Origin: Marichromatium purpuratum 984
Lineage (GTDB): Bacteria; Pseudomonadota; Gammaproteobacteria; Chromatiales; Chromatiaceae
Assembly: GCF_000224005.2 (NCBI RefSeq)
Contig: NZ_CP007031.1
Coordinates: forward strand, 2,571,001-2,635,000
Length of the DNA: 64,000 nucleotides
Direction of reading: 5' to 3'
Numbering within the stretch: the first letter of the stretch is position 1; the number at the start of each line of letters is the position of its first letter. The notes under the pieces are model-generated. The model made no database searches and was not told where the DNA came from. It worked only from the letters and a program-made list of their open reading frames with translations. Positions 1 to 64,000 of the stretch are shown one piece after another. The translations under genes were made by a program, and so were the position numbers.

Positions 1-15
1 GACGAGCTGAAGTAA
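1..15 (+). CDS. 3' end of a gene entering from the left (partial)
   Basis: The first 15 bases read as four sense codons (Asp-Glu-Leu-Lys) followed by TAA. A strong terminator-type hairpin follows immediately, before the convergent reductase gene. This supports the end of a plus-strand gene, but four codons say nothing about its product. Confidence 0.35.
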   Translation, partial: DELK

Positions 16-23
16 TTCAGTCC

Positions 24-46
24 GGCGGGCGCGCACCGCGCCCGCC
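24..46. terminator. Hairpin between convergent genes
   Basis: A perfect 10-bp stem (24-33 pairs with 37-46) encloses a 3-base loop. It sits between the plus-strand stop at 13-15 and the minus-strand stop at 51-53. There is no clear T-run, so a terminator role is inferred from position and stem strength. Confidence 0.6.
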
Positions 47-50
47 ACCC

Positions 51-812
51 TCACCCGAGGGTATAGCCGGCGTCGACCTTGAGGGTCGCACCGGTGATCA
101 GGCGCGCCCGCGCCGAGGCGAGGAACTCCACCGCGTCGGCCACGTCCTCGGGGCGCACCACCTCGCCGCCGAGCACATGACGCCGCGCCACCGTCTCGGC
201 CATCAGCGCGCGCGCCTCGCCCCACATCTCCGAATCGACCACCCCCGGCGCCACGCCGTTGACGCGGATGCCGCGTTCGCCGAGGGCGAGCGCGAGACGC
301 TGGGTGAGCATGTCGAGTCCGGCCTTGCTGACCGAGTAGCTGGTCGAGGTGCAGCTGGCGAAAGGGTGCCCGGCGCAGGCCGAGGAGAGGTTGATGACCA
401 CCGGCGCGGCGCTGTGCTCGAGCAAGGGCGCGGCACATTGGGTCAACGCGAAGGGAGCGACCAGATTGACCTCGAGGGTCGCGCGCCATTGTTCGAGTTC
501 GGCCTCCAGGGTGCCGACGTCGAGGATCACCCCGGCGTTGTTGATCAGTACGTCGAGACGCCCGTCACGCGTCCTGATCTCCTCGACCAGCCGCGAGCGG
601 AAGGCCGCGTCGGTGGCGTCTCCGGTGAGCGCGAGCAAGCGCTCGCCGACGACGGCCTCGGGGTACGCCGCGCGCAGCCGCGCCAGGCGCGCAGGATCCC
701 GCCCAAAGGTGTAGACCCGCGCACCGAGTTCGAGAAAGCGCCCGACCAATGCCGCGCCGATCCCCGAGGTGCCGCCGCTGACACAGACCACCCGTGGCGT
801 CGGTGCACTCAT
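51..812 (-). CDS. Short-chain dehydrogenase/reductase (classical SDR), 253 aa
   Basis: A cytoplasmic NAD(P)H-dependent oxidoreductase of the classical SDR family. The Rossmann motif GGTSGIG lies at residues 13-19, NNAG at 91-94, Asn116 in the EVN motif, Ser143/144, and the catalytic YSVSK with Tyr159 and Lys163. The C-terminus has the usual GATLKVDAG motif. The ATG at 812 overlaps the stop of the upstream SDR gene by four bases, so translation is probably coupled. The same reading frame stays open upstream of this ATG but lacks SDR character there. As third gene after a pterin-synthase-family gene and another SDR, it may reduce a pterin side chain; that substrate is an inference from context only. 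Confidence 0.88.
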   Translation of the reverse strand: MSAPTPRVVCVSGGTSGIGAALVGRFLELGARVYTFGRDPARLARLRAAYPEAVVGERLLALTGDATDAAFRSRLVEEIRTRDGRLDVLINNAGVILDVGTLEAELEQWRATLEVNLVAPFALTQCAAPLLEHSAAPVVINLSSACAGHPFASCTSTSYSVSKAGLDMLTQRLALALGERGIRVNGVAPGVVDSEMWGEARALMAETVARRHVLGGEVVRPEDVADAVEFLASARARLITGATLKVDAGYTLG

Positions 813-1510
813 CGCTCGCGCTGTCCGAGGTTGGCGTGAATCAGCGCGCCGTTGAGCACCGGCGCGCCGGCGGCGAAGGCCACGGTCTCGGCGATCTCCT
901 CGGGCTCGATCAGCCGGTCGAAGGCGCTCAGACCGGTAAGCGCCGCCAGGGTCTCGGCATTGCCGTCGATCACCCCGCGCAACTGCTCGGTATCGGTGAA
1001 GCCGGGGCAGATCATACAGGTATGGACGCCGTGCCCGGCCAGATCCTGACAGGTTGCGCGCATCATCCCGGCGAGCGCGTGCTTGGCGATGACATAGCTC
1101 GCCACCCCCGGCACCGCCTTCTCGGCCAGGGTCGAGCCGATATAGATCACGCTCGAGCCGGCGCCCATCCGTCCCAGCAGCAGGCGGTTGAGGGTCGCGG
1201 CGGCCACCAGGTTGAGTTCGAGCACTGCGCGCAGGTGCTCGGCCTCGAGCGCATCGGCACGATCGGCGTGCATCACCGAGGCGTTGTGCACCAGACATAC
1301 CCGCTCGGCGCCGGCGACCGCCTCCTGCAGCGCCCCGGCACATTGCTCCAGCGCGCCGGGCACGGCCAGATCACAGGCGAGATTGTCGACACCCACGTCC
1401 GGACAAGGACGGCGCGACAGGTTGAGCACGCTCCAGCCATCGACCAGGAAGCGCGTGGCGATGGCGCGTCCGATCCCCGAGCTGGCGCCGGTGACGATCA
1501 ATCGATTCAT
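809..1510 (-). CDS. Short-chain dehydrogenase/reductase, possibly sepiapterin-reductase-like, 233 aa
   Basis: An SDR fold with TGASSGIG at residues 7-14, catalytic Ser126, Tyr139 and Lys143 (YVIAK), and Asn100. The usual NNAG segment reads HNAS (75-78), a departure from classical SDRs. The ATG at 1510 overlaps the upstream PTPS-family stop (ATGA). Its short length and its place directly after a pyruvoyl-tetrahydropterin-synthase-family gene suggest a sepiapterin-reductase-like role, reducing the side chain of a pterin intermediate. Family membership is clear from the motifs, but the substrate is inferred from neighbours. Confidence 0.85.
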   Translation of the reverse strand: MNRLIVTGASSGIGRAIATRFLVDGWSVLNLSRRPCPDVGVDNLACDLAVPGALEQCAGALQEAVAGAERVCLVHNASVMHADRADALEAEHLRAVLELNLVAAATLNRLLLGRMGAGSSVIYIGSTLAEKAVPGVASYVIAKHALAGMMRATCQDLAGHGVHTCMICPGFTDTEQLRGVIDGNAETLAALTGLSAFDRLIEPEEIAETVAFAAGAPVLNGALIHANLGQRER

Positions 1511-2001
1511 TCTGACTCCCAGGTTGAATAGGCCCACTGCCCGAGCCCCGACGAGACCCCCAGCTCGATACCGCGCACGTCGGCGCCGATCAGCTCGGGA
1601 CGATCACGCAGCCGCGCGAGCAGCAGCTCGGCGAGTTCCTCGATGGTCACGTTGCGCAACGGCAACAGCAGCACGTCGCGTTCGAGAAAGGGGATGCGCT
1701 CGCGATCGAAGCACGCGAACACCATGCCGTCGCCGCGCTCGATGCGCAGGTACGGCGACAGCTCCGGCAACAGCATGCGCTCGTCGAGGGCGTCGCACAG
1801 CTCGCGCAGCACGCGCTTGAGCACCACGTAGTCGAAGGTCATGCCATCGGCGCCGATCCCGGCGGTCACGGCGCAGCGGACCCGAAAGTTGTGTCCATGA
1901 AGGTTCTCACGCGCGACGGACGAGAAGATGGTGAAGTGTCCGGCGCTGAAATTCAGATATTCCTTGCTGATCTCGATACGGGTCAGGGGATGCTTTGCCA
2001 C
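1507..2001 (-). CDS. 6-pyruvoyl-tetrahydropterin synthase / QueD family protein, 164 aa
   Basis: A zinc-dependent enzyme family that acts on 7,8-dihydroneopterin triphosphate. The zinc histidines are His22 (SAGHF) and His35/His37 (HGHNF). The Thr-x-Glu motif VTIEEL lies near residue 120. The catalytic cysteine normally found four to six residues before HGH is missing: the segment reads VARENLHGH, with Glu32 three residues before His35, as in the Glu position of PTPS-III and I/III types. The usual LDHxxL motif is LDERML, so its histidine is lost. GTG at 2001 is chosen because the family alignment begins with the lysine-rich segment just after it. It is first gene of a tightly overlapping trio with two SDRs. 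It may be a divergent pterin synthase rather than a queuosine enzyme. Confidence 0.8.
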   Translation of the reverse strand: MAKHPLTRIEISKEYLNFSAGHFTIFSSVARENLHGHNFRVRCAVTAGIGADGMTFDYVVLKRVLRELCDALDERMLLPELSPYLRIERGDGMVFACFDRERIPFLERDVLLLPLRNVTIEELAELLLARLRDRPELIGADVRGIELGVSSGLGQWAYSTWESE

Positions 2002-2116
2002 TGCTTGGGGTCTCCGGCTGGTTGGCGTCGCGCGCCGTCCTCGGGTTGTTGGGTCCATGGCTCCATGTGGGGGCGTCGGCGCGGAACACACCCGCGCCAC
2101 CCCGGGGCGTAAATCC

Positions 2117-3175
2117 TCAACGATCCGCGCGGCGACGCCACACCATGCCCGACAACAGCAGCAACGGCAACGACAGGGTCAGCACCACCAGCTCGAAAAC
2201 AGGCAGCAGCGATGCCTCGGTGGCGCGTAGCGTCACATGCGCGAGATAGAGTGCGAAGGCGATGATGAACAGGGCGCCGACCCATCGCCCGATCGCGATC
2301 CCACCACGAAACAGCGGCACACAGAGCAGCACGACGGCGATCATGATCGGCAGATCGATCAACAGGGTCTCGCGCGAGATGGCGATGGCCTCCGGCGCGG
2401 CCAGGGCGCCGAGCCCGAGCACCGCAAGGATATTGAACAGATTACTGCCGAGCACATTGCCCACGGCGAGATCGCGATGGCCGCGCAGACAGGCGATCAC
2501 CGAGGTCGCCACCTCCGGCAGCGAGGTGCCGATGGCAACCACCGTCAACCCGATCACCAGTTCGTCGACACCCAGTACCCGGGCGATATCGACCGCCCCC
2601 ATCACCAGCAGGCGGGCACCGATGGCCAGCAGCAGCAACCCCAGGGCAAGCAGCGCGAACTGGCCGAGCAGCGCTCGCGGCGAACGTGACACCGCCGCCG
2701 TATCGGTCCCGACACCCTCGCCACGCCCCTGGCGGATCGACCACACCAGATAGACCAGCAACGCGGCGAACAACAACCCACCATCGAAGCGCCCCACTCC
2801 GCCGTCAAGCGCGAGCAACCAGAGCGCGACCGAGGCGGCCAGCACCAGTGGCAAATCGATCCGCACCGCGCGACGATGCACCACCAGTGGCGCGGTCAGG
2901 GCCGCTGCACCCAGCACCAGCAGGACGTTGGCGATGTTGCTGCCGACCACGTTGCCGACGGCCAGATCCGCCGCGCCCGCCCAGGCCGACTGCAGCGTCA
3001 CCGCCAACTCGGGCGCGCTGGTGGCGAAGGAGACCACGGTCAGCCCCACCACCAGCGGGCTGATCCGCATCGCCTGGGCCAGCGCCGAGGCGGCACGCAC
3101 CAACAGCTCGCCGCCACCGAGCAGGATGATGAACCCGGCCAGGATCAGTAGGGCCGAAAGAATCGACTCGTGCAT
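2117..3175 (-). CDS. Calcium/sodium antiporter family membrane protein (CaCA, YrbG-like), 352 aa
   Basis: An inner-membrane cation exchanger of the CaCA superfamily. It has about ten hydrophobic segments and the two inverted alpha repeats: GLTVVSFATSAPE with GNVVGSN at residues 44-80, and GLTVVAIGTSLPE with GNVLGSN near 208-250. The acidic Glu residues in the SAPE and SLPE motifs are the expected ion ligands. Length fits the family. It likely exchanges Ca2+ for Na+ or H+, but the ion cannot be fixed from sequence. It is not obviously in an operon with the pterin genes, which begin about 115 bp downstream. Confidence 0.9.
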   Translation of the reverse strand: MHESILSALLILAGFIILLGGGELLVRAASALAQAMRISPLVVGLTVVSFATSAPELAVTLQSAWAGAADLAVGNVVGSNIANVLLVLGAAALTAPLVVHRRAVRIDLPLVLAASVALWLLALDGGVGRFDGGLLFAALLVYLVWSIRQGRGEGVGTDTAAVSRSPRALLGQFALLALGLLLLAIGARLLVMGAVDIARVLGVDELVIGLTVVAIGTSLPEVATSVIACLRGHRDLAVGNVLGSNLFNILAVLGLGALAAPEAIAISRETLLIDLPIMIAVVLLCVPLFRGGIAIGRWVGALFIIAFALYLAHVTLRATEASLLPVFELVVLTLSLPLLLLSGMVWRRRADR

Positions 3176-3351
3176 GAGGGCTCCCTCCCCCGAAAGGGGA
3201 CAGATTCAGTTGCGCTGAGACCTGACCCGTCACCCTAACCGATCGACACCATCAAAGGCCACGCACCGACTGCGCGGTGCACCCACCTACACCGGCCAGA
3301 CCGCCATCACGGCTCGCTCGCCCCTCGACGCCGCGGTCGAGCCCGGCTCAC

Positions 3352-4110
3352 CTACCGCCTCCTGGCGAGATAGAAGCCGTAGCCGTAGCAGTCCCCGTAT
3401 TGTGCATAGAGCGCCATCTCCGTCTCCTCGGCGGCCACGATCGCGCGGGCCCGCTCACTCCCGGCATGGCGCGCCAGGAAGGCCGCGAAACGATCTCGCA
3501 GCGGTCGATAGTAATGCGCCTCCCAGCACGATTCGGGCAGCACGAAATAGCCGATCGGGGCATAGCCGTGACGCTCGAGCACGGCGAGCTTGGCCGCGGC
3601 GGTGTCGATTTCGGGGTACTCGGCCTCCCAGTGCGTCTGCACCTCGGGCGGACGCGAGGCCGTCGTCCAGGTGATCTCGGAGACGGCAAGGACACCGCCG
3701 GGCCTCAGGTAACGGCGCCACTGCTCGACCCCGCGCGCAAAGCCCATGTTGTAGATCGCGCCCTCGGACCAGAGGAGGTCGTATTCCTCGTCGGCGAACG
3801 GCAGGTCGTCCATCGAGCGACACAACGCGGTCACCCTGTCCGCCACCCCGGCGCGCGCCAGACGCGCGCCGAGCACCTCGACAAAGCTCGGGAGGACATC
3901 CACGGCAGTGATCTCGGCCGTCGGCAACAGACGCGCGAGCGCCAGGGTCGAGGCGCCGGTACCGCAGCCGATGTCGGCGACCCGCAGGGGCGCGGCACGG
4001 TCGATCCGCGCGAGATCGAGCGCGCGCGCAGTCTCCGCGTCGCTCCCCGGTCCCTGCCTCGCGGCGTCCTTGTGCAAGTCGATCAGAAGTTGCAGATCTT
4101 CATCATCCAT
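3352..4110 (-). CDS. Class I SAM-dependent methyltransferase, 252 aa
   Basis: A Rossmann-fold methyltransferase. Motif I is VADIGCGTGAS at about residues 44-54, followed by an acidic strand end (ITAVDV) and a later EEYDLLWSEGAIYNMGF segment typical of methyltransferase motif IV. The substrate is unknown. The late DLLWSEGAIY motif resembles small-molecule methyltransferases of the Methyltransf_11/25 type rather than RNA enzymes. It stands alone, 105 bp upstream of zur on the same strand, with no shared function visible. Confidence 0.85.
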   Translation of the reverse strand: MDDEDLQLLIDLHKDAARQGPGSDAETARALDLARIDRAAPLRVADIGCGTGASTLALARLLPTAEITAVDVLPSFVEVLGARLARAGVADRVTALCRSMDDLPFADEEYDLLWSEGAIYNMGFARGVEQWRRYLRPGGVLAVSEITWTTASRPPEVQTHWEAEYPEIDTAAAKLAVLERHGYAPIGYFVLPESCWEAHYYRPLRDRFAAFLARHAGSERARAIVAAEETEMALYAQYGDCYGYGFYLARRR

Positions 4111-4215
4111 CGTCGAGGGTCCCGTCGGTCAAGGAAGAAGCGTCGGAGCAACAGTGCTCGACATCGATACGGCACGTCACGGCGGCTAACGCCGGCGCAT
4201 GCGTGCCTCGCGCGC

Positions 4216-4647
4216 TCACCGACACCCCTCGCACACCCCGATCACCTCGACCACCTTGCGGCTCGGTGCGAAGCCGCTCTGCGTGGCGGCATCGAGCAGA
4301 CGCGCGGCGATCGCCTCGTCGTCGATCTCGACGACCCGGCCGCACTCGCTGCAGATGAGGAACTGTGCCGGGTGCGGGCGCTCGGGATGACGACAGTCGA
4401 TGAAGGCGTTGAGGGTCTCGAGGCGGTGGACGAGGCCCTGGGCGAGCAGGAATTCCAGCGCGCGGTAGACGGTCGGTGGCGCCAGGACGCGCTGCCCCTC
4501 GGCCATCTCGGCAAGGATCTCGTAGGCGCCGAGCGGGCGTTCGGCCTCGATCAGAATGCGCAGCACCCGGGCGCGCTGCGGGGTGAGCCGGACACCGCGC
4601 CCGGTGCACAGCCGCATCGCCCGCTCGAGCCGCCTCTCGGCGCTCAT
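4216..4647 (-). CDS. zur: Zinc uptake regulator Zur (Fur family), 143 aa
   Basis: A Fur-family metal-sensing repressor. The N-terminal winged helix has LTPQRARVLRIL and the recognition region APPTVYRALEFL (56-67). The structural zinc site has CSEC at 99-102 and CEGC at 139-142. The PHPAQFLIC segment is typical of Zur rather than Fur, which has an HHDH motif. It is the last gene of znuA-znuC-znuB-zur: its ATG overlaps the znuB stop by four bases, and it ends the operon. Zinc-bound Zur would repress the operon through the box near 7187-7199. Confidence 0.93.
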   Translation of the reverse strand: MSAERRLERAMRLCTGRGVRLTPQRARVLRILIEAERPLGAYEILAEMAEGQRVLAPPTVYRALEFLLAQGLVHRLETLNAFIDCRHPERPHPAQFLICSECGRVVEIDDEAIAARLLDAATQSGFAPSRKVVEVIGVCEGCR

Positions 4648-5495
4648 CCGCCCGCCCTCGCCCGTCGCGCGGCACGATGACGCGCCAGCAGCCGCGCGAC
4701 CAGCGCCGAGAGCACGTAGGCGGCACCGGCGAGCAGGATCATGGTCGGCCCGGCGGGCAGGTCGGGACCGTAGGAGAGCGCCAGCCCGCCGCTGGTGAAG
4801 GCCATGCCGAGCAGGGTCGCGACGACCATCATGGCGCCGAGCGAGTGCAGATAATGCCCGGCGATCGCCGCCGGCAAGGTGAGCAGCGCGATCACCAGGA
4901 TCAACCCGACGACCTGGATCAGCAGCACCACGGTCACCGCTACCAGACACAACAGCAGCAGATAGAAGAAGGCCACCGGCACGCCACGCAGGCGGGCGAA
5001 CTCCTCGTCGAAGATCACGGCGACGAACTGGCGATAACACAGCCCGACGACCACCAGCAGCACCAGATCGAGCGCCCCCATGAACCAGAGCGCGCGCTCG
5101 GGCACCAGCAGGATATTACCGAACAGCAGGCTGATCAGATCGGTGGCGTAGCCCGGGGTCTTGGCGATGAAGAGGATGCCGACGGCCATGCCGATGGCCC
5201 AGAGCGCGCCGATCAGGGTGTCCTCCTGCGCCGCCCAGGCCAGGCGCACGCCGCCGATCAGCAGCGCCGAGACGATCGCCGCGAACAACGCGCCGAGCAG
5301 CGGGTCGAGACCGAAATACAGCGCCGCGCCCATGCCGCCGAGCACCGAGTGGGCGATGCCCCCGGCCATGAAGGCGATACGCTTGACCACCACCAGGGTG
5401 CCGACCACGCCGCAACCGATGCTGGCGAGCAAGCCGGCGAGCAGCGCGCCCTGGAGGAAGTCGTAGTGGATCAGTGCGTCGAGGAATGCGTTCAT
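4644..5495 (-). CDS. znuB: Zinc ABC transporter permease ZnuB, 283 aa
   Basis: The inner-membrane subunit of the high-affinity zinc importer. It has about eight hydrophobic segments in the ABC-3 family pattern, starting with a short amphipathic helix and GALLAGLLASIGCGVVG. The family-typical segment RGVPVAFFYLLLLCLVAVTV lies in the middle. The chosen ATG at 5495 overlaps the znuC stop by four bases. The frame stays open upstream over znuC, but that part is a non-coding shadow. Translation is likely coupled to znuC and zur. Confidence 0.94.
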   Translation of the reverse strand: MNAFLDALIHYDFLQGALLAGLLASIGCGVVGTLVVVKRIAFMAGGIAHSVLGGMGAALYFGLDPLLGALFAAIVSALLIGGVRLAWAAQEDTLIGALWAIGMAVGILFIAKTPGYATDLISLLFGNILLVPERALWFMGALDLVLLVVVGLCYRQFVAVIFDEEFARLRGVPVAFFYLLLLCLVAVTVVLLIQVVGLILVIALLTLPAAIAGHYLHSLGAMMVVATLLGMAFTSGGLALSYGPDLPAGPTMILLAGAAYVLSALVARLLARHRAARRARAGG

Positions 5496-6259
5496 GTGTG
5501 ATGTCGATGTGCGCCCGGACAGGGTCCCGGCAAGTCGTGAGCGACGGCGCGCAGCCGCGTACCGTAGAGGTGCTGCACCAGCTCGCCGTCGAGCGCGTCG
5601 GTGGGGTGGCAGGTGAGCGTGCGGTTGAGACAGGCGACCCGGTGGACATAGGCCGAGATGAAGGCGATGTCGTGCGAGACGACGAGGATGGTCGGCTGCG
5701 GGTCGAGCCCGGCGAGCAGGTCGAAGATGTCGCCCTCGGCGCGTTGGTCGACATTGGCGGTGGGCTCGTCGAGGATCAGCAGGCGCGGCTCGGTGACCAG
5801 CGCGCGGGCGAGCAGCACGCGTTGCAGCTGGCCGCCGGAGAGCGCGCCGACGCGCCGCTCGGCCAGCCCCTCGGCGCCGACTGCGGCGAGCGCGCGGCGC
5901 GCCGCGGCGCGATCGGCGCGACGGGTCCAGCCCCACCAGGACCCCTGCCCCAACCGGCCCATGGCGACCACCTGCTCGACGGCGATCGGGAAATCGCGCG
6001 GGAAGCCGGGGAACTGGGGGACATAGCCGATGTGGCGCGCGGCACGCTGTGGCGACTCACCGAAGACATGGATCTGGCCGCGCTGCGGGCTGAGCAGACC
6101 GAGGATCAGCCGGAGCAGGGTGCTCTTGCCTCCGGCATTGGGTCCGACCAGCCCGATGAACTCGCCGGCAAGCACGGTGAGATCGACCCGCTCGAGGATC
6201 AGCGCGCCATCGTAGGCGAAGCTGAGATCGCGCACCGCGATCGCCGGAGTCGCACTCAT
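5492..6259 (-). CDS. znuC: Zinc ABC transporter ATP-binding protein ZnuC, 255 aa
   Basis: The cytoplasmic ATPase that powers zinc uptake. Walker A GPNAGGKST is at 39-47, the ABC signature LSGGQ at 140-144, Walker B LLILDEP at 160-166, and the H-loop histidine is in VVSHD near 195. The C-terminus is histidine-rich (GAHRHHT), as often seen in ZnuC. Its ATG overlaps the znuA stop by four bases. Length and order match ZnuC in other gammaproteobacteria. Confidence 0.95.
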   Translation of the reverse strand: MSATPAIAVRDLSFAYDGALILERVDLTVLAGEFIGLVGPNAGGKSTLLRLILGLLSPQRGQIHVFGESPQRAARHIGYVPQFPGFPRDFPIAVEQVVAMGRLGQGSWWGWTRRADRAAARRALAAVGAEGLAERRVGALSGGQLQRVLLARALVTEPRLLILDEPTANVDQRAEGDIFDLLAGLDPQPTILVVSHDIAFISAYVHRVACLNRTLTCHPTDALDGELVQHLYGTRLRAVAHDLPGPCPGAHRHHT

Positions 6260-7146
6260 CGATCCTCCCCGGCGACGAGCAGGGTGGCGAGACGACGCAG
6301 GGTGGCAAAGTACTCGGGTGAGAGCGGATCGACCACCTCGACCCGACCACCGATGGCCTCGGCGACGCGCTCGGCGGCGCGCGGATCGAGCTGCGGTTGC
6401 ACCAGGATCAAACGGACGTTCTCATGGCGTGCCTGCTCGATGAGCGCCGCCAGCGCCCGCGCTCCGGGCTCCTTGCCAGCGCGTTCGATGGCAACCTGCT
6501 CGAGTCCATAGGTCGCGGCGAAATAGCCCCAAGCGGGGTGATAGACCATGAAGCGACGGTGCGTGAGCCCATCGAGAGACGCGTGGAGTTCGGTATCGAG
6601 GGCATCGAGTTCGGCAACGAAGCGGTCGTGATTGGCGGCGAATTGCTCGGCGTGTGCCGGGTCGAGCGCGCCGAGGGCATCGCGCAGGTGCCCGGCCATC
6701 ACCCGCACCAGGGGCGGACTGGTCCAGATATGGCTGTCGATCTCGCCGTCATGGTGATCGTGTCCATGGTCATGATCGTGGTGCACGTCCTGATCGGTCG
6801 CGAGCTGGCGCAACGCGATGTCCTGGCGGGCGTCGAGGATCGGCAGCTCGGGGTTGGCCGCGCGTAACCGTGCCAACCAGCCTTCCTCGAAGGGCGCGCC
6901 GATGCGCACGAAAAGATCGGCCTCGGCCAGCGCGGCGATCTGACGCGGGCGCGGCTCGAACAGGTGCGGGCTCTCGCCCGGTGCGACCAGGGCATGCACC
7001 TCGACGCGATCGCCGCCGATGGCCTCGACGAAAGTCTGCTGCGGGGCGAGACTGACGAAGACCTCGAGCGGTTCGGGCTCGGCGGCCACCACCGGCAGCG
7101 ATGCCGCCAGCAGCACCGGACACAGCAGGCGCGTGATCAGGGACAT
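6256..7146 (-). CDS. znuA: Periplasmic zinc-binding protein ZnuA, 296 aa
   Basis: The substrate-binding protein of the zinc importer. A Sec signal peptide occupies about residues 1-22. Zinc ligands expected in the family are visible: His61 (SPHLFEP), His139 (SHIW) and His203 (YHPAWGY). A charged histidine/aspartate loop sits at about 121-132, the hallmark of ZnuA over manganese-binding homologues. ATG at 7146 is chosen because it gives a normal signal peptide; the frame is open 66 bases further upstream. It is first gene of the operon, preceded by a Zur-box-like site. Confidence 0.93.
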   Translation of the reverse strand: MSLITRLLCPVLLAASLPVVAAEPEPLEVFVSLAPQQTFVEAIGGDRVEVHALVAPGESPHLFEPRPRQIAALAEADLFVRIGAPFEEGWLARLRAANPELPILDARQDIALRQLATDQDVHHDHDHGHDHHDGEIDSHIWTSPPLVRVMAGHLRDALGALDPAHAEQFAANHDRFVAELDALDTELHASLDGLTHRRFMVYHPAWGYFAATYGLEQVAIERAGKEPGARALAALIEQARHENVRLILVQPQLDPRAAERVAEAIGGRVEVVDPLSPEYFATLRRLATLLVAGEDR

Positions 7147-7186
7147 GGGGATGGACCTCGCGGACATGGATTCGGAGACACGAAAA

Positions 7187-7199
7187 GATACAATATAAC
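7187..7199 (-). promoter_or_regulatory. Putative Zur box upstream of znuA
   Basis: On the minus strand this segment reads GTTATATTGTATC. It matches 10 of 12 fixed positions of the gammaproteobacterial Zur core GTTATANTATAAC as I remember it. It lies 41 bases upstream of the znuA start in an AT-rich island, and could also lie over the promoter of the divergent gene at 7271. Binding is inferred, not shown. Confidence 0.65.
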
Positions 7200-7270
7200 G
7201 TTTTTCGCCCACCGCACCAGCGACCGGGCCATCGCTCGTCTCACCGTCATCCAGGGGGATGCTGATCCGT

Positions 7271-7954
7271 ATGTCCTTCTCGACCCAACTGCTCTGGGCC
7301 TGCGCCCTCGGTCTCTACATCCTCGCCGTGCTCATCGCCACCCGACTGCCCTACGCCTGGATGGTGGCACGCGGCATGGAGCCGATTCGCGCCGTCTACT
7401 ACACCCGCAAGATCGTCCACATGCTCGCCGGCGGTGTCGGTTCGCTGATGGTACCGCTGGTGTTCACCGATCCCTGGTTCCCGCTGGTCAGCGGTCTGTT
7501 GCTCACCTTGGCGGTGTTCGTCGCCCATGTCAGCGGCTGGCGGCTGTACTGGTTCCAGATCACCGAGAACCGCAACGACGTCAAGTTCGCGCTGATGTGG
7601 TCGCTGTCGGTGTCGCTGCTGTGGTGGCTGCTCGACAACCCCTGGCTGGCGATCCTGCCCTCGCTCTACATGGCCTTCGGCGACGGCGTCACCGGGGTGG
7701 TGCGCAACGCGCTGATCCGACGTCGCTCCAAGAGTCCGGTGGGCAACATCGCGATGCTCGCGGTGAGCGCGCCGATGGGCTGGTACATCGGCGCGCTGGC
7801 CACCCCGGCGATCCCGGTGTGGGGGCTGATCTCGGCGGTGGTGGCGACCGTGGTCGAGCGCTACGAGTTCGGCCCGATCGACGACAATGTGTTGATCACC
7901 GTCGCCGCCTCTGCAGTGCTGCTCGTGGGTACCGCTGTCGGCCCGTTGATCTGA
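7271..7954 (+). CDS. Dolichol kinase / CTP-dependent phytol-kinase-like membrane protein, 227 aa
   Basis: An integral membrane protein of the DGK1/SEC59/VTE5 superfamily, whose members transfer phosphate from CTP to a lipid alcohol. Conserved blocks are TRKIVHMLAGG (45-55), FGDGVTGVVRN (136-146) and KSPVGN (154-159), with about six hydrophobic segments. The lipid substrate cannot be told: phytol, farnesol, undecaprenol and diacylglycerol are all known for relatives. ATG at 7271 is favoured because the purine run at 7253-7258 lies 12 bases upstream; ATG at 7259 would be too close. It is transcribed divergently from znuA and may share its control region. Confidence 0.72.
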   Translation: MSFSTQLLWACALGLYILAVLIATRLPYAWMVARGMEPIRAVYYTRKIVHMLAGGVGSLMVPLVFTDPWFPLVSGLLLTLAVFVAHVSGWRLYWFQITENRNDVKFALMWSLSVSLLWWLLDNPWLAILPSLYMAFGDGVTGVVRNALIRRRSKSPVGNIAMLAVSAPMGWYIGALATPAIPVWGLISAVVATVVERYEFGPIDDNVLITVAASAVLLVGTAVGPLI

Positions 7955-8043
7955 ACACGGGCACCGGCGCAAGGCAGTGCTGGCACATCCCCGCCAAGTG
8001 CGGTTAGCATCGACCTATCGCAAACGATTCAGGGAGATAGGCG

Positions 8044-9078
8044 ATGCGAACCACCGGCAAACGCCCCCGCACCACCGCCCTGCTCGCCACGCTGACCGTG
8101 CTGCTCTGCCCCCCCCTGGTGCAGGCCGAGGACCCAGCGGGCCGATTGCTCGGCGCCAAGACCAGCGAACACCCGACGTGGTTCAAGGAGAGCTTCCTCG
8201 AGATCGCCGAGGATGTCGACGAGGCCAGCGCCGCCGGGCGCCACCTGATCCTGTTCATGGAGATGAACGGCTGTCCCTATTGCTACAAGATGGTCGAGGA
8301 GAACTTCAAGCACGGCCCGCATCGCGACTTCATCCGCACACATTTCGACATCATCGCGCTCAACGTCAAGGGTGATCGCGAGGTCGCCATCACCCCGGAT
8401 ACCCGCCTGCCGGAGAAGGCACTGGCCGAGTTCTATCAAGTCGAGACGACCCCCACGCTGATCTTCCTCGACGCCACCAACACCCCGGTGGCAAAGATCG
8501 GCGGCTATCGCAACCCCGAGGACCTCAAGCGCATCCTCGACTATGTCGACACGCGCGCCTACGCCGAGCAGTCACTGGCCGATTATCTGCGCAACCACCG
8601 CGAGCAGGGTCGCTACCAGCTGCGCACACACCCGCAGATCCGCGAGATCGAGGATCTTTCAACGGTCGAGGGAGCACTGGCGGTCCTTTTCGAGGACGAC
8701 GCCTGTCTTGCCTGCGATGCACTTCATGATGGTCATCTCGCCGACCCCGCAGTGCGCGAGGCACTCGCCGATTTCACCCTGGTGCGGCTCGATGCCAGCG
8801 CCGAGACCGCAATCGTCGCCCCCGACGGCACAGCCACCAGTGCACGCACGCTGGCCCGCGACCTCGACATCCTCTACCGCCCCACCCTGGTGCTTTTCGA
8901 CCAGGGCGAGGAACAGGCGAGGATCGAAAACATGCTCTATCGTTACCATTTCATCGGCATGCTTGAGTATGTCGGCGCAGGTCACTATCAAGACTACGCC
9001 GATCCCTTCGACTATATCGACGCCAAGACCGCAGCCCTGCTCGCCGCTGGCGAGGATGTCTCGATCTCGGACGAATAG
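8044..9078 (+). CDS. Exported protein with two thioredoxin-like domains, 344 aa
   Basis: A Sec signal peptide spans about residues 1-28. The first thioredoxin-like domain has the redox motif CPYC at 77-80 and the cis-proline segment ETTPTLIF near 134-141, resembling SoxW-type proteins. The second domain has CLAC at 221-224 and a matching RPTLVLF near 280. It may reduce or oxidise periplasmic protein thiols, and SoxW-like proteins are linked to sulfur oxidation. No sox gene lies in this window, so that link is only inference. AGGGAG precedes the ATG. It stands alone between the kinase-like gene and the PilZ gene. Confidence 0.8.
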   Translation: MRTTGKRPRTTALLATLTVLLCPPLVQAEDPAGRLLGAKTSEHPTWFKESFLEIAEDVDEASAAGRHLILFMEMNGCPYCYKMVEENFKHGPHRDFIRTHFDIIALNVKGDREVAITPDTRLPEKALAEFYQVETTPTLIFLDATNTPVAKIGGYRNPEDLKRILDYVDTRAYAEQSLADYLRNHREQGRYQLRTHPQIREIEDLSTVEGALAVLFEDDACLACDALHDGHLADPAVREALADFTLVRLDASAETAIVAPDGTATSARTLARDLDILYRPTLVLFDQGEEQARIENMLYRYHFIGMLEYVGAGHYQDYADPFDYIDAKTAALLAAGEDVSISDE

Positions 9079-9242
9079 CCTTCCGGCACTGGCCGGTTCG
9101 TCCCTCCTTCAGCCGACCCAGCCGTCACCCCGACGGTATCTGGAAAGGCCTTGCAGCGCACCCGGGACAGGAATCCCGCGCAGTTGACAGCCGCGTACGG
9201 AAACAGGCATCGCGACGATCAACGACACTGGGAGAGACAGGC

Positions 9243-9977
9243 ATGCAGACACGACGACTTCGCCAACCGGAGAAGCGCACCCAACGGCGGATCCCGATCC
9301 AGATGCCAATCGATGTGCTGCTCGAGGACCACCCCACGCCGCTCAGGGCGATCAACCAGGACCTCTCCTGGGGCGGGGCGCGCTTCGTCACCGAGCGCGC
9401 GCTCGAGACCGACAGCGACACCCTGCGGCTGTTCTTCCCCTGGCAGCAGGACTCGAGCTTCTGCGCCGACGCCGAGATCATCCGCCGCGAGGCGCTCGAC
9501 GACGGTCGCTTGATCGTCGCCACCCGCTTCTTCCGCGTCCCGCCGCTGAGCGAGCAGCGACTCGAGATCATGCTCGCGCAGCTCGCCGGACCGCAGGCGG
9601 CGCTTCCCCTGAGCGAACGTCTCGAGCTGGTCTACAACGACCCCGACGACATCTGCGACGTGCTGCGCCAGATCGCCGCCGGCGGGCTGATGGTGACCAC
9701 CACCGCGGCCTACCGCGAGGACCAGAGCATCCGCCTGTCGATCGCCGGCACCGAGATGAGCAGCGAGCTGACCCTGCGCGCGCGGGTGATCGATCAGGCG
9801 CGCCAACTACTGCCCGGACATGAATGGGCGCCGCTACACCAGATGGAGTTGCGCTTCGAGCACTCGGTGAGCGATCTCTACGGCTTCATCCGTGGTTTCG
9901 CGCAGGGACTGCCCGAGGAGACCCTGGGGCGTGAGCGTATCCGCGCCTGCGCCTCACGACTGGCCAGCCACGGCTAA
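9243..9977 (+). CDS. PilZ-domain protein, 244 aa
   Basis: The N-terminal region carries PilZ c-di-GMP-binding features: an arginine-rich KRTQRR at about 15-20 and a DLSWGGARF segment near 41-49, the D-x-S-x-x-G motif. A second block near 140-190 (AGGLMVTT followed by a beta-rich stretch) may be a degenerate second PilZ-like barrel. It is cytoplasmic with no signal peptide or membrane segment. It ends 9 bases from the convergent hupH. It probably relays c-di-GMP to an unknown partner. Confidence 0.75.
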   Translation: MQTRRLRQPEKRTQRRIPIQMPIDVLLEDHPTPLRAINQDLSWGGARFVTERALETDSDTLRLFFPWQQDSSFCADAEIIRREALDDGRLIVATRFFRVPPLSEQRLEIMLAQLAGPQAALPLSERLELVYNDPDDICDVLRQIAAGGLMVTTTAAYREDQSIRLSIAGTEMSSELTLRARVIDQARQLLPGHEWAPLHQMELRFEHSVSDLYGFIRGFAQGLPEETLGRERIRACASRLASHG

Positions 9978-9986
9978 TCTTCCGGC

Positions 9987-10808
9987 TCAGCGCAAGACGG
10001 CAAGGATCTCGTCCAGACGCGGCGCGGCGTCGGCAATGTCCTCGGCGGTTGCCAGCGCGGCGCTCGGCACCTCGGCAAGCTCCAGGGTCTCGAGGACCGC
10101 TCGACCCTCGGGGTTGAAATGGGCGACCCACCAGCAGTGGCGCAGCCGCGTCGACTCGATCCGGCAGCTGCCGTAACCACGCGACAGGATCGCCACCGGG
10201 CCACGACCGAGCACCTGCTCGAGCATCGGCGGATCGGCCGGTCCACGCGGCGAGAGGCTGAGATTGATCACCCGTGGGGCATCCCCCCGACACCAACCAT
10301 CGTGCGCCGCGCCCAACTCGGCACAGACCGCACGCGCGCCCAGCGCCGCCCCCCAGTCATCGACCTCACGCAGCCGTTCAGCGGCCACCGCGGCGGCGAT
10401 CCGTGACACGCAGACCGGGATCGACGCCACCTCCAACCGCTCGCCCCGCTCATCGACGACCCACCAGACTCCGGTCAATCGGGTCTCGCGGACACTGAAC
10501 TCGGGCCGATGGGCACAGACCACCTCGACCTCGCCCCGTCCGAGCGCCTGGGCGACCAGCTCGCGCGCGCTCGAACTGGAGAAATCGAGCGTCAGACACT
10601 GGGGCACGGGGCGATCGAGCAGCGCGCGCAGCGCGTCGAGACAGCGCACCCCCTCCCGCTCAGCGATACCACCAGGCGAGTCGATCGAGACAGGCGGCGC
10701 ATAAGTCTGCATCGGCGCCGACATGGGCGCACCGATCGGAGTGGCGGGATCGGTCTCGTCGCTCTGACGGTCTGTCCCCGGCAGGACCGGGGGGATGGTC
10801 GGTTGCAT
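9987..10808 (-). CDS. hupH: Hydrogenase maturation/accessory protein HupH (HyaF family), 273 aa
   Basis: Belongs to the HupH/HyaF family needed for expression or formation of uptake [NiFe] hydrogenases. The protein shows two similar units: RGEVEVVCAHRPEFSVRETR followed by GVWWVV near 90-125, and RGPVAILSRGYGSCRIESTR followed by HCWWVAHFN near 205-235. The first 30 or so residues are proline-rich and poorly conserved. ATG at 10808 has CCGGAG before it. It is the last gene of the hup operon seen here, 16 bases after hupF. The exact role in cluster assembly is not settled in the family. Confidence 0.88.
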   Translation of the reverse strand: MQPTIPPVLPGTDRQSDETDPATPIGAPMSAPMQTYAPPVSIDSPGGIAEREGVRCLDALRALLDRPVPQCLTLDFSSSSARELVAQALGRGEVEVVCAHRPEFSVRETRLTGVWWVVDERGERLEVASIPVCVSRIAAAVAAERLREVDDWGAALGARAVCAELGAAHDGWCRGDAPRVINLSLSPRGPADPPMLEQVLGRGPVAILSRGYGSCRIESTRLRHCWWVAHFNPEGRAVLETLELAEVPSAALATAEDIADAAPRLDEILAVLR

Positions 10809-10824
10809 CAGGGTCTCCGGGGGC

Positions 10825-11124
10825 TCAGTCCTTGGCGCGCAAGTGCTCGGGCAGCTGCGGTTCGCGCCCGATCAGGTCGGCGAACAGATGATCGACCGAC
10901 TCGCCGGCAAGCGCCAGCTCCACGGCCAGCAGCGCGTCACGCACCCGCTGCGCCTCGCCAGGATCCATCAGCTCGCGGGCACTGTCGAGAAAGACCAGCA
11001 CCCAGGTCCCCGGCGGCTGTTCGCCGACCAGACGCATGTCGACCCGACGCCGCTGTTCGCCATCGACGCACCAGGCCCAGCACGGACCGCTCTCGATCAC
11101 CTCCATCGGCACGCCAATGCACAT
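10825..11124 (-). CDS. hupF: HypC/HupF-family hydrogenase chaperone, 99 aa
   Basis: Begins with the diagnostic MCIGVPMEV, in which Cys2 binds the hydrogenase large-subunit precursor in HypC proteins. At 99 residues it is slightly longer than standard HypC, and its place inside the structural operon between hupD and hupH marks it as the HupF paralogue. HupF has been described as protecting the large-subunit precursor during maturation under oxygen. It starts 3 bases after the hupD stop, so it is certainly in the operon. Confidence 0.9.
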   Translation of the reverse strand: MCIGVPMEVIESGPCWAWCVDGEQRRRVDMRLVGEQPPGTWVLVFLDSARELMDPGEAQRVRDALLAVELALAGESVDHLFADLIGREPQLPEHLRAKD

Positions 11125-11127
11125 GAC

Positions 11128-11772
11128 TCAGCCCTCTCGCAGCCGTTCGAGCACCCGCGCATCGCCGATCCGACAGGCCTGCTCGACGCTCGGACGTTCC
11201 TGCTCGTAGCGCCCCAACGCCAGCGCGCCATGCGGCAGGTCGGCGAGCGCGCTCGGCTCCGAGGGCTGTGTCAGCGCCGTCCAAGCGACCCCATGGGGCG
11301 CGAGCCAGTCGCGCGCGGCGGCCACCGCCGGCTCGATCATCGCCCGCACCCCAGGGGTGAGACTGCCGCCGAAGTCCTCGAGTTCAGCAGGCTGGACCCC
11401 GACGAGCAGCATCCGCTCGGGCAGGTCGCCGAGCAGCGCGGCAAGCGCCAGCACCTCCTGGAACCCGGTCTGGTGCAGGCTCATCTTGCGCGCGCCGAGA
11501 AAGCGCGGCACCGCCTCGCCCTCGACCAGCTCGAGCGTGCCCGGCGCCAGCCCGTAGTCGACCGCATCGAAGATCACCAGCAGCTCGGCCCAGCGCACCT
11601 GATCGACCAGATAGATCCCCTGGGTGCCACCATCGAGCACCCGCACCTCGGGGCCGAACCGGTAGTGCCGGGCGAGGTGCTCGACCACCCGCACGCCAAA
11701 GCCCTCGTCGGCCCACAGCAGATTGCCGATGCCGAGCAGCAGGGTGCGCGGAGAATCGGAGGCGGCGCTCAC
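11128..11772 (-). CDS. hupD: Hydrogenase maturation endopeptidase HupD, 214 aa
   Basis: A nickel-dependent protease that removes the C-terminal extension of the hydrogenase large subunit. The N-terminal motif GIGNLLWADEGFGVRV at about 14-29 includes the metal-binding Glu, and Asp in the VIFDAVDYG segment (about 65-73) and His in KMSLHQTGF are the other expected ligands. GTG at 11772 overlaps the hupC stop by four bases and gives the correct N-terminus; the frame stays open far upstream through hupC and hupL, but that is non-coding. Its substrate is the adjacent HupL. Confidence 0.93.
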   Translation of the reverse strand: MSAASDSPRTLLLGIGNLLWADEGFGVRVVEHLARHYRFGPEVRVLDGGTQGIYLVDQVRWAELLVIFDAVDYGLAPGTLELVEGEAVPRFLGARKMSLHQTGFQEVLALAALLGDLPERMLLVGVQPAELEDFGGSLTPGVRAMIEPAVAAARDWLAPHGVAWTALTQPSEPSALADLPHGALALGRYEQERPSVEQACRIGDARVLERLREG

Positions 11773-12500
11773 GGTCGATCGTCCTTGAACATCCGCCAGC
11801 CGCTGATCATGGTGCTGATCAGGCTCTGGCGCGACATGATGTCCTCGCGGATGGCGGTATAGACGTGGAGCATCACGAACACCACGATCACCCACATCCC
11901 CCAGTGGTGCCACATGCGCACGTCCTGGCTCTGCCCGACCCAGGGGATGACCCAGCCGAACAGCTCGTCCTGCCAGGAGCCGAGACCGGTCTGCTCGGCA
12001 TAGAGGGCGAAGCCGGTGACGATCATCACCAGCCCGCCGACGGTGATGATGGCGACCATGAACAGGTGCGCCAGCGGGTTGTGGCCGATGTACTTGCACG
12101 GCTCGCGCTCGAGGAAGGCGTACCAGCGCAGCTCGTGCACCAGCTCGCGCCAGAAGCGCCGGCGCCAGAACGGCAGGGTGAAGAGCTGGCGCGAGTAGGT
12201 ATTGCCGACCAGCGCCCAGTAGATCCTGAACAGGAAGCCGACGGCGAACACATAGGCCGCGGCGAAGTGCAGGAAGCGAATGTTGCCCATCAGGTAGTGA
12301 TCGCTCGCCTCCCCCGAGAGGGTCGGCGGCGGCGCGCCGATCAGATAGCCGGTGATGGCGAGCACCAGGATCGAGAGCGCGTTGACCCAGTGCCACACCC
12401 GCACCGGGGCCTGATAGACATAGACCGCCGTCTGCTTGACCGTTGGGACGTCTTGCAACATGGCTGCAACCTCCGCGTTGTCTGGGGTGTCGTCGGACAC
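11769..12500 (-). CDS. hupC: Ni/Fe-hydrogenase b-type cytochrome subunit HupC, 243 aa
   Basis: The diheme membrane cytochrome that anchors HupSL and passes electrons from H2 to the quinone pool. Four hydrophobic segments carry heme-ligand histidines in VRVWHWVNAL (about 35), RFLHFAAAY (about 75), and the final WHHWGMW and MLHVYTAI segments. Length fits the HyaC/HupC family. It follows hupL by 6 bases and overlaps hupD. The N-terminal 25 residues are cytoplasmic and not conserved. Confidence 0.94.
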   Translation of the reverse strand: MSDDTPDNAEVAAMLQDVPTVKQTAVYVYQAPVRVWHWVNALSILVLAITGYLIGAPPPTLSGEASDHYLMGNIRFLHFAAAYVFAVGFLFRIYWALVGNTYSRQLFTLPFWRRRFWRELVHELRWYAFLEREPCKYIGHNPLAHLFMVAIITVGGLVMIVTGFALYAEQTGLGSWQDELFGWVIPWVGQSQDVRMWHHWGMWVIVVFVMLHVYTAIREDIMSRQSLISTMISGWRMFKDDRP

Positions 12501-12506
12501 AGGTCC

Positions 12507-14297
12507 TCAACGGACCTTGACCCGGGTCAGCTCCTCGCCGCCGGGCCCCATGACATGGGTCGAGCAGGCCAGACAGGGATCGAAGCTGTGCAGGGTGCGC
12601 AGGATCTCCAACGGCTCGTCGGCGCGCGCCACCGGGGTGTTGAGCAGCGCCGCCTCGAAGGCGCCGATGTTGCCGGCAGGATCGCGTGGCGAGCCGTTCC
12701 AGGTGGTCGGCACCACCGCCTGATAGTTCTCGATCTTGCCCGCCTCGATCACCACCCAGTGACCCAGCGCGCCGCGCGGCGCCTCGCTGGTACCCACGCC
12801 CTTGGCGCGCTTCGGCCAGGTCGAGGGCTCCCAGCGCTCGACGTTGGCGGTGGTGGTGTCGCCGGCGGCGATCGCGGCCATCAGCTTGTTCTGGAAGTGG
12901 CGCAGCTTGTGCGCCGCCCAGGAGGCCTCGAGGCCGCGCGCGGCAGTCCGCCCCAGGGTCGAGAACAGCGCATCGAACGGCAGCCCGAGATCGGTCAGCA
13001 GCTTGTCGACCGGCTCCTTGAACTCGGCGATGCCCTTGGCGTAGCCGATGGTCCAGCGCGCCAGCGGCCCGACCTCCATGGCGTGCCCGCGCCAGCGCGG
13101 GGCCTTGATCCAGCTGTACTTGGCGCGCTCGTCGATCTGCTCGATGCGGGTACGCGTCCCCTTGGTGTTGGGACCGAGGGTGAAGTCGGGCTCGGTGATG
13201 CCGTCCCAGGGGTGGAGTCCGCGCGACTCGTCGGGATAGCTGAACCAGGCGTGGTCGACGAACTCCTGGATCTCCTCGGGGTCGCGCAGGTCGACGTCGT
13301 GGATCTCGTCGAGCCGACCGTTGATGATCGCCCCGCGCGGCAGCAGCTGGTTCTCCGCCGAGTCGTCGTTGGCGTGCTCGGGGATGTCGCCGTAGGAGAG
13401 CACCGCCTGGCTGCTCAGCCCGCCGCCATAGGTCCAGTCCTTGTAGAAGCCGGCGATGGCGATCAGATCGGGGACATAGACCTGGTCGATGAACTCGATG
13501 GTGCGGTCGATGATCGAGGAGATCAGGTTCAGCCGCTCCATGTTGACCGCACCCACCGCACCGGTCCCGTCGACGTTGATCGCGCAGGGCACGCCACCGA
13601 CCAGCCAGTTGGGGTGCGGGTTCTTGCCCCCGTAGACGGTGTGGATCTTGACGATCTCCTTCTGGAAGTCGAGCGCCTCGAGATAATGGGTGAGCGCCAG
13701 CAGGTTGGCCTCGGGCGGCAGCTTGTAGGCCGGATTGCCCCAGTAGCCGTTCATGAAGGGACCGAGCTGACCGGACTCGACGAAGCGCTTGACCCGGTTC
13801 TGCACGTCGCGGAAATAGCCCGGCGAGGACAGCGGCCAGGCCGAGATCGACTGCGCCAGGCGCGAGGTCTCGCGCGGATCGGCGTCGAGCGCCGAGACCA
13901 CGTCGACCCAGTCGAGGGCGTGCAGGTGATAGAAGTGCACCAGGTGATCGTGCACCTGCAGCGTCAACTGCATGATGTTGCGGATCGAGTTGGCGTTCTC
14001 GGGGATGGCGATGCCGAGCGCGTCCTCCACCGCGCGCACCGAGGTCAGCGCGTGGGTCCCGGTACAGACGCCGCAGATCCGCTCGGTGAAGGCCCAGGCG
14101 TCGCGCGGATCGCGCCCGCGCAGGATCACCTCCAGCCCGCGCCACATGGTGCCGGTGGAGACGGCGTTGCGGATCACGTTGTCGTCGTCGAGGTTGACCT
14201 CACAGCGCATGTGCCCCTCGATGCGGGTGACCGGATCGACCACCACGCGCCGACCCGAGTCGTCGAGGCTGAAACCGTTGGCTGTCTTCACCGTCAT
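12507..14297 (-). CDS. hupL: Uptake [NiFe] hydrogenase large subunit HupL, 596 aa
   Basis: Carries the Ni-Fe active site. The L1 motif [10 protein letters not shown] (near residue 75) and the C-terminal L2 motif DPCLACSTH supply the four cysteine ligands. After the L2 His, 15 residues (starting VMGPGG) form the extension removed by Hup[13 protein letters not shown] near 22 is also diagnostic. GAGGAG precedes the ATG at 14297, which overlaps the hupS stop (ATGA). With HupS it oxidises H2 on the periplasmic side. Export is driven by the Tat signal of HupS, as in this family. Confidence 0.96.
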
Positions 14298-15388
14298 TCT
14301 TCACGCTCCTCGTGCTGCGCTTGATCGCGCTGTTTGGTCCGGTGCAGCGCGCTGGCCACCGCATGCGCCCCGATCGCCGCGCCCACGGTGCCGGCGGCGG
14401 CGATGCCGACCCGGTCGGCGTTGGCCTCGATGCCGAACACATGGGTATCGGTGACGTGATCGTAGAAGCTGTCCTTGTCCCAGAAGTCGCGTTCGGAACA
14501 GCCGATGCAGCCGTGACCGGACTGGATCGGGAAGGACACGCCGTCGTTCCAGCGCACCGTGGAACAGGCGTTGTAGGTGGTCGGGCCCTTGCAACCCATC
14601 TTGTAGAGGCAGTAGCCCTTGCGCGCGCCCTCGTCGTCCCACGACTCGACGAACTGACCGGCATCGAAGTGCGGACGGCGGTAGCACTTGTCGTGGATGC
14701 GCTGACCGTAGAACATCAGCGGCCGGCCCTGCCGGTCGAGCGGCGGCAGCCGGTCGAAGGCGAGCATGTAGGTGATCACCCCGGTCATCACCTCGGCGAT
14801 CGGCGGACAGCCGGGCACCTTGATCACCGGCTTGTCGCGGATCACCTCGTGCACCGGGGTGGCGCGGGTGGGATTGGGACGGGCGGCCTGGACACAGCCC
14901 CAGGAGGCGCAGGAGCCCCAGGCGATCACCGCCTTGCAGTCGGCAGCGACCTCCTCGAGCTGATCAAGGAAGGGCCGACCGGCGATGATACAGCTCATCC
15001 CGTCCTGGGCCAGCGGCGGATTGCCCTCGACGGCGAGGATGTAGTTGCCGCGATAACGCTCGCGGATCTCCTCCAGGATCGCCTCGGCCTGATGCCCGGC
15101 GGCGGCCATCAGGGTGTCGTCGTAATCGAGCGAGATCATCGACAACACCACGTCCTGCACCAGCGGATGGGCCGAGCGGATGAACGACTCGGTGCAGCAG
15201 GTGCATTCCAGCCCGTGCAGCCACAGCACCGGGGTACGCGGCTTGGTCTCCATCGCCTCGGCGATGCGCCCGGCATAACTCGGCGCCAGACCGAGCGCGG
15301 CGGCGGTCAGACTGCAGTATTTGAGGAAACTGCGGCGGCTGATCCCCTGCCGGCGCATCACCTCGTAGAAGGTCTCGGTGCTTGCCAT
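14294..15388 (-). CDS. hupS: Uptake [NiFe] hydrogenase small subunit HupS with six-cysteine proximal cluster, 364 aa
   Basis: The electron-transfer subunit. A Tat signal with SRRSFLK (17-23) directs export. If the mature chain starts at Met46, as in Ralstonia HoxK, cysteines fall at mature positions 17, 19, 20, 115, 120 and 149, exactly the six that hold the [4Fe-3S] proximal cluster of O2-tolerant enzymes. Later Cys/His residues serve the medial and distal clusters. A C-terminal hydrophobic segment ([19 protein letters not shown]) anchors it to the membrane. ATG at 15388 is preceded by GGGGGAGGA. First gene of the operon. Confidence 0.95.
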
Positions 15389-15444
15389 CGTCCTCCCCCT
15401 GTTGTCGACCGCTCGCGTCACGACGCGTGGCCATGTCCACGAGG

Positions 15445-15450
15445 ATTATA
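15445..15450 (-). promoter_or_regulatory. Putative -10 element for the hup operon
   Basis: On the minus strand the hexamer is a perfect TATAAT, 57 bases upstream of the hupS ATG. The matching -35 position reads only TTTTGG, so an activator may be needed. A sigma-54 reading (TGGC then TTGC) fails on spacing. Confidence 0.5.
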
Positions 15451-15514
15451 GGCAAATACGCCAGAACCCAAAAATATCATTGACGGTGCATGACGCACCA
15501 GAACGGAGCAGCGA

Positions 15515-15542
15515 CTGGGAGCTGCCAGCCTTCAGCTCCCAG
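15515..15542. repeat. Hairpin-forming inverted repeat
   Basis: A perfect 10-bp inverted repeat (CTGGGAGCTG and CAGCTCCCAG) with an 8-base loop, about 65 bases upstream of the hup -10. It could be an operator or a repeat-family element. Sequence alone does not decide. Confidence 0.6.
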
Positions 15543-15585
15543 CCGCCAGTGGACGCCAGCCCTCAACGAAGGCGGCGGGAGACCG

Positions 15586-15791
15586 ATTCGAACCACGAAG
15601 CCGCAAAGCACACAAAGAGGTCTTGAGCGCTCGACCTTTTGACGTTCGGCGAAGACCCGACCCGAACCGCGACCAGACAGCAACCCGCCTGAGCCACAAG
15701 CCGAAGACTGGATGCCGCCCCCGGCGGACACGCCGCGCACTCCCCTACTCGACAACTCCCTTCGCGCCCTTCGTGACTTCGCGGTTCAATC
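15586..15791. repeat. Long direct repeat, copy A
   Basis: About 205 bp repeated with an offset of 223-225 bp as copy B. Highly similar blocks include the GACGTTCGGCGA region, CCACAAGCCGAAGACTGGAT, and the right end GCGGTTCAAT. The outer ends (about 15585-15600 and 15775-15791) are imperfect inverted repeats built on GATT-GAACC-CGAAG. No coding frame fits, so it looks like a small non-autonomous repeat element. Confidence 0.8.
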
Positions 15792-15810
15792 TCTTGGCGG
15801 CTGAAGGCCG

Positions 15811-16015
15811 ATTTGAACCACGAAGCCGCAAAGCACACAAAGAGGTCTCGAGCGCTCGGCTTTTTGACGTTCGGCGAGAACCCGACCCGAGCCGCAACCA
15901 GACAGCAACCCGCCTGAGCCACAAGCCGAAGACTGGATGCCGCCCCAGCGAACACATCGAGTGCCCCCTACTCGACAACCCCCTTCGCGCCCTTCGCGCC
16001 ATTGCGGTTCAATCC
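15811..16015. repeat. Long direct repeat, copy B
   Basis: Second copy of the unit at 15586-15791, with the same imperfect inverted ends. The middle differs most (around 15945-15970). A further partial right end, TTTACGGTTCAATCC, sits at 16107-16120, suggesting a third decayed copy or end. Confidence 0.8.
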
Positions 16016-16016
16016 G

Positions 16017-16086
16017 CTGGCGACTGGCGACTGGCGACTGGCGACTGGCGACTGGCGACTGGCGGCTGACGGCTGACGGCTAGCGA
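16017..16086. repeat. 7-bp tandem repeat array (CTGGCGA)
   Basis: Ten 7-base units: six perfect CTGGCGA copies (16017-16058), then CTGGCGG, two CTGACGG and CTAGCGA. The array begins inside the right end of copy B. A simple-sequence array of this kind is prone to slippage, so copy number may vary between strains. Confidence 0.9.
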
Positions 16087-16149
16087 CGTTCGCTTTCTCC
16101 CCGCCTTTACGGTTCAATCCCCCGACCGAGACCGAGGATTGGGCCGACG

Positions 16150-17514
16150 ATGACCGCAACGACCACCACACCGACCGCCCCCCGCCAACGCGCCCCCGCG
16201 CGCGAGCTGTTCGGCTGGGCGATGTTCGACTTCGCCAATCAGTCCTATACGCTGCTGATCATCACAGTGGTGTTCGGTGATCTGTTCACCCGGGTGATCG
16301 TCGGGGACGCGCCGGACTACCGCATCGGCAATCTGCTGTGGAGCCTGGCGCTGGCGGCGAGCTATCTGCTGGCGGTGGTCTGCGCCCCGGTGGCCGGGGC
16401 GATCATGGATTATGACGCGAGCAAGAAACGCTTCCTCTTCGCCAGCTATGTGGTCACCGTGCTCGCCACCGCGGCGCTCTATTTCGTCGCCCCGGGGCTC
16501 GCTTGGCTGGGGGTGGTGCTGCTGATCGTCTCCAACCTCGCCTACTCGCTCGGCGAGTCCTTCATCGCGAGCTTCCTGCCCGGGCTGGGCCCGCCCGAGG
16601 ACCTCGGCAAGATCTCGGGGTTCGGTTGGGCGCTCGGCTACATCGGCGGCATGTGCTCGGCGATCTTCGTGCTGCTGGTGCTCGGCGAGGTCAGCGCCGA
16701 GAACTTCAAGCGCATCCGCTGGGTCGGCCCCTGGGCGGCGGTGTTCTTCCTGCTCGCCGCCATCCCGACCTTCCTCTGGGTACGCGAGCGCGCGCGGCCG
16801 CGACCGCGCCCGCCCGGCCAGGGCGCGTTGCGGCTCGGTCTGGGTCGGGTGGCGCAGACCCTCGCCCACCTGCGCGGGCACCCCGATCTGGCGCTGCTGC
16901 TGGTCTCGGTGTTCTTTTCGATGAGCGGGATCTCGATCATCATCACCTACGCCTTCATCTACGGCGCCCAGGTGATCGGCTGGGACGGCGAGGTACGCAC
17001 CCTGATGTTCGTGCTGGTGCAGATCACCGCCGCGCTCGGGGCGCTGGGCTTCGGCTTCGTGCAGGATCGGCTGGGGGCGCTGCGCACCTATCGCATCACC
17101 CTGTGGATGTGGCTGGCAGCGATCGCGCTGATCTATCTCACCCCGGAGATCGCCAGCCAGGCGCAGACCCGCTTCGGACTCGACTGGGAGGCGCAGCACG
17201 TCTTCCTGGTGGTCGGTTGTGTGGCGGGCCTGAGTCTCGGCGCCTGTCAGTCCTCGACCCGCACCCTGGTGGGGCTGTTCGCGCCACGCTCGCGCGCGGC
17301 CGAGCTGTTCGGCTTCTGGGGGTTGGCGACCAAGCTCGCCGGGGCCTTCGGGCTGCTCGCCATCGGGCTGGTGCAGGGGCTGCTCGGGCTGCACAGCGCG
17401 ATCCTGCTCTGTCTGTTGCTGTTCGCCGCCGCACTGTTCGGCGCCCGCGGGGTGATCGAGCAGCGCGGACGGGCACTCGCCGAGGCTCACGATCGGGGCC
17501 GGGCGCCCTGGTGA
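16150..17514 (+). CDS. MFS transporter, UMF1 (Atg22-like) family, 454 aa
   Basis: An inner-membrane transporter with about 12 hydrophobic segments. The N-terminal ELFGWAMFDFANQSYTLLII and the following long periplasmic or cytoplasmic linker are characteristic of the UMF1 branch of the major facilitator superfamily. A basic loop (RERARPRPRP) lies mid-protein. Substrates are poorly known for this family; vacuolar relatives export amino acids. It is monocistronic, between the repeat block and the convergent pycB, ending 19 bases before its stop. Confidence 0.87.
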   Translation: MTATTTTPTAPRQRAPARELFGWAMFDFANQSYTLLIITVVFGDLFTRVIVGDAPDYRIGNLLWSLALAASYLLAVVCAPVAGAIMDYDASKKRFLFASYVVTVLATAALYFVAPGLAWLGVVLLIVSNLAYSLGESFIASFLPGLGPPEDLGKISGFGWALGYIGGMCSAIFVLLVLGEVSAENFKRIRWVGPWAAVFFLLAAIPTFLWVRERARPRPRPPGQGALRLGLGRVAQTLAHLRGHPDLALLLVSVFFSMSGISIIITYAFIYGAQVIGWDGEVRTLMFVLVQITAALGALGFGFVQDRLGALRTYRITLWMWLAAIALIYLTPEIASQAQTRFGLDWEAQHVFLVVGCVAGLSLGACQSSTRTLVGLFAPRSRAAELFGFWGLATKLAGAFGLLAIGLVQGLLGLHSAILLCLLLFAAALFGARGVIEQRGRALAEAHDRGRAPW

Positions 17515-17532
17515 GGACGCCCGGCGCCGCGA

Positions 17533-19350
17533 TCAGGCCTCGATCGCGATCAGCACCTCGTCGGGGCTGACCGAGTCGCCCTTGGCGACGAAGACCTCGG
17601 TCACGGTGCCGGCGATCGGCGCCTGGATCTCGGTCTCCATCTTCATCGCCTCGGTGATCAGCAGCGGCTGACCGGCCTCGACCCGGTCGCCCTCGGCGAC
17701 CAGCACGTCGACGATGTTGCCCGGCATCGAGGTGGTGACGTGCCCGGGCGCGCTCGGACGCGGCCGCTTGCCGGCGATCTTCTGCGCCACCGCACCCTCA
17801 GCACCGCCGGTGAGCACCAGCTCGTCAAGGGTCTCGACCACCACCTCCTCGGGCACACCGTCGATGGTGAAGTAGAAGTGACGATCGGCCTGCCCCTTGT
17901 GGCCGGCGCCGGTGACCTTGATGTGGTAGGTCTCGCCGTGGACCGCGACGTTGAACTCGGTCGGGGCGTTGGCCGCCGTCTCGCTCGGCGGCGGCTCGAG
18001 CGGCTCGGGCTGGAGGGTGCCGGCGGCGCGCTGCTCGAGGAAGGCGCGACCGATCTCGGGGAACATGGCGTAGGTGAGGACGTCCTCGTCACCCTCGGCG
18101 AGCGCGCCGATCTCACCCTGCAGCCGCGCTAACTCGGGCTCGAGCAGGTCAGCCGGGCGGCAGTCGATGGCCTCGGCGTTACCGATCGCCTGGCGCTGCA
18201 ACGCGGCGTCGACCGGCGCCGGGGCCTGACCATAGCGTCCCTGGAGATAGCCCTTGACCTCGTTGGTGATGCTCTCGTAGCGCTTCTCGGTGAGCACGTT
18301 GAGCACCGCCTGGGTGCCGACGATCTGCGAGGTCGGGGTGACCAGCGGCGGATAGCCGAGATCCTTGCGGACCTTGGGGATCTCGGCGAGCACCGCCTCC
18401 ATGCGATCGAGCGCGTTCTGCTCGCGCAGCTGGTTGGCGAGGTTGGAGATCATCCCGCCCGGCACCTGGTTGACCTGGACGCGGGTGTCGACCCCGGTGA
18501 AGTCGCTCTCGAACTGGTGGTACTTCTTGCGCACCTGGTGGAAGTAGATGCCGACCTCCTGGATCGCCTCCAGGTCCAGCCCGGTGTCGTACTCGGTGCC
18601 GCGCAGTGCCGCCACCAGGCTTTCGGTCGGCGGGTGGGAGGTGCCGCCGGCGAAGGCCGAGATGGCGGTATCGATGGTGTCGCAGCCGTTCTCGATCGCC
18701 TTGAGATGGCACATGTCGGCCAGCCCCGAGGTGGCGTGCGAGTGCAGGTGCAGCGGCAGCTCGACGCTGTCCTTGAGCGCCTTGACCAGCTCGGCGGTGG
18801 CGAAGGGGGTGAGCAGCCCGGCCATGTCCTTGATGGCGATCGAGTCGCAGCCCATCTCGGCCAGTTCGCGCCCCATGCGCACGAAGCCCGCGGTGTCGTG
18901 CGCCGGGCTGACGGTGTAGCAGATGGTGCCCTGGGCGTGCTTGCCGGCGGCCTTGGTCGCCTCGATCGCGGTCTTGAGGTTACGCAGGTCGTTGAGCGCG
19001 TCGAAGATGCGGAAGACGTCCATGCCGTTGGCCGCGGCACGGGTGACGAAGGCACGCACCACGTCGTCGGAGTAGTGACGGTAGCCGAGCAGGTTCTGAC
19101 CGCGCAGCAACATCTGCAGCCGGGTGTTGGGCAGCGCCTCGCGCAACCGGCTCAGCCGCTCCCAGGGGTCCTCCTTGAGGAAGCGCACGCAGGCGTCGAA
19201 GGTCGCCCCGCCCCAGCACTCGAGCGACCAGAACCCGATGGCGTCGAGCTTGGGACAGATCGGTAGCATGTCCTCGGTGCGCATCCGGGTGGCGATCAGC
19301 GACTGATGGGCATCGCGCAGGATGACGTCGGTGATATTGATCTTCGGCAT
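17533..19350 (-). CDS. pycB: Pyruvate carboxylase subunit B / oxaloacetate decarboxylase alpha-type protein, 605 aa
   Basis: Carboxyltransferase plus biotin carrier. The N-terminal HMGL-like domain has ITDVILRDAHQSL at 6-18 and a metal-site HLHSHATSG near 207. The C-terminal biotinyl domain has EAMKMETE with Lys570 as the biotin site. Its partner is the adjacent biotin carboxylase gene, so the pair should make oxaloacetate from pyruvate and bicarbonate, an anaplerotic reaction. The same protein family includes the decarboxylase OadA, but no oadB or oadG membrane subunits are nearby, which favours the carboxylase. Confidence 0.9.
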   Translation of the reverse strand: MPKINITDVILRDAHQSLIATRMRTEDMLPICPKLDAIGFWSLECWGGATFDACVRFLKEDPWERLSRLREALPNTRLQMLLRGQNLLGYRHYSDDVVRAFVTRAAANGMDVFRIFDALNDLRNLKTAIEATKAAGKHAQGTICYTVSPAHDTAGFVRMGRELAEMGCDSIAIKDMAGLLTPFATAELVKALKDSVELPLHLHSHATSGLADMCHLKAIENGCDTIDTAISAFAGGTSHPPTESLVAALRGTEYDTGLDLEAIQEVGIYFHQVRKKYHQFESDFTGVDTRVQVNQVPGGMISNLANQLREQNALDRMEAVLAEIPKVRKDLGYPPLVTPTSQIVGTQAVLNVLTEKRYESITNEVKGYLQGRYGQAPAPVDAALQRQAIGNAEAIDCRPADLLEPELARLQGEIGALAEGDEDVLTYAMFPEIGRAFLEQRAAGTLQPEPLEPPPSETAANAPTEFNVAVHGETYHIKVTGAGHKGQADRHFYFTIDGVPEEVVVETLDELVLTGGAEGAVAQKIAGKRPRPSAPGHVTTSMPGNIVDVLVAEGDRVEAGQPLLITEAMKMETEIQAPIAGTVTEVFVAKGDSVSPDEVLIAIEA

Positions 19351-19431
19351 GGTCTCGTTCTCGGCCGGGCCTTGCCCGGCACCGTGAAGGATTGAAGCAT
19401 CGCGCGGGCAGCGGCGCCCGCGCCCCGGCGG

Positions 19432-20850
<1,419 letters not shown>

Positions 20851-21146
20851 TGGTTAGCCTCAGGAATGGCCGGTTCAGTGGACCGAGTCAGAACGGTGAG
20901 GATCGTTCGGCTGCACTTGCTGCTTTGCAGCAATATACCCAAAGGCGGTCTGGGTGCAAAGGATGCACACCGGGACATGGCACCGACGTCACCGAAAGGA
21001 CGGCGTAGAAGCGATCAATTTCGCTGCACGGCGGCGCAGTTTAGCGCAACTTCATCGAATGCTGTCAATCGTGCCCAAACGCGTCCCGTCCCGTCAGGGG
21101 GACACGAATGCACCAAAAAGACCGCACAACAATGGATTGCCCCCGG

Positions 21147-21175
21147 TTGACGCAAGCGTGATCGCGTCCTAGATT
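21147..21175 (+). promoter_or_regulatory. Putative sigma-70 promoter of tetR
   Basis: TTGACG at 21147-21152 and TAGATT at 21170-21175 are spaced by 17 bases. Transcription would start near 21182, on the first operator, leaving a very short leader before the ATG at 21201. Confidence 0.6.
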
Positions 21176-21181
21176 TCAAAA

Positions 21182-21199
21182 AAACCAACTCGTCTGTTT
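21182..21199. promoter_or_regulatory. Putative TetR operator 1
   Basis: Contains ACCAAC-TC-GTCTGT, whose right half is identical to that of operator 2 and whose left half matches at 4 of 6 bases. It lies between the predicted start of transcription and the tetR ATG, a position fit for autorepression. Confidence 0.6.
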
Positions 21200-21200
21200 T

Positions 21201-21803
21201 ATGCATAGCGCCAAGGCCCTCAAGACCCGCGCCCGTATCCTCGAGACCGCCACGGCGCTGTTTCATTCCCATGGCTACCACACCACCGGGATCGATCGCA
21301 TCATCGCCACGGCCGAGGTCAGCAAGGGCAGCTTCTTCTACCACTTTCGCAACAAGGAGGCGCTCGCCAGCGCCGTGCTCGCGCACGATCTCGACGAGGC
21401 CCTGAGCGAGTTCGGTCTAGCCGACGGACGAGCGTCCGAGGGCGAGCCCCGGCACGCGCTGCTCGCCCTGCTCGCGGCGATGGCCGCACGGATGTCACGC
21501 CCCGACGCGCAGGGACGGCCGCGCGGCTGCCTGTTCGGCAACCTCGCCGCCGAGCTGAGTCTGGAGCCCGGCCCCCTGCACCAAGAGGTCCGCGCCGCCC
21601 TCGAGCGTCTACGCGCACTGATCGCGGAGCTGCTGCGAGGCGCCCAGCAACGGCAAGAGATCATGACGACCGAGCCCCCGGAACGACTCGCCGGGATGAT
21701 CCTGAGCCTGCTCGAGGGCGCGGCCCTGCTCGACAAGTCAGCACAACGCACCGCAGAACTCCCCCGGGCGCTGCACTTCATCGAGCAACGACTGCTCGAC
21801 TGA
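21201..21803 (+). CDS. TetR/AcrR family transcriptional regulator, 200 aa
   Basis: A one-component repressor. The N-terminal helix-turn-helix spans about residues 9-55, with TRARILETATALFHSHGYH and the recognition segment EVSKGSFFYHFRNKEAL. The C-terminal ligand domain has RGCLFGNLAAELS near 110-122, resembling the GCLxGNL segment of AcuR/NemR-type regulators that sense electrophiles; this is a family resemblance only. Matching operator-like sites lie just before its own start and before the next gene. Ligand unknown. Confidence 0.88.
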   Translation: MHSAKALKTRARILETATALFHSHGYHTTGIDRIIATAEVSKGSFFYHFRNKEALASAVLAHDLDEALSEFGLADGRASEGEPRHALLALLAAMAARMSRPDAQGRPRGCLFGNLAAELSLEPGPLHQEVRAALERLRALIAELLRGAQQRQEIMTTEPPERLAGMILSLLEGAALLDKSAQRTAELPRALHFIEQRLLD

Positions 21804-21837
21804 GCCGGAGGATGACAGGGGACGTGACAGCCCCCTA

Positions 21838-21860
21838 AAAAGACAGACTTGTCTGTTTTC
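21838..21860. promoter_or_regulatory. Putative TetR operator 2
   Basis: A perfect dyad ACAGAC-TT-GTCTGT (21843-21856), flanked by A and T runs. It lies 112 bases upstream of the small HMA-like gene, and shares its right half with operator 1, so the regulator at 21201 probably controls both. Confidence 0.7.
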
Positions 21861-21970
21861 GAGCAATCGCCAGGACCGCAACGCCAGACGAGCGCACCAG
21901 GCAGTCCGCCACGGGGGAGGCCTCCCCACCAGGGCCCCATCGGCCCTCCATCATCGATGTCTGCGACAAC

Positions 21971-22195
21971 ATGGAGCACGCGATGAAGAGCAAGACGCTG
22001 ATTCAGGTCGCCATGTCCGAGGAGACCCTGACGCGTGTCAGCACGCGGCTGACCCGGCTCGACGGCGTCGAGACCGTCGAGCACCGACGCGCCGGGCTAC
22101 TGTTGATCGAGTTCGACCCCGAGCGGGTCGGCCTGCGCCACCTGATCGAGACGGCGCGTACCTGCAGCGATCGCGCCGAGATCGTCGACCTCTAG
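21971..22195 (+). CDS. Small HMA/ferredoxin-fold-like protein without CxxC, 74 aa
   Basis: A small cytoplasmic protein whose pattern (beta strand, helix SEETLTRVSTRLTRL, strand VETVEHRR, strand LLLIEFDPERV, helix) fits the beta-alpha-beta-beta-alpha fold of heavy-metal-associated domains. The metal-binding CxxC is absent; the only cysteine is in TCSDRAE near the C-terminus. ATG at 21971 or the in-frame ATG at 21983 (giving 70 aa) are both possible. It lies downstream of a TetR operator and is likely the regulated target. Function is unknown. Confidence 0.7.
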   Translation: MEHAMKSKTLIQVAMSEETLTRVSTRLTRLDGVETVEHRRAGLLLIEFDPERVGLRHLIETARTCSDRAEIVDL

Positions 22196-22198
22196 GGC

Positions 22199-22234
22199 GA
22201 CCCGGGTCGGGACCCGTCCTCCCCGACCCGGGTC
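22199..22234. terminator. Bidirectional terminator-type hairpin
   Basis: A perfect 13-bp stem (22199-22211 with 22222-22234) with a 10-base loop between two convergent genes. T-runs are weak on both sides. Confidence 0.7.
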
Positions 22235-22245
22235 TTCGCCAGGCC

Positions 22246-23223
22246 CTATCGGCCGCGACGACCCAACCCGCGCGACAGCCCCGCGACAAGCAGCCCACCG
22301 CCAATCAGCCCCAGCGGGGCCGGCAACGGCACCGACTGGACCGGCGGGGTCGCGACCGGCGGAAACAGCGCCTCGGTGCTGACCGCGAAGGCGAACCGGA
22401 AGGTGGTCGCCTGTTCCTCGGCGGTACGGAAACCCTGACACCCGGCGCCCAACCCGAGCGCGGCGCACTCTTGCTCGTGCAGGGTGGCCATCGGTGCGAC
22501 CCCGCCGCTGGCGTCCTGCAACAGCAGGCTCACCAGATACGCATTACCGTCGTAGAGGAAGGGGATGTCCAGGGTCTGCACCGCGAGCAGTCCGAACAGA
22601 TCCGGACAGGGGTTGGTGCTGTCGCCGGCGCACGCCCCCTGGTTCGCCGTCTCCTTGAAGAAGAGTTCGAAGTCCAGGGTCCGGGTATCGATGCTGGGAC
22701 CAGTGCTGGGCAGCTCTGGCGTCAGGGTCAGGCTGGTCGCGATACGTCCCCACTCGAGGGTCGAGTAGCGCGACGAGAGCCGGTTGTTCCAGTGGGTCAG
22801 GCTGGTGCCGACGCCGATCTCGGCGGCGTCATCGACGCTGCCGTCGACGACCGTCGAGACCGAGCCGATGGCCGGACCGCCGCTGCTCAAGTCATCGGTC
22901 ACGCCATTACCGATGGTCAAGGCGCTGCGGTTGCGATCCGGATCGGTTGACGGTTGGCGAAAGTCGGGACTGATCGTCGGCGGCCTGCGAAACCAACACT
23001 TGATCCCCATGAACCCACAACTGCTGTAGTCGATATAGTCGGCAGCTCCCCAGGACAACTCGCGCTCACCGATCCGGACCTCACCGGTCGAGCCCGAGAA
23101 TCGAGCATTCACGAATCGTGACTCAGCGCCATACTCCCACTGGGTCACCACCGGTCCGGCGAACGCCTCGCCCAACGTCACCAAGGCCAGGACCGGCATC
23201 TTCATCACTATCCGCTTGATCAT
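22246..23223 (-). CDS. THxN-type exported protein with VPLPA C-terminal sorting signal, 325 aa
   Basis: A secreted protein with an N-terminal signal peptide (about 1-22) and a C-terminal sorting signal: VPLPAPLGLIGGGLLVAGL followed by a basic GRRGR tail, the PEP-CTERM/VPLPA-CTERM pattern cleaved by exosortase-type enzymes. An LTHWNN motif near residue 143 matches the THxN family of such proteins. Cysteine pairs (SSCGFMGIKC, ACAGDSTNPC, QECAALGLGAGC) suggest disulfides in an extracellular protein. No exosortase or polysaccharide genes are in the window, so the processing enzyme must lie elsewhere. Function is unknown. Confidence 0.78.
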   Translation of the reverse strand: MIKRIVMKMPVLALVTLGEAFAGPVVTQWEYGAESRFVNARFSGSTGEVRIGERELSWGAADYIDYSSCGFMGIKCWFRRPPTISPDFRQPSTDPDRNRSALTIGNGVTDDLSSGGPAIGSVSTVVDGSVDDAAEIGVGTSLTHWNNRLSSRYSTLEWGRIATSLTLTPELPSTGPSIDTRTLDFELFFKETANQGACAGDSTNPCPDLFGLLAVQTLDIPFLYDGNAYLVSLLLQDASGGVAPMATLHEQECAALGLGAGCQGFRTAEEQATTFRFAFAVSTEALFPPVATPPVQSVPLPAPLGLIGGGLLVAGLSRGLGRRGR

Positions 23224-23553
23224 GCTGACTCAACTCCTTTGTCTTCCCTGCTATCTTCCCTGCGCCGGGGCAGTTCATGATGCGCCGCATCCGGGTGGTC
23301 CCTTCTCGCAACGATGACGCACCCCCGGTGCGGGCATATAGGGCACGCTCCATGCCACATAACAGCAACAGACTGAAGACAAAGACATTTCATGAAACGC
23401 AATGCGCCATGAGCAAAAAACAACACATAAAGTGTAAACAAAACCGACGATCGGTCCTGTCAGATAGAACGCACTCAACCGCACCGCACCATCTGCAGAT
23501 CCGCCCCTGCTGTGCGAGAATCCCATGCTTGTCGAAGTGACGAGGACCCGTTC
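23224..23553. other. Intergenic region between the THxN gene and mfd
   Basis: About 330 bases with no convincing gene. It separates two divergent genes and includes an AT-richer stretch near 23390-23450 that may hold promoters, but no clear -35/-10 pair was seen. Confidence 0.5.
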
Positions 23554-26500
23554 GTGAACCAGGCCACATCCGCCACCCTGCACTCCCCGCTCGAACCACC
23601 GCTGCCAAAAGGCGTGAGTGAACGCAGGTGCTGGGGAGGACTGCACGGGGCCGGCGCGGCGCTCGCCATCGCCACTGCCGCCAGCCGTCACCCCGGGCTG
23701 GTGCTGGCGTTGGCCGAGGACGTGCAGGCCGCGCGGCGGTTGCAGGCGGAGCTGGGCTTCTTCCTCGCCGGTAGCGCACTCCCGGTGCTCGGCTTCCCCG
23801 ACTGGGAGACCCTGCCCTACGACGTCTTCTCACCGCTGCCCGAACTGGTCTCCGAGCGGCTGCTGACCCTGCACCGCTTGCCGGGTCTCACCCGCGGCGT
23901 GCTGGTGGTGCCGGTGGCGACCCTGCTCCAGCGCCTGCCGCCGCGCGACTATGTCGATGCCCACTCGCTGGTACTCGCCTGCGGCGACCGGCTCGATCTC
24001 GACGCCACCCGACTGCGGCTCGAACACGCCGGCTACAGCGGTGTCTCGCAGGTCATGGGACACGGCGAGTACGCGGTACGCGGCTCGCTGCTCGACGTCT
24101 TCCCGATGGGCAGCCAGCAACCGTTACGCATCGACCTGTTCGACGACGAGGTCGAGAGCATCCGTCTGTTCGACCCCGAGACCCAGCGCTCGCACGAGCG
24201 CATCGAGCAGGTGCGGATGCTGCCGGCGCGCGAGTTCCCCTTCGACGAGCAGGCGATCGTCGGCTTCCGCAGCCGCTATCGCGCCAGCATCGAGGGCGAC
24301 CCACAGCGCAGTCTGATCTATCGCGAGGTCTCGGAGGGGCGCACACCGGGCGGCATCGAGTCCTATCTGCCGCTGTTCTTCGACGACACCGCCACCCTCT
24401 TCGACTATCTGCCCGCCACCACCCTGGCAATCGAACCGGCGAGCGGTCGCGAGGCCGGCGCGGGCTTCCTCGCCAGCGTTGCCGAACGCCATGAGCAGCG
24501 TCGCCACGACGCCGAGCGCCCGCTGCTCGCCCCCGAGCAGCTCTATCTCGGCGTCGACGAACTGGCCGCCGCGCTCAACCGCATGCCTGGGGTGAACTAC
24601 CGCACCGCACCGTTCGACACCCGCCCCAAGGGCTATGCCGGAGTCGACAACTTCGCCACCCTCGATCTGCCCCCACTGGAGCTGCAGGCGCGCGCCGCCG
24701 AGCCGGCACGAGCGCTGCAGCGCTTCCTCGCCACCCCGGGGCAGCGGGTGCTGCTGGTAGCCGAGAGCACCGGGCGGCGCGAGCTGCTCGCCGAGCAGCT
24801 GCGCGACTTCGGCATCCACGCCAGCCAGGTCGCTGATTGGGGCGCCTTCGTCAACGGCGAGCAACCACTGGCGCTCACCGTCGCCCCGCTCGAGCAGGGG
24901 CTGCGGCTCGCCGACCAGGGGCTGGCGCTGATCACCGAGACCCAGATCTATGGCGAGCGGGTACGCCAGGAGCGTCGCCGTCGTGCCCGCGAGCGCGACG
25001 GCGACGCGGTGGTGCGCAACCTCACCGAACTGACCGAGGGCGCGCCGGTGGTCCACGAGGAGCACGGCGTCGGGCGCTATCTGGGGCTGCAGACGCTCGA
25101 GGTCGGCGGCAGCAGCACCGAGTTCCTCACCCTCGGCTATGCCAAGGGCGACAAGCTCTATGTCCCGGTCAGCTCGCTGCACCTGATCTCGCGCTATACC
25201 GGCGCCACCCCCGAGCAGGCACCGCTGCACCGACTCGGCGGCGAACAATGGGAACGGATCAAGCGCAAGGCGGCGCAGAAGGCCTGCGACGTCGCCGCCG
25301 AACTGCTCGACGTCTACGCCCGACGCGCCGCCCGTCAGGGCGTGGCCAGTCCCGCGCCCGATACCGACTATGGCGCCTTCGCCGCCGCCTTCCCCTTCGA
25401 GGAGACCCCGGACCAGCTGCGCGCGATCGACAGCGTGCTCGCCGACATGGCCGACACCAAGCCGATGGATCGGGTGGTCTGCGGCGATGTCGGCTTCGGC
25501 AAGACCGAGGTGGCGATGCGCGCGGCCTTCGTCGCCGCCAACGGTGGGCGCCAGGTGGTGGTGCTGGTGCCGACCACCCTGCTCGCCCAACAGCACTTCG
25601 AGAATTTCTCCGACCGCTTCGCCGACTGGCCGATCAGAATCGAGAGCCTGTCGCGCTTTCGCACCGCGCGCGAACAGAAGCAGGTGTTCGCGGGATTGGC
25701 CGAGGGCACCATCGACATCGTCGTCGGCACCCACAAGCTGCTCCAGCCAGGTATCGAGTTCCACGACCTGGGGTTGGTGATCGTCGACGAGGAGCACCGC
25801 TTCGGAGTGCGCCACAAGGAGCGACTCAAGCAGCTGCGCAGCGAGGTCGATATCCTCACCCTCACCGCCACGCCGATCCCGCGCACCCTCAACATGGCGA
25901 TGTCGGGGCTGCGCGACCTGTCGATCATCGCCACCCCGCCGGTCGAGCGTCACCCGATCAAGACCTTCGTCAGCCCGTGGAACGACGGCCTGATACAGGA
26001 GGCGGTACAACGCGAACTCAAGCGCGGCGGTCAGGTCTACTTCCTCCACAACGAGGTCGAGACCATCGAGAACCAGGCGCAGAAGCTCGAGGCGCTGATC
26101 CCGAGCGCGCGTGTCCAGATCGCCCACGGCCAGATGCGCGAGCGCGAACTCGAACGGATCATGCGTGACTTCTACCACCAGCGCTTCAACCTGCTGGTGT
26201 GCACCACCATCGTCGAGAGCGGTATCGACGTGCCCAGCGCCAACACCATCGTCATCAACCGCGCCGACAAGCTCGGCCTGGCCCAGCTCCATCAGCTGCG
26301 CGGCCGGGTCGGGCGCTCGCACCACCGCGCCTACGCCTATCTGATCACCCCGCCGACCAAGGCGATGACCACGGACGCGGTCAAGCGGCTGGAGGCGATC
26401 GAATCGATGGAGGACCTCGGCGCAGGCTTCACCCTCGCGACCCACGACCTTGAGATCCGCGGTGCCGGCGAGCTGCTCGGTGACGAGCAGTCGGGACAGA

Positions 26501-27045
26501 TCGCCGAGGTCGGCTTCTCGCTCTACATGGAGCTGCTCGAGCACGCGGTCGAGGCGCTCAAGGCCGGGCGTACCCCGGAACTCGATCGACCGCTCAGTCA
26601 CGGCGCCGAGATCGACCTGGGGGTCCCGGCGCTGCTGCCGAGCGACTATCTGCCCGACGTGCACGCCCGACTGGTGATGTACAAACGCATCGCCAGCGCC
26701 ACCAGCAAGGAAGCGCTGCGGGAACTACAGGTGGAGATGATCGACCGTTTCGGGCTGCTGCCCGAACCGGCCAAGCGTTTGCTGGAGATCACCGCACTGA
26801 AGCTGCGGGTCCAGCCATGGGGGATCGTCAAGATCGAGGTAGGGATCGGCAGCGGGCGGATCTGCTTCGAGGACAATCCGCGGATCGATCCGGCCCGGCT
26901 GATCGGGCTGATCCAGGAGCAGCCCAAGGTCTACCGGCTCGATGGCGGCGACACGCTCAGGTTCTATCGCGAGATGCCCGAACCCGAGCAGCGACTGCGC
27001 CAGGTCGAGCAGCTCGTCGAGCGTCTTACCGGCGAGGGCCGTTGA
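23554..27045 (+). CDS. mfd: Transcription-repair coupling factor Mfd, 1163 aa
   Basis: The DNA translocase that removes RNA polymerase stalled at lesions and recruits UvrA. The N-terminal third is UvrB-like; the RNA-polymerase interaction region has HEEHGVGRYLGL near 501; the helicase core has Walker A GDVGFGKTE near 644 and DEEHRFGV near 744; and the translocation motif with RGRVGRSHHRAYAYL follows near 920. GTG at 23554 (VNQATSATL) is chosen to match usual family length; an in-frame GTG at 23512 would add 14 residues. It is monocistronic and converges on fur with a 7-base gap. Confidence 0.93.
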   Translation: MNQATSATLHSPLEPPLPKGVSERRCWGGLHGAGAALAIATAASRHPGLVLALAEDVQAARRLQAELGFFLAGSALPVLGFPDWETLPYDVFSPLPELVSERLLTLHRLPGLTRGVLVVPVATLLQRLPPRDYVDAHSLVLACGDRLDLDATRLRLEHAGYSGVSQVMGHGEYAVRGSLLDVFPMGSQQPLRIDLFDDEVESIRLFDPETQRSHERIEQVRMLPAREFPFDEQAIVGFRSRYRASIEGDPQRSLIYREVSEGRTPGGIESYLPLFFDDTATLFDYLPATTLAIEPASGREAGAGFLASVAERHEQRRHDAERPLLAPEQLYLGVDELAAALNRMPGVNYRTAPFDTRPKGYAGVDNFATLDLPPLELQARAAEPARALQRFLATPGQRVLLVAESTGRRELLAEQLRDFGIHASQVADWGAFVNGEQPLALTVAPLEQGLRLADQGLALITETQIYGERVRQERRRRARERDGDAVVRNLTELTEGAPVVHEEHGVGRYLGLQTLEVGGSSTEFLTLGYAKGDKLYVPVSSLHLISRYTGATPEQAPLHRLGGEQWERIKRKAAQKACDVAAELLDVYARRAARQGVASPAPDTDYGAFAAAFPFEETPDQLRAIDSVLADMADTKPMDRVVCGDVGFGKTEVAMRAAFVAANGGRQVVVLVPTTLLAQQHFENFSDRFADWPIRIESLSRFRTAREQKQVFAGLAEGTIDIVVGTHKLLQPGIEFHDLGLVIVDEEHRFGVRHKERLKQLRSEVDILTLTATPIPRTLNMAMSGLRDLSIIATPPVERHPIKTFVSPWNDGLIQEAVQRELKRGGQVYFLHNEVETIENQAQKLEALIPSARVQIAHGQMRERELERIMRDFYHQRFNLLVCTTIVESGIDVPSANTIVINRADKLGLAQLHQLRGRVGRSHHRAYAYLITPPTKAMTTDAVKRLEAIESMEDLGAGFTLATHDLEIRGAGELLGDEQSGQIAEVGFSLYMELLEHAVEALKAGRTPELDRPLSHGAEIDLGVPALLPSDYLPDVHARLVMYKRIASATSKEALRELQVEMIDRFGLLPEPAKRLLEITALKLRVQPWGIVKIEVGIGSGRICFEDNPRIDPARLIGLIQEQPKVYRLDGGDTLRFYREMPEPEQRLRQVEQLVERLTGEGR

Positions 27046-27052
27046 GCGGGCA

Positions 27053-27469
27053 TCAGTCCTGCGACTGACACCCCGGGCAGACGCCGTAGATCACCAGCGA
27101 GTGGTCCTGGATACGGAACCCCTTGTCCTCGGCGATCTGCGACTGGCGCTCCTCGATCAGACTGTCGACGAACTCGACCACCTTGCCGCACTTGACGCAG
27201 ACCAGGTGGTCGTGGTGATCTCCGCTATTGAGTTCGAACACCGACTGCCCGCCCTCGAAATTGCGCCGGCACACCAGTCCGGCGCTCTCGAACTGGGTGA
27301 GCACCCGGTAGACGGTCGCCAGACCGACCTCCTCGTCCTGACTCAGCAATTGCTTGTAGACGTCCTCGGCACTGAGATGGCGCTTGCGGCTCTTCTCGAG
27401 GATGCCCAATATCTTGACCCGCGGGGCCGTGACCTTGAGGCCCGCACGTTTGATCTGTTGATTTTCCAA
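27053..27469 (-). CDS. fur: Ferric uptake regulator Fur, 138 aa
   Basis: The global Fe2+-dependent repressor. The winged helix contains LKVTAPRVKILGILE (11-25) and LATVYRVLTQF (50-60). HHDH at 85-88 belongs to the regulatory metal site. Cys91/Cys94 and Cys131/Cys134 form the structural zinc site. Length and motifs fit gammaproteobacterial Fur and separate it from the zur product at 4216-4647. It is divergent from bamE, as in many gammaproteobacteria. Confidence 0.94.
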   Translation of the reverse strand: MENQQIKRAGLKVTAPRVKILGILEKSRKRHLSAEDVYKQLLSQDEEVGLATVYRVLTQFESAGLVCRRNFEGGQSVFELNSGDHHDHLVCVKCGKVVEFVDSLIEERQSQIAEDKGFRIQDHSLVIYGVCPGCQSQD

Positions 27470-27601
27470 AACCGCTCTCCCCGTCTAGCCCGGAGGCGTC
27501 GGCGACCGCCCGGACTGCGTTGCTCACGCGCCGCCCGGTGATCGGGATCCGGCGCTGCTGTATCATGCCACGGTTATTCGCACAGTCATCGACGCAAAAC
27601 A

Positions 27602-28093
27602 ATGCGAAAGATTCTCACGTTTTCGATCCTCGGTTCTTTGTTGATTATCGTCGCGAGCGGTTGTTCGCGGGACAAGCGACCCGACGAGTACCGATCCTCC
27701 ATGCTGGAGAACCTGCCATTCGTCTACAAGATGACGGTGCAGCAAGGCAATATCATCACCGAGGAGATGATCGATCAGCTCCAGCCGGGCATGACCAGGC
27801 GGCAGGTGCAGTACCTGCTCGGCACCCCGCTGCTGACCGATTTCTTCCATAACGACCGCTGGGATTACACCTATACCATCAAGCGTGGACACCAGCCGAT
27901 GGAGATCCGCTATCTGACGCTGTACTTCGCGGAGGACAGCCTAGTTCGGATCGAAGGGGACATCAAACCCGACCCCATCCGGGCCCAGTCACGCGAACCC
28001 CGAGAAATCCTGGTCAAGGTGCCGGACCACGAGGGACGCAAGGGGCTGGTCGAGCGCAGCCTCAAGGCCGTCGGCCTGGAGCCCAAGGAATAA
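27602..28093 (+). CDS. bamE: Outer-membrane assembly lipoprotein BamE (SmpA/OmlA), 163 aa
   Basis: A lipoprotein of the BAM complex, which inserts beta-barrel proteins into the outer membrane. The signal peptide ends in a lipobox with Cys21 (IVASGC). Residues 53-115 hold the SmpA/OmlA domain: ITEEMIDQLQPGMTRRQVQYLLGTP and the FHNDRWDYTYTI segment. The tail (about 125-163) is charged and longer than in E. coli BamE. It is divergent from fur by 132 bases. Confidence 0.93.
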   Translation: MRKILTFSILGSLLIIVASGCSRDKRPDEYRSSMLENLPFVYKMTVQQGNIITEEMIDQLQPGMTRRQVQYLLGTPLLTDFFHNDRWDYTYTIKRGHQPMEIRYLTLYFAEDSLVRIEGDIKPDPIRAQSREPREILVKVPDHEGRKGLVERSLKAVGLEPKE

Positions 28094-28105
28094 CGCGGCG
28101 GACGC

Positions 28106-28390
28106 TCAGCCCGCCCCCGCCGCGCGGCGCTTGCGCGCCGCCTTCGGGTCGGCGATCAGCGGCCGGTAGATCTCGATCCGATCACCGTCCTCGAGCACCT
28201 GATCGAGCTTGGCAAGCTTGCCGAAAACCCCCACCTTGTTACGCGCCAGATCGATCTCGGGGAAACGCTCGAGCACCCCGGACTGGTGCAGCGCCTCCTC
28301 GAGCCGAGTGCCGCGAGCCACCTCGATGGCACGCAATACCTGCCCCCGCTCGCCGACATAGGCCACCGAGACCTGCAGGTAATCAGTCAC
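28106..28390 (-). CDS. rnfH: RnfH family Ubl-like protein (RatB), 94 aa
   Basis: A small ubiquitin-fold protein of the RnfH/UPF0125 family. The diagnostic run VAYVGERGQ is near residue 9, with LDQVLEDGDRIEIYRPL at about 62-78. A basic alanine-rich tail follows. The ATG overlaps the ratA stop by eight bases, so it is translationally coupled. Its role is unclear; it is usually paired with ratA. No rnf electron-transport genes are present in the window. Confidence 0.9.
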   Translation of the reverse strand: MTDYLQVSVAYVGERGQVLRAIEVARGTRLEEALHQSGVLERFPEIDLARNKVGVFGKLAKLDQVLEDGDRIEIYRPLIADPKAARKRRAAGAG

Positions 28391-28817
28391 GATACACCTC
28401 GTCGGCCCGCTTGCAGAAAGCGTCGACCAGGGTATTGGCGATCTGGTTGAAGACGGTGCCGAAGGCCTTGTCGATCAACCGCCCGGAGAACTCGAAGTCC
28501 AGCTCCAGCTCGACCTTGGAGGCATCTTCGCGCAACTCGGTAAAACGCCAGCCACCGACGAGCTTGCGGAAAGGGCCGTCGAGCAGGTTGATGCTCATGC
28601 GCCCGGGACGCTCGTAGTGGTTGCAGGTGCTGAAGGTCTGGTGGATCCCCATCCGCGACACCTCGATCTGACCGCAGATCTGCTCCGCGCTCTCCGAGAT
28701 CACCCGGGCGCTCTTGCACCAGGGCAGGAACTGCGGATAGGCACCGACATCATAGACGAGATCGAACATCTGGGCCGCGGAGTACGGCACCAGGGCACTT
28801 TTTCTGACTGTAGCCAC
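28383..28817 (-). CDS. ratA: RatA family protein (START/polyketide-cyclase fold), 144 aa
   Basis: A member of the RatA/Coq10 START-fold family. Signature runs include YSAAQMFDLVYDVGAYPQFL at about 12-31 and FTELREDASKVELELDFEF near 92. In E. coli RatA inhibits ribosomal subunit association; homologues bind lipids such as quinones. It begins two bases after the stop of the NSS transporter and overlaps rnfH. SmpB, which often neighbours ratA, is not in the flanking genes. Confidence 0.9.
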   Translation of the reverse strand: MATVRKSALVPYSAAQMFDLVYDVGAYPQFLPWCKSARVISESAEQICGQIEVSRMGIHQTFSTCNHYERPGRMSINLLDGPFRKLVGGWRFTELREDASKVELELDFEFSGRLIDKAFGTVFNQIANTLVDAFCKRADEVYRD

Positions 28818-28819
28818 AA

Positions 28820-30202
28820 CTAATCAAGACCAATCAATTTGAGGATGCCCAGGGCATTGAGCATGACGAGCATTACCGCTGTCGGCGCAACATAGCGGAT
28901 CAGTATCCGCCACGCCCGGTAGACAAGACCTTCGCCGAGGCGCAACTCGTCGAGTGAGGAGGCACGGGCCATCTTCCAACCGGCGAAGATCGCGATGAGG
29001 ATCCCACCGAGCGGCAACAGGATGTTGGCCGTGAGAAAGTCGAAGAGGTCGAGGATCCCCTTGCCGAAAACGGTGAAGCCGGACCACTCGTTGAGCGAGA
29101 GCAGGCAGGCGATACCGAGCAGCCAGACGGTGACGCCGGCGAGGATCGAGGCGCGCACCCGGCTGAAGCTGAGATTCTCCACCAGCCAGGCGACCAGCGG
29201 CTCGAGCAGCGAGATCGCCGAGGTCCAGGCTGCAAACACCAGCAGCACGAAGAACAGTGCACCGAACAGCTGGCCACCGGGCATCTCGCCGAAGGCAATC
29301 GGCAGGGTCTGGAAGATCAGTCCCGGACCACTGTCGGGCGCCAAACCGTTGGCGAACACCACCGGGAAGATCGCCAGGCCGGCGAGCAGCGCCACCAGGG
29401 TGTCCATCGAGGCGACGATCACCGAGTTGCGAGCGATCGAGGCGTCGCGACCGAGATAGGAGCCGTAGATCATGATCGCGCCCATGCCGAGGCTGAGGCT
29501 GAAGAAGGCCTGCCCCATGGCGCTGAGGACGGCCTCACCGGCATGCCCCTTGAACTTCTCGAAGTCGGGCGCGAACAGATAATCGACTGCGCCAGCGAAG
29601 TCACCAGCGCTGGCAGCATAGATCACCATCACCACCAGCAGCACGAACAGCGCCGGCATCAGATAGCGCACCGCCTTCTCGAGTCCGCTGGCGACCCCGC
29701 GCGAGACCACCAGCACCACCATCGCCATGAAGATGGTGTGCCAGGCGAGCAGACGCTCGGCATCACCCACCAGCGCTGCGAAGATCTCGCCGGCGGCGAC
29801 GCCGTCGATCCCGTTGAAGACACCGGTGGCGGCGCGAAAGACGTAGGCCAGCGCCCAGCCGGCGATCACGCTGTAGAAGGAGAGGATCAGGAAAGCGGTG
29901 ACGATGCCCATCCAGCCGACGACCTGCCAGCCCCCGGCGCGTCCCTCCTGGGCGGTCAAGGTGCGCATGCTGTTGATCGGGCTCTGGCGTCCGCGTCGAC
30001 CGAGCATGATCTCGGCCATCATGATCGGGATGCCGATGGCAGCGACACAGATCAGATAGACCAGGACGAATGCCCCACCGCCGTATTCGCCGGCGGCATA
30101 GGGGAAACGCCAGATATTGCCCAGGCCGACGGCCGAACCACTGGCCGCAAGGATGAAGGCGAGACGTGTGGACCACATCCCATGGATGGAAGTGACGGCC
30201 AT
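28820..30202 (-). CDS. Sodium-dependent transporter, NSS/SNF family, 460 aa
   Basis: An inner-membrane Na+ symporter of the neurotransmitter:sodium symporter family, related to LeuT and MhsT. The first membrane helix has the diagnostic GSAVGLGNIWRFPYAAGEYGG near 23-42, which forms sodium and substrate sites. About 11-12 helices are present. Substrate is probably an amino acid, but which one is not clear. The stop at 28820 abuts ratA, so ratA and rnfH may be cotranscribed with it. Confidence 0.9.
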   Translation of the reverse strand: MAVTSIHGMWSTRLAFILAASGSAVGLGNIWRFPYAAGEYGGGAFVLVYLICVAAIGIPIMMAEIMLGRRGRQSPINSMRTLTAQEGRAGGWQVVGWMGIVTAFLILSFYSVIAGWALAYVFRAATGVFNGIDGVAAGEIFAALVGDAERLLAWHTIFMAMVVLVVSRGVASGLEKAVRYLMPALFVLLVVMVIYAASAGDFAGAVDYLFAPDFEKFKGHAGEAVLSAMGQAFFSLSLGMGAIMIYGSYLGRDASIARNSVIVASMDTLVALLAGLAIFPVVFANGLAPDSGPGLIFQTLPIAFGEMPGGQLFGALFFVLLVFAAWTSAISLLEPLVAWLVENLSFSRVRASILAGVTVWLLGIACLLSLNEWSGFTVFGKGILDLFDFLTANILLPLGGILIAIFAGWKMARASSLDELRLGEGLVYRAWRILIRYVAPTAVMLVMLNALGILKLIGLD

Positions 30203-30214
30203 GTGTCGAAACTC

Positions 30215-31552
30215 CTAAACTGCGATCTGTTCGCGTACGACGTCCGCGAGCCGTTCGCACACACGGCGTACCTGCCCCTCGTCGGTTCCCTCGACCATCA
30301 CCCGCACCAGCGGTTCGGTTCCAGACATCCGCAGCAGCACCCGGCCACTGCCGTCGAGTTCGCGCTCGGCCTCGGCGACCGCCTCGCGCACCCCCGGCAG
30401 CTCGTCGAGTTCCCGGCGCCGGTCGAGCCGCACGTTGATCAGCACCTGCGGATAACGCTCGACCTCGGCACACAGCCCATCGAGCGAACACTCGAGCCGG
30501 TTGAGCGCCGCAAGCACCTGCAGCGCCGCAACGATCCCGTCGCCGGTGGAGGTGCGATCGCGGCAGATGATGTGGCCCGAGGGTTCGCCGCCAAGGATGC
30601 CATCGGCCTGCTTGAGCGCCTCCATGATGTAGCGATCGCCCACCTTGGTGCGGACGAACCCGGTGCCGAGCCGCGCCAGCGCATGCTCTAGACCGAGATT
30701 GCTCATCAGTGTCCCGACCACCTCACCACGCATCGCACTGGCTGCGAGCCTGGATTTGGCAATGATGTAGAGCAGCTGGTCGCCGTCGACCAGCTCACCG
30801 CGCGAATCGACCATCAATACCCGGTCGCCATCACCGTCGAAGGCGATACCGAGGTCCGCGCCCTCACGCAGCACCGCCTCGCGCAGCGCCTCGGGCTGGG
30901 TCGATCCGACGTCGCGATTGATATTGAACCCATTGGGCTCGACGCCCAGACGCACCACGCTGGCGCCAAGCTCCTCGAAGACATGGGGGGCAGTATTATA
31001 GGTCGCCCCGTTGGCACAATCGACGACGATTTTCAGACCACGGAAATTGATCGACGATGGGATGGTGCCCTTGCAGAACTCGATGTAGCGACCACCGGCG
31101 TCACCGACTCGCACCACCTTGCCCAGATCGCTGGAGTCGACCGTGCGCAACGGCTGCTCCAGCTCGGCCTCGATCGCCGCCTCGACCGTGTCGGGGAGCT
31201 TGTCGCCTTCGGCCGAGAAGAACTTGATGCCGTTGTCCTGGTAGGGATTGTGCGAGGCGGTAATGACGATCCCGGCATCGGCGCGGAAGGTGCGGGTGAG
31301 ATAGGCCACCGCCGGAGTGGTCATCGGCCCGAGCAGACGGATGTCGACCCCGGCGGCCACCAGCCCGGCCTCGAGCGCGGACTCGAACATGTAGCCCGAG
31401 ATCCGGGTGTCCTTGCCGATCAGGATCTTGCCGCCACCGCCATTGCCGAGCACCCGCCCGGCCGCCCAGCCGAGCTTGAGCACGAAGTCGGGGGTGACGA
31501 TGCCCTCGCCGACCCGCCCGCGGATGCCGTCGGTTCCGAAGTATCTACGCAT
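30215..31552 (-). CDS. glmM: Phosphoglucosamine mutase GlmM, 445 aa
   Basis: Converts glucosamine-6-phosphate to glucosamine-1-phosphate for peptidoglycan and LPS. The active-site serine is Ser100 in [14 protein letters not shown], the metal loop is DGDGDR near 242, and the phosphate-binding [15 protein letters not shown] is near 412-427. The N-terminus [12 protein letters not shown] is diagnostic. Its ATG lies directly against the ftsH stop. The usual folP gene between ftsH and glmM is absent. Confidence 0.96.
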
Positions 31553-33463
<1,911 letters not shown>

Positions 33464-33539
33464 GGCCTGGTGCCCTTAGCTGGTTGGTTGCCGGCGCGGC
33501 AATGTCGTCACTCAAGCGGATGAAACTAGCATCGACCGC

Positions 33540-34160
33540 TCAAGGATTAAAGCCTTTGGCCACGAGATAGACCTCGCGGCTCGCCGATCTGGAGGACTTC
33601 GGCTTGCGCGTGACCACCCGCGAGAAGGACTGACGCAGGGTGCGCAGATAATCGTCGAAGCCGCTGCCCTGGAAGACCTTGACCGCGAGCGCGCCGCCGG
33701 GCTTGAGCCGGGCCTGGGCCAGCTCCAGGGCGAGTTCGACCAGATACATCACCCGCGCCTGGTCGACCACCGCAGTCCCGGTGATGTTCGGCGCCATGTC
33801 CGAGAGCACCACGTCGAGCGGTGCGGCCTCGAGCGCCGCCTCGAGCTGCTCGAGCATCGCCTGCTCACGGAAGTCACCCTGGAGGATCTCGACGCCCGGC
33901 AGCGGATCGATCGGCAGCAGGTCGAGCGCGACCACCCGTCCCTGCTTGCCGACCAGCCGCGCGGCCACCTGCGACCAGCTCCCGGGCGCGGCACCGAGAT
34001 CGACCACCCGCATCCCCGGGGCGAGCAGACGATCGCGCTCCTGGAGTTCGAGCAGCTTGTAGGCAGCGCGCGAACGGTAACCGTCCTGTTGCGCCTGCTT
34101 GACGAAAGGATCGCCGACGTGACGGTCGAGCCAGCGACGACTGGACTTGCTTCTTGCCAT
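33540..34160 (-). CDS. rlmE: 23S rRNA 2'-O-methyltransferase RlmE (FtsJ/RrmJ), 206 aa
   Basis: Methylates U2552 in 23S rRNA. The N-terminus RSKSSRRWLDRHVGDPFVKQA and the SAM motif VDLGAAPGSW near 50-59 are diagnostic. The catalytic set is Lys at the YRSRAAYKL segment, Asp in SDMAPN (about 118), Lys in VKVFQG (about 160) and Glu in SREVYLV near the end. ATG at 34160 is used; the frame stays open upstream but leads into sequence without similarity. It lies just upstream of ftsH, as in E. coli. Confidence 0.94.
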   Translation of the reverse strand: MARSKSSRRWLDRHVGDPFVKQAQQDGYRSRAAYKLLELQERDRLLAPGMRVVDLGAAPGSWSQVAARLVGKQGRVVALDLLPIDPLPGVEILQGDFREQAMLEQLEAALEAAPLDVVLSDMAPNITGTAVVDQARVMYLVELALELAQARLKPGGALAVKVFQGSGFDDYLRTLRQSFSRVVTRKPKSSRSASREVYLVAKGFNP

Positions 34161-34273
34161 GGATCGAGAAACCGGTGGACTGGTGCGACACGGGGGATCC
34201 GCGCGCATGGATACACTATTGAACCACAGCCCGGGGATGGCCGGCGCGCCCGACCGAGCCGATCGAGACATGT

Positions 34274-35131
34274 TCAGAGTTCGTGGACCCAGGGAAAACG
34301 GAAGAGTTCGAGCAGCATTCCCGCCAGCGCGCCACCGAGTACGGCGCCGACCACCGCCTGGGCGAGGTCCTGGTGCAGCGCCAGACTCGCCTGCATCCAC
34401 CAACCCTGCTCGACGGCGAGCAGCGGCCCGCTGATCAGCCAGACACTACCGGCCGCGACCCCGGCGAGCAGCGCCATCACCAGTGCCTCGATGAGCTGAC
34501 AGGGGCGCGACTCGAGCAGCAGCCGACGCGCCAGACAGACCCAGCCGCGCACCGTCGAGACATAGAGCACGCCGTTGACGCTGACCAGGAACAGCAGCAC
34601 CGCGAACACCGCGAACCCACCCGGCTGCAGCGAATCGGCAAGGGCCACGGCGGTACCGACCAGCGCGCCGGTCATGAGGCCGGCCAGGGTCTTGCCCGGC
34701 ACATGGCGCGAACAGCGCGCGCGGAAGGGCACCAACGCCCCGACCACAGCGGCCAGCGCAGCGGCGAGCAGCGCCGACTCGATGAACCCCACCATGCCGT
34801 CGAGCGCGATCAAAGCCCCGACCCCGACCACGCCACCGATGGCCGTGGCCATCAGCGAGATCTCTCGCGCACCGTAGAGCACCGCACCGATCGCGCCGGC
34901 CAGTGCCGCGGCCGGCACATAGGCCCAGTGTGACCAGCCGTGCACGCGCAGCAACTCGACCAGCCCGATGAACAGCGGCGCGTGGATCAACCCGATCAGG
35001 CACCAGACGATGGTGCGCAGAAACAGCAATCGCCAGCGCACCCCATGACGACTCACCGCGGGCTCGAGGCGGTCGTGGACGCGGACGTCGCAATAATGGC
35101 TGGAGAGGACCTGGGGGCGGGATAGAGACAT
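34274..35131 (-). CDS. Multi-pass membrane protein of unknown function, 285 aa
   Basis: No family recognised. The protein has a charged N-terminal stretch of about 40 residues and then about seven or eight hydrophobic segments rich in Ala, Gly and Val. Two segments share an AGAIGAVLYG / GAVLGGALAG flavour, hinting at an internal repeat. ATG at 35131 is chosen over the upstream ATG at 35173, which would add a poorly conserved proline-rich 14-residue lead. It sits between rlmE and the HiPIP gene, on the same strand as both. Third-position GC bias supports coding. Confidence 0.65.
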   Translation of the reverse strand: MSLSRPQVLSSHYCDVRVHDRLEPAVSRHGVRWRLLFLRTIVWCLIGLIHAPLFIGLVELLRVHGWSHWAYVPAAALAGAIGAVLYGAREISLMATAIGGVVGVGALIALDGMVGFIESALLAAALAAVVGALVPFRARCSRHVPGKTLAGLMTGALVGTAVALADSLQPGGFAVFAVLLFLVSVNGVLYVSTVRGWVCLARRLLLESRPCQLIEALVMALLAGVAAGSVWLISGPLLAVEQGWWMQASLALHQDLAQAVVGAVLGGALAGMLLELFRFPWVHEL

Positions 35132-35304
35132 GACCGGGTTACCGCTGTTGCTGCCTGGTAGAGGATCGGGCAAGAGGCAGGGACCCGATCACAAGAGTGC
35201 TTCCGTAGAGAATACGGTCGCTGTCTCTGGATTAAAGCAGGGGTGTCAGCGCGCCTACGTGACCTGTGACCCAGATGTTGCCGACGAACGGCGGCCCCGA
35301 AACG

Positions 35305-35330
35305 ACAAACGGGGCCGTGCGGCCCCGTCA
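35305..35330 (-). terminator. Terminator downstream of the HiPIP gene
   Basis: The inverted repeat ACGGGGCCG / CGGCCCCGT (35309-35328) forms a strong GC stem. On the minus strand it is followed by TTTGTCGTTT. It lies about 33 bases past the HiPIP stop. Confidence 0.75.
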
Positions 35331-35361
35331 GTGTACCCCCGGAGGGGAACGTCAACCCGGA

Positions 35362-35724
35362 TCAGCCTGCACGCAGGGTCCAGGAAGCGCACCAGCCGTT
35401 GAGGTTGATCAGCTTGCCGGGGAACAGGCTGCAGCCGCGCCACTCGCCAGCACCCTGGTCGGGCAGCATGAACTGGCAGTTCTCGCAGTGCTGCTCCTCG
35501 GGCGGAAGACCCGGGCGAGCGGCGGCAACGCGCTCGGACTGAGCCGCATCACGGTGGTACTTCAGCGCAACCGCGGTGGGATCGTCCTCGGTCACAGCGT
35601 TTGCAGGAACCTCGGCACGCGCGGTACCGAAGCCAACGAGGTTGATCACCGGGACTGCGGCAGCGGTACCCAGCATCACTTTGACGGCGTCGCGACGGCT
35701 CTTGCAAATTGGCTTATCGGACAT
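35362..35724 (-). CDS. hip: High-potential iron-sulfur protein (HiPIP) precursor, 120 aa
   Basis: A periplasmic [4Fe-4S] electron carrier that donates electrons to the photosynthetic reaction centre in purple sulfur bacteria. A Tat signal with SRRDAVK at 9-15 ends at ARA, giving an 83-residue mature protein from Glu38. Cluster cysteines are at 80, 83, 98 and 112 ([17 protein letters not shown]). The segment [13 protein letters not shown] matches Chromatiaceae HiPIPs from memory. It is monocistronic, with its own terminator, which suits high expression. Confidence 0.96.
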
Positions 35725-35851
35725 GGGATCAACTCCTTCAAAAAGGCACACTTGGTGATCTCGATACCTCCGGAAACCCCGGAGGCCGTCGATCATTGTG
35801 CAACATGAGTCCCTAAAAGGCGAGCACAAGAGGCCGTCGAGACGGGTCGAT

Positions 35852-36307
35852 TCAGTCGAGATAGGTGCCGGCACCAAGGTAGCGGGCACGCCAATAGGGC
35901 GCGTCGAGCCGGGCCAGACGAACCTCGCGGCGCGAGGTCGAGGCGTGCACGAAGCGCTCATCATCGACCATCAGACCGACATGGTGCACCCCTGGACCGG
36001 TGCGGAAGAACACCAGGTCGCCCGCGCGTGCCCGCCCCTGGGCGAGCGGGCGGGCGCGGGCAAGCTGCGCCACCGAGACGCGCGGGATGTCGATTCCCGC
36101 GGCGTGGTGGGCGTAGTAGGTCAGACCACTGCAATCAACTCCGGTACGCGGATCCGTGCCACCGTAACGGTAGGGTGTCCCCAGCTGGGCGAGCCCAGCC
36201 TCGACCACCTGCTGGCGCGCCCCACCCGTGGCGGCACAACCACCGAGCAATACGAGCGCCGCGAGGATCCCGACGCGCACACTGGAAGAGACCGCTTCAT
36301 TTCTCAT
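35852..36307 (-). CDS. NlpC/P60 family lipoprotein (putative murein hydrolase), 151 aa
   Basis: An outer-membrane lipoprotein with a lipobox ending at Cys24 (LLGGC). The NlpC/P60 cysteine-peptidase domain has the catalytic Cys59 ([10 protein letters not shown]), His109 (GVHHVGLMV) and His121 (FVHASTS). The family cleaves peptide stems of peptidoglycan. ATG at 36307 is chosen; an upstream in-frame ATG at 36322 falls inside the dyad-rich leader. Monocistronic, with two inverted repeats directly upstream. Confidence 0.9.
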
Positions 36308-37615
<1,308 letters not shown>

Positions 37616-37677
37616 CCCCGAGACGGTGACCGCGCAACCGGCTTGCGCCGTCACCACCCGCCCCAACCTGAGGGGAC

Positions 37678-38862
37678 ATGCACGATGCATCTCCCCCCTT
37701 GCTCAGCCTCACCACCCACGGCGCGATCGACGAGATCCCCGCCGCGGACTGGAATCGGCTGGTCGGCGACGACGCCCCCTTCCTCGACCACCGCTTCCTC
37801 GCCGCCCTGGAGCGACACGGCTGCGTCGGCGAGACGTTCGGCTGGATCCCGCTGCACCTGGCGCTGCGCGACGCCGACGGCATACTGCGCGCCGCCGCGC
37901 CCTGCTACCTCAAGACCAACGGCTATGGCGAGTTCGTCTTCGACTGGGCCTGGGCCGAGGCGCACCACCGCCGCGGACTCCCCTATTACCCCAAGCTGGT
38001 GATCGCCGCCCCCTACACCCCGGCGGTCGCACCGCGCATCCTCAGCGCCGACGACGCCGAGCGCCCACGCCACGCCCGAGCACTGATCGAGGGTGCGCGA
38101 CACCTCGCCGAACAGCTTGGGGTCTCGTCGATGCACTGGTTGTTCCACACCGAGCGGGAGGGCGAGCCGCTCGCGACCGCGGGACTGCTGCCACGGCTCG
38201 GCTGCCAGTTCCACTGGCACCGTGACGACGAGCGCGACTTCGACGGTCTGCTCGCGCAGTTCACCTCGGCCAAGCGCAAACAGGTGCGCCGCGAGCGCCG
38301 ACGGGTGGCCGAGGCCGGTCTGCGCATCGCACGACTGCGCGGCGACCAGCTCGGCGCCGCCGAGTGGGCCAGCCTCCATCGGCTCTACCGCGACACCTTC
38401 GAGCGGCGCGGCGGTGTCCCCACCCTGTCGCCGGCGTTCTTCGCCACGCTCGGCGAGACCATGGGTGAGTCGCTGCTGGTGGTATTCTGTTACCAGGGAG
38501 CGCGGATCGTCGCCGCGGCCTTCAACCTGGTCGGCGCCCGAACCCTCTACGGCCGCCACTGGGGCTGCAGCGACGCCTTCCACAGTCTCCACTTCGAGGC
38601 CTGCTACTACCAGGGACTGGAACACTGCATCGCCACCGGGCTGACACACTTCCAGCCCGGCACCCAGGGCGAGCACAAGATCAGCCGCGGCTTCCTACCG
38701 ACGCCGACCTGGTCCTCGCACTGGATCGCCGACCCCGAGTTGCGCGCGGCCATCGCCCGCGCGCTCGAGCGCGAAACCCGAGGCATGCGCGCGTATCTGC
38801 GCCGGATGCAGGACCACAGCCCCTACCGCAGGCCGGCATCGTCATCGTCACCCTCGGACTAG
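37678..38862 (+). CDS. FemAB-like GNAT-fold protein (DUF482 family), 394 aa
   Basis: Belongs to the FemAB_like (formerly DUF482) family, built of duplicated GNAT folds. Recognisable blocks include [20 protein letters not shown] near 21-40, [14 protein letters not shown] near 102-115, and the late [10 protein letters not shown] / [15 protein letters not shown] segment near 310-340. The biochemical role is unknown; the peptidoglycan link comes only from fold similarity to FemX/MurM-type enzymes, which use aminoacyl-tRNA. GAGGGGA precedes the ATG. It sits seven bases upstream of aat, followed by bpt, both tRNA-dependent aminoacyl transferases. Confidence 0.83.
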
Positions 38863-38869
38863 CCCGGAC

Positions 38870-39571
38870 ATGCTCACCCTGCTCGATCCACAAGACCGCA
38901 CCCACTTTCCCGACGTCTCGCAGGCGATGCGCGAGCCCAACGGACTGCTCGCCGTCGGCGGCGACCTCAGCACCACGCGGCTGCGCCAAGCCTATCGTCA
39001 CGGCATCTTCCCCTGGTACAGCGAGGGGGATCCCATCCTGTGGTGGTCGCCCGACCCGCGCAGCATCCTCGTGCCCGATCAGGTGCACGTCTCGCGCAGC
39101 CTCGCCAAGCGGCTGCGGCGCACCGATCACCGCGTCACCTTCGATCGCGACTTCGCCGGGGTCATCCGCGCCTGCGCCGCACCACGCGCCGACGAGGTCG
39201 GCACTTGGCTGGTCCCGGAGATGATCGATGCCTACGAGCGACTGCACGCCCAGGGCCTCGCCCACTCGGTCGAGGTGTGGCGCGACGACGCCCTGATCGG
39301 CGGGCTCTACGGGGTGGCGGTGGGCAAGGCATTCTTCGGCGAATCCATGTTCAGCCGCGCCAGCGACGGCTCCAAGATCGCCCTGGTCCAGCTGTGCCGA
39401 CGCCTCGCCGAGTGGGGCTTCGGGCTGATCGACTGCCAGATGCACACCCATCACTTGCAGCGCATGGGCGCGGTCGAGGTTCCCCGGCGTGACTTCACCG
39501 ATCGGCTCGAGCGGTTCTGCGCCCTACCCGGCCATGATCACAGCTGGGACGACGAGGGACAGAGCCGATGA
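38870..39571 (+). CDS. aat: Leucyl/phenylalanyl-tRNA-protein transferase Aat, 233 aa
   Basis: Adds Leu or Phe from tRNA to proteins with N-terminal Lys or Arg, creating type-2 N-degrons for ClpS-ClpA. Diagnostic runs are [13 protein letters not shown] near 23-35, [10 protein letters not shown] at 42-51, [10 protein letters not shown] near 60, and the [14 protein letters not shown] block near 148. The stop overlaps the bpt ATG (ATGA). Its partners clpS and clpA lie 2-4 kb away on the opposite strand, so the pathway is clustered. Confidence 0.95.
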
Positions 39572-40329
39572 ACCAGGACGACATCACCCGACCGGGACGC
39601 CATCTGGCGCTCTATCTGACCGGCGAGCACGACTGCTCCTATCTCGAGGCGATGCGCGCGCGCACCCTGTTCGTCGACCCCAACGCCCGGATCGACACCG
39701 CCACCTATCAACTCCTGATCGACCTCGGCTTTCGCCGCAGCGGCAGCCATGTCTATCGACCGGCCTGCCGTGGCTGTACCCGCTGCGTGCCGGTCCGCAT
39801 CCCGGTCGCGGACTTTCTCCCCGACCGCTCGCAACGACGCAACTGGCGGCACAACGCCCCACGCATCACCCTGCGTGAGCGTCGCGCCAGTTTCGATCCG
39901 GCGCACTACGCGCTCTATCGCGACTATCTGCTGGGGCGTCATGGCGACGGACCCATGGCCGACGATGCCAGCGAGGAGGGCTATCGGCGCTTCCTCGTCG
40001 ATCCCTGGGGTGGCCCCTGTCTGTTCATCGAGTTCTGGCTCGATGAGGAGAGGCTGCTCGGTGTCGCGGTGACCGACCGGCTCGAGCAGGGCCTCTCGGC
40101 GGTCTACACCTTCTACGATCCGGCGCTCGCCGCACTCGGCCCCGGCACCTTCGCGATCCTCGCCCAGATCGAGCTGGCACGCCGACTCGAGCTGCCCTAT
40201 CTCTATCTCGGCTACTGGGTCGAGGGCTGCGAGAAGATGACCTACAAGGCGCGCTTTCGTCCGCTCGAGGCCTGGGATGGGCGGGGCTGGAGAGCGCTCG
40301 CACGCGGCACTCTGCTGCGCCAGCCATGA
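39568..40329 (+). CDS. bpt: Aspartate/glutamate leucyltransferase Bpt (arginyltransferase-like), 253 aa
   Basis: Transfers an amino acid, Leu in characterised bacterial Bpt proteins, from tRNA to proteins with N-terminal Asp or Glu. The N-terminal ATE domain has [17 protein letters not shown] near 21-37 and a cysteine cluster [14 protein letters not shown] near 68-81; the C-terminal GNAT domain has [19 protein letters not shown] near 183. Its start overlaps the aat stop, so it is translationally coupled. It extends the N-degron pathway to acidic N-termini. Confidence 0.93.
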
Positions 40330-40399
40330 GGCCGGTCTCGCCCGCGCGAGTGAAGAGGAGACGGAATCGATGTATCGACGGTGATCGACACAATGGATA

Positions 40400-40408
40400 T
40401 GGTATAAT
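40400..40408 (+). promoter_or_regulatory. Extended -10 promoter of infA
   Basis: A perfect TATAAT (40403-40408) is preceded by TGG, the extended -10 motif TGn. There is no good -35 at 17 bases. It lies 42 bases before the infA ATG. Confidence 0.65.
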
Positions 40409-40449
40409 CCGGCGGCTTTAAAAACGGAGCTGTCTTCAGTAATTCGACT

Positions 40450-40668
40450 ATGGCAAAAGACGACGTCATTCAAATGGAAGGCACGGTCACCGAGACCCTG
40501 CCCAATACCGTGTTTCGGGTCGAGCTCGAGAACGGTCACACCGTGACCGCCCACATCTCCGGCAAGATGCGCAAGCACTACATCCGCATCCTCACCGGCG
40601 ACAAGGTCACCGTCGAGCTGACCCCCTACGACCTCACCAAGGGCCGCATCGTCTACCGCGCCCGCTGA
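40450..40668 (+). CDS. infA: Translation initiation factor IF-1, 72 aa
   Basis: A small OB-fold protein that occupies the ribosomal A site during initiation. The start [19 protein letters not shown] and the later [25 protein letters not shown] block are nearly invariant. Length 72 is standard. Expressed from its own promoter just upstream; the neighbouring bpt ends 120 bases before it. Confidence 0.97.
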
Positions 40669-40883
40669 TCACGCCTGCCCCTCGGGCATGCGCGCGCCGG
40701 CTCTCTCGCCGAGCGCCCGGACTCATCGCGCAACCGCGCGAACCGTCACACGCGACCTCGCCGCTCGCCATCGGGCCGAGTCGGCACGGCGGGGCTGCGC
40801 GTCGCGGTTGGTCATCGCCGAGACTGACGGCGCCGCCACGGCGAGAGGCTTGCTCGCCGCCACGTCACCCCATCGACCAGCAC

Positions 40884-43145
<2,262 letters not shown>

Positions 43146-43218
43146 CGACCTGTTCCAAGCAGGGGGTTGAGAAAACCGTGGTGGTTGAGTGCAGCCATGC
43201 GCGCGCGCGGCGCCGATT

Positions 43219-43542
43219 TCAAGCCTCTTCCATGGTGCACATCAGCGGATGCTGGTTGGTACGAGCATAGTCATTGACCTGGGCGACCTTGGTCTCGGCG
43301 ATGTCCTTGGTGTAGACGCCGCAGACCCCGACCCCGCGCGTATGCACCTGGAGCATAACTTGGGTCGCCTTCTCGCGATTCATACCGAAGAACCCCTCGA
43401 GCACCTCGACCACGAAGTCCATCGGGGTGTAGTCGTCGTTGAGCAGCAGCACCTTGAACCGCGGTGGATGGCGCAGCTTCGGCCGGGCCTCCTGAACCGT
43501 CAGTCCGGATTCACCGTCCTCGCTCGGAATATCGTCACTCAT
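43219..43542 (-). CDS. clpS: ATP-dependent Clp protease adaptor ClpS, 107 aa
   Basis: The adaptor that binds N-terminal Leu, Phe, Tyr or Trp of substrates and docks them to the ClpA N-domain. The core [20 protein letters not shown] at about 29-48 has the conserved NDDYTPM segment with the N-degron-binding Asn-Asp pair. A His in [17 protein letters not shown] also lines the pocket. The ATG at 43542 is chosen; the frame is open for 16 more codons upstream without conservation. It precedes clpA by 73 bases. Confidence 0.95.
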
Positions 43543-43656
43543 GATTGCGGATTCTAGACAAAGGATTGAGGGGCGCGTCAGGCCGATCAATACGCTGGAA
43601 CATACGCACCCCGGAGGGATCGATCAACGGCGGCGTGGGGCCGCGTAACGCCCCGT

Positions 43657-43684
43657 TTGACCAACGAAAACAGTTCACTATACT
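43657..43684 (+). promoter_or_regulatory. Promoter of the cold-shock gene
   Basis: TTGACC (43657-43662) and TATACT (43679-43684) are spaced by 16 bases. Transcription from here gives a leader of about 100 bases before the ATG at 43791, long as is usual for cold-shock mRNAs. Confidence 0.75.
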
Positions 43685-43790
43685 AGCGAACTAGGGCGCC
43701 AGGGAGCCGATTCAAGGCAATGGCGCCTGACAACAAAAAATGATGATCGACCACCAAGGCAAGACCCGCAAACCCTGGAGGACTGCGCCA

Positions 43791-43997
43791 ATGATCACCG
43801 GAGTCGTTAAATGGTTCAATAACGCAAAGGGCTATGGGTTCGTGCAACCCGATGGGCGAGACGAAGACGTCTTCGTTCACTTCTCGGCGATCGACATGGA
43901 GGGTTACAAGACACTCAGGGAGGGACAGAAGGTGCAATTCGAGTTGAACCAGGGGCCCAAGGGCCTGCACGCGGCCAAGGTGCATCGTCTCAGCTGA
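43791..43997 (+). CDS. Cold-shock-domain protein (CspA family), 68 aa
   Basis: A single OB-fold RNA-binding protein. RNP1 KGYGFVQPD (16-24) and RNP2 DVFVHFSAI (29-37) are intact. ATG at 43791 has GGAG at 43777-43780; the frame is open from 43740 but that part belongs to the leader. It is divergent from clpS, the position occupied by cspD in E. coli, so it may be the stationary-phase CspD counterpart; the paralogue cannot be settled from sequence. Confidence 0.93.
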
Positions 43998-44045
43998 CAC
44001 CTGAACCACGGCCCGGGGCGACCGCGTCCCGAGCCGCATCACGAC

Positions 44046-44077
44046 GCGGGGCGCGATCCGTCAGGGTCGCGCCCCGC
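44046..44077. terminator. Bidirectional terminator between csp and icd
   Basis: A 14-bp stem with one G-T pair (44046-44059 with 44064-44077) and the loop GTCA. On the plus strand it is followed by CGCACGTTTC. It serves the two convergent genes. Confidence 0.8.
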
Positions 44078-44093
44078 GCACGTTTCACACGTC

Positions 44094-45347
<1,254 letters not shown>

Positions 45348-45509
45348 GAGCAGTTTTCTCTATCGGGTGATCAAAAAGGAATATGCTACCATCCTCGTTT
45401 ACTCGTTGCGCAGACCCGATGCCACATCGGCAGTGCGTTCCGTCGTCGCCCAGGCCGACGGGATGTGTCCGACGCATGCTCCATCCGCCCTCTTGTCCCT
45501 GATAGCGCC

Positions 45510-46625
45510 ATGACCGTCCGCGCCGCCCGATCTCGCCCAGAACGCATCATCATCGGCCTCTCCGGCGGAGTCGACTCGGCCGTCGCCGCCCATCGCCTGC
45601 TCGAGCAGGGTCATCAGGTCGAGGCCCTGTTCATGAAGAACTGGGAAGAGGACGACGACCCGCACGGCGGCTACTGCGCCGCCGCCGAGGACCTGGCCGA
45701 TGCCCGCGCCGTCGCCGAACGACTCGGCATCCGCCTGCACACCGTCAACTTCGCCACCGAATACTGGGACCGGGTGTTCGAGCACTTCCTCGCCGAGTAC
45801 CGCGCGCTGCGCACCCCCAACCCCGACATCCTGTGTAACCGCGAGATCAAGTTCGCCGCCTTTCTCGAACACGCGCTGAACCTCGGCGCCGAAGCCATCG
45901 CCACCGGTCACTACGCCCGGGTCGAGCACGGCGCGAGCGGCCATCGGCTGTGTCTGTGCGCCGACGCCAACAAGGACCAGACCTACTTCCTCCACCTGCT
46001 CGATCAGCACCAGCTCGCCCATGCGCGCTTCCCGCTGCACGACCTCGGCAAGCCCGAGGTGCGCGCCATCGCCCGCCGGCTCGGTCTGGCCAACGCCGCG
46101 AAGAAGGACAGCACCGGGATCTGCTTCATCGGTGAGCGGCGCTTCGGCGAATTCCTCGCGCGCTATGTCGATCGCACCCCGGGGCCGATCGAGGATCCCG
46201 AGGGACGGGTGCTCGGCGAGCACCACGGGCTGGCCTACTACACCATCGGCCAACGCCAGGGGCTCGGCATCGGCGGCATCGCCGGCGGCGGCGAGGCCCC
46301 CTGGTTCGTCGCCACCAAGGACCCGGAGCACAACCGTCTGATCGTCGTCCAGGGCAAGCACCACCCGCTGTTGATGGCCGGCTCGCTGCATGCCCAGCCG
46401 CCACACTGGATCGCCGGGGAAGCGCCCGCCACCCCCTTCGACTGCCTGGCGCGGCTGCGTCACCGCCAGCCGCTGCAGCGTTGCACCGTCGAGACCCTCG
46501 GACCCGAGGGCTGCCAGGTGCGCTTCGCCGAAGCGCAACGCGCGGTGACCCCGGGCCAGTCGATCGTCTTCTATCAGGGCGAGACCTGTCTCGGCGGCGC
46601 CGTGATCGAGCACGCCACGCCCTGA
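45510..46625 (+). CDS. mnmA: tRNA-specific 2-thiouridylase MnmA, 371 aa
   Basis: Thiolates U34 of Lys, Glu and Gln tRNAs. The ATP-pyrophosphatase P-loop GLSGGVDSA is at 16-24. The catalytic cysteines are Cys108 or so in TPNPDILCNREIKF and Cys204 or so in STGICFIGE. The start at 45510 is chosen by homology to this N-terminus; the same frame is open over the whole antisense of icd, which is not coding. It is followed by hflD, 23 bases downstream, as in E. coli. Confidence 0.95.
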   Translation: MTVRAARSRPERIIIGLSGGVDSAVAAHRLLEQGHQVEALFMKNWEEDDDPHGGYCAAAEDLADARAVAERLGIRLHTVNFATEYWDRVFEHFLAEYRALRTPNPDILCNREIKFAAFLEHALNLGAEAIATGHYARVEHGASGHRLCLCADANKDQTYFLHLLDQHQLAHARFPLHDLGKPEVRAIARRLGLANAAKKDSTGICFIGERRFGEFLARYVDRTPGPIEDPEGRVLGEHHGLAYYTIGQRQGLGIGGIAGGGEAPWFVATKDPEHNRLIVVQGKHHPLLMAGSLHAQPPHWIAGEAPATPFDCLARLRHRQPLQRCTVETLGPEGCQVRFAEAQRAVTPGQSIVFYQGETCLGGAVIEHATP

Positions 46626-46648
46626 GTCGCATCGGAGAATCCAGCCCC

Positions 46649-47275
46649 ATGCCTTACGACACCCTCGATCGGCTCATCGCCTTCGCCGGACTCCATCAGG
46701 CCGCCGCCTGCGTCAGTCGCATCGCCCACCGCGGCAACGCCGATGTGGAGGCGATGGAGCCGTGCATCTACAGCCTGTTCCAGGTCGACGCCGAGAACAC
46801 CGCCGCGGTCTTCGGCGCGCCCGGCGCACTCGCCCCGGGCGCGCGCCAGGTGATCGCCCAGCTCACCGGACAGCCCGAGCGCAACCTTGAGCTGACCCGC
46901 TACGTGGTGACCCTGATCCGGCTCGAGCGCGCGCTCGCGCGCGAGCCCGGACGACTCGCCCGACTCGGCGAGGGCATCGAGGCGGCGCGCGACAAGCTCG
47001 AGCACTTCCCGCTGCTGCATCCGGCGATCCTCGGCCACTTCGCCGATCTCTACAGCGAGACCATCAGCACCCTGACCCCGCGGGTGATGGTGCAGGGCAG
47101 CGAACTGCACCTCGGCAACCCCGACAACCAGAGCCGGGTGCGCGCGCTGCTGCTCGCCGGCATCCGCGCCGCCATGCTGTGGCGCCAGGTCGGTGGCTCG
47201 CGCTGGCACCTGCTGCTGCGCAATCGCCAACTCCTCGATGACGCGCACGCCTATCTCGAGCGCCACGAGGACTGA
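46649..47275 (+). CDS. hflD: High frequency lysogenization protein HflD homologue, 208 aa
   Basis: A helical, membrane-associated protein of the HflD family. The N-terminus DRLIAFAGLHQAAACVSRIAHRG fits the family, as do the LTGQPERNLELTRYVVTLI segment near 72 and GSELHLGNPDNQSRVRALLLAGIRAAMLWRQ near 150-180. The cellular role is poorly defined; the E. coli protein affects lambda CII. It is coupled to mnmA, in conserved gene order. purB normally follows, here separated by acnA. Confidence 0.92.
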   Translation: MPYDTLDRLIAFAGLHQAAACVSRIAHRGNADVEAMEPCIYSLFQVDAENTAAVFGAPGALAPGARQVIAQLTGQPERNLELTRYVVTLIRLERALAREPGRLARLGEGIEAARDKLEHFPLLHPAILGHFADLYSETISTLTPRVMVQGSELHLGNPDNQSRVRALLLAGIRAAMLWRQVGGSRWHLLLRNRQLLDDAHAYLERHED

Positions 47276-47431
47276 CCCCCCTCTCCCGACGGGGTCGGAA
47301 CACGCCCCGTCACACCCGCCCGGAGGGATCGGCCGCGCCCCGTCAGCGCACGGTGTATGGCGCGCCGCCCTCCTGGACGCTAGAATTTCGCGTTTGCGCG
47401 AAATGACGATAGCCACATCCGGAGCCATTGC

Positions 47432-50095
<2,664 letters not shown>

Positions 50096-50106
50096 GGCCG
50101 ACCCCA

Positions 50107-50128
50107 GGGGCGCCGCGCGCGGCGCCCC
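50107..50128 (+). terminator. First hairpin after acnA
   Basis: A 22-base perfect palindrome of G and C, 11 bases past the acnA stop. It lacks a T-run, so it may only stabilise the mRNA end. Confidence 0.6.
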
Positions 50129-50133
50129 GGCAC

Positions 50134-50169
50134 GATCGCCCGAGTCCCCCGTCCGGGGCTCGGGCGATC
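50134..50169 (+). terminator. Second hairpin after acnA
   Basis: A perfect 11-bp arm pair (GATCGCCCGAG / CTCGGGCGATC) extended by four C-G pairs, with a 5-base loop and one bulged T. It follows the first hairpin by five bases. Confidence 0.65.
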
Positions 50170-50232
50170 TGCGTTGTGTGCAGGCGAAATTCGCTGCGCG
50201 CCCTGAGCACTGCGCTGACGGGCGCGCCATAA

Positions 50233-51783
<1,551 letters not shown>

Positions 51784-51822
51784 GAACGGCCCGCGCCGGG
51801 CAAGGGCGGCGCGGAGTGTCGA

Positions 51823-51861
51823 CAAAAAAATTGGCCGGTCACGCGGGGAGCGCGACCGGCC
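51823..51861 (-). terminator. Rho-independent terminator of the OmpA-like gene
   Basis: GGCCGGTC...GACCGGCC forms a strong stem (51833-51861), and on the minus strand it is followed by AATTTTTTT. It lies about 200 bases past the OmpA-like stop, and can also stop read-through from purB. Confidence 0.8.
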
Positions 51862-52061
51862 TTCCATCAAGCCCCTGTCGGGGGGGAGTGGGGCTTAACT
51901 GGACCCTTGCGCCACCCGGCAAGGCCGGGCGAGCGACTGAAAACTGTGGAGTTCGGGATGCGCGGCGGGTTACCACACACGCCGATCGGCCGTGAGGCCG
52001 TATCGGCGTGCCGGCTTGGGGCGGCGGGCGCCGATCCCTGGCGCGCGGTGAGGGCGCTGGA

Positions 52062-52628
52062 TCAGCCCTCGACCTTGGAGCGAATGGTCACACGACGCTG
52101 CTTGACCGAGAAGACGTCGAACTCGGGCAGCATGTCACGCTTGCCACGGCTCTCGACGGAGACGATGTCGCTCGCCGGGATGCCCTTGGAGACCATGTAG
52201 TCACGCACCGCGTTGGCACGGTTCAGCCCCAGGGTGTCGTTGTAGCTGTCCGAACCCCTGGCGTCGGTGTGACCGACCAGGGTGAGCTGCTCACGCGACT
52301 GGGTCGCGTTGACATCGGAGATGTAGTCGTCGAGACGCGCCAGCTCGGCGTCGTTGACCACGTTATCGATGTTGTACTTGTCGAACTCGAAGTTCAGGCG
52401 CACCACGAACTCTTCCGGCACCGGCTTGACGCAGGGCTCGAGATCGTTCGGACCCTGAGTGCTCCGCCAGCACTCGCCATAACCGGTGACCCAAGCGGTC
52501 CCGGTCGGCTTGGCCGACCAGAAATGGTCCATCATGTCGGCGGCATTGGCCGCCAGCGGGGCGCCCAAGACCAAGGCCAGGGAGGCCGCTGCGGCCGCGA
52601 CGCGGGAGGACTGTTTGAATTTGCGCAT
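52062..52628 (-). CDS. OmpA-family protein, 188 aa
   Basis: An exported protein with a signal peptide (about 1-30, ending ANA) and a C-terminal OmpA-like peptidoglycan-binding domain. The domain runs from FNFEFDKYNIDNVV, with the motif VGHTDARGSDSYNDTLGLNRANAVRDYM near 122-149, to RRVTIRSKV. The Asp and Arg that bind diaminopimelate are present. The region before it is short (about 50 residues) with a Cys pair, so there is no beta-barrel. ATG at 52628 gives a normal signal peptide; the upstream part of the frame is leader. It resembles small PG-anchoring envelope proteins. Confidence 0.9.
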   Translation of the reverse strand: MRKFKQSSRVAAAAASLALVLGAPLAANAADMMDHFWSAKPTGTAWVTGYGECWRSTQGPNDLEPCVKPVPEEFVVRLNFEFDKYNIDNVVNDAELARLDDYISDVNATQSREQLTLVGHTDARGSDSYNDTLGLNRANAVRDYMVSKGIPASDIVSVESRGKRDMLPEFDVFSVKQRRVTIRSKVEG

Positions 52629-53004
52629 CTTCACGGTTTCCTGTTTCAGGTGGGTGAGTGGTCCGATCGGCGACAGATTAACAAGCTGTAGCACATGTCA
52701 GCAAAAAGCAACAACGTGATGCGTTGATCTCACCAGATGCTGAATGTCTGGCCCCCGACGCGGGTTTTCAATCCGATCTAGACCCCGTGAACCCCAGGGA
52801 CCACACTCGGGACACAGACATTCTAGCTTACGGAAGCCGCAAAAGTGCAACTTTTTTCGCCGACCGCAACATATTTACAACGAAAGTCATCATAAAACAA
52901 CAGCTAGCTATCGACAGCACCGGTGCCACACCACCGCGACCGGCTCGGAACCGGAAATGTCCGGAAACCAACACCCTGTCGCCCCTCTCCATGGAACCGC
53001 TTTC
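52629..53004. other. Intergenic region between the OmpA-like and PLD-like genes
   Basis: About 376 bases separating two divergent genes. It is more AT-rich than the surroundings (around 52845-52920), as expected for promoters. I could not assign -35 and -10 elements with confidence, and no gene was seen. Confidence 0.5.
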
Positions 53005-53496
53005 ATGATCAGCGCCCACATCAGGCCGCAGCCGCTCGAAACACGCACCTCGATCCGTGACGCCGGTATCGCGCTGGCGACCCAGGCACGCCGCGAGCTG
53101 CTGATCTTCGGGCCTCATCTCGAACCCGATCTCTACGACCAGCCGCCCTTGCTCGAGGCGATACGACGACTCGCGCTCGAACGTCCTGATCTCCCGGTGC
53201 GTATCCTGCTCAACGAGACCCGCAACGCACTCCAGCAAGGGCCTCGTCTGGTCGAGCTGGCGCGTCGCCTCACCTCACGGATCGCGATCCGGCGCAGCGG
53301 GGAAGACGATCGAACACGCATCGACGCCTTCCTCGTCGTCGATACCCAGGGATATGTCCAGCGGCAGCGCGCCGATGGCCAGCGCGCCCGTACAGCCGCA
53401 GCCGACGCGCCCGAGGCACGACGACTCCGCGAGACCTTCATGCAGATGTGGGCACGCAGCGACAACGACAGCGAGATCGAGCGCCTGTACCTATAG
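53005..53496 (+). CDS. Small conserved protein resembling a phospholipase-D-like half, 163 aa
   Basis: A soluble protein with no signal peptide. Segments IALATQARRELLIFGPHLEPDLYD and RPDLPVRILLNETRNA, and the later RRSGEDDRTRIDAFLVVD, fit the strand and loop layout of PLD-superfamily halves. The catalytic HxKxxxxD motif is not seen, so enzymatic activity is doubtful. I cannot assign a function. It is convergent with the large PilZ/EAL gene, with an 8-base gap. The start at 53005 avoids the stop that follows the nearby ATG at 52991. Confidence 0.65.
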   Translation: MISAHIRPQPLETRTSIRDAGIALATQARRELLIFGPHLEPDLYDQPPLLEAIRRLALERPDLPVRILLNETRNALQQGPRLVELARRLTSRIAIRRSGEDDRTRIDAFLVVDTQGYVQRQRADGQRARTAAADAPEARRLRETFMQMWARSDNDSEIERLYL

Positions 53497-53504
53497 ACGA
53501 GGGC

Positions 53505-56500
53505 TCAGGCCGTTGCGCCTACCGCCGCAGGCTGATCGAGTTCATCGACGAAACAGGGGCGCGCGATCCCATAACCCTGGACGTAGTCGACCCCGAGTTC
53601 GCGCAGCAGCGCCAGGATCTCCTGGTTCTCGACGTACTCGGCGATGGTCTCCTTACCCATGAAGTGCGCGATCTCGTTGAACGACTTGACGATCGCCCGG
53701 TCGTGCGAGTTGCTGAGGATGTCCTTGACGAAGGAACCGTCGATCTTGACGAAGTCGACCGGCAACTGTTTGAGATAGCCGTAGGAGGACATCCCTGAGC
53801 CGAAGTCGTCGAGCGAAATCGGGCACCCCATCGACTGCAGCGACTCGAGCAGCCGCACCGCTTGGTCGAGGTGGACGATAGCGGCGGTCTCGGTGACCTC
53901 GAAGCCAACCATCCCGGGCGCCACCTGCCAGCGCGCGAAGGCCGCACGGATGAAGGCGTCGAGTCCGGGATCGCTCAGCGATTGACCAGAGAGGTTGATC
54001 GCCACGCCGCCGTAGGCACGCGCCAGCTCGGGGTTGTCGTGCAGCCAGCGCAGCGTCTCCTCGATCACCTGACGGTCGACCTCGTGCATCAGGTTCATCG
54101 CCTCGGCCGCAGCGATGAAGGCCGCCAGCGGTAGCGGGGCATCGTCGGCGTCATAGACGCTGAGCAACACCTCGCCATGGTGAAAGGCGCCGTGTTCGTG
54201 CCCTTCCCCCACCGCCGCGATCGGCTGCAACCGCAACCGCTTGCGCCCCGACTTGATCGCCTCCTCGGCCTGGGCCCAGCCACGCATGCGCTCGAGCTGC
54301 GCGGCGACCTGGGCATCGTCCTCGGCATAGCACACCACCCGACCACCGCCGCTGTGCTGGGCTGCGAGACAGGCGACATTGGCCGCGGAGAGCACGCCCT
54401 CCGGGCTTTCCGCAGCGGCATCGATCAGCGCCACCCCGAGACTGACCGAGACCTGCAAGACCCGCCCCAACCAGGTGAGCGAGACCGCCTCGAGCGCCTC
54501 GCGTATCCGCTCGGCACTCGCCTGCGCCACCCCGGCGTCAGCGGCCGGCGCGATCAACGCGAAGCGGTTCCAGCCGAGATAGGCCAGACAGGGGGCGTCG
54601 GGCAACAGCGCCCGTAGCCGCTCGGCCATCAGCGCCAGCAGCCGCTCGCCAGCGGCATAACCGTGGGCCGCAGTCAGCAGGTCGAAGCGATCGAGTTCGA
54701 GAAAGCCGAGCAGATGCGGACAGGGCGCGGCGCCACAGCTCAGCAGTCCGGTGAGCACTCCGACCAGACAACGCTGACCGGGTAGCCCGGTCAGCGAGTC
54801 CTCCACGGTCTGCGCGCGCACCTGCTCGCCGAGTTCGGCCAGGGTCGCCTCGGCGGCACGCTGCATCAGCGGTTGCCGAGGTGGCACCTCGACCCGCGCC
54901 CGTGACTCGGCCAGGGCTGCGGCCAGACGCTCGGGGATGAAGGTACGGACACGCCGCCCCATCGGGTCGCTCAGCGCCAGACGACGCCCGTCCTCGCTAC
55001 GCCAGATCAGCCGATAGGCGCGCTCCCCACCCTGTTCAGCCAGCCATACCACGGACCCCAGGGTCAGCTGCTCGATCCGTTCACGGGCCGCCTGCCAGTC
55101 GGCCTCGGACACCCCGTCGGGCGGCTGCTGAAGCGCCGGTTCGGCGTCTTCCGGCGGATCGATCGCGAACACCACCCAGTCCTCGCGATCGAGCGCCCCG
55201 CGCGCGGCCCGACGCAACACCTGCTCGATCCGCTCGACCAGTGACTCGGCCCCGAACGGATCGTGACCGATATAGATCAGCCCCTCGTACAGGGTCGCCA
55301 CCAGCGTCTGGATATCCTCGACCTCAGCCTCGCCACGGCTGGCACGGTGCAGTGTCCACAGCGGCATCCAGTAATGACGCCAGCGCGCACCGTCGATCCC
55401 GGCGTAATTGCAGACCGACTCGAGCAACATGCGCCAACCGGCATCAAGCAAGGTCGGCAACAGCGGATGCACCTGCTCACCGGCGAAGCTGGCCAACAGG
55501 CGCTGACGCACCCGCTCATGAGCGCGCCGCTCGCACTCGCGCGCCTCGTTGGCACCGACCCAACGCGAGACATTGGCGCGATAACGCGACCCGACACGCT
55601 CACGCAGTGACTGCAGACCGGAAGAGATGGCGCGCAGGGTGTCGAGATCACCGGCGTCGGTGATCACCAAACGATGGACGAAGTCCTCGAGTTCGCAGCT
55701 CAAGGCGCGGTCATCGGCCTCGCCGTTGAGCAGGAAGGAGGAGAGCTGCTCGAGCTGATCCATCAGCCCGACCAGCGGATGGGCATCACGCGCGTCCGGG
55801 CCACCGGGGTCGCTGACCGCCATCGCCAGGAAGTGGAGCGACAGCCGCCGGATCAACGCCTTGATCCCCTGCGGCGCATGGGGATCGTCGAGGATCTGCG
55901 AGAGCATCTGGTCGGTGACCTCAACCCGCTCGCGTACCCTCGGGGCACGCAGAGAAGGCCGGTCGTCGCGCCCTGCCGCGCGCTCGGCCAGCAACCGCGC
56001 CATACCGTCGAGATCGGAGTCGGCCTGGTGATCCACGCCGCCCGCCTGCAGTCGGGTCAGCAACTCACCGAGACCGAGTCCCTCGGATCTGGCCGGCGCG
56101 CGTGCGTCGACCGAGTCCGTCCGCTCTTCCGGCGTCGGCAACGGCGACGCGACAGACGGTGGCGCGGCCTGTCGCGCCTGATCCGGTGCTCGCCATGACG
56201 TCGGCGCACCCGCCGGCAGTCCGTGCTCACGCCACAGCCGCAGCAGCTCGCGATAGAAGGCACCGAGATTGCCCACCAGCGGCATGGCGGCAAGCTGCAG
56301 GGCACGTCCGAGCAGCTCGTCCTCCAGTCCGCCGCGATGCAACGCCCGGGCCAGCGTCTCGGCCAGCGCCTCCGGCTCCAGCGCGATCTGGGCATCGCCG
56401 AAGACTCCGACGAGATGCCCGCGCAATGGCCGCAACACCTCGGCAAGCTCTTGCTCGAGCCGATTGGCCAGTCCGGAGCGTGCTAGCCACAGTTCGAACT

Positions 56501-57191
56501 CATGTGGCTCGACCAGCGACAGCGAGGCCCGCGCCGCCGCCTCGTCAGTGGCGCGCGACACCCGCTGCGTCGGGCCGGAGACCAGACCATCGAGCACTGC
56601 GGCGGTCAGATCGCGCGCCAGGACCCCGGCTTGGAAAGTGCGACCGAGCTGACCGAGTTCGCCGACGAAGCGGGCGCGCTGGGCATCGTTCGCAGCACGT
56701 TCCGAGTATTCCCACAGCGCATCGATCAGCGTCTCGAGCAAGGCATCGAACAGCGGAGGCAGCCGCTCGCGACTGATCTGCTCGAGCAGTCGTTGCGCCC
56801 GCGCCGCACTCGTTGCCTCGACACCCCGTCGCGGCGCCGCGCGCGCAGCGGCGAGAAAGCGCTCCAGGTAGGCCTGACCGTCGGCAGCGAAATGGACGAA
56901 GCGCGCACCCAGCCCGTGCTCGGCGCGGTGTACCAGCAACACCACCGCCTGCAGGGTTCGACGCCGTTCATCGAGCGGCACCCTGAAGCGGACCTGGCAA
57001 CGTTCGCCGGCGCCGACACGCAACTCGGCTTCCTGCTCGCCCATGTCGAGCAGCAGACCTCCGCTGCAGAGGTTACGGACCCGACAGGCGAGCCGGGGCT
57101 GGTGGGGAGCGCGGATCTCGGCGGGAAGATCGACCGGGGTGCGCCGCTGACGCCGACGCTCCGACACCTTTGCGTCCTCACCTGCCGACAT
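53505..57191 (-). CDS. PilZ - DUF1631 - degenerate GGDEF - EAL multidomain protein, 1228 aa
   Basis: A large cytoplasmic c-di-GMP protein. An N-terminal PilZ domain (about 15-115) has an arginine-rich start and NLCSGGLLLD. A long DUF1631-type region covers about 120-760. A GGDEF-like domain starts near 797 (DSLTGLPGQ), but the signature is replaced by LGWNRF near 872, so cyclase activity is unlikely. The EAL domain (about 1000-1215) keeps EVL, the Asn of NLSGQ, the FEVTET Glu, DDFGSGMSS near 1127, the Lys of VKIDGSFVKD, and the YVQGYG Gln, so phosphodiesterase activity is plausible. ATG at 57191 is chosen; the upstream 29 residues of the frame lack conservation. It may read c-di-GMP through PilZ and degrade it through EAL. 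Confidence 0.88.
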   Translation of the reverse strand: MSAGEDAKVSERRRQRRTPVDLPAEIRAPHQPRLACRVRNLCSGGLLLDMGEQEAELRVGAGERCQVRFRVPLDERRRTLQAVVLLVHRAEHGLGARFVHFAADGQAYLERFLAAARAAPRRGVEATSAARAQRLLEQISRERLPPLFDALLETLIDALWEYSERAANDAQRARFVGELGQLGRTFQAGVLARDLTAAVLDGLVSGPTQRVSRATDEAAARASLSLVEPHEFELWLARSGLANRLEQELAEVLRPLRGHLVGVFGDAQIALEPEALAETLARALHRGGLEDELLGRALQLAAMPLVGNLGAFYRELLRLWREHGLPAGAPTSWRAPDQARQAAPPSVASPLPTPEERTDSVDARAPARSEGLGLGELLTRLQAGGVDHQADSDLDGMARLLAERAAGRDDRPSLRAPRVRERVEVTDQMLSQILDDPHAPQGIKALIRRLSLHFLAMAVSDPGGPDARDAHPLVGLMDQLEQLSSFLLNGEADDRALSCELEDFVHRLVITDAGDLDTLRAISSGLQSLRERVGSRYRANVSRWVGANEARECERRAHERVRQRLLASFAGEQVHPLLPTLLDAGWRMLLESVCNYAGIDGARWRHYWMPLWTLHRASRGEAEVEDIQTLVATLYEGLIYIGHDPFGAESLVERIEQVLRRAARGALDREDWVVFAIDPPEDAEPALQQPPDGVSEADWQAARERIEQLTLGSVVWLAEQGGERAYRLIWRSEDGRRLALSDPMGRRVRTFIPERLAAALAESRARVEVPPRQPLMQRAAEATLAELGEQVRAQTVEDSLTGLPGQRCLVGVLTGLLSCGAAPCPHLLGFLELDRFDLLTAAHGYAAGERLLALMAERLRALLPDAPCLAYLGWNRFALIAPAADAGVAQASAERIREALEAVSLTWLGRVLQVSVSLGVALIDAAAESPEGVLSAANVACLAAQHSGGGRVVCYAEDDAQVAAQLERMRGWAQAEEAIKSGRKRLRLQPIAAVGEGHEHGAFHHGEVLLSVYDADDAPLPLAAFIAAAEAMNLMHEVDRQVIEETLRWLHDNPELARAYGGVAINLSGQSLSDPGLDAFIRAAFARWQVAPGMVGFEVTETAAIVHLDQAVRLLESLQSMGCPISLDDFGSGMSSYGYLKQLPVDFVKIDGSFVKDILSNSHDRAIVKSFNEIAHFMGKETIAEYVENQEILALLRELGVDYVQGYGIARPCFVDELDQPAAVGATA

Positions 57192-57511
57192 CGGCCACTC
57201 CGCTGCGAGGTACGCCGAGGCACCCGGGGACAAGCCTCCCCGCAGCGCCCGGAACGCCCCCGCCGATACTGATTTCAATCATGCAACACCACACAAGCAA
57301 AGACGCGAGACGCCCCCGACCGCGGCGGTCGCTGACCGCAACCTCCCTGACTCGGCGCTCCTCGTGACTCTCCTCGCGCATCATCCAGACCATTCCCTGC
57401 GGCGTCGGCGCGGCAAGCTCCATCGGTGCCCGACCCGGTTGGCGCTAGTTTGCGCTTTTGTGACGATCGGTGCCAGCATCCGACCACCCGGCACAACCGC
57501 GCCTCCGAGAA
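57192..57511. other. Intergenic region between the PilZ/EAL gene and sohB
   Basis: About 320 bases with no gene or repeat seen. It should hold the minus-strand promoter of the PilZ/EAL gene. Confidence 0.5.
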
Positions 57512-58519
57512 TCAGCCGCCAGGACGACGCCAGTGCGCCAGTCCCTGTTCGAGCATCGCGCGCCCACCCTCGAGCAGCCGCTCGAGCGGCGCCTTGCGCT
57601 CGCGCCAGCGCAACCCCAGCAGGCTGTGGCTGTCGCGCGCGGCGAGCAGATAGTCGTCGCTGGTCTGGATGGCGTCGACCAGCCCCAGCTCGACGGCGCG
57701 CGCGCCGTGCCAGTATTCTCCGGTGGCGACCCGATCGAGGTCGAGCGCGGGGCGGTAGTCGGCGACAAAACGCTTGAACAGCGCATGGGTCTCCTCGAGC
57801 TGCTCGCACAGCTTGCGCCGTCCCTCCTCGGTGTTCTCGCCGAACAGGGTCAGGGTGCGCTTGTGCGCGCCGGCGGTGTGTAGCTCGAAGTCGACCCCGT
57901 GGCGCTCGAGCAGACGGTGGAAGTTGGGGATTTCGGCGAGTACCCCGATCGAGCCGATCACCGCGAAGGGCGCGGCGATGATGCGATCGGCGACGCAGGC
58001 CATCAGGTAACCGCCACTGGCCGCGACCTTGTCGACTGCGACCGTCAGGCGGATGCCGCGCGCGCGCAGCCGCGCCAGCTGCGAGGCGGCCAGGCCGTGC
58101 TCGCTGACCATGCCACCGGCGTTGTCGAGGCGCACCAGCACCTCGTCCTCCGGGCGCGCCTCGAGCAGCAGAGCGCTGACCTGGGCGCGCAGCGCGGCGG
58201 CCGCACTGGCGCGGATGTCGCCCTTGAAGTCGATCACGAACAGCCGTGGCCGGGTCGCGATCTCCCGCGCACGCGACTTGTCGCGCTTGCGCTCGGCCTT
58301 GCGGTGCGTGCGCAGCGCCTTGCCCGCGAGGGTCGCCTCGCGCAGCTGCGCGGCCTGCTCGCGCAACCGCGCCCCGAGGTCGACGACCTCGAGCCGCGCC
58401 GGAGCCGGCGCGCCACCGGCACCGCGGGCGCGCGCCAGGATCAGCAGCAGCGCGGCGAACGCCAGCAGCAGGGTCAGGGTCTTGGCAAGGAACAGTCCGT
58501 AGTCGAACAACAGCTCCAT
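57512..58519 (-). CDS. sohB: Protease SohB (S49 signal-peptide-peptidase family), 335 aa
   Basis: A membrane-anchored periplasmic serine protease. An N-terminal membrane helix (about 8-32) is followed by a coiled basic stretch (to about 90) and the S49 domain. The nucleophile is Ser167 or so in VAASGGYLMACVAD; the general base Lys is near 218 in GAHKRTLTLFGENTEEGR. ATG at 58519 gives MELLFDYGLFLAK, like E. coli SohB; ATG at 58531 would add four residues. Downstream of thyA on the same strand. Confidence 0.94.
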   Translation of the reverse strand: MELLFDYGLFLAKTLTLLLAFAALLLILARARGAGGAPAPARLEVVDLGARLREQAAQLREATLAGKALRTHRKAERKRDKSRAREIATRPRLFVIDFKGDIRASAAAALRAQVSALLLEARPEDEVLVRLDNAGGMVSEHGLAASQLARLRARGIRLTVAVDKVAASGGYLMACVADRIIAAPFAVIGSIGVLAEIPNFHRLLERHGVDFELHTAGAHKRTLTLFGENTEEGRRKLCEQLEETHALFKRFVADYRPALDLDRVATGEYWHGARAVELGLVDAIQTSDDYLLAARDSHSLLGLRWRERKAPLERLLEGGRAMLEQGLAHWRRPGG

Positions 58520-58565
58520 CAGTGGCGGCATCGCAGGGGATCCTCGGGCAACGGGCGACAGCGCA

Positions 58566-59402
58566 TCAGACCGCGATCGGCGCGCGGATCACCGGGTGCG
58601 GGTCATAGCCCTCGATGACCACGTCCTCGTAGCGGTAGTCGAACAGGCTCGGCGCCCGCTGCAGCCGCAACCGCGGCAACGCCCGGGGCGCGCGCGCGAG
58701 CTGGGCATGGACGATGTCGTCGGTGAGGTGATTGCGGTAGAGATGCAGGTCGCCGAAGGTGTGGATGAACTCGCCGGGCTCGAGATCGCACTGCTGGGCG
58801 ATCATCGCCGTGAGCAGGGCGTAGCTGGCGATGTTGAAGGGCACGCCGAGGAAGAGATCGGCGCTGCGTTGGTAGAGCTGGCAGGACAGCCGTCCGCCGG
58901 CCACCTGGAACTGGAACAGACAGTGACAGGGGGCGAGCGCCATGCGCCCGGCGGCGACGTTGTCCTGCGGCCCGAGACCCTCGTCGGGAAGGTCGGCCGG
59001 GTTCCAGGCGCTGACCACCAACCGGCGCGAGTGCGGACGCTCGCGGATCGCCGCGAGCAGCTCGGCGAGCTGGTCGATGCGCCGCCCGTCGGGCGCCGGC
59101 CAGCTGCGCCACTGGGCGCCGTAGACCGGCCCCAGGTCGCCGTCCGGCGCGGCCCACTCGTCCCAGATACTGACCCCGCGGCGCTGCAGGTCGGCGGCGT
59201 TGGTCGAGCCCGAGAGGAACCACAGCAGCTCGTGGACCACGCTCTTGAGGTGGACGCGCTTGGTGGTGAGCAGCGGGAAGCCCGCGGCGAGGTCGAAGCG
59301 CACCTGACGCCCGAACACCGAGCGGGTACCGACCCCGGTACGGTCGTCGCGATCGTGACCGTTGTCGATCACGTCGCGCAGCAGGTCGAGATAGACGCGC
59401 AT
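58566..59402 (-). CDS. thyA: Thymidylate synthase ThyA, 278 aa
   Basis: Makes dTMP from dUMP with methylene-tetrahydrofolate. The catalytic Cys159 is in [11 protein letters not shown], with [11 protein letters not shown] near 21-31, and the folate/dUMP segments [20 protein letters not shown] near 177. The length is slightly above the 264 residues of E. coli. The ATG at 59402 is three bases before the stop of gpmI, so they are probably cotranscribed in the order gpmI-thyA-sohB. Confidence 0.96.
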
Positions 59403-59405
59403 CGC

Positions 59406-60950
59406 TCAGCCCACCGGACCGAGCAGCAGCGAGCGCCCGTCCATGCGCGGGTCGGGATCGAGTCCCATCAGCGCCAGCACCGTCGGCGCAAGATCCTTGA
59501 GTGCGCCACTGAGCGACAACCGCCAGGGCTGCTCGTCGATCACCAGGCAGGGCACCGGATAGGTGGTGTGCTGGGTGTGCGGCGCGCCGGTGACCGGATC
59601 GACCATCTCGTCGCAGTTGCCATGATCGGCGGTGAGGATCACCGAGTAGCCGGCGGCGACGGCGGCGTCGAGCACCCGCCCGACCTCGCGGTCCAGGGTC
59701 TCGACGGCGCGGATCACCGACTCGCGCACCGCGGTATGGCCGACCATGTCGCCGTTGGCGAAGTTGGCGACGACGAAGGGGAAGGCGCGCCGCCCGAGTA
59801 CCTCGACCAGGGTGTCGGCGACCTCGGGGGCGCTCATCTCCGGCTGCAGGTCGTAGGTGGCGACCTTGGGCGAGGGGATCAGCACCCGCTCTTCGCCCGG
59901 CAGCGGCTCGTTCTCGCCGCCGTTGAAGAAGAAGGTGACGTGGGCGTACTTCTCGGTCTCGGCGCAGTGGAACTGCGCCAGCCCGGCCTCGGCGAGCACC
60001 CCGCCGAGGGTGGTGCGCGGCGCGTCGCTGGCAAAGGCCGCAGGCAGGCCGTACTTGGGGTCGTATTCCATCATCCCGGTGACCCGCACGCCGGTCACCC
60101 CGCGGCGGTCGAATGCGGCGAACGCGGGATCGGCAAAGGCGGCGACCAGCTGGCGCGGGCGGTCCTTGCGGAAGTTGAAGTGGATCACCTGGTCGCCGTC
60201 GCGGATCGGCTCGGCGCCCTCGAGCACCGTCGGCACGATGAACTCGTCGTCCTCGCCGGCCTCATAGGCCGCGGCGATCGCCGCGCGCGCGTCGGCCGCG
60301 CGCCGCCCCTCGCCATCGACCATGGCGCGCCAGGCCTGCTCGGTGCGCTCCCAGCGGTTGTCGCGATCCATCGCATAGAAGCGACCGCTGACCGTGGCGA
60401 CCTGACCGCCGGCCTCACGCAGCGCCGGCTCGAAGGCGTCGAGATAGCCGAGCACCGAGCGCGGCGGGGTATCGCGCCCGTCGGCGAACAGATGCACCTG
60501 GGCGCGCGCGCCCTGACGCCGGCACAGCTCGATCAGCGCCGCGAGGTGGCTGACGTGACTGTGCACGCCGCCGTCGGAGACCAGCCCCATCAGCTGCACC
60601 GGCCGGTCGGCCGCGGCCGCGGCGCGCGCCGCGGCGATCAGCGTGGCGTTGTCGTAGAAGCTGCCGTCGGCGATGGCGTCGTCGATCAGCACCAGGTCCT
60701 GACGCACCACACAGCCCGAGCCGATCGACATGTGACCGACCTCGGAGTTGCCCATCTGCCCGTCGGGCAGCCCCACCGCCTGCCCCGAGGCCATCAGCGT
60801 GGTGTGCGGATGGCTGGAGAAGTAACGATCGAGGTTGGGGGTGTCGGCGATCGCGACCGCGTTGTTGGCCTTGGCTGGGTTGACGCCGAAGCCGTCCAGG
60901 ATGATCAGGATCACCGGACGACGGGGCAGTTGCTGCATGGGGTCGCTCAT
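59406..60950 (-). CDS. gpmI: 2,3-bisphosphoglycerate-independent phosphoglycerate mutase GpmI, 514 aa
   Basis: Interconverts 3- and 2-phosphoglycerate using two Mn2+ ions. ILIILDGFGVNPAKANNA near 15-32 and the active-site Ser69 in MGNSEVGHMSIG are intact. Later metal ligands lie in ANFANGDMVGHTA near 400 and LTADHGNCDEM near 446. GAGGAG precedes the ATG at 60950. The frame is open for 127 more codons upstream with no family similarity. It leads the thyA-sohB group. Confidence 0.95.
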   Translation of the reverse strand: MSDPMQQLPRRPVILIILDGFGVNPAKANNAVAIADTPNLDRYFSSHPHTTLMASGQAVGLPDGQMGNSEVGHMSIGSGCVVRQDLVLIDDAIADGSFYDNATLIAAARAAAAADRPVQLMGLVSDGGVHSHVSHLAALIELCRRQGARAQVHLFADGRDTPPRSVLGYLDAFEPALREAGGQVATVSGRFYAMDRDNRWERTEQAWRAMVDGEGRRAADARAAIAAAYEAGEDDEFIVPTVLEGAEPIRDGDQVIHFNFRKDRPRQLVAAFADPAFAAFDRRGVTGVRVTGMMEYDPKYGLPAAFASDAPRTTLGGVLAEAGLAQFHCAETEKYAHVTFFFNGGENEPLPGEERVLIPSPKVATYDLQPEMSAPEVADTLVEVLGRRAFPFVVANFANGDMVGHTAVRESVIRAVETLDREVGRVLDAAVAAGYSVILTADHGNCDEMVDPVTGAPHTQHTTYPVPCLVIDEQPWRLSLSGALKDLAPTVLALMGLDPDPRMDGRSLLLGPVG

Positions 60951-61248
60951 CGCTCTCTCCTCGGAACACGGTCGGGTTCGTGGGGACGCGGCACCGGGAT
61001 GGGTCCACACGACTGGAAAACCGTCTAGTTTAACCGCTGACGGTCGTCGATCGCCCGTCGCGCCCCGATTCCGGACCTCCATGCCCCCTTTTGCACAGAG
61101 ATGGACGCATCGATGACGATCATCAAGAAACCTTAAGGTGACAGGTTTATGATCGGCGCAAGAATCCGGCCCCGATCGGTCCGGCCGGGATGCAGCACCA
61201 CCGCCACGACAACAGACCGCCCGGCACGGGCCCGGAGGAGAGCACACT

Positions 61249-62511
<1,263 letters not shown>

Positions 62512-63429
62512 TCAACGGCCGCGGATACGCGGATCGAGGGCGAGATAGAGTAGATCGGTGAGGGTGTTGACGACGAGATAGGCGAGCGCGATCACCAGCA
62601 CCGCGCCCTGCACCAGCGGGTAGTCGCGCGCCTGGATCGACTCCACCACCAGGCTGCCGAGCCCCGGCCAGGCGAACACCGTCTCGGTGATCACCGCGCC
62701 GCCGAGCAGCGCGCCGAACTGCAGCCCGAGCAGGGTGAGCACCGGCAGCCAGGCGTTGCGCAGGGCGTGGCGCCACAACACCCGCGCCGGTCCCGCGCCC
62801 TTGGCGCGGGCGGTGCGCACATAGTCCTCGCCGAGCACCTCGAGCAGGCTCGACCGCACCATCCGCGCCAGCACCGCCGCCAGCCCGGTTCCCAGGGTCA
62901 GCGCCGGGAGCAGCAGCGACAGCGGCCCGTCGCGCCCGCTCACCGGCGTCCAGCCGAGCCACAGCGAGCAGACCAGGATCAGCAACGGCCCGAGCCAGAA
63001 ATTGGGGATCGCCGCGCCGAACATGGAGAAGCCCATCGCGACGCGATCGATCGCCCCGCCCTGGTGCAGCGCCGCCAGCACCCCGAGCGGCAGCGCCACC
63101 ACCACCGCCAGGGCGAGCGCGGCCACGGCCAGCTCCAGGGTCGGCCCGGCGCGCTCGGCGAGCAGTGCCGTCACCGCCCGGCCACTGTGCAGCGAGACCC
63201 CGAGATCGAGTCGCGCCAGCCCACCGAGATAATCCAGGTACTGGGTCCACAGCGGCTGATCGAGCCCCAGCGCGGCGCGCAGCTCGGCCTGGTCGACGGC
63301 GCGCGCGCCCTCCCCCAGCATCGCCGCCACCGGATCGCCCGGCACCAGATGGATGAGCAGGAACACCAGGGTGCAGACCCCGAGCAGGCTTGCCGCCGCC
63401 TCGCCGAGACGCCCGAGCAGCGTGCCCAT
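62512..63429 (-). CDS. ABC transporter permease, DppB/GsiC-type, 305 aa
   Basis: An inner-membrane permease of the peptide/nickel ABC family. Typical blocks are FLLIHLVPGDPV near 23-34, the ALGLDQPLWTQYLDYL segment near 54, and the EAA loop EDYVRTARAKGAGPARVLWRHALRNA near 200-225. Six hydrophobic segments are present. It begins one base after the L,D-transpeptidase stop. The partner permease, ATPase and most of the binding protein are not in the window; the upstream partial gene may be the binding protein. Confidence 0.9.
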   Translation of the reverse strand: MGTLLGRLGEAAASLLGVCTLVFLLIHLVPGDPVAAMLGEGARAVDQAELRAALGLDQPLWTQYLDYLGGLARLDLGVSLHSGRAVTALLAERAGPTLELAVAALALAVVVALPLGVLAALHQGGAIDRVAMGFSMFGAAIPNFWLGPLLILVCSLWLGWTPVSGRDGPLSLLLPALTLGTGLAAVLARMVRSSLLEVLGEDYVRTARAKGAGPARVLWRHALRNAWLPVLTLLGLQFGALLGGAVITETVFAWPGLGSLVVESIQARDYPLVQGAVLVIALAYLVVNTLTDLLYLALDPRIRGR

Positions 63430-63430
63430 C

Positions 63431-63916
63431 TCAGCCGCGGATCTCCACCGGGGTGCCGACCGGGGTCTGATCGAAGAGCGCGATCAGCGCCGCGTCGTGC
63501 ATGCGGATGCAGCCGTGCGAGCGCGGCTCGCCGAGCGGCTCGCTCGACGGGGTGCCGTGGATGTAGATATAGCGGCGCAGGGTATCGACCTCGCCGCCGC
63601 GGTTGCGCCCCGGCTCGCAGCCGGTGAGCCAGAGGATGCGGGTGGTGATCCAGTCACGCCCGGGGTGGGCGGCGCGCAGCGCCGCGTCGCAGATCTCGCC
63701 GGTGGGTCGGCGGCCCCGGAACACCGTCCCCGGCGCGCAGCCCTCGCCGATGCGCGCGCGCACCCGGTGCAGCCCGCGCGGGGTGCAACCGCTGCCGTTA
63801 CGCTCACCGACCCCGTTGCGCCCGGTCGAGACCGGGTAGCGGGCGAGCACGCGCGTGCCCGCCGACAGGGTCAGGGTCTGGGTAGGGACATCGATCAGGA
63901 TACGGCGCTCGCTCAT
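63431..63916 (-). CDS. L,D-transpeptidase (YkuD family) without visible signal peptide, 161 aa
   Basis: Belongs to the YkuD-fold L,D-transpeptidases that cross-link or modify peptidoglycan stems. The active-site run HG (120-121) and SHGCIRM with the catalytic Cys136, His134 and Arg138 is intact. The N-terminus ILIDVPTQTLTL begins the domain at once; no export signal is visible, unlike most family members. ATG at 63916 has AAAGGAGG just before it; a GTG at 63919 is unlikely. The start overlaps the upstream stop by one base (TGATG), so it is coupled to that gene. Confidence 0.88.
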   Translation of the reverse strand: MSERRILIDVPTQTLTLSAGTRVLARYPVSTGRNGVGERNGSGCTPRGLHRVRARIGEGCAPGTVFRGRRPTGEICDAALRAAHPGRDWITTRILWLTGCEPGRNRGGEVDTLRRYIYIHGTPSSEPLGEPRSHGCIRMHDAALIALFDQTPVGTPVEIRG

Positions 63917-64000
63917 CACTCCTCCTTTGCTGCGACCGGGACGCGCACGACCTGCGCCAGCCCATCATAGTTGCCGTCGCCGGCCGGTCGATAGCCGCGA
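63916..64000 (-). CDS. 3' end of an upstream gene, possibly an ABC peptide-binding protein (partial)
   Basis: Only the last 27 codons are visible, ending at TGA 63916-63918. The residues begin RGYRPAGDGNYDGLAQVVRV and finish in a charged AAKEE tail. The RGYRP segment followed by a hydrophobic stretch resembles the C-terminus of family-5 solute-binding proteins, and the following permease gene fits. This is weak evidence; the product should be taken as unknown. Translation is coupled to the L,D-transpeptidase. Confidence 0.4.
   Translation of the reverse strand, partial: RGYRPAGDGNYDGLAQVVRVPVAAKEE

Follow-up and report, generated by a model that had tools for sequence, protein, structure and literature searches.

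The window analyzed here is a 64,000-nucleotide stretch of the Marichromatium purpuratum 984 genome (a single contig of 3.78 Mb, NZ_CP007031.1; positions 2,571,001 to 2,635,000), and its initial 2 kb contain three genes on the minus strand. The upstream gene encodes a PTPS-fold, PTPS-III-like enzyme of 164 aa with a GTG start (P0001; 1507..2001), assigned by Pfam PF01242 (52.4 bits, cut-off 22.4), its PDB relatives and a structural model. It is followed by two reductases matching PF13561/PF00106: SDR1 (P0002; 809..1510; 233 aa), the conserved partner, and SDR2 (P0003; 51..812; 253 aa), a second reductase found in Chromatiaceae. Both junctions, PTPS/SDR1 and SDR1/SDR2, are 4-base overlaps, the SDR1 start overlapping the PTPS stop, and the translations and Pfam matches bear out the overlapping PTPS-SDR-SDR trio that an earlier note on this DNA had described. 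The PTPS shares 99% identity with those of Marichromatium gracile and M. bheemlicum. Upstream of the trio, also on the minus strand, lie zinc-uptake genes (4216..7212) that we take from their sequence to be znuA, znuC, znuB and a Fur-family zur.

Active site and fold

The PTPS carries the motif R31-E32-N-L-H35-G-H37 (RENLHGH; 1891..1911, minus), with no cysteine before HGH, a catalytic-type Glu32 three residues before the first histidine, and the zinc ligands His35 and His37; the third zinc ligand is His22 (1936..1938, minus). All three zinc histidines are invariant in the subfamily alignment. Where the LDH motif is expected the protein reads L-D-E74-R, with Asp73-Glu74 (1780..1785, minus) at the site of the Asp-His pair and the histidine lost. 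Near the C-terminus, Ser151 (1549..1551, minus; VSSG) occupies the site of the family's glutamate (SES in Plasmodium, ET in QueD). The earlier note was correct on the missing cysteine, the placement of the glutamate, the retained zinc ligands and the lost LDH histidine; loss of the C-terminal glutamate was absent from it. Following studies of rat PTPS and of QueD, we take the LDH histidine to be catalytic and the C-terminal glutamate to be the pterin anchor.

The cysteine-less motif is not in itself novel, being the published PTPS-III signature: the available text of PMC5041015 gives ExxHGH for PTPS-III, CxxxHGH for QueD and CxxxxxHGH for PTPS-II, and that of PMC2229834 describes a Plasmodium PTPS in which Glu replaces Cys and whose products are 6-hydroxymethyl-dihydropterin and 6-pyruvoyl-tetrahydropterin. 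Glu37 is called the catalytic residue in the titles of the Plasmodium vivax mutant structures 3m0n and 3lze. A PTPS-II identity was rejected on the absence of CxxxxxHGH.

Both residue losses extend across the subfamily, represented by an alignment of 106 members that were selected by RE..HGH, so that their agreement at E32 is by construction (four chance motif matches were removed, and L156, L068, L076, L087 and L090 were without usable sequence). No member has His at the aligned LDH place (Glu in 91, Gln in 7), with a His one position before or after it in 5/106, and none has Glu or Asp at positions 149-152, with a non-conserved Glu at position 153 in 19/106. The subfamily C-terminus has a new conserved pattern of the SSGxGQ type. 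Chance is excluded for these motif and residue features because they are conserved in relatives. Plasmodium PTPS (1y13) shares R31, E32, D109 and Q155 with the window protein but, unlike the bacterial subfamily, retains both of the residues at issue, LDH His and SES Glu. An ET-type glutamate, aligning two columns off that of Plasmodium, is present in all 31 QueD-type rows (27 distinct, the rows including four identical pairs), and the LDH His is kept in 28 of them. The absence of both residues from their places in all 106 members looks new; with both gone, the canonical reaction is not assured, and a changed reaction or even substrate is possible.

By sequence, the closest PDB relatives are the Plasmodium PTPS structures 1y13 and 2a0s. 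Structure prediction, which the earlier note had proposed, returned a model (mean pLDDT 95.7) with a Plasmodium-type fold (Z 21.8-22.1, rmsd 1.5-1.7 over 159 residues), whereas E. coli QueD (4ntk) scored Z 12.6 and no non-Plasmodium structure among the matches listed exceeded Z 13.4. The predicted fold is thus closest by far to the Plasmodium enzyme, with which the protein also shares ExxHGH with Glu for Cys, the three zinc histidines and a 160-residue architecture. A quick tree split the subfamily, Plasmodium and the CE/KE types from the 31 QueD-type rows with SH-aLRT 97; it was built from 91 of 143 rows, Plasmodium among them, and kept one third of the Chromatiaceae and Pseudomonadales sets. 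Plasmodium and the CE group form long branches in this tree and may be falsely joined, and every starred set containing the window PTPS spans half of the rows or more.

Partner reductases and neighborhoods

In 79 of the 81 nearest loci (the window's own genome plus the best 80 of at least 532 genome-contig relatives), SDR1 lies downstream of the PTPS on the same strand, no more than about 0.3 kb away. The exceptions are one contig that ends and Allochromatium warmingii; in the genome taken as the latter (G029), the PTPS and an SDR1-SDR2 pair lie on different contigs. An SDR2 orthologue is present in 26/31 Chromatiaceae loci, is missing nearby in Chromatium okenii and C. weissei, and was not found near the PTPS outside Chromatiaceae among the 81 nearest loci. 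The trio therefore does stay together in most Chromatiaceae, and PTPS with SDR1 more widely, but the constant linkage to both SDRs that the earlier note had looked for does not hold.

Of 369 genomes sampled across the class, 27 encode a member of this PTPS subfamily (>180 bits; next best 123) and 14 carry SDR1 (best match per genome >280 bits; next genome 116), with at most 10 and at most 7 candidates per genome scored. SDR1 occurs in 13/27 PTPS carriers vs 1/342 other genomes (Fisher test 9e-16, kinship ignored), and it adjoins the PTPS or lies one gene away in 10/27 (1.5 kb flank per locus). SDR1 thus depends on the PTPS and not the reverse, a dependence that looks new; the absence of SDR1 from 14/27 carriers implies that the PTPS also has a role without it.

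Catalytic Ser126, Tyr139 and Lys143 of SDR1, together with G8/G12/G14, are invariant (n=19), the pattern of a classical SDR. Pteridine reductases have an Arg in TGX3RXG according to the available text of PMC13259868; at this place SDR1 reads TGASSGIG and SDR2 SGGTSGIG, with Gly instead. The curated pteridine reductase model NF006598 (288 bits) was passed in 0/8 genomes with this PTPS, scoring 122.1 bits at the place of SDR2 and 27.5 bits at that of SDR1 in the window's genome. No named sepiapterin reductase was among the 60 PDB matches listed for SDR1, nor among those for SDR2.

Gene neighborhoods elsewhere appear, in part, to point to pterins. Among nine SDRs tested near the PTPS in relatives, four passed NF006598 (G037, G263, G303 and G321, divergent from the PTPS side), so that a divergent pteridine reductase stands near the PTPS in 4/5 subfamily class loci with a tested upstream SDR. 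The five that failed (L141, L155, L158, L226 and L228) come from the subfamily class locus G162, the KE-type G252 and three contig loci. In G037, G263, G303 and G321 the pteridine reductase and the PTPS are separated by a gene of methyltransferase length, and a similar gene in G049 is PF02636. FolB lies about 5 kb from the PTPS in G037 and about 3 kb in G303; the more distant G252/G136 type has overlapping FolB-SDR-PTPS genes, with folK about 5 kb further (tested in G136 only). A COG1738 family gene (tested representative, Vut_1) follows SDR1 in 39/49 more distant contig loci, on the same strand in 18, and two class genomes have a gene of this type separating SDR1 from the PTPS. The tested role of COG1738 in the available text of PMC5372724 is preQ0/preQ1 transport.

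Pterin-dependent aromatic hydroxylases (AAAH) are encoded by 16/27 PTPS carriers vs 39/342 others in the 369 class genomes (kinship ignored), 4 of the 16 being weak, split matches. They are equally common in carriers without SDR1 (8/14) and with it (8/13); the hydroxylase is thus linked with the PTPS, not with SDR1. PF00351 (AAAH) had no match in the 34 genomes of the family, the window's own included, and phenylalanine hydroxylase was accordingly rejected as the user of the product in this genome. The sampled purple sulfur bacterial genomes are thus without AAAH, an obvious pterin user.

Queuosine, zinc and folate

Against TIGR03367 (QueD) the window PTPS scores 47.9 bits (cut-off 89.25), and CxxxHGH is absent, with R at the place of the Cys. 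QueC adjoins another PTPS gene (three-domain polypeptide) at 2894055-2896072 of the same genome, and a further PTPS gene adjoins a CobW gene. The fold and zinc site are common to the window PTPS and QueD (PTPS-I); motif, score, tree position and the separate QueD-QueC locus led us to reject a QueD identity. The proposed distinction from queuosine synthesis stands, and the placement within ordinary QueD named as its refutation was not seen, the protein falling outside the QueD group in the quick tree.

Among Chromatiaceae loci, znuC-znuB precede the PTPS in the same orientation in 11/31 and zur in 10/31 (Pfam was run on one znuC and one znuB homologue from relatives). The loci were scanned with GTTATANTATAAC, which we take to be the Zur box consensus. 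The lone window site with at most 2 mismatches (7187-7199) is inside the longest znuA frame, before the likely ATG, and none stands directly before the PTPS in the window. Such a site was found in 7/31 related loci scanned: at or before the first zinc-uptake gene in L092, L093, L106, L107, L109 and L114, and near the contig end, behind SDR2, in L116.

FolB is encoded in the window's genome (G000:C1:1343956-1344285), in 8/8 family genomes with this PTPS subfamily and in 22/27 class carriers. FolB replacement was therefore ruled out as a necessary role in the window's genome. The 5/27 carriers with no FolB match (one of them 58% complete) all lack SDR1; in these the PTPS could be a FolB stand-in, again implying a pterin substrate.

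Interpretation

Our tentative reading, held with nearly as much belief as doubt, is that the trio is a small operon for pterin side-chain processing, in which a PTPS-III-like variant and its reductase or reductases would make a side-chain-reduced pterin. We infer substrate, order of steps, SDR cofactor preference, product and use as follows. The PTPS would be a zinc enzyme that has the PTPS-III architecture of the Plasmodium protein, with Glu32 replacing the usual Cys as general base, and its most likely substrate would be the 7,8-dihydroneopterin triphosphate supplied by GTP cyclohydrolase. SDR1 would be a dedicated NADPH-type reductase that reduces a carbonyl of the product, such as a pyruvoyl-type side chain. 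Since the Plasmodium ExxHGH enzyme yields 6-pyruvoyl-tetrahydropterin, as its available description has it, a reducible pyruvoyl product lies within this active-site type. SDR2 may perform a second reduction in Chromatiaceae, and the end product would be a reduced pterin, biopterin-like or otherwise unusual, that could serve AAAH among others in other gammaproteobacteria. The reading is favored by the tracking of the PTPS by SDR1, kept even where the two are split across contigs (G029), by the pteridine reductase and FolB neighbors in relatives and by the enrichment of AAAH. Against it are the two residues gone from the active site, the lack of AAAH in the 34 family genomes and of any tie between SDR1 and AAAH, two SDRs that are without the pteridine-reductase Arg and fall under curated cut-offs, the 5/9 tested neighbor SDRs that are not pteridine reductases, and the 14/27 carriers without SDR1.

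Two known systems resemble such a pathway. Biopterin is made via PTPS-II and sepiapterin reductase, for example in Chlorobium. The logic there is the same, a PTPS and then a side-chain-reducing SDR, as far as the available texts of PMC5041015 and PMC5683033 describe it, but the window PTPS is without CxxxxxHGH, and neither SDR1 nor SDR2 is a sepiapterin reductase among the PDB matches listed. The FolX/FolM and PruA monapterin route likewise uses an SDR-type reductase in pterin metabolism (PMC13259868, available text), and curated pteridine reductases adjoin some relatives of the window PTPS; its reductases differ in having the TGX3RXG Arg, where the window SDRs have Gly, and none of the eight trio-type genomes is over the NF006598 cut-off.

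The absence of LDH His and C-terminal Glu from 106/106 members, with the new SSGxGQ-type ending, would also suit an enzyme that has kept fold and zinc but lost its pterin site, and whose present substrate, reduced afterwards by SDR1, is some other small molecule, perhaps phosphorylated or an aldehyde. We consider this unlikely, though worth keeping in view, given the four residues in common with Plasmodium PTPS, a modeled structure within rmsd 1.5-1.7 over 159 residues of that enzyme, the pteridine reductase and FolB genes near relatives, and the enrichment of pterin-dependent hydroxylases in carriers. An ordinary PTPS-III folate bypass making 6-hydroxymethyl-7,8-dihydropterin, with the SDRs incidental, is in our view quite improbable: the ExxHGH motif and Plasmodium-like fold agree with it, as do the five FolB-less carriers, all without SDR1, but FolB accompanies the PTPS in its own genome, in every family carrier and in 22 of the 27 class carriers, the two residues lost here are kept in Plasmodium, and the dependence of SDR1 on the PTPS would be left unexplained.

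PTPS-III and QueD reactions release a two-carbon aldehyde. SDR1, tied as it is to the PTPS, might therefore clear a freed aldehyde (glycolaldehyde phosphate or acetaldehyde) and not act on a pterin at all; we think this very unlikely, as 14 of 27 carriers manage without SDR1 and aldehyde clearance would hardly account for a second, different SDR in Chromatiaceae. Least credible, and scarcely to be expected, is a second QueD for queuosine, such as a zinc-starvation paralogue. The available text of PMC2770081 does describe QueD paralogues that belong to Zur regulons, and 11/31 Chromatiaceae loci have znuCB upstream, but the window protein has neither the CxxxHGH motif nor a TIGR03367 score above the cut-off, falls outside the QueD group in the tree, and shares its genome with a QueD beside QueC and a separate PTPS beside the CobW gene, and the only Zur-box-like site with at most 2 mismatches in the window is near the znuA start and not before the PTPS.

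We regard a broader proposal as possible, if doubtful: a widespread gammaproteobacterial branch that passes the PTPS-III motif test without the presumed catalytic His and pterin-anchoring Glu may make a novel product, an unusual pterin or a non-pterin, with a dedicated reductase and, in purple sulfur bacteria, a second one. Members of the COG0720 family are classified by a single short motif close to HGH, by which the window PTPS would count as a folate enzyme. The present data suggest a branch with ExxHGH that has a different active site, usually occurs alongside FolB and has a dependent reductase in SDR1, unlike PTPS-III as a FolB bypass. If this is true, the motif gives an entire branch, which may number hundreds of proteins, the wrong label of folate enzyme, and SDR1 would gain a place in metabolism. 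Purple sulfur bacteria and other gammaproteobacteria would then have a further pterin-type pathway, apart from the folate and tRNA-modification routes, and many such genomes a candidate source of the reduced pterin that AAAH need.

Literature searches returned no paper joining 'Chromatiaceae' and 'pterin' and nothing recognised as the PTPS-SDR1 pair, absences that prove little. Viral contigs searched with P0001 gave 8 pattern matches, none a confirmed relative. Among family genomes, this PTPS is found in 8/15 with reaction-centre genes vs 0/19 without; since non-phototrophs elsewhere in the class have the subfamily too, we discarded a link to photosynthesis as such.

The zinc-uptake genes znuA, znuC, znuB and zur (names assigned from sequence), followed by a methyltransferase gene and CaxA, lie in line upstream of the PTPS-SDR1-SDR2 trio (window 2117-7212). 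A Zur-box-like site (7187-7199), differing at 2 positions from a Zur-box consensus, precedes the likely ATG of znuA, and six related loci carry comparable sites, judged by the same consensus, at their zinc-uptake genes. The placement of znuCB upstream of PTPS is retained in 11 of the 31 Chromatiaceae loci.

Elsewhere in the M. purpuratum genome, a single open frame on the minus strand encodes a QueD with three tandem PTPS domains (G000:C1:2894055-2895080; locus L007, 8056-9081) and adjoins QueC. Two of the three domains have the CxxxHGH motif, and the third reads DARRRLHGH, without cysteine; several PTPS-domain matches per frame recur across many genomes of the family. Another PTPS, with CxxxxHGH, comes directly after a CobW (COG0523) gene (G000:C1:1956347-1957976; locus L008, 6348-8160). 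QueD paralogues within Zur regulons are described in PMC2770081, and this CobW-PTPS pair resembles the zinc-starvation QueD paralogue pairing presented there.

The set is divided in genome G029, taken to be Allochromatium warmingii (loci L261, 3568-5045, and L239), with the PTPS and SDR1-SDR2 on different contigs; the SDR1-SDR2 pair comes after a gene for an 889-aa protein, to judge by eye a PAS-type sensor. Only one genome of the class sample, G050, has SDR1 without the subfamily PTPS (locus L262, 5294-6016), in what appears by eye to be a fatty-acid or acyl-CoA neighbourhood. A further PTPS-SDR pairing, outside the strict RE..HGH subfamily, is the single overlapping run of FolB, an SDR and a KENLHGH PTPS at loci L228 and L229.

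Two contigs (loci L122 and L164) are probably mislabelled or mixed MAGs: one, labelled Blastocatellia, has a Chromatiaceae-like znuCB-PTPS end, and on the other, whose label is Klebsiella pneumoniae, the PTPS-SDR1 pair is Pseudomonadales-like.
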